Shown here: one piece after another, positions 1 to 64,000 of the stretch
How positions within the stretch are numbered: position 1 is the first letter of the stretch
Layout: the number at the start of each line of letters is the position of its first letter
Origin: Caenorhabditis elegans
Lineage: Eukaryota; Nematoda; Chromadorea; Rhabditida; Rhabditidae
Assembly (NCBI RefSeq): GCF_000002985.6
Contig: NC_003282.8
Coordinates: forward strand, 11,160,001 to 11,224,000
DNA length: 64,000 nt
Direction: 5' to 3'
Position numbers and translations under genes: made by a program
The notes under the pieces: model-generated
What the model saw: only the letters and a program-made list of their open reading frames with translations
Told to the model about the DNA's origin: nothing
Database searches by the model: none

Positions 1-791
1 ACATCTTGTCCCAAAAAAATGTTGCCTCTATCAACGTTAACGAGAAGGTTTTGGCAATTGGATATGAGTAAATCATTCAGATTATATGGAGAAAAAACAT
101 TAGAGAATAGTGTCGCATTATTACAAATAAGAAATTTGTGAATAGACTGTGAGGTTTCATACGTGCAATTAGACAACACAATAAACTCTGCTTTTGATAA
201 AAATGTATCATTAACGGAATTTGTTCGGTTGGTTTCATTTGAAGTCATGTCCAGTATATGATAAGATAACTTTTTTACACGAACTCCTTCTAAACAACTA
301 TGAAGATTTTCAAAATCAACATTAACATTTCTACTTCCCATTGCAACATCTAAAGTTGAAATATTGAGAATATAAAGAAAGTGATCTATCCAATTTCTAA
401 ATTTTAAGTTTGGTCGTTCCCATTTAAAATTTTTCACATCATTTGTAGAAACTTGAACATTTTTCGGTGCACATAGTCCTGGTGTAATTTTCTGACTACT
501 ATTCAGCATGTACAGATAAAAATCAATTATACAGCCTTCGAAGCAAATACTCAAAATAAGGTCATCAAAGAATTCTAAACACAATCGTATGCACTTCAGA
601 TTTAGACTCCGAACGAGGTCTTTTGTATTTTTTGTGGCACACAAGGAGAGTGAAAATCTGAAAAAGAAAGTGACTAAACTGGTTGTATTAACAAAATAAA
701 CTTACACAGAAACAGAACTCATGTGCGAAAGTGAAATGCGTTGAGCTCTTTGAGGCAATTGAAGAAGACGAAATGGAGAAACGGCAGCCAT
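1..791 (-). CDS. F-box / F-box-associated (FBA_2) protein, 3' part outside window
   Basis: The first exon (791-706) encodes a short F-box start (MAAVSPFRLLQLPQRAQ). It is joined through a GTAAG donor and a TTTTTCAG acceptor to exon 2, which begins at 657 and stays open to the window edge. The F-box part would bind a Skp1-related protein of an SCF ubiquitin ligase, and the C-terminal FBA_2-type region would pick the substrate; this is family knowledge. Exon 2 carries the typical FBA pattern, including RNWIDHFLYILNIS and a later NDLLIS block. The gene is truncated by the window, so stop and length are unknown. It lies in tandem with two damaged copies (802-1262 and 1422-2529) and is the only open one. 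These families are large and fast evolving in nematodes, so I give no symbol. Confidence 0.75.
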
Positions 792-801
792 TATAGATGT
801 G

Positions 802-1262
802 TTATGCAGAAAATGCAAGACATATGAAGTGACTGCAAGAGAATATAGATCGATATCTGACTAAATGGTTGCAACAGATGGCAATGTTGTAGTGACTGAC
901 AATGAGCATGATAGGAATCCCAGGTGACCTCATCCTAAATGTTTCAAACGAAAAAACCTGATTTTCAAAAATCAACATTAACATTTTTCCTTCCCATTGC
1001 AAAATCTAAAGTTTAAATATTGGGAATATTAAGAAAGTGATCTATCCAATGTTTAAATTTCAAGTTTGGTTGCTTTAATTCAAAATTTACCACATCATTT
1101 GTAAAACGTCGAACCTTTTCCGGTGCACATAGTCCTGGTGTAATTTTCTCACAACTATTCAGCATGTACAGATTAAAATCAATTACACAGCCCTCGAGAC
1201 GAATACTCAAAATAATGTATCTGAATGCTCCAGCACTCTTCCGTTTAAGATTATTATTTATT
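802..1262 (-). pseudogene. F-box-associated gene fragment between two tandem copies
   Basis: On the minus strand this stretch carries pieces of the neighbouring F-box genes in broken frames. 1240-1017 aligns with the middle of exon 2 of both neighbours (KFKHWIDHFLNI, TPGLCAPEKV) and ends in a stop just after LNIPNI. Around 900-990 there is a copy of the upstream segment that also precedes the copy at 2530-2670 (RMRSPG in both). The F-box exon is missing. This looks like the scar of an unequal tandem duplication rather than a working gene. Confidence 0.7.
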
Positions 1263-1421
1263 TCGTCCCATGAGTGAAAAGAAAGGAAACAAAGAAAGGT
1301 AAGCAGCAAAAAATAGCGGTCAAAGGGACAGTGCCTCGGAGGGGACAGAGTCAGAGGGAAAGTGAGTATAAATATGTGTTCATAAAAAGTACAATTAATG
1401 AGAGTGCATTAAAACAAGAAT

Positions 1422-2529
1422 CTAGGAAACAAACATATCAACATTACAACATACACTATTTGCATTTAATAATCTGATTACAACTGTTGCATTTGTTCCA
1501 TCGAATCGTTTAATACGAAAACCACTTATTTTGATTATTGGATGTTTAAAGGTATTTCCATTGCAGATGTGAACCAGTTTAATAGAAGCTGCATCTTCTT
1601 CTCGTGCATCCTTGTAACATATTCCTTTTAATATTGTTTCTATAGCATGTTCTATTTCCATATTCATCGGAGCTCTGAATGCCAATGATTTAAGTTCTCT
1701 ATTGGACCCACGTATCCAATGCTTTAAAAATTTATTGACATCTTTTTCCAAAAAAATGATGCCTCTACCGACTTGAACGTAAATTTTTTGGCCATTAGAC
1801 ACCAGCAAATCATTCAGGTTATATCGCGGCACTCCACGAGTGAATACCGTCGTAGTATTATGAATGAGAAACTTGTGAATGAACTGTGAGCTTTTATACG
1901 TGCAATTATAAAAATCAAGAAACCCCGCTTTTGATAAAAATGTATCACTAACGGGATGCTTTCGATTAATTCTATCTGAAGTTATTTCAATACCTTCATA
2001 GGTGAGCGTTCGTATAGGTACTCCTTCTAAACAACTATTAAGATCTTCAAAATCAACATGAACATTTCTCTTTGCCATTATAACATTCAAAGTTGAAATA
2101 TTTAGAATATTGAGAAAGTGATCTATCCAATTTCTAAATGTCAAGTTTGGTCGTTTCCATACAAAACTCTCCACTCTATTTGCAAAAAATCTAACGTTTT
2201 TCGTAGCACATCATCCTGGTGTAACGTTTTTTTACTGCTCAATGAATTAGACTAAAATCGATTTGACTGTTTTCGCAGCTAATAATCAGAGCAATGTCGC
2301 CAAATATTTCTAAAGAAAATCGATAGAACTTTATATTGAAATTTCGAACGAGGTCTTTTGTTTTTTTTTGTGGAGCACAGGGAGAGTGAGAATCTGAAAA
2401 AGAAAATGACTAAACTGGTTGTTTGTTAACAAAATAAACTTACATTGAATTATAACTCATGTGCGAGAGTGAAATTCGTTGAGCTCTTTCAGGCAATTGA
2501 AGAAGACGAAATTCAGAAACGGCAGCCAT
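1422..2529 (-). pseudogene. F-box / FBA_2 gene with frameshifts, probably a pseudogene
   Basis: The first exon (2529-2444, MAAVSEFRLLQLPERAQ) and its splice sites match the gene at 1-791, and exon 2 would begin at 2393. A run of nine A on the coding strand (plus 2361-2369) is one base longer than the equivalent stretch in the neighbour and throws exon 2 out of frame. A second stop and a length change occur near 2240-2260. The C-terminal half (2174-1422) is open for 250 codons with full FBA_2 features (RNWIDHFLNIL, HWIRGSN, IKRFDGTNATV). Either it is a recent pseudogene or a gene with a different 5' structure. The long intact second half suggests recent loss. Confidence 0.65.
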
Positions 2530-2764
2530 TATAGTTGTGTTAGGCAAAAATGAATGACTGCAAAAGAATATAGATCGATAGTTAACTGAATAGTTGCAAC
2601 AGATGTCAATGTTGTAGTAACTGAGCATGGCAGGAAACCCAGGTGACCTCATCCTGAATGCTTCGAACAAAAAGCAATGTTACTAATGAGAAACTCCAAT
2701 ATTCAAAATAATCACGTACGCGTAGGATAAAAAACTAGATATCACATGAAACATTCAAAAATAA

Positions 2765-2770
2765 TTTATT
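2765..2770 (-). terminator. poly(A) signal AATAAA of the CK1-family kinase
   Basis: The plus strand reads TTTATT here, that is AATAAA on the coding strand, 16 bases after the kinase stop codon. This is the usual nematode spacing. Confidence 0.6.
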
Positions 2771-2785
2771 TTTCTCGAAAGTCAA

Positions 2786-4288
2786 TCAATACAACTCCTC
2801 CTTCTTATCGTCTTCATACTTTTCCTTTTTCTCTTCCTTTTTCTCCTCTTTCTTCTCTTCCTTCTTTTCCTCAACAATTTCCTTACTGACTTTGGTAACC
2901 TCCTTAGTCTCCTTATGAGATTTTCCCTCTGCCAACTCAACTTCTTTTTTCTTGATAACCTTTTCTGTTTGATCTACAACTCCTTTCTTCTTCTTTTCCT
3001 GTTCTTCCTTCGTTTTCTTCATAAGAGATTGCTCCCAATCATACGGATATTCAGTGGATCCCGTATTCTTCATTGCCTCTCTCAAAAGATAGTAGATCCG
3101 TTCATAGTTCGGCTCATCAAAGAATTGTCCCTTATCGATCGCTTCGAGAATGTCAAGGTACTCACGTGGACAGCTGAAATAAGATAGGTTTTGAAACAGA
3201 GACGGGTGATGAAAGTTTTTTCAACACTTCAAAAATAGTTTTTTAGAAAATCTGTCTCTTACCCTCCGAACATCTTCTTCTTGACGATGGGATCACGGCG
3301 AATAGCACGCTTCTCATTTCCAACATCCTGGATTTCTGTCATATTACGCCATGGCAGGGACCCTTTAGTGAGCTCAACCTGGAAATTTAACATTTAAAAT
3401 GTTAGATTTCGGATCAATTTCAATTTCTGATAAGCTTTCTGCCTTCCTTAAAATGGCAGAGTTTGAATTATCGCGCAAGTGACTTTAAGCGCGAATTCAA
3501 ATCTAGTTGAAAAGCAGATAATATTTTGATCCGAATACACACTCACCACCATGTAAAGCCACGTTTCGCAATCATCCTGACGACAGAGTTCACGTCCAGC
3601 ATGACAACTGACAGGCGCATACTTGACAGTCCCACGGAACCCGGCGACGTTACGGGGCTTCTTGATAGTTCCATCCTCGTGAGCAAATTTACGAGCCATA
3701 CCGAAATCCAGCACATAAACTTTGCGAAGCTCATTGACCTCGGCACGTCCGATTGTGTAGTTGCCAGGTTTGACGTCACGATGGAGATATCCAATGTTGT
3801 GCATGTCCTCGAGTGCCTCCAGCGATTGACGGGCAATGGAGATAGCGGTTCCCATTCTGGAAAGGCAATTTGGTGATTGAATTCTGGGAGATCCAACGGG
3901 AACAATAACTTCCGTTTTGCCAGATCTCTGTAAAACCGTTTCTCTGAAAGAAAACTTACGAGAATTTCTTAGTTGGTGAAATGGCTCTCAAATCGGCAAG
4001 TGACAACCCAACAAATGTCATCACGACATAATTGAAATTATCGACTTGTCCCTTATCCTCGATATTACAGAAATGACGTCCTCCGGCCTTCTTCAACTCA
4101 TTCAACACGTAGACTTCCATTTTCAACAACTGAATTTTCTCGTCTTTTCCCTCGACTTTAAGTGCAAAAAGGTCTCCTTTCGGGTTGGAACACTTGTAGA
4201 CTGCACCAAATGCACCCTCTCCGAGTTTCTTATCAATTTGCCACTTTTTTACTTTTGTACCGACACTTAGCTGGATCAAGTCGCCCAT
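2786..4288 (-). CDS. Casein kinase 1 family protein kinase (worm-expanded, TTBK-like)
   Basis: There are four exons: 4288-3960, 3856-3547, 3378-3263 and 3173-2786. They total 1143 nt, or 380 residues. The kinase domain comes first: glycine loop GEGAFGAVY, lysine in FALKVE, HRDVKPGN at about 135-142, and DFG at 160-162. A CK1-type segment RQDDCETWLYMV replaces the usual APE region. All catalytic residues look intact. The last 70 or so residues are a lysine/glutamate repeat tail (EEKKEEKK units), a feature of many CK1 paralogues in nematodes. Such paralogues are often germline or sperm expressed (family knowledge, not visible here). I remember this locus as C08F8.6. A dead relative lies at 60724-60950. 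The start is the only ATG before the glycine loop with a clean frame. Confidence 0.88.
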
Positions 4289-4718
4289 TTTATTTGAGTT
4301 ACTGTAAATGTGAATTGAATTAGATACAAATTTCAAGCCATTACATTAACATTTGGTTAACACAACTGTTTAGGCTAAAAGAAAAGTCTGCCCTTACATA
4401 CCTTTTAGTAATTTGTCGGAGAATTATTATTGATTTATTTTTCGAATTCCCCCTTTTGGAAGTTTTCTTTTGATAAGAAAAGGTCACGTGAAATTATTTT
4501 GTTATAATTATCACCACCCCCCCCCCCCCTCCCTAGTCTGACTGCAAAATGATCACTTTGAAATTCCCCCTACTCACCTTTTAGTAATTTGGCAAAAAAC
4601 TTCCAAAATAAATTAATACTGATTTTTGTCGAAAGATCGACATTTTGATAAAGCCTGTAACGTAAATTTTATAAAAGGTTACGTAAATAATTTTTTTATT
4701 ATTTTGCTAGACATTGAT
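4289..4718. other. Intergenic spacer with a C-run
   Basis: No gene is visible. A run of about 13 C lies near 4517-4529. The phrase ACCTTTTAGTAATTTG occurs twice (near 4400 and 4577), so part of this spacer is a short imperfect direct duplication. Confidence 0.5.
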
Positions 4719-5681
4719 TCAAAATTTCCCTCCAACTTCAAGTGCTTTGCTGGCAGTTACACCTGTATAACCGTGCCGCTCAAATTGTAGCCTTGTTGTT
4801 ACTATCCATGTTCCGTCACAAAGCATCCGACCGAGCACATCTGTCAGCTCTCTTTCCGGCTCTGTTGCGTCTTCCACGCAATCCAATAAAATGGTTGTTT
4901 GTGTTGTGTACTCGTACAAATTGCTCTTCTTTTGATAATCCTCTTGCAACACACGTGGCGGTGTACCTTTTACCTCGATTAGGAATGTGGAAGAATTAGG
5001 AATGGTGATAGTGAGATAATCTGAAAGATTGCATAAGTTTCAGATTGTAATTTGAATACTGTAAAAAGATATCAAACATTTGTAAAGAACACATATCTGG
5101 TTTGAAAAAATTGAAAATTAGCTGAATTCATTCAATTTCTAAAACTTAAATTATTTCTGAAAATGTTTTCAATAACTTGAGTATGTATTTCCTTTTGATC
5201 ATTTAATGAATTTAAGCAACTACAGTCATTACTAACATCTTTGTGTTATCTAAACATTTGCCAGCTGTTTGAAAAAAATTGTCGCGTCCATTTTTGGTTA
5301 CTCTGTATTAGGTCTGATCAAGCCATGCCTATCCTTTGAATTTCACCGTAAGACGATTGCTCAATTGGTAATATCATATCGATACTCTGTAATTATATAT
5401 TTTTTTGCTCCAGGATAACAGTACAAGATGTACATCTTTTAAATGCCTCTACTGGACAGGTGCTTACGATATCTGTGGTGGAATAATCAATCATTTAAAA
5501 TATCCATTTCAGGTTTTTGAAAATGTTGCATTCAAGTAACACAATACTCCTTATATCCCCTTCAATCCACCCCCGGAAATCATCAATATCTTCGATTGAT
5601 CCTTATCCTTGAAACTTACTCTTCTACAGATCTGCATACAACAACAATGAGGGACTCTCGAGCATTGTATGAAGTGCTCAT
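4719..5681 (-). pseudogene. Possible relic or incompletely resolved minus-strand gene
   Basis: Three coding-looking pieces lie in order on the minus strand. A start ATG at 5681 begins MSTSYNARESLIVVV and runs to a GTAAGT donor near 5618. An open stretch around 5590-5510 contains DDFRGWIEGDIRS and ends in TAA. A final exon begins at an acceptor at 5020 and runs to a TAA at 4719 (contains KGTPPRVLQEDYQKK and ELTDVLGRMLCDGTW). I could not join the pieces in one frame with normal splice sites. No family was recognised. It may be a decayed gene or one whose internal exons I missed. Confidence 0.35.
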
Positions 5682-8600
5682 GATGGGTTGAAGCTCAAGG
5701 TCGAAATTCATCTAGTGCTTTTGTCTCTTGTTTTTTTTGTTTTTATTGTAAGACTATGAATAAACAAAGAATATGTTGCGATAGTGCCAAAATTGTTTGT
5801 ATTATGTTTTTTACAGTTTTGAAAATTTGAAAAGTTAGGAAATATGTTTCTTATATCTAGATGCCGGTTTTTTGAACTATTTGGCATCAGGTTACTGTAG
5901 ACACGTTCACTTCTTCATTTCTAACAAATCGAGTTCTCATTTAATAAGGTCATAACGTACCCATGCATCTACTCCAATCGGGTGTCACTAACTCAAGTGT
6001 GCTATGTACCAGGTACTATGGAACATTTCAATAAAAATCTTAGATTGATGACATTGAGAATGAAGTACTTTTAACTTTGGTTTCAGTTACAAAATGTGAT
6101 AGGTGCCGGGAGTTTGCATGCGACTTCAAATTTATTTGATTTCGGTTAAAATCTGAAAGCTGCAAAATTTTTATATGGTTTTCATAAAAATAATAATCTG
6201 GAAAGGATACTTTTAGAATAAAATAGTGAAATAATCATTTGTTAAGAGTGATACAGTTACAGAGCCTGCGGTTAACATCTTTAGTTTTCCTTTATTTGAC
6301 CTGAATGTACATCAATCCACCTGTAACAAAGATCATCTGCCTTTTGTCGGCGCATTGTGCAAGAAGTGGATGTTTTCAATCATTTTGAGACAAATCTCTC
6401 TTACTCTTGTATTTCCAGTCGTTTTTGGTCTGTTCTCTAATAAATCCTAATCCCTTAAAAGTATCGGACAACTTGTAAAAGAAAGCGAGAGGTTACGCCA
6501 TCACACTCTTCTCCTTTTAAGATGACACACGAAGCGGGGGATACTGTAGTTATGAGGGAGATGTGTTGGCAAACAAGAAGAAGAAGGAGAAGACCTCGGA
6601 TATATGGATACAAATGAAAAAGAAGATGTACATTAATATAGATCATGAGCAAATAGACTAGAGGAAATCATAAAGGAATGCGGGAAAATGAAGGATGTAA
6701 TTCTGGATTTTCGGAATTTAAAAACGATGATTTGGCGTGTAGAATTCACATGTCGGATGTGAAAACGGAATTTAGAATCATTGGGATTACGGTATAGCTG
6801 GCAAAAAGCAATACACACATCAAAAAGATACATCTACTTTTTTGCCCACATAATTGAAATATTCAGTGTTTTAAATATTATAAAAAAGTAGTGAAAAAAG
6901 GATGTGTACCATCAAAAATTTAGAAGCAGTACTTGCAGGTCGGACAAGACGCCAATATAATTATAAAGGTTCTCTCAGGACTTACAAACAATTAAAAGGT
7001 TCGAATGAAATTCAAGTTTGAATAATAGAAACGTATCTCTATCAGACAACTAACAGTACAAAGTATAACAAATCACTTCACCCGTTTACTCCACTTCTTC
7101 CCAAACGAAACCCTTGTACTCTAATGTTTCCAAACTTTTTCCCATGTTACCTACTAACTTCACGACTACGGTAAACGGTAAACGGCTCTTTGCCAACTCA
7201 ATGATGCGTATTCAAATCGACAATTATCTGTGTGGGGGCTTTCGAGGTATGTGTGACACGGGCGGTGCATGCGCGAAATCTAACGCCGCTCTGAATGAAA
7301 GAGAGAATGAGAATAGCTTCCGCTTATTATATCCTTCATATTATATGCCTTTGGCTATGACACCACTTACCTATAAACAACAAATAGCCGACATATGGTG
7401 TGACAAAACTTTAGCGCAAAACGTGGGAAGAAGATTAGAGGGAACAATGTGATGAACAGTCTGTGGGGAGCTCTTGTCGGCTTGAAATGGATGAAACCTA
7501 ATAGTTTTTAAAGAATTCCGGTTCATAGAATTGAACAATAAGATGATCATCCCATTTTCTAGTCCGTGTTTAATTCCAGGTACATTTCAAACAATTTAAA
7601 GTTGGAAAGTTTCTGTCAGAAGTTCGATTAATTGATTCAGTGAAACTATAATTAGAAATTGAAAATAGAAATGAAGCGGTTTCCGTATGCTATCAAGTTT
7701 TTGTGCGCCTTGAAGCGGAACGTTCTGTTTCCTACGGATTTTGAAATTCTGTGAATACTAGGGATTCCACAAAATTCGCCTCCCAACGAGAGAAGTTAAT
7801 GCCTACGTGATGAAAAATTGTTCACAAGTCTGATTGAAGCACTATAGAAAAAATATAAATTGTTTTGTCAGTTGATAACTTTTTACCAACTCAAAAGACA
7901 ACTGAAACATAAGCTGTCCAAGTACATAGAGCGATGGGATGCAATACTATACGGAAACATGATTGTGATAAATAATTTACAATCCAATGTAACATTGGAA
8001 GATCTATTCATTTTACTTCCCCCCCCCCCCCCCCCCACCATTTCGCTAAGTTTTCCAAAAGTTCACACCTGTATGACCCTCGTCTGTCTATCTCTCTTCA
8101 ACGACCTTTTCCTGCATCGTTCTCGATATTGCGTAAAATCCCAACACATTGTCTTACTCTTGGGTAAAATCGAGAAAAAAAAGTATTTTTGATTGCGTAA
8201 GCATCAAAATGAAATGCAGGTGTTCACCACTAAAATGAAATGGAGGTCATGTTCGTACCCTGTGGTACAAGCCACAGAGAGTTCAATTTATATGATGAGC
8301 ATTTGAAGAATTTTATTAGGTTCTAAAATACCATGAGCCTGGCAGCTGGAAAAATATTTTACTGTTTTTTTTTTTGCTTAGAAACCTAATACTATAGACT
8401 ACACTGAATTGGTTGTGACAACCTACTGAAGAACAAGAGGGGTAGAACATTAAATAACGAATCTAAGAATTTACAATCGGTGTTACAATGTTAAAGTTTT
8501 CAGCAACTAACTTCAAAGAAAATTAAAATTTTAATGAATCAAGGGATATTGGTTTTTTGGTTCGATTTTGTTCTGGCTCTCCGAGAGAGAACTATATGCC

Positions 8601-9599
8601 TGATACTGATATATAAAAAATAAAGTTGAAAATGAAGTTTGTAAAAAATACAGCTTGAAATTCGTCAGTTTTACGTTTGTGGTTCAAGCAAGTCTGGAAC
8701 CTAGAGTTTCCCTAAAATAATATTTATATTTAATTTTTCACACGACCTGAAGTTTTCTCTCAAAACAGTCTACTACATATTTCACATAGAACCCCAGACT
8801 CCATCTAACTTTTTGCGGCAAAACTACCATTCCTCTGCTCAAAACTTTTGCTCCAATTCTTTTCATCATAAAGTCTTTACTGATGACAATGAATGGTCAA
8901 GTATTCTCAGGGATGTCGTCGGGTCTTTTGAGCTCTTTTGAGTCTTCCAAAACTCCTTCAACTTGTGCCTCCAAAAAGATTTGAGGAGGCATTCTGAAGA
9001 ATGGGAGCAACAACGGCAAGAAGTGTGTGGTGATTGTGCGCGGGATGAAAAGAGAACAAAGTTTTTGGGATGAGGTGGATGCTCCGTGAGCAATAAAAGG
9101 ATCCGACAGGAAGGGAGTTTTCAAGAGTAATATTGACTATATAGGGCAAATATAATAACATGACCAAGGATACAGAACTGTTTTCCGAAAAAACCAGAAT
9201 CCCAGAAAAGAACCACTTCTTAATTGAGAAAGTTTCAAAATTTGTTCAAGTCAAACTGCAGATAAAATGTATTGAAATTAAATAAAAATTGAAAACTCCG
9301 AGTTAAAGTTAAATTAAAAGATGAGTAGAGTGTGGTCAATCATAGTGGTTGCTTGAAAACTTCACACACTAGTAAAGTTTACAGTGGTCTAGGTTTTCAG
9401 ATTTATAGTTTTCCAAAATAAGTTAAACATTTCAACTACAAGAGCACCTCAGTTAGATTTTCTGTACTCTGAACAATGTTACTTGAGCTATTAACATAAA
9501 ACTACCACTCAATTGAATAATTTGGCATTCACCTGGATACTATGAAAACAAAAAATTGAATATTTGAAAAACAGTACACTAGAAAAACTCTCAAAATCA
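5682..9599. other. Long non-coding region upstream of nhr-67
   Basis: I see no supported gene in nearly 4 kb. The open frames here (for example 7114-7452, 112 codons) lack family features, splice context and codon bias. A run of 18 C lies at 8019-8036. The length is typical of the regulatory region of a developmental transcription factor, so enhancer content is likely, but none can be named from sequence alone. Confidence 0.5.
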
Positions 9600-9760
9600 A
9601 TCAGGGCGTGGCTTATTGCATCGTCTACAGTATCCCTCAGAGTCGTTTCTCTTCGCTTTCTCTCCGTCGGCTGTCAGTGGTGGTCGCTAGCTCCGCCCAT
9701 GATTTGACGACGTGACTCGCCTTCGCCTTTCCGACTGCCTCTCACTCTCGCCTTAAGAAG
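9600..9760 (+). promoter_or_regulatory. GC-rich proximal promoter of nhr-67 with paired GC boxes
   Basis: This is an unusually GC-rich island in AT-rich surroundings, 60-215 bases before the nhr-67 start. It has GGGCGTGGC near 9604 and the opposed CCGCCCAT near 9695, both resembling Sp1/KLF sites, together with TC-rich tracts. A similar pair, CGCCCCGTCC and CCCCGCCCA, lies just before the gene at 27057. Promoter function is inferred. Confidence 0.45.
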
Positions 9761-9815
9761 AGAGAATTTGTCTTTTGGGAATCTGTGTGCTCAATATTCC
9801 GGAATTCTTGAATTA

Positions 9816-12800
9816 ATGAATCTGGCGCCAAGAATGATGACTGCGGTTTCACAGATGTCGGTTCCAAGCAGTAAGTCAATTTTAAAAAGTTAATCGTCAA
9901 CATCTAGAATCAGAAGATGAAAACTTCTACTTCGAACTTTCTTGGAAAAATGAGCTTTCTTAAACTTCCAGGCTTTAGCTGTAGAAAGCTTTTTTCCAAT
10001 TCCCAACTTCAAAAGAAACTCAGATTTTAAAATTGGGATCTTGAGCAATTAATAAACGTAGGATGAGTTGCCCGGTGGGCATACTTCACATTCTTAGCCA
10101 CATAAAATTGTTATTTTCTCATTTTAATTTCAATTTCAGAGTAGATTATTATTAATTTGAAATATTTAGGGAAGAATTTCCTAAAAATGGGTTTGGAAGT
10201 GCATAATATCGAAAAAAAAAGTGGGAGCTTTTTTGGCAAGATACATACGTATAGGATTTTGATACCTTCACAAAATTTTGAAAACCCTATGAAATACTCC
10301 TGTTTTTTTTTAAATATTTTTTTACTACCCATTGTCTTCAAATTTAACAAAATCTGAACCTTGACTTCTTCCATGGGATAAATCCATTAATATACAAACT
10401 ACAGTAAATCCATGTATCTTTATATATGAGTTCTAGAAGCCTTAGTGCAGATGGGTTACTGTAGTTGTACCTAAACTAGTTTGTGTGAATGAAGAAAGAA
10501 AATGAAGAAATGTCTAATGTGAATATCATAATTTGAATGCATATCAATTTCAGTGTGAGAAAAAATTTCTAACTGAAAAATTAAGACATTATTTCAGAAC
10601 CCTGATTTCAGAACTAAAAAGTCACATAAAACTTTCATAAAAATTCCTTTTTTTTTCCTAATCTCCCCGGCACGAGAACTCCAATAAGTAAAATAGGAAG
10701 TCATTAAACATAGTGACTCAATATTATGGTAGAAATGATTAGGTGTGAATTATGAGTTAGGTGATGGAATTAGTACAAGAATGGAAGAGTTTCTGTGGGA
10801 GATGCAGGTGTTTCGGGTCAATTGTGACACGTGGCACCTGTGGATTTAGCACCATTTAGCTAGAACTAGAATTGATTTGAAAGGTCATGATGTTAAATAA
10901 AATTAATTTTTTAAAGTCATACGAACAACATCAAAACTAATACTCAATATCCAAGAAGTAGAAACTCAATTTGAAATATTGTTCACTTCTTGCCTTTTTC
11001 TTTCAACAAATCCATTTCCATTCTGCCTTCATTCTCTTTTCATATTCTATTAATTAGGCAGGCAAGAGACACAGGAAGTGCTGAATAATTGGAGTCTCTC
11101 CTTCTTGGCTTTCTTGATTTCCTCATTCTATTTCACACCTAAAAATGATTATTTCTTCAGGTCGAATTCTATTGGATGTTGATTGTAGAGTCTGTGAAGA
11201 TCATTCGTCGGGGAAGCATTACAGTATTTTTTCCTGCGACGGGTGTGCTGGATTCTTTAAAGTAAGTTTTAATGTTTATTGAGCTCTCATTTTTTAGATA
11301 GCTTAAAATATTCGAATTTGAGAGTAAATTTTAGTGGAAAATTTTTAAAAAAGTATTATCTAGACGCGAAAGTTTCCCATTTTTGCTCTAAAAATACGGT
11401 AACCGGTCTCGATGTGAATTTTTTTTATTAAACGGGAAAAGGTATGTGCCTTTAAACTGTACTGTAATTATGTACTCTCGTTTCTGCCGAATTTTTCTCC
11501 TGATTTATTAAAAATGTATGTGTTACATCTGAATTTTATTAAAAAACATATATTTTTATCGAAAAACCATCCAAAATTCGACAGAAACAAATTTATTGAA
11601 CTACAGTACGTTTTAAAAGCGCACACCTTGGTTAGACAAGGTACTAATTTTTGCTGAAACTAATTGTTATATTATTGAATTTCCGGATAGATAAAAATGT
11701 GTTAATCTTCAACAAAAAATGTCTACAATCATTTTGCAACATTAACTTTGTTCTGCTCCGATTATAATGTATGTCTAGGATTTGAGACCTCATGAAATAT
11801 TTTTTCAATGTGAATTGACTTTCAAATTTCCTTAGCATAATTATCATTGAAATTGAACAACAATTCCAAATTTCAGCGTTCAATCCGTCGTCATCGTCAA
11901 TACGTGTGCAAAAACAAAGGCAGTCCATCCGAAGGACAATGCAAAGTGGACAAAACACACCGCAACCAGTGCAGGTGAGTTCTTAACGGTCACAGATTAG
12001 TGTTACGATCCCCTTTTATGCTCTTTACGTTCGAGTCCATACATTGATTGATGACACTTGGAGAATTTCAGAGCTTGCCGACTAAGAAAGTGTCTGGAAA
12101 TTGGGATGAACAAAGATGCTGTCCAACATGAGAGAGGGCCTCGTAACTCAAGTTTAAGACGACAACAGATGATGTTCGATCATGGATCCTCTCCTAATTC
12201 GGTATGTGTTTGTGGGAATCTTAAATTCGGATATGTTACAAGGACAAAATATTTAATAATTTTAATTAAATTTATCGATTCTAATTTAGTTTTGAATTCA
12301 TAATGACTTTCAAAATAGTTCCATTTAAATCTCATGATTACCGATCTTTCTCTTTCTCACTCACAAAAATCAGTGACTAAAGTGAAGTGAAAAAAGGATT
12401 TTGAGTAGAATTAGTACAGTAATCCGCAGGTGGATTTTGGTCGAGTTGACACCGACGCGGCGGCGACGAAAAGTAAAAAAGGTGAAAAGTTGTCGGTTGC
12501 TGTACAAATCTACAGTACCACCTGACAGGTGATTTGTCACTCTTGAACATAGTCAAACATTTTACTGGCGAAGGGAACACCTAGGATATAGAGCATGGTC
12601 AGAAATATGATTGCAATGAATTGCAATTTTCTACAACACGGTAACTTGGTTGTTGCCGGAAGTGCTGAGTATTCGTTAAGTTGGCAATTTTTTGAATTGG
12701 CAATTATCGAAGAATTAAACAAAACATTTTAATTTTTTTGTGGTACGTTTTTCTCAAAACGTCAAATTTCAAAAAAATATCCTCTAATTATCAGTTAAAC

Positions 12801-14542
12801 ACCAAATACGTGCCAAAACCGTGACAGATTCTTTAAAAAAGAGCACCTTGAAAAATCAGCCAGTTTCAAAAACTTGTGAATATATGTGTATTCTGGGGCA
12901 GATGTTTTAATGTTTCTATTTGTATTCGGATACAAATTACTCAATAATATTGTGCTCTTATGGATCTTAAGTGGGGACAACATAGTGTCAAATGATTATG
13001 TTGCATAAGTACTTGTTAGGGACAGCTGATTGGAAGAATTAGCAAATATCGTATACAAGAGGAAATTATGTCTAAAATTTCTATAATTAACTTTCAGTGA
13101 AAAAGTTAATATTATTAAGTAGATGATTTTAATTTTCCTTCATTTCAGCCGGAAATGGGATCAGAAAGTGATGCAATAATTCTTCCGACATCATCAATGA
13201 ATCGTGACACAGTGGCCGGTACTGCTGCTCGAATCTTTTTTGCACTTGTTGGATTTTGTCAGAATCCTTTGAATGGAGTACCTAAAGAACGGCAAATGAC
13301 AATGTTTCAACAAAATTGGGCAGCACTTCTTGTTCTCCATGCAACTGAAACACGTGCCATAACTTCTAAGCAAATAAGGACTGAGACGATATCCGGTAGC
13401 TCAGAGCAAAGAAATGCGGTATGCAGTAATATGAATCTGAATATTTTGAAAAATTAATGAATGTTCAGGTTGCTAACGCGTTTGAAATAATTGAACGTTT
13501 ACAATTGGATAATAGAGAATACATGATGTTGAAACATTTCACAATGTGGAGAGATACACCAAGTGCAATTCAAATTGTCTTTCAGTTAGCATCTATTCAG
13601 AATTTCACACATAGAACCGAACCGACGAGATATATCCAGTAAGTTCCTTTTTTTATTTTTTTTTTCAATTTTCTTATTTTTGGAATAATGTGAGACTTCA
13701 CTATAAAGGTAAACGCTGTTTTTCTGAGTGGGTTGCAACGATCAAAGTTAATTAAATATTGTATTTGCTAGTTTGAAGGTTGCTAATTCTTTTTTAAAAT
13801 TAATTAATTAACCAATTGAAAAAGTTCATTTATAGTTTTTGTACGATTATCCTATTCAAAAGTTCATTTTTCGGCTCAAAATATAAAAAATTCCACAATT
13901 AAAAAAGCAGTGTTTTTTGTTCTCACAAAAAATGCAAATTATTTCCTATTTGCTTAAAAAGCGAAATTGATTATTGAAAACTAATGAAAACTAAACGCTC
14001 TAGTACCATCTTTCCTTCTGAAAACTTCACAGTCTGAAACCTATTTCAGATGTATAAATGCAATTGCCGCTATTCCAACAACTTCAATAATTGATGTTCT
14101 ATTCCGCCCTTCAATTGGATCAGCTTCAATGCCAAGACTTATTCAAGACATGTTCAAGCCACCACAACAACCCACTCCTACGTCACTGTTTCCAATGGCA
14201 AACTTCAATTTGAACTTTCTATTAAAACAAGAAAAAACCGAAACTGAAGAGGGTGAAGATATTGAAGAAGAGGATGATGCGACGAGTAGCAATCAATTTG
14301 ATGAAAATTCTTCTACTGATGATAGGTATGATGAGCATTTATTAGTACAGTGGATTAACTGAGTCTGTTGCAGATCTGTCGGAGAACTGGATCCCGTTCA
14401 ACTTTTCTTGGCTCTTAATTCCTCAACTCAGCCTTCATCGGCATCATCCCCTTCCTCTTCAAGACCACGTCATTCGATTCGATCAATAACTGAATTATTA
14501 TCAATTCAAGAAGAAGAGAGTGTTAATGTTGAAGAGGTTTAG
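9816..14542 (+). CDS. nhr-67: Nuclear hormone receptor, Tailless/NR2E type
   Basis: There are eight exons: 9816-9870, 11161-11261, 11877-11974, 12072-12201, 13149-13418, 13469-13638, 14050-14325 and 14374-14542. They total 1269 nt, or 422 residues. The DNA-binding domain starts near residue 25 and has both four-cysteine zinc fingers ([13 protein letters not shown] and [11 protein letters not shown]). The P-box is CDGCAGFFK, where the alanine is the hallmark of Tailless/TLX receptors. The extension [12 protein letters not shown] also matches that class. The ligand-binding part (about 145-320) is weakly conserved; an acidic linker and a serine-rich tail follow. By family it is a DNA-binding regulator of neural and anchor-cell fate. 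The first intron is 1.3 kb. I remember it as C08F8.8. Start ATG at 9816 follows the GC-rich promoter. Confidence 0.95.
11395..11635. repeat. Intronic palindromic repeat, GGTCTCGA family
   Basis: Within nhr-67 intron 2. The left side reads ACGGTAACCGGTCTCGATG and the right side carries TACAGTACGTTTTAAAAGCGC. The same two landmarks recur in cpt-2 intron 9 and nuaf-3 intron 1, so this is a dispersed non-autonomous element. Ends are approximate and the copy is degenerate. Confidence 0.45.
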
Positions 14543-16642
14543 ATAGTAAATTCATGTTTCATATACAGTAACTCAATTATTCTAAGTATCTCTTTTCATT
14601 GTCTTTTTCACTCCGTTTCTTGCCTCGCCCGGATTTTCATTGGATTTTGATTTATACTTTCAAAATTTCATTTTTCAATTGTAAATTTTTAATTTAAATT
14701 TAGAGAAAAAAAATGGTAAGCTTTAAAACTAATTTATTATTTTCTGATTTATATTGTGAACAGATGAATAAAACGTTTACAACAATGGCAATTGGCATAC
14801 AAACATCATTAAAAAAAGGTGAATCATACAGTTTTGAGAAGACTACATATGATTCGAAACATAAAAAACAATAGAAATCAATAAATGATGGGAGAGAAAC
14901 CGAGAGATTTATTGGAAAATGGAACGGTTGAATGTCATATTGTGTCATCGTCGTTTTCCTTGTTAATGGCCTCGTTTCTTATCATATCCATATCATTCTG
15001 ATATTCCCATTCAACTAGATGACCAAATCATTAGCTGACTGATTTCCCCCTTTTTAATGATTTGTTTATGGTTTTGTCAATAGTTTGAACGCGTTACGTT
15101 TTTGTAGATAAACCTGATTATGCTAGAATATTTTTTATTGAGATTTATTGACTAATTTAAAGTTTTAAACTAACAGAACAACAACCAATATTATAAAGAA
15201 AATGCTTTAAACTCATTTTTGAACATCCAGAACATCCGAAAAATAACCAACATGGTTAAGATTTTTCAAAGTTTTTAGTCAAAGTTTCGGTATCTATTTG
15301 CAATTTTCAAAAAACATGGAATATTTTCAGTAATTGCTTTTTCGAACTCCCAGACTGTTTGAATACAAAAATTGAAAAGCAAGTAAACAATAAAAAATTG
15401 TAGATATTTTTTCAAAGACTTTCAAAATTATAGGCGTAGGCTTCACTAATTTTTGACTGTCAGTAAAATATTTATTTCAAAAAAATTTTAAAAGTTTTAC
15501 CATAATATTTGGGCATGGGCATTTTACTTTTAAAAACGATTTCTAAAGAAACCATTTTTATATGTAAAACAGTTTTGCTCAATTTTACCAGTTATCAAAA
15601 TTTTTCAACTGACACATATTTTTTATAGTTTTGAAATTAAAGATTCTTTAAATATTGAACTAAATTAAACTTAAAAACAACTTTAAATATTGTGCAACGA
15701 ACAGAGAAATGTGTAGTCAAAGTATAGTAATGTTTTACAATCACAACAGTGGAACTATGGAAAAAAATCTGTTTAAATAATGATTTTACCTATTTTATGA
15801 AATTTTAAAGATATACCCAACATCTGCAAATAGACACTTCTTATTAGACCAAGTGTTCACTTTTACTAATCATCTGTGGCATTTCCAAACATTTACATCT
15901 GATTTATTGCCTTTTCCTCCAATTAACTTGAAGAAGAAAGTTCTATAGATATACCCATTTTTGTTGAAATAAAAAAAAGCGAAACCATCACGAAACCGTA
16001 TTCGTTTCGCAGCTAATTAACACCAGAGAATGAGGAGAATGTGGTTAGATGGGGAAACATGAAATCACAAAAAGCCTGTCTCTTTTTTCATTCCTTTCTC
16101 CTTCTCAGTTTCTTCATTTTCTTTCTGTATGTGTGTAATCACATTCTTATTTTTTTTCGCGTTTCTTGTCATGTTCATTCTAATTCAATTCTTTTGAAAG
16201 AATCTGATTGTGATACCTACCAACTGATGACACTTCCTCAATTCTTGTTAACTTCAGGTTCCACTGGGTTTTCTTCAACTTTGATGTTTCATACTGTTTC
16301 AGACTAGTCTTTTGAAGTTAGAGTATCGTAACTGATGCCAAATTCGTCAAATATCACATTTAAAAAATACGAAACTTTTTTCTATTTACTTTCTAAAAGT
16401 GACAATTATTGTTTTCACTTATCATAATTTTGGTAACCAACCAATTTTTTTAACCATTTGAATATAAAGTTTGGCGGCTACTTAACCTTTGAGAGGTTCA
16501 TTGATATTCAAAAAATTGAAATAATACAACATCTTTCATTGAATATATGTTTTCATCTAGTTAATTAAAAAAAATTCCCAGACGCAACTCTACCTTTAAA
16601 ACAACATTCTAACTCTAGAAAATAAAAACATTGAACGATGCA
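14543..16642. other. Intergenic region between nhr-67 and a MITE
   Basis: About 2.1 kb of AT-rich DNA follows the nhr-67 stop. No coding pattern or RNA gene is visible. The longest open frame (16041-16307) is low-complexity hydrophobic sequence produced by T-rich DNA. Confidence 0.5.
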
Positions 16643-17140
16643 TTTTTTAAATCAAGTTTTTTATTTTCTATTTTCGAAATTATCGGAACAGTTATTACGG
16701 GAACACAAAATTCTGAGAATGCGTATTGCACAACATATTTCACGCGCAAAATATTTATCTCGCAGCAAAAACTACAGTAGTTCTTTAAATGACTACTGTA
16801 GTGTCGATTTACGGGATCGACTATTTGAAATTAATTTTTTCCGACGAAATTTTTTTTCCGAAAAAAAAATTCAGATTTATTTTGAATAATGGCATCGATA
16901 AATATTACGTTTTCATTCGTTTCGTAGTAATATTTTCTCATTTTTTGCTTAATTTTAAAATCGAGCCCGTAAATCGACACAAACGCTACAGTAGTAATTT
17001 AAAGAATTACTGTAGTTTTCGCTACGAGATATTTTGCGGGTCAAATATGTTGTGCAATAAGCATTCTCAGAATTTTGTATTCCCGTAATAACTGTTCCGA
17101 TAATTTCGAATATAGAAAATAAAAAGCTTGATTTAAAAAA
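16643..17140. repeat. 498-bp palindromic MITE-like element
   Basis: Two arms of about 175 bp (16643-16817 and 16964-17140) are near-perfect inverted copies, starting TTTTTTAAATCAAG and ending CTTGATTTAAAAAA. They share the block CGGAACAGTTATTACGGGAA. The arms include an inner hairpin built on CTACAGTAGT, and a loop of about 145 bp separates them. No coding capacity. The overlapping open frames are repeat translations. It lies just upstream of rap-3. Confidence 0.8.
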
Positions 17141-17285
17141 AATTACCACACGCTCATGTGTGTGTGCATTTTCTCTAGAATTTGATATTTAAAACATCTT
17201 TATATCTTCAGATCATTTTTTTATATTCACTATTAACAAGCAACATCTACTTTCAAAAAAAAATCATTTGCAGATACAAAAAGAA

Positions 17286-18078
17286 ATGAAAGAGTACAAA
17301 ATTGTTGTTTTGGGAAATGGAGGAGTTGGGAAAAGCGCATTGGTAACTAATCTCAAATAGATTTTAAATTTGATTTCCAAATTTCAGACTTTGCAATACG
17401 TGCAAGGAATATTTGTTCACACTTATGACGCCACAATTGAAGATTCCTATAGAAAATTATCAAAAGTTGATGCTGAAAATGCGAGGCTGGAAATTTTAGA
17501 TACTGCTGGAACGGTAAAACTTTCAATTCAGGAAATTCAACATATGTTAATTCAGGAGCAATTCACTGGAATGCGAGAAACATATTACCGTACTGCTCAG
17601 GGATTTGTACTCGTCTTTTCTCTTGCCGAAACTTCTACTTTTGAAAATTTGAAACAAACGTTTACAGATATTATCGCAATTCGTGGAAAGGAGGTTTTGT
17701 TGCTATTTTCTGTGAATTTCCTAGTTTTTTGTTTCAGGTTCCAATGATATTAGTCGGAAATAAATCTGATTTGGCAGAAACAAGGCAAGTTGATGAATCA
17801 GAAGCTCACAATTTTGCTGAAAAACTCAAAATCCCATATTTTGAGACTAGTGCAAGGCTCAACCAGAACGTATCAGAGGTTGGAATATATCTTTAAATTT
17901 GAATTAAATTATAAGATTTCAGGTGTTCGAAGAATGTGCAGTATTAATTCAGAAAAGTGCAAAACCAAATATAGAGCGTCGCAAATGGTCTTCCGAATCC
18001 GAAATTGGAGATAAAAAATGTAAAAATTGGTTGCGATCTTGTTGTTGTTGTTTGATTCCATGTTTTGCACACGATTAG
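17286..18078 (+). CDS. rap-3: Rap-type small GTPase
   Basis: There are five exons: 17286-17342, 17388-17513, 17556-17693, 17738-17878 and 17923-18078. They total 618 nt, or 205 residues. All Ras-fold motifs are present: P-loop GNGGVGKSAL at 10-19, effector region TIEDSYRK, DTAG at 57-60, NKSD and ETSAR. Threonine at 61 (where Ras has Gln) marks the Rap subfamily. Two departures stand out. Position 34 is Ala where Ras/Rap proteins normally have Pro. The C-terminus carries a cysteine cluster (SCCCCLIPC) but ends CFAHD, so there is no CAAX box. Membrane anchoring would have to use palmitoylation or unusual prenylation (inference). An acceptor TTTGCAG just before the start fits trans-splicing. 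I remember it as C08F8.7. Confidence 0.93.
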
Positions 18079-18156
18079 ATCTAATTTCTATTATTTTTCA
18101 AAAAAGAAACCAACAAAAAACGAAAAGAAAAATGCCACTAATTGAGATTTTGACAT

Positions 18157-18589
18157 TTAAACAACTGTTGCCCACTCTTCACTGACTGATCGGGCGACGA
18201 CAACTCCAACTCCAAATCCAATGACTCCTTTGAAGACGCTCCTGAAAATGTGAACAATTCCGATAGTTTTTGATTTAAAACCACAACTGTTTAATAGAAT
18301 TGAATATAATTGTCGTACTGGAACTAATTAAAATTGGCAACCCCTCGGAAATTAAATTTAGGATGAAAAGCTGCTCAAAGGACTTTCAATAGTTCTTCGA
18401 TTTTTTAAAATAAAGACAGGCACTATCAAAATGTTTTTCTATCCGTTTTTTCCGGTTTTTTCTACTCAAAATCAATTTTTGCAATGAAGGCACATACCAG
18501 AAGAAGGGATCGTTGTAGACTGTGTTGACGATTTCAAATCGAGTCTTGAGTGGTGGTGGTGCTGGTGGAGCTCCTTGCATACGGAACAT
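18157..18589 (-). CDS. Small single-pass membrane protein, 58 residues
   Basis: There are two exons: 18589-18498 and 18241-18157, totalling 177 nt. A TTTTCAG acceptor lies six bases before the ATG, as expected for SL trans-splicing. The N-terminus is proline-rich (APPAPPPL). A FEIVNTVYNDPFFW block follows, then one glycine/valine-rich hydrophobic helix (GVIGFGVGVVVARS) and a short tail. This looks like a small mitochondrial or endomembrane protein, but I do not recognise the family and assign no function. It is convergent with rap-3; the two stop codons are about 80 bp apart. Confidence 0.7.
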
Positions 18590-18966
18590 TTCTGTCTGAA
18601 AACATTTTTTTCGTGAAAATAATAGGTTAATTCTTAGAAAGATTTCACAAGAAAGATATAATCACAAAACACCAAAATGAGACAAAAATTAAAATTATCA
18701 GATCCAAAATCTAAATGCTGTTCGGAAGTTAAGAATAAATATTATCGGGAAATACCGAAATAAATTTGGCGATGCGTTTATCAATAAATATATACTGAGT
18801 TTTTTGTATCTTCAATATATTTTTTTATAAAATATCAAGACCTTCCTGTTTATCAAACGAAAAATATCAATTTTAACACGTTGATGGTCTTGGCAAAAGT
18901 ACTCTAAATTTTAAAAACATGATAAAGAGTCGAAGCAAAAAGTTCAATTTGGAAAATATAGTAAAT

Positions 18967-19325
18967 GAGGCCCCACGAAAAGGGGAGCAGAACGAAAAGG
19001 GGATCTGCAAAAAGGGGATCTGCGAAAAGGGGAGATACGAAAAGGGGAGATACCGAAAAGGGGAGCAACGAAAAGGGGATCTGGCACTGTGCCAAACGCT
19101 ATTTTTCTCAAAGAAAACGATACAACGATGCTCCGATGTTACGCGTCGCGTGTTGTTAAGCGTATCTTCTAGAAGAAAATTTCAAAAATCAACGTGCGTT
19201 GCGTGAGAAAAATTGCGTTTTGTGCGTTTGGCACAGTGCCAGCTCCCCTTTTCGTATCTCCCCTTTTCGCAGATCCCCTTTTTGCAGATCCCCTTTTCGT
19301 TCTGCTCCCCTTTTCGTGGGGCCTC
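18967..19325. repeat. Foldback element built of AAAAGGGGA minisatellite arms
   Basis: The left arm begins GAGGCCCCACGAAAAGGGGA and carries seven or eight units of the type CGAAAAGGGGAGA/TCTGC. The right arm (19240-19325) is the reverse complement, ending CGTGGGGCCTC. Both arms meet the matching blocks TCTGGCACTGTGCCA and TTTGGCACAGTGCCAG. The middle (about 19110-19230) holds a further imperfect hairpin. The open frames on both strands (PLFADPLFA-type repeats) are artefacts of the repeat. It sits 320 bp upstream of cpt-2. Confidence 0.85.
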
Positions 19326-19644
19326 TAGTAAATTGAAAGAAAAAACGCAAAAAAATGATGTAAAATAATTTTTTGCAAGGAACGAATGACGCCTATGATT
19401 GGATGCTGACGCGTTTTTGGTGAGGCTGACGCATCTCTCGTGCAAGGTTCAAAGTCCATTATTCAGCACGTTGTTGTCCGTTATCTCACTCGTTTTTCGC
19501 ATCATTTGTGTCTTGCTATCGAATGGCGAGCGGTTTTTCCGATACTTTGTATCTAGAACACTCATTTTTAAGCAATAAATGTATTCACTCTTCTAGTTTT
19601 CTAAATTAAATTCATGTTTTTATTTTTATTCTCTCAATTTTCAG

Positions 19645-22600
19645 ATGCTTCGTTCCTCAAACTTGTGTCGATCAATTACAGCTTCTCGTGGAAAGCATGC
19701 TTTGACCGGAGACGACTATCAATATCTGGAAAAATCAGAAATTCCATCGTATCACTTCCAGAAGTCGCTGAGAAGACTGCCTATCCCAAAGCTTCCAGAT
19801 ACGGTAAATCGGTGAGCATTCTGTAACTAAACTGAACATTGATAATTATTCATCATATTTTTACAGCTACCTTGCTTCTTCTAAAGCAGTGCTCTCTCCG
19901 GATGTTTTTGCAAAAACTGAAGCCACCATTCGCAGTTTTGAAGCCAATGAAGGTCCAAAACTTCAAGAAGCGCTTCTAGAATACGACAAGGCTCATAGGG
20001 ACACCAGTTACATTTCTGAGCCATGGTTTGATATGTATCTAAGAGCCAGAGTTCCAGTTGCTGTGAATTACAACCCATTTATGATGTATGCTCCAGATCC
20101 AAATCCGAAATTCAATGATCAGGTAAAATACGTTTCAGAGAAATAATGTTTTTGAGTAGTTTTTTTTCTGAATTTGAATTGATTTATTTTTGTACTTTGT
20201 ATACTCGTTCTATTTATGACTTACCTTCTCTGTAGTCTCTTCTCCGTAGTCCACAAATTGTTCGAGTACACTACGAGATGAAAGATACGAGGGAGAAAAG
20301 GGGAAGGGTACAGTGTAGCTTTGATGAAACCTCTTTCTTTTCTTAATGAACAAATTTAAAGTTCTACCGATTGTTCTTAAGACCATTATTATTTCAGCTA
20401 ACTCGCGCCACGAATCTCGCCATTTCCTATGCTAGAATCAAGCGATCCCTCGATGAGAACCTCTTGGGGCCAGAGGTTTTCCATATGAACCCGAAAAAGA
20501 GCGATACAAAATTATTCAGAACCGTTTGCAAGTAAGTCTCAATTATTAATTGAAATTGAAAGCCACCGCTTGTTTTCAGAACTCTTCCACCAAGTCTCTC
20601 ATGGTTCGGTGCAGTTGCATTCAAAGCTTTCCCACTTGACATGTCACAGTATAAATCTTTATTCTGCGGATCGCGAATTCCAAAGAAAGAAAAGGATATG
20701 CTGTATTTGGTAAGTTTTAATAATTGAAACATTAAAATCTACTATCTCGAATATTTCTAGGATGCCTCTCAAAAGCATTTCGTTGCGTTCTACAAAGGTC
20801 ATCCATACGCAGTTCGTATCTTTGACGATGATGGTAAACTCCTTGATGCTGAAGACGTTCATGCATCTCTCGCTTGGATTTTGAGTAATGGAAAGGAAGC
20901 GGCACCAGAGAGCAGTATTGGTAAGCGTTCTTGTAGATTTATAATGGTGCTAAAATATAAAAACCTAGGATCCCTAACGTCGTTGGATCGTGACTCGTGG
21001 GCTGAAGCTCGAGTGGAACTCGAAAACGCAGGAAATGGAGAATATTTGAAGAAAATTGATGGTGGACTTTTCGCAATTTGTCTTGATGACCTCAAAACTG
21101 AAGAACATAAAAGGTAATTTTAATGAAATAATTTTCAAACCAAAGTTTTGAATTCTCAGACTCGTCCAATCTCTTCTCATCGGAGATGATGCTCGTAATC
21201 GTTGGTTTGACAAGTGCTTCCAGACTATCATCGATGGTAATTTTCACAGAACTTTATTAAAAATCATATTTTTTCAATTTTAGCCAACGGTCAAGCCACA
21301 ATCAACTTTGAACACTCGTGGGGAGATGGAGTTGCCGTGCTTCGTTTAATGGAAGAATCATTCAAGGATACCAACAAAAATCATTTTGTATCTCCAGACG
21401 ACACTCCAAAATCTCATAATCCAGCACATGTGCAGGCACTCGAATTCAAGCTCACGGATTCTCTCAAATCTAAAATCAGTGATGCTCAGAAGAAACACGT
21501 CTCTGCAAATTCTGATCTTGATTTTGCGACAATGGAATTCGAAGGACTCAACAGAGATTTGATCAAGAAAACTAAATTGTCACCGGATTCTGTGATGCAG
21601 CTTGCTATTCAAATGGCATTCTATTCTTTGTACAAAGAGTTTGTTCCAACGTATGAGTCATGTTCCACTGCTGCTTTCTTGAAGGGAAGAACTGAATGCA
21701 TGAGGTAAGCTTATTCCTCAGAATTAAAATATCAAGTTTCAAAACTCAATTTTCATATCGGCAACATCAGCTACGCGTGCCGCCACCTTGGCTATTCTTG
21801 AAGAAAATCGTAAAGATGTTCGACAACTATTGACTGATTGCTCCACACAACATTTCCAACTTGTAAAAGAAGCATCAATGGGACAAGGATATGATCGACA
21901 TTTGCTCGGCCTCAAAATCACAGCTCAACGATTGAGCCAACCAACTCCAGATTTCTTCCAAGATCCAGGATACACGAGAATGGGTCATTTTGTACTTTCA
22001 ACGAGCACTTTGTCAACGGATACGATTGTCTTCGGAGGATTCGGACCAGTTGTGCAAGATGGATTCGGTATTGGATACAACGTTGTTCCCAACAAACTCG
22101 GAGCCGTTATTTCGAGCAATAAGGTTCGTGATTTCTCTATTACCCAGACGCTAAATTTTATACTTTTTGCGTCAAAATTACGGTAGTGGTCTCGACGCGA
22201 CCTTTTTTTTGTTGCTAAATCCAAACTTTCGTTGCTTCGGAATTTTTTAATCATTTTTTCGATAAGAAATATATGTATATTTAAAAAAAATAAAGCAAAA
22301 AAACTGAAAAAAAAAACCAATAAAAACAACAATATGTTGCAACATTGAACACATCGTAAGAAACAAAGAAAAAGTCAATTAAAATTCCAAAGCCTAAGAG
22401 CTTTAAAGGCGCACAGCTTTTCGCATTTAATAAAAAAAACTATCTTGTTGATACCCGAAAAATTGTCTAATTTTTTTTTGAAAAAAAAATTAGTCAAAAA
22501 ATAGAAATATTTAGAAGTTTTTTAAAAGTATATGGAAAAAAAAGAAACTTTTTTAAGAATATAAATATTATCAGATATTATATAAAAATCGAAATAAAAC

Positions 22601-22816
22601 TAAACATCAATAAATTGAGATTAGAAAAATCTTGTTCAGGTACCGTATTTTTGACAAAAAAAACTCGAAAATTTCAGGTTATTATCTTATCTCTTAGAAT
22701 TTGAAAACATCTTATCTTTATAAAATTTTCAGTCGAAACGTGACGCTGCCGCCTTCTCGAATGCTCTTTACAAGAGTTTGGACATTCTTCGTGGTCACCT
22801 TCTCGATCCGAAATAA
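19645..22816 (+). CDS. cpt-2: Carnitine O-palmitoyltransferase 2, mitochondrial
   Basis: There are ten exons: 19645-19811, 19867-20122, 20398-20531, 20580-20709, 20761-20920, 20969-21113, 21160-21236, 21284-21704, 21757-22123 and 22733-22816. They total 1941 nt, or 646 residues. The product is a choline/carnitine acyltransferase that moves long-chain acyl groups from carnitine to CoA on the matrix side of the inner membrane, feeding beta-oxidation. The catalytic His lies in EHSWGDGVA (about residue 367); GRTECMR and the STST motif near the end are also present. The N-terminus is basic and serine-rich, as expected for import. The start ATG sits directly on a TTTTCAG acceptor. Exon 9 must begin at 21757 to keep frame, but the intron then ends TTTTCAT, not CAG (see findings). 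First of three same-strand genes. I remember it as R07H5.2. Confidence 0.93.
22179..22430. repeat. Intronic palindromic repeat, GGTCTCGA family
   Basis: Lies in cpt-2 intron 9. The left end reads ACGGTAGTGGTCTCGACGCG and the right end CTTTAAAGGCGCACAGC, matching the copies in nhr-67 intron 2 and nuaf-3 intron 1. It explains why this intron (about 610 bp) is ten times longer than its neighbours. Confidence 0.5.
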
Positions 22817-23144
22817 TTGTTTGATGACATTTATGTATTTATAGTGTAAACTACTTATTTATATTCATTTTTCTGTATTTTAGGGTAATTTTTCCTCGCG
22901 GTTTCTGCCAGATTTTAACCTAACGAGTATTTTCAGTTTCAAAAAATTCTTGCTTTCACATTGTAAATGTTAATTTTTGTGATAAATTTTTATCAATCGG
23001 GAAATCAATGTTTGATTATTTGATTATTCATTGATGGTTTTGTTATCGGTTCAAACCTTTTATTATCGATTTTCACTCATTTTTTAGATTATTCAATTTA
23101 TTGCCATATGTATTATACTTTTATTTTAAAGCTTCAGGTTGAAA

Positions 23145-24019
23145 ATGACTGACCCATCTAGTTCCCCGATTCGACCGGACATGGTAGAAGCAGCAAGAAA
23201 GTTTATGCTAACTCCAAAAGTTAAAGAGACTCCATTTGAAGAACAACGACAGTTTTTATTAGGAAAAGGAGTCAGTGAGGCTGAAATCTTGGAAGCACGA
23301 GCATCTATTCCGCCGGAGCAGTTGAGAAGTCAAATTGGAACAGAGAATATGATTCCAATAGGAGGTCATCCGCAAATGATGATTGCTCCAAAACAGAATG
23401 GGTTTGTAAATGAAATTATTGATTTCAAAATATCACCGCAAATTTCAGAATAGTATCATTTGCACAATCAGCTGTGGTACTTGGATCGATTTCATATGCT
23501 GGATATCGATTCGTCCGATCATATGTTCTGCCCAGATTCTTCGATATTCCTGATCCAGCAACAGAGGAAATTCGTCAACTGCAATCACAAGTCGACGATC
23601 TTCAGAATTCAATAAAATTCATAATGGATTCTGTTTCGCAAACAACACAACAGCTTGCAACACAACAATCAGAAATTTCAAGAGCCCTCTACTCAGTTGC
23701 TAACAGAGATGCTGATTTGAATCGGGTTGAGGTGAATTCTAGAAGATGGTTTTTGTAATGCTAATATTTCAATAATTTTCAGAGCGGAATTTCCACGATA
23801 AAAAGTTTACTTCTCAGTCAACATAATTTTGCTCCAATCGTAACACCTAGTGTTACTTCATCAATTCCATCATGGCAGCAGAGTGCAACTCCAACTTCTG
23901 CAACATCAATCACCACAACTACAACTTCTGAAGCAGCTTCCGGATATGCAACTCCTCCAGCCAATTTCAAAGAATCGTCATTAGCTGACGAGTTGGCAGA
24001 TATTGAAAATATTGAATAG
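23145..24019 (+). CDS. prx-14: Peroxisomal membrane docking protein Pex14
   Basis: There are three exons: 23145-23401, 23449-23731 and 23783-24019. They total 777 nt, or 258 residues. The N-terminal Pex14 domain (about 9-52: RPDMVEAARKFML, FLLGKGVSEAEIL) is the part that binds Pex5 and Pex19. A hydrophobic segment follows near 88-107 (VVLGSISYAGYRFV), then a coiled coil around 120-185 rich in Q/S, and a Ser/Thr-rich tail. It acts in import of matrix proteins at the peroxisome membrane. An acceptor TTCAG lies seven bases before the ATG. The gap from the cpt-2 stop is about 330 bp and to nuaf-3 about 275 bp, compatible with an operon. I remember it as R07H5.1. Confidence 0.92.
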
Positions 24020-24295
24020 AATTTCAGAAATCTATGTAAATATATAATTAAATTAATCATTTTTAATGCACTCCTCGAAAGCCATTCCCTTTTTCTGTGA
24101 TTTCTCATCAATTCACTGTGCCTTTTCATTTTTCATGTGCCACATTCCAAAGATTGTTAATTTCATCTGTGATATTACGAAAGAAAATCATATCGACATC
24201 TGAACGTTTCATTTCACAAAATGGTTGAGAAACCAGATATAAATTATCAGAATAAAAATGTGTTGCATGAAATAAACATTTGTTATTTAGGCATA

Positions 24296-25923
24296 ATGAA
24301 CAAATCGTTGATTGCTCTCGGAGCACAGACAGCTCGTCGATTTCTGAGCAGTTCATCAAAAAATACGATAGGAGGAGGAGATGCGAATCGGGCAGACACT
24401 GGTAATTTTAGGTTTTTTGACTAATAAAAAATGTATTTATTTAGCATCCGTTACTTTTCGTTTATTCCGTTTTGGATTCGGCAAAAATTTGTAAACACTC
24501 GATTTCTGATATTTTTCCAATTCATCAAACCTGCAGTCACGAAGCTATTTATACGGTACTCGGTCTCGACACGAAAACTTTTTTTAATGCAAAAAAGTAC
24601 ACTCCTTTAAATAATGAGTGCTGTAAATTCCCACTCTCATTTCTAAGAATTTTATTCCATTTTTCGTAGGTTTTCTCAAGATTTGTTAAAATTTATGTGT
24701 TTTTATTGTAAAATTTAAGTTTTTCATAAATTAATGTGTATATCTTTATAGAAAAACTATGAAAAATTGATAAAAATTCAACATCATGATGATCAACGAA
24801 AGTTTGAAACTACAGTAATCTTTAAAGGTGCACACCCTCTTGCACTCAACAAGAATTTGCCGTGTCGAGACCGGTAAGAATCGCAAAGTTTCGTGTATGG
24901 GTAATACCACTAGCTACAATTTTATTATTCATTATAAATTGAAAAAAATAGTTCTAAAAAACAATATATTTAACTTGACAGGTGTACTCGATGGTTATCA
25001 TATAAATCCACTTGAAGAGTCTGACATGACAGATCGTAGTCGAATTTCAATGTTATCTACGGAAATGCTCGAAGCAAAACAAATTGGAGTTCGTGGACTT
25101 TCATGCTATGGATTTCGACTTCTCGATGGAACATTTTTGTGAGTTCTCAAAATTGAGAGTTTTTGCTTTCAAAAATAACTTTTCAGATATGGCCCAATCG
25201 CCTTGTTTCCAAAGACGGCTCTTTCGTGGCGTGTTCCAACTCCAGAAGACATCACTCCACGATCACTTGCTCTTTTTGCTGCTCTTGAACCAAAAATTGA
25301 CATTCTTGTGTTAGGAGTTGGGGATAAAAAGAATATTGACAAGTATGAGCTAGAAAAAATATTTTTATTTAAAAAACAATTTTTCAGAGTTCGAGCCAGT
25401 GTAGCACCATTCCTTCGTGAACATAAAATTGGATTAGAGATTATGGATACTGTAATTTTACAATTTTGCTAACGTTTTCACAATTAATTTCTCTTTCAGG
25501 AGGACGCGATCGCAACATTCAATTTTCTGAATGCCGAGGGGCGATATGTAGGAGCTGCTCTTTATCCTCCAGATGATATGGTTGTTACTGATAAGGAATA
25601 CGGTAGAGCTCTGGCTCTTTTGAAAGGATGGGACACGGTTGGCTACTCAAAAGCCCGGATATTTTTTATTTCAAAATGTGTTTTCAGGTTGAAGAAAATC
25701 CATTGCTCACTGGTCTTTCTGATACAATAAACGGGGCTGAGGATTTGGTTAAGCGATTGTGGAGTGGAGATGAAAAGAGTTGGCAATCAGCAAGACAAAA
25801 AGTATGATCAAACTGAATGGATCTATAAATCTATTTTAATTTCAGGTACTTGAGTCACCATCTGAACGAGAAGAACGAATGCAACAAGAAATGAATGATA
25901 AAGAAAAGAAACGAATTGAATAA
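24296..25923 (+). CDS. nuaf-3: Mitochondrial complex I assembly factor NDUFAF3 homologue
   Basis: There are seven exons: 24296-24401, 24982-25138, 25187-25342, 25388-25451, 25500-25637, 25688-25801 and 25846-25923. They total 813 nt, or 270 residues. The N-terminus is basic and serine-rich with no acids (MNKSLIALGAQTARRFLSS), a mitochondrial presequence. A DUF498/Mth938-like domain follows (about 40-185), with SCYGFRLLDGTF, GPIALFPKTALSW and LNAEGRYVGAALYP. The C-terminal region of charged helix is extra relative to the human protein. It helps assemble the Q module of complex I (family knowledge). An ATTTAG acceptor six bases before the ATG fits trans-splicing. Intron 1 hosts a palindromic repeat. 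Together with cpt-2 and prx-14 the trio serves mitochondrial and peroxisomal metabolism. I remember it as R07H5.3. Confidence 0.9.
24553..24877. repeat. Palindromic element in nuaf-3 intron 1
   Basis: The ends are inverted copies: TACTCGGTCTCGACACG on the left and CGTGTCGAGACCGGTA on the right. Inside, CTTTAAATAATGAGTGC opposes TAATCTTTAAAGGTGCACAC. It is the best-preserved copy of the family seen also at 11395 and 22179. Confidence 0.65.
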
Positions 25924-25989
25924 TATTGGAATTTGTTTTTTTTTTTTAGAAATCTTAGCAACTATATTTCGTTTTTGTTGATTTTATTA

Positions 25990-25995
25990 AATAAA
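25990..25995 (+). terminator. poly(A) signal AATAAA of nuaf-3
   Basis: AATAAA lies 66 bases after the nuaf-3 stop, following a T-rich stretch. Confidence 0.55.
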
Positions 25996-26069
25996 AATAT
26001 AAAATTTATGAATCGAATCTTCCTGGAATTCAGAAAATCAAAGCCAGCACATTTCGAAATTTCTAGTTT

Positions 26070-26231
26070 CTACCGTAAGGATGACCGAAAGCTCAAATAA
26101 AAAATCATGTTTCCGAGATCGTCCTTGAGAAATAGTTCTCTCTTTTTCGAAAACACATATGTTGTCACTAGAATGACCTCACATCCCAGATGCCAGTGTA
26201 CAGAGAGACGGAAAAGCTGCAGAATTGTCAT
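26070..26231 (-). CDS. Putative 53-residue protein behind a splice-acceptor consensus
   Basis: A minus-strand ATG at 26231 opens a 53-codon frame starting MTILQLFRLSVHW and ending in TAG at 26070. Just before it stands a strong TTTTTCAG acceptor (plus CTG at 26235-26237), as for an SL trans-spliced message. Part of the peptide is hydrophobic, with a basic middle (VFSKKRELFL). No family is recognised. It could be a genuine short gene, a 5' exon of something longer, or chance. It is convergent with nuaf-3. Confidence 0.3.
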   Translation of the reverse strand: MTILQLFRLSVHWHLGCEVILVTTYVFSKKRELFLKDDLGNMIFYLSFRSSLR

Positions 26232-26381
26232 AGCCTGAAAAACAAAATAGCAACATTTTTCAAAGATAGAAGGTTACAAAAATGTATTTTGACGTGCATA
26301 ACATTTAAAAAAAAAGTGAATTCCGTATTTTTCTGATTAAAATTTATTTGATGCAAATTAATTAGGGTGTTCGTTCGCACG

Positions 26382-26567
26382 CGGTGTCAGACTGTCAAAT
26401 AACGGTATGGTTTACGAAAAATGGTATGATCTACAAACAATGCGGGATTTTTTCGCCCAGAAAAGTGTGACGTCAGCACGCTTTTAACCGTGCGACGCTG
26501 GATGAAAACTCTGCTTCAATTCCCGCATTTATTGTAGATCATACCGTTATGGGACAGTCTGACACCA
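26382..26567. repeat. Short inverted-repeat element, ends GTGTCAGACTGTC
   Basis: The left end GGTGTCAGACTGTC is mirrored by GACAGTCTGACACC on the right. Next to them AACGGTATGG and TACCGTTATG, then ATGATCTACAA and TTGTAGATCAT, and GCGGGA and TCCCGC, continue the palindrome. It is about 186 bp long. A non-coding MITE-like element. Confidence 0.75.
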
Positions 26568-27056
26568 CGTGGCATTCGCCTTGTGAATTGAAAAGCGCAC
26601 GCTTTTGTTTAAAACAGATATTAATTTTTGGAATCTTCCTGTATATTGTTAGTCCGTTTCAGGTATGTTTTTGAAAGAGTAGAAGACGCACATCTGGGAG
26701 GATTATTTAAATGTTTTATAGATCAGATTTAAAGATCATACTGGAGAAAGCAGAGCATATGTAATTCAACTCTGACTTTTAGATCAGTTTTACAATTAGT
26801 TGTAAACTCTCCCTCCTCTCTGCCTCTTTATCTTATCTAGCTTACAATTAGAGCCTTTTGTTTACATTATACTGGACGTATCGGTCGGCACATTGACCTT
26901 GGAAGGGGTTGTAAACAGTTGACCATAACCAGCGTCGCCCCGTCCACTACAGTATCACCGGGAAACCCCGCCCATTTTCATCTTGCTGTTGAAGATTCAA
27001 GACAGAGATTTCATTCTTCATTCAGTCGGCACAGAATCTCACTGTTCTGGTTAATC

Positions 27057-28209
27057 ATGAAACTCCATTTGCTCACTGTTCTGCTCTCGCTTGTTCTACT
27101 TTCTGTCAATGCCAAGGTTTGTACACAAAATTGTTTGAAATCTCTTTTCAAATGTATTATTTCAGCCATCAAAGGAGAAAGACTTCCAATTTTCTGATGG
27201 AAACTTGGGTACTCCGATGGAAAAATATTTTGAACAAATGGGATTCGAGCAAAAAGAGAGAAATGAGCAAATTATAAATGTAAGTTGAAATTGAAAGACC
27301 CTAACCTACTAGATAATTAGATCAATGCATAGAGCAAACGTATGAATGGTATAAATAGGTTTATCTGAAATAAAAAATAATCACGGAAAATTAAAAAAAA
27401 AACCCTAAAACACAGGCTCCGTTTATATGTTTGGTTTTTCGTGGTTTGAATTAAAATTTCTTGAACTTATTGTATATTTTTTCATTTGCAAAGCATCATT
27501 ATTGATAAATTGATATGATTTTTAAAGGAAACTAGTTATTAAATGAAACTGTAGATGAGATTACGGATGTGATGAATCCAGAAATCGGATGAAATGCTAT
27601 TAGAATAATTACTTTCTTATTTTTGATCACAGTTTTTTCATATCTTTCATACTTCTACGTTTCCATTCTTCAAAGGGGCAAAAGTCACAAGAAGAAGTTT
27701 CTGCAAGGATGCTGTCAATTTTGTACCGTAAAGTGTAAAGTGTCCCATAAAAATGTTTACAGAAACCATCGAGTGAAGATGAATCATCAACAGCAACCAT
27801 TCCAAACACTGACCATCATCAATTAACTTGGATTCCAAATGATGCATACCTTTTCATTGGTAAAACTCGGTACTACTTCAGAGAAAACTGGATTAAGCTT
27901 CCACCAATCGGAATGAAAGTTACTGAAGTTGATTCAATTGTTCAAATGCCAGAAATGAACCATCAAGAAGTTGAAGAATTGAGAAGAGAAACCGAGAAAA
28001 AAGAAGGATATGTGGATCCCAAAGAGTTTGAAAAGATCCATGATACCATCAAATTTTCGTTCACCATGGACACATTCACTTACTATTTCCATAAGTACTA
28101 CACGGAAATCCTCCTTGTTACAGCCGTGATTGTAATCATCTGCATTGCTGTTGGATTGCATCATTATAAGAAGAAAGTTGAAGAAAAGGATCAACTTCAT
28201 TTTGCATAA
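27057..28209 (+). CDS. Type I single-pass membrane protein, unknown function
   Basis: There are three exons: 27057-27116, 27166-27279 and 27763-28209. They total 621 nt, or 206 residues. A clear signal peptide (MKLHLLTVLLSLVLLSVNA) is cleaved near residue 19. A lumenal or extracellular part of about 150 residues follows, rich in charged residues and with WIPNDAYLFIGKTRYYF. One membrane helix comes near 170-190 (LLVTAVIVIICIAVGLHHY), then a short basic tail KKKVEEKDQLHFA. No cysteines stand out in the ectodomain. Family not recognised. GC boxes occur 100 bp upstream (CCCCGCCCA near 26965). A duplicated copy of the 3' end lies at 46929-47048. Confidence 0.8.
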
Positions 28210-28243
28210 ATTCGTTTATTGATAAATTTGAAAATTGTAATTG

Positions 28244-28249
28244 AATAAA
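28244..28249 (+). terminator. poly(A) signal of the membrane-protein gene
   Basis: AATAAA begins 35 bases after the stop, within an A-rich run that repeats the motif twice. Confidence 0.55.
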
Positions 28250-28890
28250 AATAAATAAAATGTCAAGTTCTTTGGAATGTACGTTCCGCGATGTAATAAT
28301 GGTATTAATAATATAGTTTGACTAGGACTGATCTGGACAATGATGGCATGTTTTAATAACACTATTGACTTCAAACCATAAAATTGATTTTGAAGCAAGA
28401 TTCCCATAAAATTCATAATCCAGCTATTTATATAACATCTTCGTGAATACAATAGCAGCAAAAATTGCAGATATCTGTCGTCGAATGGCCGTTAGACTAT
28501 ATCCAAGCGGTATTCGAAGAAACGGAAAAAATATTAAATCAAAATGAGAGGGTTCTGAGAAAAATCTTTCAGACCGTTTGTTTTTCAGTTAAAAATGTTT
28601 ATTTGCAGTTAGTTTTTTGTAGGGGCCTTTCTGGGAGAACCTTTGAAATAATATAATATATGTCTCATTAGGAAGTCCGGGATTAAACCCAAATACTTCC
28701 CTTGTCCGTTTTACGATCGAATATTTCGAACCACAAGTTTATTGATATTTCCAACAAAAAAACAATAGTTCGTCAAGAAGAACAAAACATCAAGTACGTG
28801 AATTAAAGGATAAAATTACAAGAATGAAATCGATTTTTAAAAAAAGTACCAGAAATGCCATACATATTATGATTCCGTGATCAAAACAGT
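28250..28890. other. Intergenic spacer, no gene seen
   Basis: The first 80 bp (to about 28330) recur at 46990-47048. The rest shows no coding pattern on either strand; a 63-codon frame at 28465 lacks splice context and similarity. Confidence 0.5.
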
Positions 28891-29827
28891 TTAATCCCAC
28901 ACGTACAGTATCGTACTCCAAGCCGGCTCTTCAGGTAGAGTAATAGTGGCGTTGGTTCCATCGATCCTTTGAATATCCAAACCTCCTTCAACTTCAACTT
29001 CTTTATCATACCATTTATACGTATCTTGTATAAAAACAAGTTTCCTCTCGACCGGTGCCAATTGATATTTAATACCATTCAAGGCGATTGGGATAAAATC
29101 ATTTTTATTAAAACTGAGAGGAAACATCATTATTAACTGCTTCAGTTGTTCGTTCGATCCATGAATCCAATGCTTTAGAAATGTACATATATCTTTTGGG
29201 GGTACTTGATAACCCATACATATTGTGGAACTATTTGAAGCCAACAAGTCGTTTATCTTCAATGGGATGTACTCCCATATCTTTATAAACGTGAAGTTTG
29301 AGACGATAACGGATTGGAATCTTTTGGGCTCTAGAAAATTTTGGATTATATACACTTCTTCAAATTGATGTGAATATAGTTCCAACATTTGTTTATGGAA
29401 CTCGATGTTTTTAATTGAAAATGAAAGGAATAATTTCCTAATACTGAAATTTTTGAACTGTTCAACGATTGGTTGAATAATCATAGTTGCATTCACAGAA
29501 GGATAGTTCATGAAGACCTGATAGATGGAACAATTCAAGAATATGATCTATAAATCTTGTGAGTTGCATTCTTATTATTAATTTCCAATATCCTTCTGAG
29601 TCACGCGTGAGAATCTGACCCAAATGAATAAAATCCATTTCGTTTGTTTTTTGTGTATTTCTGTTAGACTCATCAGCAGAAAACCGAAAAATTAATTTTT
29701 CAGAAAATTGAAGTTTCTAAGGCAAATTGATATTGACGGCTCCAAATCCACACAGACAAATAGCATATTCATATTCAATGCCACAACACAACGTTTTGCG
29801 GCTTTTGAAGTGAAAGATATAATCACG
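28891..29827 (-). pseudogene. F-box-associated gene with broken 5' half
   Basis: The 3' part (29538-28891) is an open frame of about 215 codons with an FBA_2 pattern: FLKHWIHGSN, a final block IQRIDGTNATITL, and a TAA stop. Upstream on the same strand are F-box-like words in other frames. VIISFTSKAAKRCVVAL follows a TTTTCAG acceptor at 29827, and LTRFIDHILELF lies near 29560. The frames do not join without a shift near 29530 and stops around 29700. It is therefore either a pseudogene or a gene whose 5' exons I cannot resolve. It is related to the cluster at 1-2529, 27 kb away. Confidence 0.6.
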
Positions 29828-30072
29828 CTGAAAATGAATTATTATTTTACAAATTATAAATAATAAAAACGCATTTCTGCCAAGCAGCCTCTAATAAATG
29901 CCGAGTGTACAGACTCCGCCCCTTTTTCGCGTTTTTTTGCGTTTTTTTTTGGCTTGCGAAAAAATGTCCCCTTTTGTTTTCGTTAATAACTCTAGAGCCG
30001 TGTGACTTCATGTTCTAATATTTGAAATCCTACTAGAAATATTTTGCCCCACGGTGGAGCAGAAAACGGCAC

Positions 30073-30129
30073 TAAGTTTGGAGCAAAATTGAGCCCAGGA
30101 CGGCTTTCCCCAGTTTGAAAAAATTTTTT
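30073..30129 (+). repeat. 57-bp direct repeat, left copy
   Basis: Begins TAAGTTTGGAGCAAAATTG and ends CCAGTTTGAAAAAATTTTTT. The copy at 37279-37335 differs by about one base and has the same orientation. The two bracket the interrupted pogo-like transposase gene. Confidence 0.85.
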
Positions 30130-31002
30130 ATGGGATTGAACTTTTTTGACGAAGTTTTTCATTGGGCAGAAGAGGTAGATGTCACAAGGTTGAATGAAAG
30201 AAGTCGCTCCAGGTGGAATCGTACGAACGTGGACCGTGTGTCCATATAGCGCAGCGTCTTGTACGTCCCTTTCATTTTTCCATGCTGGCCATGAGTCAAG
30301 GAGAAGAACGGTTTCCTTCGGCATCGCAGGATCGCACACTGCACTTTCAACCCAATCTCTCATTAAATCTTTGGTCATAATGTGACTGGAGTTGGCACGA
30401 ACGATGAGGTTGGACGGAGAACAGTGACCTTTTTTGGGAAACTTGCCTCCTTTTTCCTGTAATATATTACTTTTTGAAAAAGTTAAAGTTGAGAAGACTG
30501 CAATGAATGATACGCATTTTCTACCTGCAAAACGATGTAGAGTTTTGGAGCGAGCTTTCCCGTCACACTCAACATTGGGAGAATGGTATACGAGTGAGAT
30601 AAGGCATCTTTTGATTGGACAAGTCTCTCAACACGTTTCACCCCCCTCGGTGCGAGAGTTCTGAAAAGTTTATTTCATAAAAGTTGCTCTTTTCAAGGCA
30701 AACCTTTTGCAATATTGCTCCTTCGTGAATCCGCTCTGATCACAGTTGAAAGCTGTATTTGGATCGAGCGTTTGCAGTTCTAGTTTCATATCATCAACAT
30801 ACTTCTTTGCCGCTTCTTCTGTCTTTTCTTTATTTGCGAAACTAGCTTTGGTCACAAAAGTAGTGATATGACGAGATACCAAACCATTTGACTTCTTCCA
30901 TTTTGCGAGCCAATCGTCTGAAGCCTTGAAATCGTCGATGTGCACAAACTCTTCATTTAGATCAACTGCCATTCGTCGAAGTGTGAGCTTGTCGGCAATT
31001 AC

Positions 31003-31310
31003 TCCCATGCTTACATTTCCCATGCCTACAATTCCCATGCTTACACATGTTCCCGTACATACAAATGTTCCCATGCTTACACTCAGTAGTAACAGTGTTC
31101 CCATGCGTACAGCTCATTTTTTCTCGTTCCCATGCCTACATTTCCCATGCTTACACGTATTCCCGTACATACAAATTTTCTCATGCGTACACTCGGTAGT
31201 AAAAATGCTCCCATGCGTACAATTCAATTTTTGGTGTTCCCATGCATACATTTCCCATGCTTACAGATGTTCCCATACATACAAAAGTGTATTCCCATGC
31301 TTACACGGAG
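31003..31310 (+). repeat. Subterminal CCCATGCTTACA minisatellite (left arm)
   Basis: About 20 irregularly spaced units of the form TCCCATGC(T/C/A/G)TACA occur here, with variants TCCCGTACATACA. The mirror copy is in the right arm at about 35519-35825. Regular subterminal motifs of this type in other transposons bind their transposase; that role is only inferred. Confidence 0.75.
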
Positions 31311-32017
31311 CACTTTTTGTGCTCCAAAAGAGCACAAAGTCAATTTTTTTGCTCATTTTCGCAGTATCAATCGTATTTGATAGTTTTAAGTCACATTAAT
31401 TACAAATTAGAAAAAAAGAGCTAGTTTTGAACTATTAATCGAGAATCATAGAAAAATGAGAATGATTATCTATAGAGTAAAATTTTTTTAGCTCGAAAAA
31501 AAATTTTTTTTTTTTGAAAATTTTTTTCTCTCTTTTTTGTAGGAAATCATTCATTTGGTGTTTTCCACAATTTTGGATGTTCATATTGCAGTTTCTGTGC
31601 AGTTGTGTGTTTCGCAGTATCTCCGGAACATTCCATTTTTTGTTGCATTTTGTAAGAATTCGGAACTATCTTTTAATTTCTACAAATTTAAAAGTCCATT
31701 TCGCGTTGTTTCATGTATCTTAAGACTATTGCTTCAATCTTTCTTTCATAACATTTTTTTTTGTATTTTTCCAACAGCTACACATTTCGTTCTCTTTTCT
31801 AATTTCGAATGTCTCTTATGTCTGCGTTACTTTCAATGACTGATTTTCACATTTTCATTGGTTTTTTTTTATTTTCAACAATTTCCGGTTTTTTTGTCAT
31901 TTTCAACTGAAATCGTGAAAGTCGACGTTTTATACTATTTTCTCAGTTTTATCTTATTTTCTCATTTTTATCAGCTAAGTAATTATAAAATTGCATTATT
32001 TTAACAGTTATTCTTTA

Positions 32018-32436
32018 GTGGGGTCATCCAGAGGGTAAAAATGAATTTTTTACACTTTATATTATTTCTTTTCCACACAAAAGTCTTATCTGAGACACAA
32101 TTATACGTTTTTAATATGCTCAGATCACTTTTCTATTCTGAGAAGCTGAAAACACAAAAAATTAGAGGGTTCAATTTTTATCGCTTCAGGCCTAAACTTG
32201 CACGTTAATAAATTTGTTTGACAAATGGAAAAATTATATGAATGTTAATCTGTTTTGGAAACGCGAACTATACTGTATCTCGTATAAATAATTTGTGTGG
32301 AAAAGGCAAAATAATGAGTAAAAACGGTAAAAAATGAGGCAAGAAGAGTAAAAAATGAACTTTTTGTCCCAGACGAATAGGGTGAAAAAAGAAATAGGAT
32401 AAAAAATGAATTTTTTACCCAGTTGGATAACCCCAT
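32018..32436. repeat. Small inverted-repeat element nested in the foldback transposon
   Basis: The left end GTGGGGTCATCCAGAGGGTAAA is mirrored on the right by GTTGGATAACCCC preceded by TTTTTTACCC. Both ends carry AATGAATTTTTTAC internally, in opposed orientation. Ends are imperfect, so it is older than its host element or degenerate. No coding sequence. Confidence 0.5.
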
Positions 32437-32690
32437 AATAGAAAAAAAAACTACAAATAGGAAAATGGTCAGAAAATGAAATCCTAAAGCTTTTTTCCCT
32501 AATTTCAGCAGATAAAACGTGCAAAAAATTGTTGCACTTAGAGAAAATAGTATAAAACATGACTTTCAATAACTTTCTCACGATACTTCAAAAGAAAATT
32601 GACTAAAAACAACAAAAAATACCGAAAATTGAAGAAAAAGTCGAAAATAATCGAATTATTCCCTCTGAAATTTAAAGGCGCACTGAATTA

Positions 32691-33931
32691 TCAGGTTGTC
32701 CCATAAGTTTTTGTACTATTTTTTTTTGAAAAAAATTTATTTCTCTCAAGCGACAAGTAGTACTATTCACACAAGTATTCACCATTAGTGTCCACCACTT
32801 GTTGCCATTTACTAGGTAACATCATGATGCCACGGGAGAAGAAATCCGGCGAACGCGATGAGAAGAAAGTGGAGAGTTCAGTTTTGAGATGCTCTTCGTC
32901 GTCGAATTGCTTGTCGCGCATGTAGTCACTGAGAGACAAGAACAAATGGTAGTCGGTTGGTGCAAGATCTGGAGAATATGGTGGATGCGGTAAAACAGTC
33001 CAACCAAGATCTTGCAGCTTTTGGAAAGTCTTCTTGGCGACATGAGGCCTAGCATTATCGTGAAGAAAATATAGTTTTTCATATTTTCCGTTGGTCTTTT
33101 CTGCAACTCGGTCCAATTGGGCACAATAGTAATCAGCAGTGATAGTTTTATTAGTTGGCAACAATTCCCAGTGCACGGGTCCTTGAACACCCCACCAGAC
33201 ACAGATCATAATCTTTTTTGGGTGAAGATCAGGCTTTGGCGTCGGTATTCCTTTCTCACCGATCGGAAGCCATTGACGTTTTCTGGAATGGTTAACATAG
33301 AGCACCCACTTCTCATCTCCAGTAACCAGATTGTTCAGCCAATCGAACTTTCGACGAAAAGTTAGAAGTTGAGTACAAACGTTGACCCGAGTGAGCTTCT
33401 GTGATGCCGAAAGTTCATGAGGCACCCAAGTTCCAAGTTTTGAAGTAAAACCAAGGCGACCCAAGTGACGTGCAATTGTGCTATGACAACACTCAAGCTT
33501 CTCTTCCATTTCACGAAGACTAAGACGAGGCTCTTCCTCCACCAGCTTCACTAGGTCTTCTTCATTTAACTCTACCGGTCGCCCAGAACGTTCTATTTCT
33601 TCGAGACTGAAGTCGCCGTTCTTGAACTTTTGAAACCAACTCTTTGCTGTATTATAAGAGAGTGCTCCCTCACCCATCGCACCGCATATGTTTCGTTCCG
33701 CTTCCATTGCTGAATGACCAAGACGAAATTCATAAAGAAGAAGCAATCTAACGTCTCGACGTTCAAGTTTGATGATTGTCATCGTGGCAAAGTAGAAATG
33801 GATGAAATGAATCTTTTCTGAAAGGGGACGACCCGACCTTGACACGACCTACGATGAAAAAATTTTAAAACTTTCTAGAAGTTTTGGAAAAATATTTGAA
33901 AAAAAGTACAAAAACTTACGGGACAACCTGA
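32691..33931 (-). mobile_element. Complete mariner transposon (1241 bp)
   Basis: The ends are inverted repeats of about 30 bp, TCAGGTTGTCCCATAAG against its near-exact mirror at 33915-33931, with TA on each outer side. That is the mariner target duplication. The element carries one uninterrupted transposase frame on the minus strand and sits within the non-repeated middle of the foldback element. Confidence 0.93.
32763..33782 (-). CDS. mariner transposase, D,D34D, apparently intact
   Basis: A frame of 339 codons without interruption; mariner transposases are usually about 345. The N-terminal helix-turn-helix part is followed by the linker WVPHELSASQK, which mediates dimer contacts. The catalytic acids lie in VTGDEKW, LHDNARPH and SPDLAPTDYHLF. 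There are exactly 34 residues between the second and third acid, the mariner signature. The C-terminus (LPSKWQQVVDTNGEYL) is present. The frame is open upstream to an ATG at 33845, but family length favours the ATG at 33782. All visible catalytic residues are in place, so this copy might be active; that is not shown. Confidence 0.93.
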   Translation of the reverse strand: MTIIKLERRDVRLLLLYEFRLGHSAMEAERNICGAMGEGALSYNTAKSWFQKFKNGDFSLEEIERSGRPVELNEEDLVKLVEEEPRLSLREMEEKLECCHSTIARHLGRLGFTSKLGTWVPHELSASQKLTRVNVCTQLLTFRRKFDWLNNLVTGDEKWVLYVNHSRKRQWLPIGEKGIPTPKPDLHPKKIMICVWWGVQGPVHWELLPTNKTITADYYCAQLDRVAEKTNGKYEKLYFLHDNARPHVAKKTFQKLQDLGWTVLPHPPYSPDLAPTDYHLFLSLSDYMRDKQFDDEEHLKTELSTFFSSRSPDFFSRGIMMLPSKWQQVVDTNGEYLCE

Positions 33932-36900
33932 TATTTGCATGCTCGTGGCGAGACATTTCGCTGCGTATCGACTCACTTCACTCAGTGGATACGCAGATCG
34001 AGCGCAAATTTTGAAAGAAACGAAGGAATTCATGCAATTTTTTTCATTTTTTTACGATTTTTTCCATTTTTCCGGTAAAATGTATTTTTAAAAATGATTA
34101 TTGTAGAAAATTCTGATTTGTATTGCTACTTTCGTGATTTTTTGAGTAGGAGAATCGAAATTAGGGTTGTTTTGACTTAAATTGGCTCCAAATGACCAAA
34201 TTTCGTGTTAAGACGTTTTTAAAATTTCCTAAGAATAAGTTTTGACAGTTTTCTGCTAAAATCTCCAACTTAGCTATGTCGTCAGTATCGCAGCAGTCTA
34301 AAGTGTTTGTATTTTGTCATTTTCTTGTTCGTTATTTTTTATCGCACTGTTTTCGTTTATGCATTTTTGTTGGTGGGTGCACAAAGTATGCCCCCATCTG
34401 CTAAAAATATACTTTAATTGTTCTAAAAGAACGAAAAAATGTGCCCAAAAATTGATAATTGAATAATCTCAAATTTCGATAGCTGCGTCACTGGCAAGTT
34501 GCAACGTTTGATATTTTAGCTTATTTTTGTTCAACCAGGCTTCTCTTTCTCAATTTTAAACCACCTAATTTCAAAAAAAGATTTCGAGACATTGAAATTT
34601 GGTCTTTTGAGGACTATCGTGAAAAGTGAATATAATAAAATGATTTAAATTTCAATTATTTAAACTTATTTTTGTTAACTTTATAGTTTTGTTGTTACAT
34701 AGATTCAAATAAAATGAAACCGGAAAAGTGGAAAAAATGAGTTATTGAAAAAAATTGCAGGAAAAAAGAGAATTTGGAAAGTAGAACTCGACATTGCAAC
34801 AGACTTAAAACTGAAAAAAACAATGAGCAAAATATTTTATATCTCAATTTTGTCAGCATAGAAATACATAAAAGAAGTGCTTGGCATTTGAATTTTATCA
34901 AAATATCTTTTTTTCGAAATTTTTTAAATACCTATATATATTTGATATACTTTTGGAATTCCAGAAACCTTTAAAGCAACCAACAACCTCTATTCAGACG
35001 TTTTCTTATCGAATTCTGATCAAAATAGCGAAAATAATACTTTTTTAATGAAAAAAAGATAATCAACATTTGTTCTGTGCTATTTTTTGAAGCAATAGTC
35101 TTAAGATACATGAAACAATGCGAAATGGACTTTTAAATTTGTAGAAATTAAAAGATAGTTCCGAATTCTTACAAAATGCAACAAAAAATGGAATGTTCCG
35201 GAGATACTGCGAAACACACAACTGCACAGAAACTGCAATATGAACATCCAAAATTGTGGAAAACACCAAATGAATGATTTCCTACAAAATAGAGAGAAAA
35301 AAAATTTTCAAAAAAAAAAAATTTTTTTTTCGAGCTAAAAAAATTTTACTCTATAGATAATCATCCCCATTTTTCTATGATTCTCGATTAATAGTTCAAA
35401 ACTAGCTCTTTTTTTCTAATTTGTAATTAATGTGACTTAAAACTATCAAATACGATTGATACTGCGAAAATGAGCAAAAAAATTGACTTTGTGCTCTTTT
35501 GGAGCACAAAAAGTGCTCCGTGTAAGCATGGGAATACACTTTTGTATGTATGGGAACATCTGTAAGCATGGGAAATGTATGCATGGGAACACCAAAAATT
35601 GAATTGTACGCATGGGAGCATTTTTACTACTGAGTGTACGCATGGGAAAATTTGTATGTACGGGAATACGTGTAAGCATGGGAAATGTAGGCATGGGAAC
35701 GAGAAAAAATGAGCTGTACGCATGGGAACACTGTTACTACTGAGTGTAAGCATGGGAACATTTGTATGTACGGGAACATGTGTAAGCATGGGAATTGTAG
35801 GCATGGGAAATGTAAGCATGGGAGTAATTGCCGAGCTTGTCGATTTGAACTTCTAAAAAATAAAGCATGCAAATTTAATTTGCAATCAAACACTCACTTG
35901 CTTCCATTGTCTCAAAAACTTTTGCTCTCAAAAGTTCTGACAGTTTTGCGAAGCTGGAAGCTCGAGAACAATTGACTTTTTCTAAAACAAATAAATAGTT
36001 GTGCACCGAGAATATGGAAAAAGAAAACTGACGATTTCTAGCGAACTTTCGGAGCTTCTTCATATCCTGTTCTGACTTGATAAAACGGTAACGATGCTGT
36101 ACACTGGACATTGGGCGGAACTTGTTATGTTTTGTATCCATCATAAATTCAATAGCCTTTTCAACCTGTATTGATAACAGTATTACAATTCAAAACATAC
36201 ACATAAGTTGGTAGCATTTATAAAAATACGGTGGCTTTCGAAAACCGTAAAAACGTCTTTCTTTTACAAATTTTTTAGACATAGTTGAAAACTCACAGTC
36301 TCCACATCTACTAGATTTCCCGAAAAATTTACTTTGTCCGGAAGAGCATAAGTAGTGGGACCATCATCGTCTGCTGTCCAATTTTCATCCTCTACTATTC
36401 CACCGACAATTTCCTCTTCATCCTCACTATACACGATCAGCTCATGAGTTTTTCCATCACGCAATATTCTTCGAACACGTTCGAGAATTTTTTGTTCCTC
36501 GCGGCTCATGAAACTTGGATTATATTCATGTCCAAACTCTTCCACCAGTCCTCCAACAATAAGATCAGCACGGAACGGCATTTACCTTTAATTCAATAAG
36601 TAAAAACAACAAAAAAACGGTGAAATTACTAAAAAAAAATTCGAACAAAAACGGCGGTTTACACCAATGGCCCTTTCCGTCGGTCACGACCCAGTTTATC
36701 GCGAAATACGTTTTAACCATGAGTTTAATAATGAAAATAATCTTTCGGTGGATTTTTTATAGTTATCTGAAAATCTGAAAATTCTATTTTTTTTCATGAC
36801 TTTGATGATGAAAATTTTAATTTTTTTTGAAATTTTTTTAATTCAAAAAATGTGAGAAAATGTGATGCAAACGTTTATAAGAAACTCAAAAAGGTGGAGA

Positions 36901-36974
36901 AAGTCAGTAAAAGTAATTTCAATCACACTTTTTACTGTTTTTAAAATACAGTAAAAACTTTTAAAAAAAGCTTT

Positions 36975-37045
36975 ATAACGCAAGGGATCGAACCCACAAC
37001 CTTCACCACCAGAACCCATCTCGTTACCACTTAACCAACCAACCG
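36975..37045 (-). pseudogene. tRNA-like sequence with A and B boxes
   Basis: On the minus strand, TGGTTAAGTGGTAACGAG resembles a polymerase III A box and D arm. About 35 bases later GGGTTCGATCCC matches the B box exactly. The T stem pairs only partly (GG with CC), and no good anticodon stem or acceptor stem can be drawn. It is more likely a tRNA pseudogene or SINE head than a working tRNA. Confidence 0.4.
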
Positions 37046-37278
37046 ATGATTTGCTTACACCACGCGCCTGGTGACAACTATGGTGTCCCGGGCTGATGCC
37101 GACCGTTGATTTAGTATACAAATCAACCGATTTTAGACCGAATTTTCAAAACGTCATAACTTTGCTGAAACCCAACCGGGGCAGCTAAATTTTTTGGAGG
37201 GATCATCTGGAATACTCTTCTATTGGAATTTCAACATGAGAATCCCAAATCTACGGATCACCTGAAAGACTTCCCTTG

Positions 37279-37335
37279 TAAGTTCGGAGCAAAATTGAGC
37301 CCAGGACGGCTTTCCCCAGTTTGAAAAAATTTTTT
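37279..37335 (+). repeat. 57-bp direct repeat, right copy
   Basis: Partner of 30073-30129 in the same orientation, with about one mismatch. Confidence 0.85.
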
Positions 37336-37583
37336 GTTGCTCTTTTTACCCCCAAAAAAGCATGTTTTAATTGAATTAAAATTCGGGTTTTGCTCGGTTT
37401 TGTTTCAAATTTCTGTGCAAGATACTACTCAGAGAGACTGATTTTTTGAAAAAAAGTTTCAGTTCATAAGTGCAAATGGAAAAAAGTTGTGATAAAACAA
37501 AAGGCCAAAAAAAAGACATTTTGCCAAAAAAAAAAATTTTTTTCCGAAAAAGTAGTTTTTCGTCTTTATCTCAAGTTCTACTT

Positions 37584-39241
37584 CACAGCGCCTCAAATCG
37601 GGAGAGTTGTGAAAATCGAGAATTGAAAAGTCCAACGGAGCGCGCTTGCACACTTTTACGGTATTAAATGAATTTCAGACGAAATTTCGCGATTATTCGA
37701 GTTTTCAAGATGAAATTTGGAAAAAATAATTGAATATTGGGATTATTATTGCTTTAAAAAAGTTTTAAAAAACATTTTATTGAACAAATTCAAGATTTGG
37801 TTGATTTATCATTGATTTTCGAACCGATTAGAACAAGTTAACTCTATGACAAAATTTCTACGCGAAACAAATTTTTTCAAGCCTCAATATGTTTGATTCC
37901 AATTTTTAAACTTCAGCTTAATAGAAATAACATGGTTTCAAGTCTTGAAATTGCTCAAAAATGCCCAAATCAACGGAAACTGTTTAGTTGGCAGTTGATC
38001 TTCACTAAACCAACACTAAATGTTCAGATCAAATCAAAACTTGTTTTATCATTTGAAAAAACATTTTTGAATCATTGTTTCCCACAAAAAGCAGATGATA
38101 AGTAGTATAGCATGATGAGAATCCATATGATTCTTCAAATGCGCATAGCTATAGATACTGTAACTTCAACAACTCCTATCTCCTCAGAGAGGCAAGATAT
38201 CGAAAAGTGATTAACTAACAAATTGTAGAACATATCAAAAACTATAATAATTAATTAAAATCATGTATTTATCTCTTAAGATGAGGGAGTTAGAGCAGCC
38301 AGTAGAATAACAAAAAGTATGCAATACAAATGTAAGTCTAACTCCCCCATCTTGAAAGATAAAAACGTAGGTTAAATTGAATATCATAGTTTTTGATGTG
38401 CTCTACATGTTTTTAGTTGATCACTTTTTGATATCTCGCCTCTGCGAGTAGATAGGAGTTGTCGAAGTTGAGGTATCTAGAGCGGTAGAGGGTAGGAAGA
38501 ACCTGATGGTTCCTTATTAAGGAAAAGAAAGAATAACACGAAACTTGTGAAAAATGTTAATTTGATCATTTATGTGAGTATTTGAGCCATTTTTTAAGGA
38601 AAATTGGAGAGCAACACTTACATAAGAAATTTGGCGTGGCATAGATCACTTGGTAGATTGGAACATTGAAATTTGATCAGAACTATTTGTATTTTCAGTG
38701 ATTTTGATTGATTTGTAGCTCTATTTTAGTGAAATCTTTGATTTCATAAAAGTTTTTTAACTAATTTTGCAAGATTTCCCTTGATAAATGTTGCTTTACT
38801 TTTTTATCGATTTCGTTGTAAAGAAAAATCATTTTTCTGTGTTATCAGTCAAATTAATGACTAAAAATCTTTAAAAAGATTCAAACTATTAATAAAAATT
38901 CTAAAATTAAACATTTATGCAATAAATTGTTCTAAAATCTATTTTCATTTGCAAAATTCTGTTTTTATTGAAAAAAAATTTCAGATTCGCCGAAATTCAG
39001 AGCTCATTTCGAGCTTATTTGAGGAAAAATTTATGTTAAAATGAAGTAAATCGCATCGCGAACAGTCTCTGGGCGGTCCCGGTTGTTGAAAATTGCTTTA
39101 AAATCCCTAAAATCCAGCAAAAACGCGATATTTTACTGTTTTGCTATACATTAATTCCAATTCGTGCGACGTCTGCAGCAAATGCGCTCCCGCGCCAAAA
39201 CCACTTTTTTTAGCTCTTCTCTCCCGATCTGAGGCGCTGTG
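37584..39241. repeat. 1.66 kb element, left half of a 5 kb inverted repeat
   Basis: Its own ends are short inverted repeats, CACAGCGCCTCAAATCGGGA at the left and CCCGATCTGAGGCGCTGTG at the right. The whole unit recurs in reverse at 40857-42607 with high similarity, including internal CAGTAGAATAACAAAAAGT blocks. No long open frame. It behaves like a non-autonomous DNA transposon. Confidence 0.85.
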
Positions 39242-40856
39242 TACTTCATCTTTTTTGATATTTTTTTGTTTACCCCACGTACAAAAGTACGCTGAACACG
39301 ATTTCTAACTCAGAATTGGAAAAAGTTCTATGAGTCGGCCGAGCAAGACGAATAAGTGCCAAATTTTGCACACTTCCCCTATTTCGCGAATATACTTTTT
39401 CAATCATAACTCGGTCAGTTTTCAATTTTTCTTAGTTTTCCAAAAATTGACGTGTAGGTCTCATCAAGACGCCATCGAGACATATAAAATTTGTAAAAAG
39501 TTCAGTGGGAAAATTTTTCAAGAAAAAAATAATTCAAAAATTTAGTACTGGGGGGAGTGGTTTCCTGGGTCTCCTGAACATTTTTTCCACTAAAGTTTTG
39601 CGGAATGTATTTTTGATTCATAGTTTTTGATTTTATTTAATGGAAGATGAAGTTTCGTCGCATTAGAAATACTCTGCCAAGAGATATTATTTTTATTAAT
39701 TTTCAGGCCAAAACTTGTTTTTTTCTATACATCTGTCTGTGTACAAGATATAGCCCTCAACTGTACGTCTCCTTTTTGGGAAATCAATAATGAGTACAAT
39801 CCTGTAATAAAATTTTCAAAAATTCGTTTTCCCACTGACGTATCAGTAATAAACGGTTTTCGAGCGCCTTTTCTCAAAATGTAATTATTGAAGAAAGCGG
39901 AATCGAAAAACGACTCCCTCCAGAAATTTCCCTTCCTTCCTTCCAGTTTGAGCTCTCTCCCGCATGGCCGAGGGGTTAGTGCATATGACGCGTATTGGAA
40001 GCGTAGCGAAAAGCGAGCCTCGGACGCATGTGTGAAGCATGCGTGACGCACGAGAGGCGAAAGTGCCTCCCTTTTCGCCACGAATGCATGTAGCATGCGT
40101 GAAACACGATTGGCGAAAAAGAAGGAACAATAATCGATACAAATATTTTAGGCAATTTATTTTATTTTTCGCAGGTTATTTTGTAATTCCTCTGTTTTTC
40201 ATTGTTTTTCCGTTGTGAAAAGTCACGATATTTATCTGGAGTGAACCTAAAAACGAATTTTTGCTGAAAAAAACGATAATTCATTCCAAATTCCGTTCAA
40301 TGTTCTGTTTTTAATTGTTACTGAAGAAATTAAGGTTTCCACCTTCTCTATCTTCGGAAAATTTTCCGCTGAGTTTTTGTGATTAGATAATTTGAAAGTT
40401 TTTCGCTTGAAATTTATTGTATAAAATTCGAATTTAAATCTCGCGCGGAAAGATTTTCATTCTCCGCCGTGTACTTCTCTCGGACAACTCGTGTAATCCT
40501 CTCGGACGATTAATTAATTAACATTTCGATATTCATCGATTTTGAATTTTATTCATTTTTTGAAGTGATTTTGCTAGATTTTTTAGAATTTTTATCTTGA
40601 AACAGATATTTCGACGTCTGTAAAAACATTTTCCATTGATTTACTGACTGTAACATTTAAAAATAGTCGAAACTTCAGTTGTTTTGCCGATGACTCAGGA
40701 AACAGCTTTCGCGTCTAGTTCTAAAGTACGGTATTTTGTTCAGTTTCCCGTTTTTCACTGATAAAACAGTTTAATCATGTTTTAATCTTTCAAATTTTAA
40801 TAGAAAATTACGTGTAATCCTGTTTAATATATCGTCGGGAGAAAAACCGAGTGCCC
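39242..40856. other. Spacer between the two inverted 1.7 kb elements
   Basis: 1.6 kb without a recognisable gene. Near 39956-40000 there is a tRNA-like word GCATGGCCGAGGGGTTAGTG (A-box pattern), followed by CG-rich imperfect repeats of GCATGCGTGA type to about 40110. Those repeats resemble 45840-46000. Confidence 0.5.
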
Positions 40857-42607
40857 CACAGCGCCTCAGATCGGGAGAGAAGAGCTAAAGAAGTGGTTTT
40901 GGCGCGGGAGCGCGTTTGCTGCAGACGTCGCACGAATTGGAATTAATGTGTAGCAAAACAGTAAAATATCGCGTTTTTGCTGGATTTTAGGGATTTTAAA
41001 GCAATTTTCAACATGCGGGACCGCCCAGAGACTGTTCGCGATGCGATTTACTTCATTTTAATATAAATTATTCCCCAAATAAGCCCGAAATGAGCTCTGA
41101 ATTTCGGCGAATCTGAAAAATTTTTTTGACCAAAAACAGAATTTTGCAAATAAAAATTGATTTTAGAGCAATTTATTGCATAAATATTCAATTTTAGAAT
41201 TTTTACTAATAGTTTGAATCTTTTTAAAGAGTTTTAGTCATTAATTTGACTGATAACACAGAAAAATTATTTTTCTTCACAACGAAATCGATAAAAAAGT
41301 AAAGCAACATTTATCAAGGGAAATCTTGCAAAATTGGTTAAAAAACTTTTATGAAATCTAAGATTTCACTAGAATAAAGCTACAAATCAATCAAAATCAC
41401 TAAAAATACAAATAGTTCTGATCAAATTTCAATGTTCCAATCTACCAATGGATCTATGCCACGCCAAATTTCTTATGTAAGTGTTGCTCTCCACTTTTCC
41501 TTAAAAAATGGCTCAAATACTCACATAAATAATCAAATTAACATTTTTTACAAGTTTCGTGTTATAATTTCTTTTCCTTAATAAGGAACCATCAGGTTCT
41601 TCCTACCCTCTACCGCTCTAGATACCTCAACTTCGACAACTCCTATCTACTCGGAGAGGTGAGATACCAAAAAGTGTTCAACTGAGAACTTGTAGAGCAC
41701 ATCAAAAACTATGATATTCAATTTAACCTACGTTTTTATCTTTCAAGATGGGGGAGTTAGACTTACATTTGTATTGCATACTTTTTGTTATTCTACTGGC
41801 TGCTCTAACTCCCTCATCTTAAGAGATAAACACATGATTTTAATTAATTAATATAGTTTTTGATATGTTCTACAATTTCTTAGTTAATCACTTTTTGATA
41901 TATTGCATCTCTGAGGAGATAGGAGTTGTCGAAGATACAGTATCTATAGCTATGCGCATATGAAGAATCATATGGATTCTCATCATGCTATACTACTTAT
42001 CATCTGCTTTTTGTGGGAAACAATGATTCAAAGATGTTTTTTCAAATGATCAACCAAGTTGTGATTTGATCTGAACATTTAGTGTTGGTTTAGTGAAGAT
42101 CAGCTGCCAACTAAACAGTTTCCGTTGATCTGGGCATTTTTGAACAATTTCAAGACGTGAAACCGTGTTATTTCTATCAAGCTGACGTTTAAAAATTGGA
42201 ATCAAACATATTAATGCTTGAAAAAATTTGTTACGCGTAGAAATTTTGTCATAGAAACCGTGTTATTTCTATCAAGCTGACGTTTAAAAATTGGAATCAA
42301 ACATATTAATGCTTGAAAAAATTTGTTACGTGTAGAAATTTTGTCATAGAGGTAACTTGTTCTAGTCGGTTCGAAAATCAATGAAAAAGCAGCCAAATCT
42401 TGAATTTGTTCAATTAAATGTTTTTAAAACTTTTTAAAGCAATAATAATCCCAATATTTAATTATTTTTTCCAAATTTCATCTTGAAAACTCGAATAATC
42501 GCGAAATTTCGTCTGAAACTCATTTAATACCGTAAAAGTGTGCAAGCGCGCTCCGTTGGACTTTCCAATTCTCGATTTTCTTAACTCTCCCGATTTGAGG
42601 CGCTGTG
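40857..42607. repeat. 1.75 kb element, right half of the 5 kb inverted repeat
   Basis: Inverted copy of 37584-39241 with ends CACAGCGCCTCAGATCGGGA and CCCGATTTGAGGCGCTGTG. It is longer than its partner by about 93 bp because of an internal 95-bp tandem duplication at 42160-42349. Confidence 0.85.
42160..42349. repeat. 95-bp tandem duplication
   Basis: Two head-to-tail copies (42160-42254 and 42255-42349), each starting AAACCGTGTTATTTC and nearly identical, differing for example at TTACGCG versus TTACGTG. The partner element has a single copy, so the duplication followed the formation of the inverted pair. Confidence 0.9.
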
Positions 42608-42769
42608 TGCCCCCTTTTAACTGAAATTTCAAAATGTTGCGAAATTACGATATATCTTTTATGGAAAAAATTCATCATGCTTTTGAACATTTATTTGATT
42701 GAACTTTACGCCTCCTCGTAATTGCATTTTTTTTACTTTGTTGATTCTTACTCAAAATTTATATTTCAG

Positions 42770-43250
42770 CAAGAACCGCTGGAAAAGCTCAAACGCGCAT
42801 CAGTTACAAGAATGATTTGACTCTCAACAATACTCAGCTTTTACAACAATTCTTCAAGTAGGATCCCGAACAACTACTGACTCTCGGAGTTTGGCTGAAG
42901 GCCCCGGCAAGGCGATGTGGAGTTGAAGATGTATCAAAAGGATCCCTAACTTCATATGCTTGGATTGTGATGCTTATTCACTATCTTCAACAAGTCGAAC
43001 TAACTCCCGTGTTGACAAATGATCCGTTTGAGGCGGATCATTATTTGGCACAAAGAGTGGATCTGTCAGGTAAGTTATTAGAAACCTTGTTCATTCCATC
43101 GCTCTTCATATTGCAGTATACGAATACATTCGATCGTGTATGGAACACTCGAAGAAAGTATTCACGGATCGCCGCATGCGTTCAGAGTCATCTCCCACCA
43201 CCCATCTCCAACCACACCGGATCATGGTGCTTTCGAGGAATCGCTACGAG
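42770..43250 (+). pseudogene. Terminal nucleotidyltransferase (PUP/cid-1-like) pseudogene fragment
   Basis: After a TATTTCAG acceptor, the frame reads RISYKNDLTLNNTQLL, then an in-frame TAG, then ARRCGVEDVSKGSLTSYA and IVMLIHYLQ. That last pattern (RCGV, S-G-L-SYA, M-IHYLQ) is the central domain of poly(U)/poly(A) polymerases related to C. elegans cid-1 and the pup genes. The exon ends at a GTAAG donor (43069/43070), and a second exon-like piece begins at 43117. The catalytic aspartates expected upstream are absent. Retained introns mean a DNA-level duplication, perhaps carried by the transposons around it. Confidence 0.65.
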
Positions 43251-45839
43251 TCAATTGGATTACGTGGCAAATTTTTTAAAAATCAAAAAAAATGCTATTC
43301 GAAAAATTGTAACCATAAAAAAATTTCCGAGGCTTTTCTTGCAAAATCTGTCACAAATCTAGCATGCCAATATTGAATTCGAGGTTTTAAACATTGCCTT
43401 CGAATTTTTGTTTTTCTTCTACTTTTGAAATTGCTCCATCTCTAAAAATTATTAACACTTTTTAAAACTATTTTTTCCCTTTTTCCGTTTCAAATAAATT
43501 TTTTTCGATTTTCGATTTTTCTATTTTCACTGAAAAAACATCGAAAAATCGAAATAATATGAAAGCAACGAATTTTACCAGAAATTGCACAGAAACAACT
43601 GAGTAAACATGAGACTATAATATTTGATAAAAATTTTCATAATTTTTTTCAACAACTTCAAATATTGATTTATAGAAAAGTGCAAAACTTGTTGTTACTC
43701 CATGTTCAGAACACGATTAGTAGAACTGGTATTTTGTAAAACCAGTTCACTTGTTAAGCGTATATCTCTGAAAAAAAATTTCTATGACAAAATGACAAAA
43801 TGAAATTTCGTTTTTTAACCTTGTACGTTTTCTATCAAAAATTTTCTGACCGAGATATAAATATTACAATAGGAACACAATTTAAACATGAAGTTACACA
43901 CTTCAAGCAGTTTTATATCAGTCAGCAATTTTTTGGTGGAAAGCTTTTCACTACAAAGTTGTTCTGAGAACTACCAAATTTTAGATGGTCATTTTGTTAT
44001 AGAAATTTTTTGCACGGAGATATAGGCTGATCTGATTTTACATCATACCAGTTCTAACATACCAACGTTTTTTATATGAATCAAGGGTGGGCGGCAATTG
44101 CCGTTCGGCAAATTGCCGATTTGCCGGAATATTTCAATTCCGGCAATTTGCCGATTTGCCGGAATATGAACTCGTGTTCTGAACATTAGATCTGGACTAA
44201 CATCAAATTTTGCACTTCTCTTTAACATCTGATCAATATTTGAGAAATTTCTAAAAAACAACTTTTTCGAAAGTTTTGCACGGTATTTTTTTCTCAAAAA
44301 ATCGGAAAAGTTATTTCAAAAATTATCAAATATTCATCAGATTTTGTAGAAATATGTTTACATTGTTGTTGCTACAAAATTTCTTGTCAAATTCGTTGCG
44401 TTCGATATAGTATGAACCAAAATGGCAACCAAAAAAAGGTGCCATTTTTCGATTTTCGATGTTTTTCAGAAAAAAAATCTGAAAAAATTTACTTTATCTC
44501 GACCTTAACACTACTTTATCTCGACCAACAAATGTTTTTATAAGAAACACTCAACTACAAAATTGCACTTTAGATTAAAATGAACAACTTTATAGTTGAT
44601 CACATAGTCATGAAAAATTTTTCCACGGAGATATAGGTATCCGAAGTGAATTCGTTTTTTTGAACTTAGGGGTTCTACTAGACCTCAGGTTTTCGTCTGA
44701 AATCGTGTGAAGAACATTGAGACTAAAAACAACCAAACAAAAATTGCACTTTTCTAAAAGATCTAATCAAAATTTAAAAAGTTTTCAAAAAAAATTTCTA
44801 AAAAAATTTTGAAAAAATTTTGTGAGGGACCCTTTGAATTTTTTGTCAAAAATCGGAAAAAAAAATTTCAAAAATAATTAAATATTCATCAGATATAAAT
44901 ATGTTTACTTTAATGTTTTTGCATCAACAAGCATAATTGTGTCTTTATTCAAACTGATTTATGAAGACAATTTATTTAATCCTTTTATCATAAAAAATTT
45001 TTGAATATTTTTTACAGATTTTATAGCAAAATATAACTAAAAAGTACTGAAAAAAAAGTTTGTCACCTGGAAACTTTGGAGACTTTGTCTCCTCAAAGTT
45101 TGTCATCTCGGAGACCGGGCTTTTTTTTTAATCTAATTTTGTTTATATTGATGAGAAAAATATAATATTTTCCACAAAAAAGAAGAACAAAGACCAACAT
45201 TTTATGCTAATTTTTGAAAGATCGAAAATTTTTTCGAAATATTGGAAAATCGAATACAAATTTCCATTTTTTCAAAAATCAAAACATCCCAATTTTTTCG
45301 TTTTCGATTTTCTGCAAACATCGAAAAACCGACACCCTTGGTAGGAACTGGCAAAATTGTGTTGCTCTATAAAGTTAAGCAGTTTTTAAAAAAATAGTGG
45401 GGAAAGTGTTGAAAACTACTCCTCTAAGAAACAAAAAAATTTTTGAAAAATTGAACGCGGGAAATTAGATAAAAATGCCGTTGAAAAATAAGACAGCAAG
45501 TGCACTCCGCCTAACTGTTTTGGAAGTTTCGGGAGGCAAAACTCGCCAACGTTGACAAGTAGTGATGTGTATTTAAGTTAGCTGTTATATTATTTGAAAA
45601 ATACAAATCAATTTCAAAAAACCAGAAAAAATCGTAAGGAATACATATTTCTTAAATTTCTTTTTCAGGTTTCCCGAAATTCATCAATCGATTCTTGGCA
45701 ACATCAGACGGATCAGAGCGAGCCGTGAGGCGAACAAAGGAGAATATCAATTTTATGTTTTTTTTAATCTATTCAGCAATACAATTTTAATATTCAATGG
45801 TTTTTTTTTCGATTTTTTACCAGCCCGGATGCAATATTT
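43251..45839. other. AT-rich repeat-laden spacer
   Basis: No supported gene. At 44083-44165 the word GGCAATTTGCCGATTTGCCGG is repeated and self-complementary. One exon-like stretch follows an acceptor at 45669 (FPKFINRFLATSDGSERAV) but has no partner exons. The rest is T/A homopolymer-rich. Confidence 0.5.
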
Positions 45840-46010
45840 GAAAGGTTCGCAACGCACGCGTGAGGCACGCTTCCTTCGCAACGCACGCGTGAAGCATGCT
45901 TGTTTTCGCCACGCGCGCCTGACGCATGCGTGACGCGCGTCTTCGCTTGGTCCTCTCAGACGCGTGAGCGAAGCGTGTGAGGCGCGCCACGCATGCGCGG
46001 CGAATCACCT
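45840..46010. repeat. CG-rich imperfect repeats of ACGCACGCGTGA type
   Basis: Short units such as CGCAACGCACGCGTGA and GCATGCGTGACGCGCG recur here in an AT-rich background. Similar words occur at 40000-40110. They may be parts of the same dispersed element. Confidence 0.55.
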
Positions 46011-46309
46011 GTGTAGTTGGTTCAATTCTACCAAGTGATAAATTTTTTTGTTTTTTGTGAGTAATCGGGATTCGAATAGAAATACTCGATTTTATACAAA
46101 ATATGGGTTCGTCTCCCCTAATATAAAGCCTCCTTAAACTTCAATCAATCATAACTGAGCTTTAACTGATTCATCGGGTGCATCTGTCTTTGGTCAAACC
46201 GAACTCAAAAATTAAGAAGACTCCCATTGACCTACTGAAATTTTCACAAACCCTCTAACAGGTTCGAGGCGAAACCGAGAATCTACGCCCGGCAACGGGA
46301 CTCGCCTTA

Positions 46310-46347
46310 CACCCCCTACAACTGGCGGGCCCGCAGGGCCCGCTAGT
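46310..46347 (+). mobile_element. Helitron-like 3' end
   Basis: CAACTGGCGGGCCCGCAGGG leads into a GC hairpin (GCGGGCCC / GGGCCCGC) followed directly by CTAG and then T. A terminal hairpin just before CTRR with a T after it is the Helitron 3' signature. No Rep/helicase coding region is nearby, so this would be a non-autonomous copy. The 5' end is not resolved; TCTCCCCTAATATAAAG near 46112 is one candidate. Confidence 0.55.
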
Positions 46348-46928
46348 CACTTACACATCCAAAAAATCCATTGTACGAAGTATATTACGTAGTGGTTTAG
46401 AAGGTAATCGAAGAATTGGAAAACCGGCAATTGCGAGTGTAATTTTATGGAATGAATGAATGGTAGTCTTAGTGAGCTAGCTGACGTGACATTATCGATC
46501 GAATAGACAGTAATGCGCTCTGCGTTCCACATTGTTGTCATCATTACTCCACTACATACATCTAATTTATCGGCATGTACAATCCTAATAAAGTAGGTAA
46601 TAAAGTAAATAAAGTAGGTGTAAGTATTTATTTTGAAACCATGTCATAAAATGATTTAGGCGCAGTTTCATACATTTTCAGACACTGATAGACTTATAAA
46701 ATCTTGAAGAAAAAAGTTGCAGTCGGGGCAATCGACCACGAGACCTTCTAAATATCACCCCAAACCGCCCCGCCAGTCAACCAATATTATTAATTGGTTT
46801 CAAGGTGTATCATCAATATTCTTCGGAAAAAACATGAACAACGTAACAATTGTAAATGAAACATTCCTAATGATATATTACGAGACATGTTCGAAAAACA
46901 AGAGTCTGCAGAGATACTTTTTTTTTGA

Positions 46929-47048
46929 ATCAACTTCATTTTGCATAAATTCGTTTATTGATAAGTTTGTAAAATGTCAAGAAGTTCTTTGGAATGTACA
47001 TTCCGCGATGTAATAATGGTACATTAATAATATAGTTTGACTAGGACT
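46929..47048 (+). pseudogene. Duplicated 3' end of the membrane-protein gene at 27057
   Basis: The last codons and 3' flank of that gene (28190-28326) recur here with a few differences, from TCAACTTCATTTTGCATAA through TTGACTAGGACT. A 24-base A-rich section that includes the poly(A) signal is missing. The homology does not extend into the upstream exon. Confidence 0.8.
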
Positions 47049-47527
47049 TCTACTGAAACACAATAGGTGAAGTGCCGTCACTGGGGAAATTGAAAAAAAA
47101 AACCTATTTTGTAGTTCTAAAAGCCCAAATATCATAGTAAAACTTTTCAAAATTATTTTTAAATTCATGTTTTTTCAGTCAAAAAGTGGTGAAAACCTAG
47201 GAATTACTCGAAAAATCCACATTTTTGGAAAATTCGGCACCTTTCCAAAATTTTGACAAAAACTTTTTGATTGTGTCATAATAATATTCCGGACGTGACT
47301 GTAGGACACAATTTTTGAAGTATCACATTCAATGAGAATATTATTTTTAAAACTTAAGATAGCTTGTTTATTTATTCTACCGTAACCTTTTTGGAATGAC
47401 CACTAAAGTACACGTTCACTTTTTTTCCCAAAAAAAATTCATATTTCTTTACTCTTGAAATTTCAAATAATTCATTATTAATATTTCTCAAATAATTACT
47501 GAACAATTGGATCGAGAAAAGAAAATT

Positions 47528-49142
47528 ATGATGAACGCCGCCGTAAAGTGTAATCCAAAAGTTCAGGTGAGTTTTGAAATTGGATTGATAAATTAAAATA
47601 ATTCTGAAATTCCAGCAAGATCAGGTCAATCAAAATGCCAACAATCTTATGGTATTAGAAGATGTACTTATTATTCAGAATAATCATTATTTATTGATTT
47701 TAGCTTCTGCCAAAATGTCTTGAAATGATTGGAGATAAGGCTAAAAGTTCTGAGCTTCACGTTGCATTTGATGTTCCAACTAATCAGTGAGTACGATGGT
47801 ACCCGAACACTAGAACATTTACAAATTTTTCAGAACAACTTTTCAATATTCAATAGTTTGGGAAGATTCAAGTCCAGATGCCGATGAAAAGTATCGAGTT
47901 TCATGCACTGAGGCTAACAGTAGGGTTTCTAAAAAATTATAGTGCTACATTTTTTTTATTTCAGAAATTATGTTGGCACTCAAGGAGAAAAATATCAAGA
48001 AGACTAGCAAACTGTAAGCTTCAATAATATAATTATCTATAAATTGAACCATTTCAGTATGGGATACAAAATAACCAATGAGAAAAGTCGTACAAACTCG
48101 TTGAGAGAGAAAGCGGTAGGTTATCAGAAAAATCATGATATGAGAGACGATGAGCAGAAAGTTAGGATCTCTAGAGTTAGAGTTTATATAGAAATTTTCA
48201 ATAAATTGAGTACTCGAGTTTCATAGTGCAAAAAGTGGTTTTCCAATATTTCATATTCAAACTGAAAAGTTTTGAATTTTCTTTAAAAAAAATTACCAAC
48301 AGCTCGTCAAATATCTTATATCTAAGTTCGCCAAAAAAGTCTACCATACACTTGTGGGTACGGTAGCTGAAAAGAGTTTTTCGGGTCAAGACCCGAGGTC
48401 GGTGAACATAATTATAAAAACTATACAAGATTCGGGGATAATATTCCTGAAATCCTGCCTGGATTCGTTTCAATTCCGTTTTTTTTTTCAGAGTGAAACA
48501 TTGAACAACGGACTCCCATTTCCTCCAGATCTTCGCAGCCGTTCTCAACAGTGGTAAAATATCGACATGGTGAAAAATAATTTGATTTCAAGTTTCAGTG
48601 AAGTGTCTGAATCAAGAAGCTCTTCAGTTACTGCTTCTTCTTCCGCTCCAACATCTACAACTTGCTATGATTCTGAACCGACGAAATCGGACACATCGAA
48701 AAAATCATCGAAGAAATCTCGAAAAAGTAGCCGTTCTTCAAAGGTTCCACATAGAAAGTTCAAGAACGTAGGATCTTTGGTAAGTTGGAAATATTTCTTT
48801 ACTATTTGAGATAGAACAAAGAATCATATTTAAATTTCAGGATGAAAACGGATGTGTAAATGTCAAAGTAGTTGTCATCGAGAGACCAATCATCCGAGAT
48901 AAACTCAGGTTTGATTCGTTTTCAGAATGAGCAATTGATAAGTAAGTTCCAGACCGATTGCTTTCATTGACAGTGTATTGTCTGCTCATGTGAAGAGCAT
49001 TCTAATCAATGTCCTTCATGAGAACTACGAAGGTCTACCAGCGGAACAACTGATCAAATCAACTAATGTTCTTTTTGCTTTCCTTGATAAGAACGGCGTA
49101 CAGAAACTTCGACGTGTTCGGAAAAGTGACGTTGATCACTAA
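47528..49142 (+). CDS. Serine/lysine-rich protein of unknown function
   Basis: There are ten exons: 47528-47566, 47616-47651, 47704-47786, 47834-47919, 47965-48013, 48058-48115, 48492-48553, 48599-48779, 48841-48908 and 48953-49142. They total 852 nt, or 283 residues. The N-terminal 120 residues look globular (FQYSIVWEDSSPDADEKYR). The middle is a Ser/Lys-rich low-complexity stretch (TSKKSSKKSRKSSRSSKV). A conserved-looking C-terminal region has SVLSAHVKSILINVLHENY and LFAFLDKNG. No family is recognised. Exon 6 ends just before a 376-bp intron. A further exon at 49220-49310 continues in the same frame after the stop (see findings). Convergent with adenosine kinase. Confidence 0.75.
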
Positions 49143-49219
49143 CAGTTTTACAATTTACCAAAACTGTAAGTAATCATATTCCTCTAGTCCTGATAAATAT
49201 GCAACAAACTTTATTTCAG

Positions 49220-49310
49220 CCGTGGCAGTGTCGTTCTGGTTCTGGATCTGATTGGCTTTGTCGAAAAGGGGAAGAAGATTCCAATTCAAATCGACATGGA
49301 TGAAGAATAA
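49220..49310 (+). other. In-frame downstream exon beyond the stop of the 47528 gene
   Basis: It starts after a TTTATTTCAG acceptor and reads RGSVVLVLDLIGFVEKG and onwards to TAA. The donor (CT|GTAAGT, near 49164) gives the correct phase if the frame is continued past the TAA at 49140-49142. It could be a 3' UTR exon, a readthrough extension, or part of an isoform using a short alternative intron. Confidence 0.5.
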
Positions 49311-49311
49311 A
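49306..49311 (+). terminator. poly(A) signal overlapping the downstream exon's stop
   Basis: GAATAAA includes the TAA that ends the exon at 49220-49310. This supports that exon being the real 3' end of the transcript. Confidence 0.55.
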
Positions 49312-49529
49312 ACTTTGCCATTTTATTAAAACACCTGATAAATGAATTATAAGGCACATTTTGGGAACATTTGACAAAAAAAACAACACCAAAAGAAAAA
49401 TTTCGAATAATAGGGATGCTCGAGGACGGGGAATGGGGAGCAAAACAAAGAACAATTTGATATACTATAAACCAGGGGACTGGGAAATTGAAAGCAGAGA
49501 AAGTTGGGATCACAGATTATTTTATCAGT

Positions 49530-50804
<1,275 letters not shown>

Positions 50805-50832
50805 TTCCGTGACGTGAGGAGATGGGATTACC

Positions 50833-53650
50833 TGCAGATAGACAATTAGAAAATGAAAAGTGAGAAAAAGGCGAGTTTTGAACGAGTAAATAGACATAAG
50901 AGAAAACAAATAAGAAGATTGGCAAAGAAAGAGTGCGAAAAAACCGTTTTCGTGCTTTTTTGAACACGAATAACGCTGTAAAGCCAAGATATTTTGTGTT
51001 TTAGGACAATACATTTCCACGAAATCCACGTTGTAATTTGAAATTCCGGCCGAAAGACATTTTTGATAAACAACGATCGCATGGGATATCGGAGTGTCGT
51101 TGCAACGTGTTTTAAGATTTTATCGATCATAAATCTTTGCTGACAGAAGCGGAAAGTTTTTAAAACACCGTTGCTATCTTAAAAAACATGAACGTTTAAA
51201 AAAACCAAGAATAAAATTTGCAAGTTTCTAAATGTGGAAGTACCTCCTTCAAACACAAATTAGTGAATGCTATTTTGAATAATATTTTGAATAATATATT
51301 AATAATGGCTGATTGTTTGATGAATACTGTGTATTTCTTTTCCAATTCTACGATTTTAAAGTGGGAAGCAGTTATGCGGAATGGTCTCGCCAAGAGCCGT
51401 CTATTGATATATTTTTCTCAATCAATGGCTGGCGCGTGGCGAGACCAATCCGCATAAATGCTCCTCCCTTTAAAATCGTAGAACTTGAAAAATTCATAGT
51501 AAAAATACGATTTTCGAAAGTGGGAGCGATGAGTTTCCAGAAAAGTGAACGATCAGGCGTGGAAATTCAAATGTAATAAGATAACTTATTAGAACTTGGA
51601 CAAAAATGAGAATGAGTTACACACAAAGTACACGATTCTGATGAGAAATGCGCCTTCCAACTAGCCTATCTTCTATTTTATCGTCCATTACTCCCCAGTC
51701 TGTCTGCAGTTTCTAAAAGATCTCCGCTATTTCGTTATCGGTTTTTTGACCGGCAAATTGTGACACTGATAGTATCTACCGATATGCCATCTAGCCTCAG
51801 AACAAGAAAAGTTGGCTAACTTGCGGTGGTGGTTTGAACGAGACAATTTACAAGTTATGTTCAATTTAGAAAACAATTTTAGTTGTCAATGGCTTTTAAA
51901 CCTAGCAATTACATTAAAGTCTATTGCAAACAGTTTAAAATTGAAACTAAGCCTGAATAAACAGACACAGTGCGTAATGCAATTTTCATGTGGAAGTTGC
52001 AAAAAAGATAGAAAAAAGAGAAGAAACTACAACGGCAACTGTTATGAAAAAACCGATTGATTTCCATTGTGTTCTATGAACAGAAGGTGTCTCCTGCACA
52101 TAAGTTCTCAAAATGAGAAAAATTTTCGAAAATGGCCTGATTGAAAGTTGATAGTCGATCAATTAATGATCTATTGGGGTTTCTATGTGGAGTAATATAG
52201 AAGTTGTACTCATATTTATTGGCAGTAGTTAAACAATTACCTATATACTCCGAAAAGTAAAAACTACAAAGTTTTTTTCGTACCCACGTTGTGAGTTGAT
52301 ACTCAGCTAATAGGTGAATTTTCATATTCTCCTTCACTGCACTATTCACTATATATATAATAGATAGCCGTTATAGAGCATTATTTTCTATGAAAATTAA
52401 ACATTTAAATCTTTTTACTTATTGTAAATAAATACTTTTAAAACCTACGTTTTGAAGAACTTGCATATTTCAATTAAATGAAAAAACGTGTTACAGATTT
52501 AATATTGCCACTGGAGATTTAGTCTCAATAAACTCCAAGTAGTCTAACATGGCCGCACATTAGTAAATTGCCAAAATTGGCCAAAAATGCGTATTTTTGA
52601 GTTATTTCAAGCATATTTGTAGGTCCAAACTATTTAAATTTTTTTCTTTGAAACGGAACTAAAAAATGAAACTGGTAAATGTAACATTTTTTCTACTTCC
52701 AAAATTATAATATAGAAAAACTCTTAGTTTTCATTCCTTTTGACTGTATAAAAATTATTTCAAAAATTTTGCGAAAAGTTTTACAACGATATTTGGAGCA
52801 GTTTTAAACAACTTCATACTGAAGTTACTCAATATTTAAACCATATTCTGTGCTATTTGAAACACTTGAAACGAAACGAGAAGAAAGTAATGAAGACAAC
52901 CAACTATCAGTAAAAATCAGTGATCTCAGAAAATTGTTTCTTATCATTTTCCTATTGATGACACTTTTAAAAGATTTTCAACTTTTTGTTTCATTTTTGG
53001 AAATTTTTCAGGTGGGGTAGTGTCATTGGGATTCTGTACCAATATTTGTGTATATTAATTTACAGTTTTGGAAATTTGCCAAATGCGCGAAAAATTTGTG
53101 CTTTTTCAGAAATGCAGAGCATTGTGGTATGTTTGAATACTCACAATGCTCAAATACAAATTTTTGAAACATACTCTTCCATAGAAAAAACCTATATTTT
53201 GTCGATTTCCAAAATTAATATAAAGGAAAAAACCTGAGCTTCTTCTTCTACAGCGATTTACTATGATATTCAGCTATTTTTGCACTTGAAGAATGGCTTA
53301 CTAGTTAGCTCATTGAAAAAATTTACTAAGAAAAACCCAAACAAGAAACTAATTGGATTACAACAATTATTGAAGACAACGCATGCTGTTCCCAGTTTCT
53401 TGAAGCATATTAAAAACTTCTCGAAGGAGGTTTCTTGTATGTTTTGCTTGAGTTTTATTATTAAAACAATTACATCTTTTACACATTATTTTAAAGAAAT
53501 GAGATATGTATTGGAAATTGTGGAAAATATGGCAATTCAAAAATTAAAGTCATTGGAATAAAACACGGGAAGTAAATCACTGGGGAGAATCCGTAACTGA
53601 GATTGTGAGGGAATAAGATGAGTTACATCTGATTACGAACATCAAATATT
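50833..53650. other. Intergenic region upstream of adenosine kinase
   Basis: No supported gene in 2.8 kb. It contains the inverted repeat at 51346-51483 and a small hairpin near 53120-53150 (GAGCATTGTG / CACAATGCTC). Open frames at 52986 and 53280 have no family features or splice context. Confidence 0.5.
51346..51483. repeat. 138-bp inverted repeat
   Basis: TTCTACGATTTTAAAGTGGG at the left is mirrored by CCTTTAAAATCGTAGAA at the right. Internally GCGGAATGGTCTCGCCA opposes TGGCGAGACCAATCCGC. It is a short hairpin element with no coding content. Confidence 0.8.
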
Positions 53651-56600
53651 TTAGGCGTAGTAGTGGAGGACCTCTTTGAGAGTTGGGTAGTATTCCAACA
53701 TTTGTGCATTTGGAATACGAGTCCTGAAAAAATAATTGTGATTACTAACTTTAATTATATTGAACTCTAAAAACCCCAGTTCAAATGAAGAATATAGAGA
53801 TTTTCCGATTAAAATGCTGCAGTGGCCTTTTCTTCTGCGAAAAAAGTATATGTGAAAACTAAAAAAGGGTTCCTAGGCATTCTTACTTTATTACATTCCC
53901 ATTTATTTTAAGATAATAATGAAAAAAAGAAAGCTACGTTGTCCTGTCCTTATTGAGCGGTTTTGTATTAAGCTGAATTTAATAGGTCCTGTATAGGTCT
54001 GTAATACTGTTATACGTAACACCCTAATAGGCCGTACCTGTATATTTTTTCTGAAAAATTCTTGAAAATTCTCATAAATCTAGAAAATTAATTTTGGATG
54101 CACATCAGCTTTTACATTAAAAATAATACAACCGACATGACTCGCACAATAAGCATAACATATTTCAAATGCAATTTTTCTGACATCACACAGCTGTTAA
54201 ATAATTCTCAAAAATTCTACAAAAATTCTCGATAAACTCTCACAATCTGTTTGAAAAAAAAAAACGTACAACTCGTTCTTTAACTGTCTCAATATGTTCT
54301 TCTCCCTCTGTACTTCCATGATTCTCGCATTTTCTCTCTGTTTTCCAGACTGAACCAGATTGTTCAATTGTTCAATTTTTTGATCCTTGACCAAATTACT
54401 GCGAATCAAGTTCTCAAATGCTTCCTTCTTATATTTTTCTTCGTTCTTCTTCTTCTCACGGCATCGTTTAACTGCCAAGTTGTTTTTTTCCCGTTTAGAA
54501 GAATATTTTTCATCCTGAAACCAAATAAATTGTTTAATGTAATACGCAAAGCGTTCACACCTTTTGATCTTCAGATACTTTCTCATATTTTCTTTCTTTC
54601 TTCGGTGTATCAATGCTTGGCAATGCTCCTGTATGCATCTCAGAATCTTCCTCCCCAAAGCCTTCATCGGAAATATGAGTTTGGTCGTCGTCGTGGTTCA
54701 GAACGTTTGACATGTACGGCTCCTCTTTGATGGTAACGTTTCCATAAAAATAATGATTTCTTTGATCGCAGTGGTGTGGAACATGGGATGATTGATCAGT
54801 TGGGTAGAAGTTAGGGTCATATGGATATTGATGTTGACTACTCATAGGATCTGAAAAGTAAATATTTTAATGTACGGTAGAGTCGTTATGGAAGACGTTC
54901 CTCTTTTTTTTTTATATCGGAGAATCCGTACTGGAAAACGAATTCTAACATCGAGAATCACTCCTATTCAATTTAAGGGTTTTAGATTCCGGTTAAATGT
55001 AGAAATATTGTTCGTGAAAAAAGCGTGTGATATTCAAACTTACTAGCTGCGGGATTCATGCTGAAATTACTTCCACGACCTGGTACATTCCCTTGATATC
55101 TCGGATTTTGATGCGCGACCTGGTATGCTGGTTGGGCTTGTCCAGCTTGTCCGTTCGAGTTGTATTGTGTGTGGAAATGATATCCATCCATAGTATATTC
55201 TGTAAATAAGGACGATTTCATTTGTTTTATGACTTCAAAAAGATCTCGATTAATAGAATGCGTGTGAGCGCTGAATTACATTTTATTTGAATCTAGGAAG
55301 ATTGGACTATTAGAAAAGACCTGACCTGTAAGTCAAGCACAGCATCCGCTAATTAAAGTTTCAACAATATTATCTATATAAATGCTGTTTTATTTACGTT
55401 TTTCTCTCAGTTATTAAAAAAATGTTTCGTAACATTTTTCGATGACTACTCCATATATCGTGTGCATACAGTTTTTCCCCATCAGCATTTTGGTGATAGA
55501 AACGTGTGGAAAAGAGGAAAAAAGTAGACACGAAATGCCGAGTATAAGCGTAACTACCATACTGTTCAACAGAGATACGGATGCTAGCAATAATAATAAA
55601 GACTGATAAGCTGTTACGTTCTGTTGCCTCGAAGTTTGAAGGTTGAGCAGCAGAAGTTTTGTCTAAATGCACCCAAATCAAACCAAAAAGTTCAAGTTTC
55701 AGAAATAATTCATAAAAATTAGATGCATAATTAATCATTTTCCGTCGAAGATTTCGCAAATTCCCTAATTTACGACAAAATTGTGCTTTTCGAAATGTTT
55801 AGATAAATGTTCTATGTTGGAACCCTTACAATGTTTGAATTTTTTTTTTTTTTTTTTTTTTTTTTTGAATTACAACTTAAACATTAAAAAAAAAGAGTTT
55901 TCCGATGATACTAGACAATTTCAGCATTATAGTATATATAGAAGTTATTTTTCAACAGTTTGCTCACTAGTAAAACTCTTAAAATTAATATAGATAAAGA
56001 TTTTTTTCGAGAATTGAAACTTTGCTGACTCGTTGATCATTGACTGTTTGTTAACAAATTGATAACGAATTATCAGATGATTTTGTGGCTTTCTGACTCA
56101 TTTGGTTTTTTTCACCTTGTGGTAAACGAAGCACAATGTTCTTGAGGTACCTAACTTAAACTCTATTTTATTATTCTTGTTAACAATTTGAAAAAGTTTA
56201 AAATTCCTATACCCACCTTTTCCCATTTGTTATTCTTCTCGATATCACACTACATTTGGGGTTAAGGGAAATTATTCATTAAAGTTGTGACTGTGCGCTA
56301 TTAACGTAAAAATTAATGTGTTAAATAAAGAACATTGCCTTTTCAATTGAATAATGAGGTAAGACAAGGTGTCGAAACCGGAGGCACGATGTCTCATTAA
56401 TTTTTTAAACAAACGAAGTCGTAGACAGGCAGTATTATGTATTTTTGTACAGTTTATAAACCATCTTGTAACACTTATTTGTGCAAATAAGCCTAGACTT
56501 TTAAACTGTGCGGAGGAAGAGAACGATGAAAATAGTAAGTGTTAAAATTGATAAAGTAACTTTGAGAACGACATGGAGGTTATGATGACATGTTTAGTGC

Positions 56601-58137
56601 AGTATTACTTTATTCAAACAAAACAAAGATGAGGAAACATTTCCAGTCACCCTCGTTTTCCTCTCTCTCTCTCTCTCAACTCTATCCTATCCAAATTGTG
56701 ATTGCAGCTTTTCTTTCGATATCTCTTTGTGCATAACACCTATGCCGGAACCAGTTAAAAATATAGTAAATTCAAATAAGCGTTGTGAAAAATTACCCTT
56801 TGAATTTCAAATTGAAATACCTTAATGCAGCTGTCTTGCAAGCAAGACAAATTTTCGGTTGGTATGTGAACCTGCAATAATAGAGGACTGTTAGAGGGCG
56901 TAATGCTGTTAGAAGCTGTGAGCTGCTAATTTCCAATTGGCTCCTAGAGGTGCATGAATATTAAGGAATACTAATAAATATTAACTACAAGATTGGCAGA
57001 AGAAATACGGTATATGTCCGTGAGAAAGAGATAAATACAGAACTTCGGACAAGTTACAAAACTCTCAAGACATAAAGCATATATAGCTGTATAAAGTATT
57101 TGTGTACGTGCATCATCATAATAACTGTATGACATGGAACACTCTCTCACTGAGGAGGTATTCCATGCCCACTACTCCTCTGCTTCTCTCTCCCTCAACC
57201 CCACATTAAAATTGCACAGTTTCTTCTGATATCATCATCGCATCAGAAAAAGATATAGTTGGAATGATGTTAATAGTGGACACAAACCCATGGAAGAAGT
57301 GGTCATAGAGGATTAATAAAAAAACAGTAGGTAAAAATGCCCGACCTATTTCTGTCACCACGGATAAAATAATCAAAAATGTTTAATTCTCAAAATACAT
57401 ACATAATAGTTTTATTTCATGTTCCTATGATTATTTGTAAGGCATTTAGAATACACAATTCACAACAAAAATACAGTCTGTGTAAGGATTACTGTAGAAA
57501 TGTTTAAAATCATGTTTTACGGTTATGGACAACTAATGGATTGGGTGGCCATTAGCTACTGTTTATATAAAATTTTTGTAAAGAGCGCATCGGGGCACAG
57601 GAATGGTAGAGCAATAGTTTTTTTATTATTCTAATTGAGCTAAAGTTTAAAAAAAACAAGCAAACAGGGAAACTTTAGAATTTTAGTTTTGAATAGAATT
57701 GGGAAAGTTGATCATTTTGTTTTAAAATGATATTATTTTAAAACTTCCTACTCTGATTGATGAAGAAATGCATCGTCTTATACAAAGTGACACAATTGGA
57801 AAATGACACTAAAATTTTAGTTAAAAAACAACCTTTAAATTTAAAACGGCGCTCCGAGACACAGGCACACTGTGCGAATGAAGATGGAGGGGACATGACC
57901 ACTGCTTCACCCCTTTTCTCTAATCTCTCTCAATTACAAACAATACTTGTCTACAATAGTCAATGATGATCTGCCTGTGAATAGAACCGCCCACTTTTTC
58001 TGTTATTCGTGCGGGAAGGTGCATGGGGGACGAGTCTCGACTAGGACTGAGGAAATATAATGCTGACAGAACAGAGAAAACATACCTCTATTGGGTACTG
58101 ATGGGGGCCAATAGTTGTCCTGTGAATTGTGTGACAT
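53651..58137 (-). CDS. zip-6: C/EBP-like bZIP transcription factor
   Basis: Five exons in the long model: 58137-58086, 55199-55044, 54850-54561, 54514-54270 and 53723-53651. They total 816 nt, or 271 residues. The first exon (MSHNSQDNYWPPSVPNR) splices in frame across 2.9 kb to the second. An internal ATG at 55191 just after an acceptor gives a 251-residue short form. The N-terminal half is rich in Tyr, Gln, Pro and His. The basic region (about 173-189, KREKNNLAVKRCREKKK) has the N-x2-A-x3-R pattern with NNLAVKRCR typical of C/EBP-type proteins; a short leucine zipper follows. The small last exon encodes TRIPNAQMLEYYPTL and ends HYYA. It binds DNA as a dimer in the nucleus (family). The symbol is recalled from memory as R07H5.10. 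Confidence 0.85.
55840..55866. repeat. poly(T) run in bZIP intron 1
   Basis: About 27 consecutive T on the plus strand, within the 2.9 kb first intron. Confidence 0.9.
56659..56677. repeat. (CT)n microsatellite
   Basis: About nine CT units in the bZIP first intron, in a C/T-rich stretch resembling 57170-57200. Confidence 0.75.
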
Positions 58138-58145
58138 TGAATCTG

Positions 58146-58837
58146 TAAAAATGTATCTTATTGTCAGTTGTTGCCGTTTACTTTAGATGCAATTTGATAA
58201 AGAAAAGCAGGAATTAGAGAAATTGGAGGAGTGCAAGATAACAATTTCCAGTTGATATAACTACAGAAGTACATGTTTTTAATTTTTTTTGTCAAGCAGA
58301 TACGAGATTGGCGCGTACAACTAAAATACCTTAAAAGAACAGCGCGATTAGTATGCCGTATTTTTAATGTTAGTATGAATGTGATATTAAAGTTTAAAAA
58401 AATTCAATTCAATTCAATTCAAATACATTATTAGACTTGCGCTCCAAACCTTCCCGAAGACACAACCACCAACCCTAATTTCCAAATGTTTGCTTATTAG
58501 TTTAAGCAACATTACAAGCTTGCTGAAATTATTTTTCTATTAATAAAATGAAAAGTTTTTTTTCCAAATGTCCTCACAAGTGAAAAACAGAAATATTCTG
58601 AAAATTAGTATTGCACCCGTGGAGGACTGGAAAGATACTATTAAAAACATAATAAAAGACGAAATGCGTTTAAATATGTTTGTTTGAATCTAGAAAAAAA
58701 CGTTGAAAGTTCATTCCAGAAGGGAAAAAGAGTAAAACAAAATTATCTGATAAGACAGTGGAAGTGCCACACCCCAAACAGACCGTAGAGAGAAGACGAT
58801 ATCACACAATGAGGGCAAATGCCCACAATGAGCAAAT
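58146..58837. other. Region upstream of the bZIP gene
   Basis: No gene is visible. Near 58405-58425 there are four AATTC units. The region is the likely promoter of the long bZIP transcript. Confidence 0.45.
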
Positions 58838-59375
58838 TCGGTAAAACGTTGCAACTTTATAGCGCACGCTTGCAGCTTCTTAGCAAACTTCTGCAACTTA
58901 ATAAAAACAATTATATAAAGTTGCAAGAAACTGTTATGAAGTTGCAGACATCTGCAGAGGTTGGCAAAACTTGGCGTGAAAAACAAATCGAAGCGCGAAA
59001 AACAAATCGAAGCGCTTGCAGGTATTGCAGCTTTCTAACATGTTTCTGCAGACTCTTGCAGCTTCTTAACATTAATTTTCTTTATCTCGATCCCTTGGAC
59101 CTTTGCTCTTCGTTCATCATCACTATCCATTGCGCCAAATCTGCCATGCGCGTAATACGATGAAATGAATTGATAAATGTGACAACTACGAAAAATAATT
59201 ATTTTTTGTAGTTGTAAGGTGGGGCACAGCTCTCTAAAAAACAGCGCGTGCGTCGCCAGAACCAATTCGATTGAATCTTTGCGAAGAAGTTGCAAGGGAT
59301 TGTTAAGAAGTTAAAACATGAAAAGATGTCTAAGAAGTTGCAAGAGTGTGCTATGAAGTTGCAACGTTTTACCGA
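58838..59375. repeat. 538-bp foldback element with GAAGTTGCAA units
   Basis: TCGGTAAAACGTTGCAACTT at the left is mirrored by AAGTTGCAACGTTTTACCGA at the right. Each side also carries several AAGTTGCA(A/G) units at 8-20 bp spacing. The middle contains a duplicated GAAAAACAAATCGAAGCGC. No coding capacity. Confidence 0.82.
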
Positions 59376-59711
59376 GTAAGTGTGACACTTTCGAAACAGT
59401 TCAGAAAAGTGATTCAAGGTAAAATTATGACACTATGACACCGAGACAGTGGTAGTGGCCAACCACTGACGTAGCATGTTTTACGGAGTACTAAAAATAG
59501 ATGCAGGTTTCTATTTGGTAAAAGTCATTACTTATCAGTTTAAATTTTGAAAATTGACATGAGTCCTTGTGAAAACTTTTCCTTAAGTCATTTCGTCATT
59601 CGGAGTGTCTTTCACAGTTGATTTGCGGTTCATGTATCACATATGTATAATACGCATATCACAAAAGTTCAAATATTAATTTCGAGGTTCGATTATTTTC
59701 CTATTAAAAAG

Positions 59712-59712
<1 letters not shown>

Positions 59713-59761
<49 letters not shown>
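59713..59761. repeat. (TA)n microsatellite
   Basis: About 24 uninterrupted TA units. Confidence 0.95.
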
Positions 59762-59764
<3 letters not shown>

Positions 59765-60233
59765 GATACATACTTTGCTATAAAGCAATTTGGGGATGCA
59801 GACCATCTGTGAGATAATTGTCTTCTGAATAAAATTCCAGAATTTTAGAAATAATTCTGACAAAGTATTTTGAGGCATCAGCGTTTTCTGCGCTTGCATT
59901 ATGTGGTGACACATTCCTTCTGGCACCCAAAACCACAGATGGAAAACAGTGACGCGTGAAAACTAAGGTACTGATGAGTGCATCTATATGGTTTAGAGCG
60001 GGCATCAATAAAGATAAGACTGTTGCTATATAACAAAAAAACGTCCGTTTCTGAAACATGAGCATCATATCAAAGTGACGTGCATGTTGTATTGTTAAGC
60101 ATAGTTTTTGCATTATGTATTTGTTTGATAATTACCATTATCAATTATATTAATTTCATCGAAAATTACCAAAAACTAGAGTAAAAAAAAGTTTACTTTC
60201 AGTCAAGCTATTGCGAAATTAAAAAAAAAAAAC

Positions 60234-60485
60234 TTAAACTTCAATTTTTGGTTTGTAGTTCAAACGTTTTAAGAACTCAGGTGAAATAACACCGATTCGA
60301 CTTTTCACTAATTGCACATCGAGAAGCAACAATTTTGAAACTAAACTTTTCTTGTCAAATAGGGTCCGAAAATTACATAGATTTACCGAAGTTAACTGAA
60401 TGACAGCGCTGGCGTATGCATGCACTTTCACAACAAAACTTGCTTTAGTTCCAAATTTCTTTACTCGGTCATCCCAACTGTACAC
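60234..60485 (-). other. Isolated coding-looking fragment, unknown
   Basis: An 83-codon frame from an ATG reading MYSWDDRVKKFGTKAS and containing LTSVNLCNFRTLFDKKS and ISPEFLKRLNYKP, ended by TAA. Composition looks protein-like rather than repeat-derived. However, there is no acceptor pattern, no neighbour exon I can join and no family match. It may be a relic. Confidence 0.25.
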
Positions 60486-60723
60486 GCAGCTTGTGTCAGC
60501 TGATTTTTTCTTAAAAGTGCATGAATGTACCGACGCTGGTGACGGTGCGTGGAAGTGTGCTCCGACGCCAGGGCAAACGTCGAAAACCGCGCAGGTGCAG
60601 TGATGAGCTCAGGCGGCTATTAACTTCTACTGTCAACAAACAAAAAGCTAGATCTTCGCAATAGTGTTGTAAAAAGTAGAAAAAACAGAGGTCAATCAAA
60701 TTGAAACGAATTTAAATTCATGC

Positions 60724-60950
60724 ATACTCGGAGAAGGCGCATTTGGTGCAGTTTATTTTGTCAACCAAAAAGGAAAAACCTAGGTGGATTTCGAGTTAAA
60801 AGTTGAAGCAAGAGTAGGATCCATTGGGCTTGCTTAAAATGGTAATGGATGTGCTTTTGGAAGGGAAGAAGCAGAAAATGGTTGGACGCCACTTTTTGGA
60901 GTTGGCTGACTAAATTTCGTGGAAACAAGAAAACCAGATGAAATGTTTTT
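60724..60950 (+). pseudogene. Dead casein kinase 1 N-lobe fragment
   Basis: The plus frame reads ILGEGAFGAVYFVNQKGKT, then an in-frame TAG, then DFELKVEA with the position of the ATP-binding lysine. LLKM, VL and a GRHF word follow, in the same order as in the kinase at 2786-4288 (LLKMEVYVL, GGRHF). Another stop follows and the rest of the domain is absent. This is a fragment of a related CK1 gene. Confidence 0.75.
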
Positions 60951-61016
60951 AATGAATTCTTTAAATGCACGATAAAAAAGATGTGAATACTATGATAAGA
61001 GAATAGCGTTAATACT

Positions 61017-61560
61017 TTGGTCAGTTCCAGCGCACCACTGAAAGTGATAATAGAAAGTGAAAGAGACTTAACATCTATTCAACGAAATGAGCTATTCGGC
61101 CTCGCATCGTTAGAAACTCGACGCAAAACAATTGATAGAAAGTTTGTTTCTAAGCTTTTGGCCCAGAAAGTTGACATGGACATCAAAAATTTCTTTCAAA
61201 TAAGTGAAACTAACAAAACGCGAACCAAAACTAAGTTCATCTGGAAAAAATCCAGAACTAAAATTAGGAGACATTTCTTCACAAACAGAGTTTTAAGCTC
61301 AATAGGAACCTCGCTTTAACAGATCTGGATCCTCATTTTCTTTTTTTTTCAATCTTCTCTCTTTCCTTTTTATGTTTCTAATCCCATTTGCAGGTGATAA
61401 TTATGAATTGTATTTATGCATAATATTTTTTACCATGTATTGACGGAATTGATTTATTTTAATGTGTATTTGATTTATGAGTATTATGTGTATTATTTTG
61501 TGTTTTTTCTTGGGACACGATTCGTATGGAATCGTATTAAAATAAATAAATAAAATAATG
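61017..61560 (+). mobile_element. 5'-truncated LINE, 3' end with A-rich tail
   Basis: An open frame to 61319 has RNELFGLASLETRRKTIDR and FVSKLL, the layout seen at the C-terminus of CR1/RTE-like non-LTR reverse transcriptases in nematodes. A 3' untranslated stretch of about 180 bp ends in AAAATAAATAAATAAAATAA at 61540-61558, the expected tail. The reverse transcriptase domain itself is absent. Family assignment is tentative. Confidence 0.5.
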
Positions 61561-62017
61561 TGGGAGTATTCAAGAAAGGATGCAAAAAGACTGGATGGCT
61601 TTTTGTAGGTTGCCCACGTGAATTCACTGAAATGTTTTCAATTCTTGACAAGGGAAATTCTTTGATGCTTCAGAATATACGACCATCTATGAGCTTCTCG
61701 GGCCATGACTATATTATAATACTAAATGGAACGAATTTTCTTATAATTGGGAGTAGTCAATGAATATTGTGATTGTCTTCCATGACTAATTTTTCAAGGG
61801 TGTTCTGGTTTCTCAATTCCAAAACGGTCATAGTTGGAAAAGAAAACAAATTCTGGCAGCCAAATGCTCAGAATCAAACTTTGGTGCTCCAGTTTACGGC
61901 AATGGTAATCACACAATAAACTCTTAAAAGTGAAAAAGGAGTGAGGATAACATCCCAAAACCCATCTCCTATCTACCATAATCTGATAAGAATTAAAAGT
62001 GGCTATCCTTAAAATAT
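61561..62017. other. Spacer, no gene seen
   Basis: A 67-codon frame at 61560 shows no family feature. Nothing else is supported. Confidence 0.45.
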
Positions 62018-62023
62018 TTTATT
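62018..62023 (-). terminator. poly(A) signal of the seven-TM gene
   Basis: The plus strand reads TTTATT, that is AATAAA on the coding strand, about 25 bases after the stop. Confidence 0.6.
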
Positions 62024-62047
62024 AACATGTGTATTCCCAATGGAAAG

Positions 62048-63936
62048 TTAAAATTTTCTTTGAGGCGGTGCGACGAAAATCCGAATTTGACCATTTGCAT
62101 GTGGAATCATTGGTGGAATAACTGGAACTCGGAAACGAGGAATTGTCACGTGTTGAAAATGTGGAATCGAAAAGTTGTGATTTACAGGCTGATGAGACGG
62201 AGGCTGATGGTTTTCAAGTGCTTCTGCTTCTTTTTCGAGTTGTTTCTTTGACAGTTGGTTTTCAGACTTCTCTTGTTCCTTTTCTATTTTGAATTCTTCC
62301 ACTTTTATGATTCGGTTGTAGTTTGAACAACGATTGAAGATTACTGATCTGAACGCAAGAATTTTGAAATTTAAAAATCAAAAATCTAGTACCGATAAGT
62401 TGGGAGTACCAAGAATACCGTAACAGATAGAAGAAGAGCATTGAGTTGAACAAGCGATTGGACAAGAAAATGATAGGGAATCCATGAAGTGGTAAGAACA
62501 ACTCGGTAGTCAACTGAACAATTAATAGATTGAACGATGACAATTTGTATATCTTACCAATTTGTGGAACTGCCAGAATCACAATGATTAATGAGAACCA
62601 ACTTGCCCAGATGAGCCTTCCATTTGCATTCAGAACTACGTCATTGGCTGCTTCGACGAGATCATTTGATTTGATTTCTCTCTTTTCCGAGTCAATATCA
62701 ACCTTTTTGCATATGAAAGTATAAAAATTCCAAGATATTTGGCCAGTGAGGAACAAAGCACCGAACAATTGAGTTGTGAATTGAAAACAATTGTCAATGT
62801 TTCTATCCATCACCTGTAATTCTTCAGATATTTTCTCTTTACATCACTGTAATGCTCACCAATTTAGGAGAAATAACTATGAATGAGCAAAAGAGGAGAA
62901 TTGGTGCAAAGACAGTTCGACACACTGGCAATGGAATGTTCTTTCGATAGTTTGCAACAAATAGACACATGAAATTATATGCAATACATGAGAGAATTAT
63001 AGTCATATTGAAGATTTGATTTAATGCTTCTGATACTTCATCAATCCTGAATATTTCTAAACATTTTCAATCTGGAAAACAAACGAACCATTGAGCTGAG
63101 AAGAAGAAATCAATGACGTATATGACTTTGAGCAATGATGTCGGAAAATAGACAGTTCCTAGGAAAGTTGTTGTGAAATCATCGAGGATAAAACTGGATA
63201 CAAGGAAATGAATCACAGTTAGAAAGCAGTCAAATGCAAATACACAAGCAGATGGAATTGAACCTGAAAGTATAATTGACAAAGTCTCGAAGGAAGACTA
63301 TTTCGCAACTGTTTCCTAGAAGATGTGCTCATATTTTTGACCCACTAGGGAAAAATTGAAAAATTGAACGGGAATGCGGATAGTCTAATGTGAACATTTT
63401 AATTGATAATATTGATAATAGTCAAGAAATACATCTGTTGAAGTATTTTCAGGGTGTCTACCAACAATTTTCTTATTCGTTTGTTTGTACAGGAATATTA
63501 TATTATACTTTTTTTTCGTTTTGTGACTATATAGTAAACTAGGTTTTGCAAAACAATTCTGAAGCCAATTTTAACCAATTATCCTTATGAAGTGCTTCCA
63601 ATACTCCTAAAACTTTTTTTATTTCAGATAAATTTTCAGAGATTCTAAAAGTATGTTTTGAGGAACGCCGTGCTCAGTGATATAATTTTTCAGAAACACA
63701 CCAATGTTTTCATAATGTATATTAACAAAGCAATGCACTCAATTTTCAAGTTAAAATAAATCTAAAATATCCAGTTTTACAAACTAAAATGTTTCATTTT
63801 TACCTGGAGTCAATGCAATATACAATGAATCAATAAGTGTCTCCCTGGCTCCAATAATTGTCTCATCGGAAAACCAAATCTTCTCCCAATCATACGTTGA
63901 ATACTCTGTCGTTGTCGATATTTTATTTTTAACCAT
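62048..63936 (-). CDS. Seven-transmembrane protein, chemoreceptor-like
   Basis: Five exons: 63936-63804, 63263-63089, 63046-62860, 62813-62419 and 62348-62048. They total 1191 nt, or 396 residues. A 45-residue N-terminus (contains TEYSTYDWEKIWFS) is followed by seven hydrophobic segments. Examples are VFAFDCFLTVIHFLVSSF, FPTSLLKVIYVIDFFF, IILSCIAYNFMCLFV, VFAPILLFCSFIVIS, FGALFLTGQISWNFY, WFSLIIVILAVPQIG and LLIVQLTTELFLPLHG. A long charged C-terminal tail rich in Glu, Lys, Pro and His follows. The layout fits a nematode serpentine receptor or a diverged GPCR; no class motif such as DRY was found, so the subfamily is open. A TTTCAG acceptor lies about 30 bases before the ATG. The exon 4 donor was chosen as TTACG|GTATTC to keep frame. 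Confidence 0.75.
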
Positions 63937-64000
63937 GTTTGAAATTTTAATTTCTTACCATCACAAATCTGAAATTTGAAATAATTTGTAAGAACAAAAT

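Follow-up and report, generated by a model that had tools for sequence, protein, structure and literature searches.

What is the pair of long inverted arms that lies within a 64,000-nucleotide stretch of Caenorhabditis elegans DNA (NC_003282.8, positions 11,160,001 to 11,224,000; hereafter the window), what did it insert into, and what moved it? The original prediction saw a foldback transposon with a perfect 9-bp target duplication at 30985..35841, and this is borne out by the ends, by the arms and by the presence of GAGCTTGTC on both flanks. The element itself spans 4,839 bp (30994-35832) and has GGCAATTACTCCCATGC as the terminal sequence at both ends. It is enclosed by two unstranded copies of GAGCTTGTC, at 30985..30993 on the left and 35833..35841 on the right, which form a perfect 9-bp duplication that does not extend to 10 bp. 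The left arm (30994..31737, plus strand, 744 bp) starts with GGCAATTAC, and the right arm (35087..35832, minus strand) is its inverted copy. That the arms are near-identical was rightly predicted, and the length given for them, 744-745 bp, is off by a trivial amount, the right arm measuring 746 bp. Gapless inverted matches between the arms are 98% identical; arm against arm, identity is 98.93% when gaps are counted (748 columns) and 99.19% when they are not (744 aligned bases).

The arms are composite. Over approximately its first 312 bp, the arm is mostly made up of TCCCATGCNTACA subrepeats set within a 110-bp higher-order repeat. On the plus strand of the left arm, 15 such units, allowing up to three substitutions and spaced 15-30 bp apart, occupy 31003..31305, compared with an average of 0.4 units, and never more than three, when the arm was put through 200 single-base shuffles. 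The element therefore has the long arms of tandem subrepeats by which foldback elements are recognised, and it has in common with Mutator-like elements a duplication of about 9 bp and long terminal inverted repeats.

The interrupted sequence had been taken for an exon of a host gene. In fact, the host is a truncated copy of a Tc5-like DNA transposon, as judged from a DDE_1 match and from a relative elsewhere in the genome that retains its end repeats. The downstream part of this target lies at 30130..30984 on the minus strand; in Pfam searches of the target exon frames, one matched DDE_1 at E 4e-8, above the cut-off, another matched the Tc5 HTH at E 0.0012, below the cut-off, and two others gave no family over the cut-off. 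The upstream part (35842..37278, minus strand) includes the sole remaining long end repeat, the terminus of which, ..GACTTCCCTTG, adjoins TAA. When an 85-aa target exon was searched against the genome, seven places were found: the window itself, one identical place and five at 66%. The identical place lies inside a transposon at C4:10548519-10554397 (L064:3020-8898), which has long inverted end repeats starting with CAAGGGAAGTC and TGA on either side. It matches the window at 99.4% over 30129-30994 and at 98.5% over 35833-37284, and it runs uninterrupted across the target, with GACAAGCTC present once, at the position that matches the window's duplication. This transposon is the empty target site of the foldback element. 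The exact joined reading, ..VQIDKLTLRRMAV.., is found in the element-free copy around C4:10549955, 0.64 Mb from the element in the window, so the in-frame rejoining that had been predicted holds as a join, while its significance for a host gene does not. Given that the host is a Tc5-like transposon, the join restores only another transposon's frame and, as in-frame rejoining is the outcome of every insertion that duplicates its target, it adds no evidence.

The window's Tc5-like copy has its proper end at 37278, beside TAA, and is broken off at 30130. Exactly at these two boundaries stands a 57-bp direct repeat (30073-30129 and 37279-37335, 56/57 identical), such that the sequence beyond the intact end recurs at the broken end; this looks like the trace of aborted gap repair or of template switching. 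In the element-free copy, the right end repeat is split by a 2.7-kb insertion (L064:5972-8647), both ends of which are ACAGGTAAACCGCGTCATGCGA. Elsewhere in the window, 38148-38483 form a distinct, imperfect 336-bp palindrome (77%).

The foldback element has in turn received an insertion. The statement that no transposase lies inside it is literally wrong, since a complete mariner with an open frame is nested there, though as a later and unrelated passenger. The mariner (32691..33931, minus strand) has its own terminal inverted repeat, TCAGGTTGTCCC, and a TA duplication, both foreign to the foldback element, and it divides the inner region into a first part at 31738..32690 and a second at 33932..35086 (neither with an assigned strand). 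Its 361-aa frame, open from stop to stop (32763..33848, minus strand), matches the mariner transposase families Transposase_1 and the Mos1 HTH (HTH_48). The sister copy L009 (C4:13223540-13228213) agrees with the window element at 97.9-99.5% in matching pieces of the arms and inner region; of its right arm, only some 228 bp remain. It lacks the mariner and carries instead another element, which from its frames and ends we take to be Tc1-like. At the place of the mariner, L009 reads as a single uninterrupted GAATTATTTGC, that is, an empty TA site. Since L009 lacks the mariner and has this uninterrupted sequence, the order of insertions is Tc5-like copy, then foldback element, then mariner. The locus is an ordered three-layer nest in which both inner insertions have a natural empty site.

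The foldback element belongs to a family. Its first 101 bases, taken together with the flank as the finding was delimited, gave 50 matches as a query (40 of 46 candidates scored). The end pattern GGCAATNNNTCCCATGC had 46 matches in the genome, of which 35 were exact and 11 had a single mismatch, against six for the backwards control; 39 of the 46 are the ends of 19 two-ended copies, which span 360-5,935 bp, and of one one-ended copy, and the remaining seven are one-mismatch places elsewhere. An exact 9-bp duplication flanks 18 of the 22 two-ended copies, and all 18 duplications differ in sequence. L009 agrees at 8 of 9 positions and L073 at 6 of 9, the latter being a decayed GGCCC copy, 339 bp long and with two ends, that is included in the 22; none was found in L014 or in L069, the flanks of the latter forming an inverted repeat with no direct duplication. 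By end type, the exact duplication is present in 1/2 copies with GGCAATTAC, 16/17 with GGCAATCTA and 1/3 with GGCCCATGA. Outside this count are L010, L051, L052, L053 and L074, each with one recognised end, and L066, L068, L070, L071 and L072, which are places already counted or left out. Nine base pairs is therefore a family trait, as the original prediction had expected of other copies, and the TA or 3-bp duplications that it had named as pointing elsewhere did not occur among the 22 two-ended copies. Membership of the Tc4/Tc5 group was considered and rejected, as the duplications are of 9 bp and not TNA. One member, at L021:1001-6935, is 5.9 kb long, has a perfect 9-bp duplication and has enlarged inverted arms of 1.4 kb that are 99.5% identical. 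A clear 9-bp family is present in the best-known nematode genome.

We believe that the element is probably a foldback DNA transposon that is non-autonomous, belongs to a small C. elegans family, was inserted in trans, most likely by a MULE enzyme, into a Tc5-like target and was later entered by a mariner. The duplications and the empty site are most directly read as a staggered 9-base cut and insertion in trans. We propose that a transposase supplied in trans would cut the target, here the Tc5-like copy, with a 9-base stagger and insert the foldback element, presumably by cut-and-paste. The enzyme would most likely recognise the motifs that recur along the composite arms, which are putative binding sites, and would most likely be of the Mutator (MULE) kind; the mariner would then have jumped into the resident element. 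The MULE identity is suggested by the length of the duplication, by the long composite arms and by the nematode precedent Tm1. Of the Mutator-like reading originally put forward, the transposed foldback and the family-wide 9-bp duplication stand, whereas the MULE enzyme is unproven, none having been seen in the 20 frames scanned.

These frames were drawn from 54 stop-free inner frames of at least 50 aa in four copies (L009, L051, L021 and L014); none of the 20 scanned with Pfam exceeded the cut-off. They include frames from both parts of the inner region, scanned in the sister copy L009 with no Pfam domain over the cut-off, and 7 of the 22 inner frames of at least 50 aa in L021, likewise with no match over the cut-off. 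Matches to PUB, Retrotrans_gag, HCMV_UL139, RAI16-like and DUF7863 in the inner frames were all below the cut-off and were taken as chance. At the level of the genome, the MULE profile PF10551 had no match at E 0.001 (control genomes positive, 3/14), nor did the MULE profile PF20700, for which no control genome was positive. The FLYWCH profile PF04500 found three places in the genome, showing that the profile search works there; by coordinates, none of these is within 100 kb of a listed family copy. The absence of a MULE profile match in the genome is weak counter-evidence: as the literature cites autonomous CEMUDR1 and CEMUDR2 families for C. elegans, either they were missed by the profiles in the six-frame search or their transposase has decayed.

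The alternative that survives best keeps the same trans-mobilised foldback and has it moved by a non-MULE transposase that makes duplications of about 9 bp, such as Merlin, whose duplications are of 8-9 bp. A 9-bp duplication does not by itself prove the superfamily, and neither PF10551 nor PF20700 found a MULE domain in the genome. Against this, PF12762, presumably the Merlin-type (IS1595-type) DDE domain, also had no genome match at E 0.001 (1/14 control genomes positive), and the precedent in nematodes that encodes a MULE protein has both long composite arms and 9-bp duplications (PMC3169594). We consider a non-MULE enzyme improbable. Far less plausible is mobilisation of the foldback by the transposase of the mariner that it contains, as the open mariner frame might suggest. 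Given that the nested mariner has its own terminal repeats and TA duplication, that all 40 scored of 83 candidate mariner places in the genome, the window's own included, are full length and near-identical, and that the sister copy L009 has the same ends at a different place without the mariner, this origin is practically refuted. The target duplication made by mariner enzymes is TA rather than 9 bp. Although further long inverted repeats occur in the loci examined, the idea that a local inverted duplication produced a long palindrome beside which the 9-bp repeat stands by chance is refuted by the precise empty site in L064 and by a family in which 18/22 copies have exact 9-bp duplications beside shared end types.

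The preferred reading, a foldback mobilised in trans by a MULE-like enzyme, can be extended to the history of the arms. Three end types, GGCAATTAC, GGCAATCTA and GGCCCATGA, adjoin a common inner arm (75-88% by stretch), and each is represented by at least one copy with an exact 9-bp duplication. The link from GGCCCATGA to the inner arm is visible in three one-ended copies, L051, L052 and L053. Ends of a second kind, GGCCCATGATCC accompanied by GGGTACATC subrepeats, were recognised via L051 (about C5:18306457-18309387), which agrees with the foldback family in its inner arm and in part of its inner region. It is conceivable, though we hold it rather doubtful, that this is an orphan lineage, the transposase of which was lost from the reference strain but is retained by wild isolates or by sister species, and that the outer, enzyme-facing module of the arm has been swapped while the inner arm was kept. 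Homogenisation of the arms within copies was also considered. Identity of arm to arm within a copy is 0.929-0.996 in 15/17 two-ended GGCAATCTA copies, in several over part of the arm (L012 and L027 were left out as short), and between copies the median is 0.988 over 105 pairs, each taken as the best of four comparisons; because this choice is biased upwards, the comparison shows no excess of within-copy likeness and proves nothing further. If transcription ran through both arms, these near-perfect repeats of about 745 bp would yield long double-stranded RNA, which may bear on small-RNA silencing.

Foldback elements with 9-bp duplications are already known, from flies and, with Tm1, from nematodes. 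In Drosophila Foldback (FB/NOF), the arms are long and built of tandem subrepeats, and the duplications are of 9 bp; compared by description only, the worm element is alike in both respects, in another host. Tc4 of C. elegans likewise has foldback architecture, but it makes TNA duplications, as does the Tc4/Tc5 group, whereas the worm family described here makes 9-bp duplications, and a Tc5-like element is here the target. That the class has few described members in nematodes, as had been supposed, is overstated: published sources describe Tm1 (PMC3169594), name CEMUDR1/2 (PMC2725143) and place MULE-MuDR among the widespread and predominant nematode superfamilies (PMC11118728). A further source (PMC6446971) tabulates several MULE groups that make 9-bp duplications, and in some of them the inverted repeats run to hundreds of bp. 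In the open-licence PMC literature, as far as its text was accessible, there was no description of the foldback family under a name that could be matched. LONGPAL1 and LONGPAL3 are named for C. elegans in PMC9683057; likened by name only, which suggests long palindromic elements, they raise the guess that the family may already bear a Repbase name such as LONGPAL.

A close structural parallel is Tm1, a Mutator/foldback family of Meloidogyne. According to its description (PMC3169594), its inverted repeats are composite and contain 13-15 bp units in tandem, and 45/53 complete elements have duplications of 8-10 bp, mostly 9, without consensus; Tm1-A codes for a FLYWCH and MULE protein, and the family includes non-coding members. 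The worm family resembles it in its composite arms, duplications of about 9 bp and non-coding members. It differs in the unit, which is CGATTCAGTATCCGC in Tm1 against TCCCATGCNTACA here, the quoted Tm1 motifs looking unlike the arm motifs in a comparison by eye only, and, unlike the MULE protein of Tm1-A, none was seen in the worm frames scanned. Within the species, CEMUDR1 and CEMUDR2, so named in Repbase, are C. elegans MuDR transposons cited as autonomous (PMC2725143), and another report describes CEMUDR1 as autonomous and as de-repressed in rpb-9 mutants (PMC7917558). Compared by description only, they share the species and probably the Mutator superfamily with the foldback family, and they are described as autonomous whereas it is most likely non-autonomous. 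CEMUDR1/2 are the obvious candidate drivers of the foldback family.
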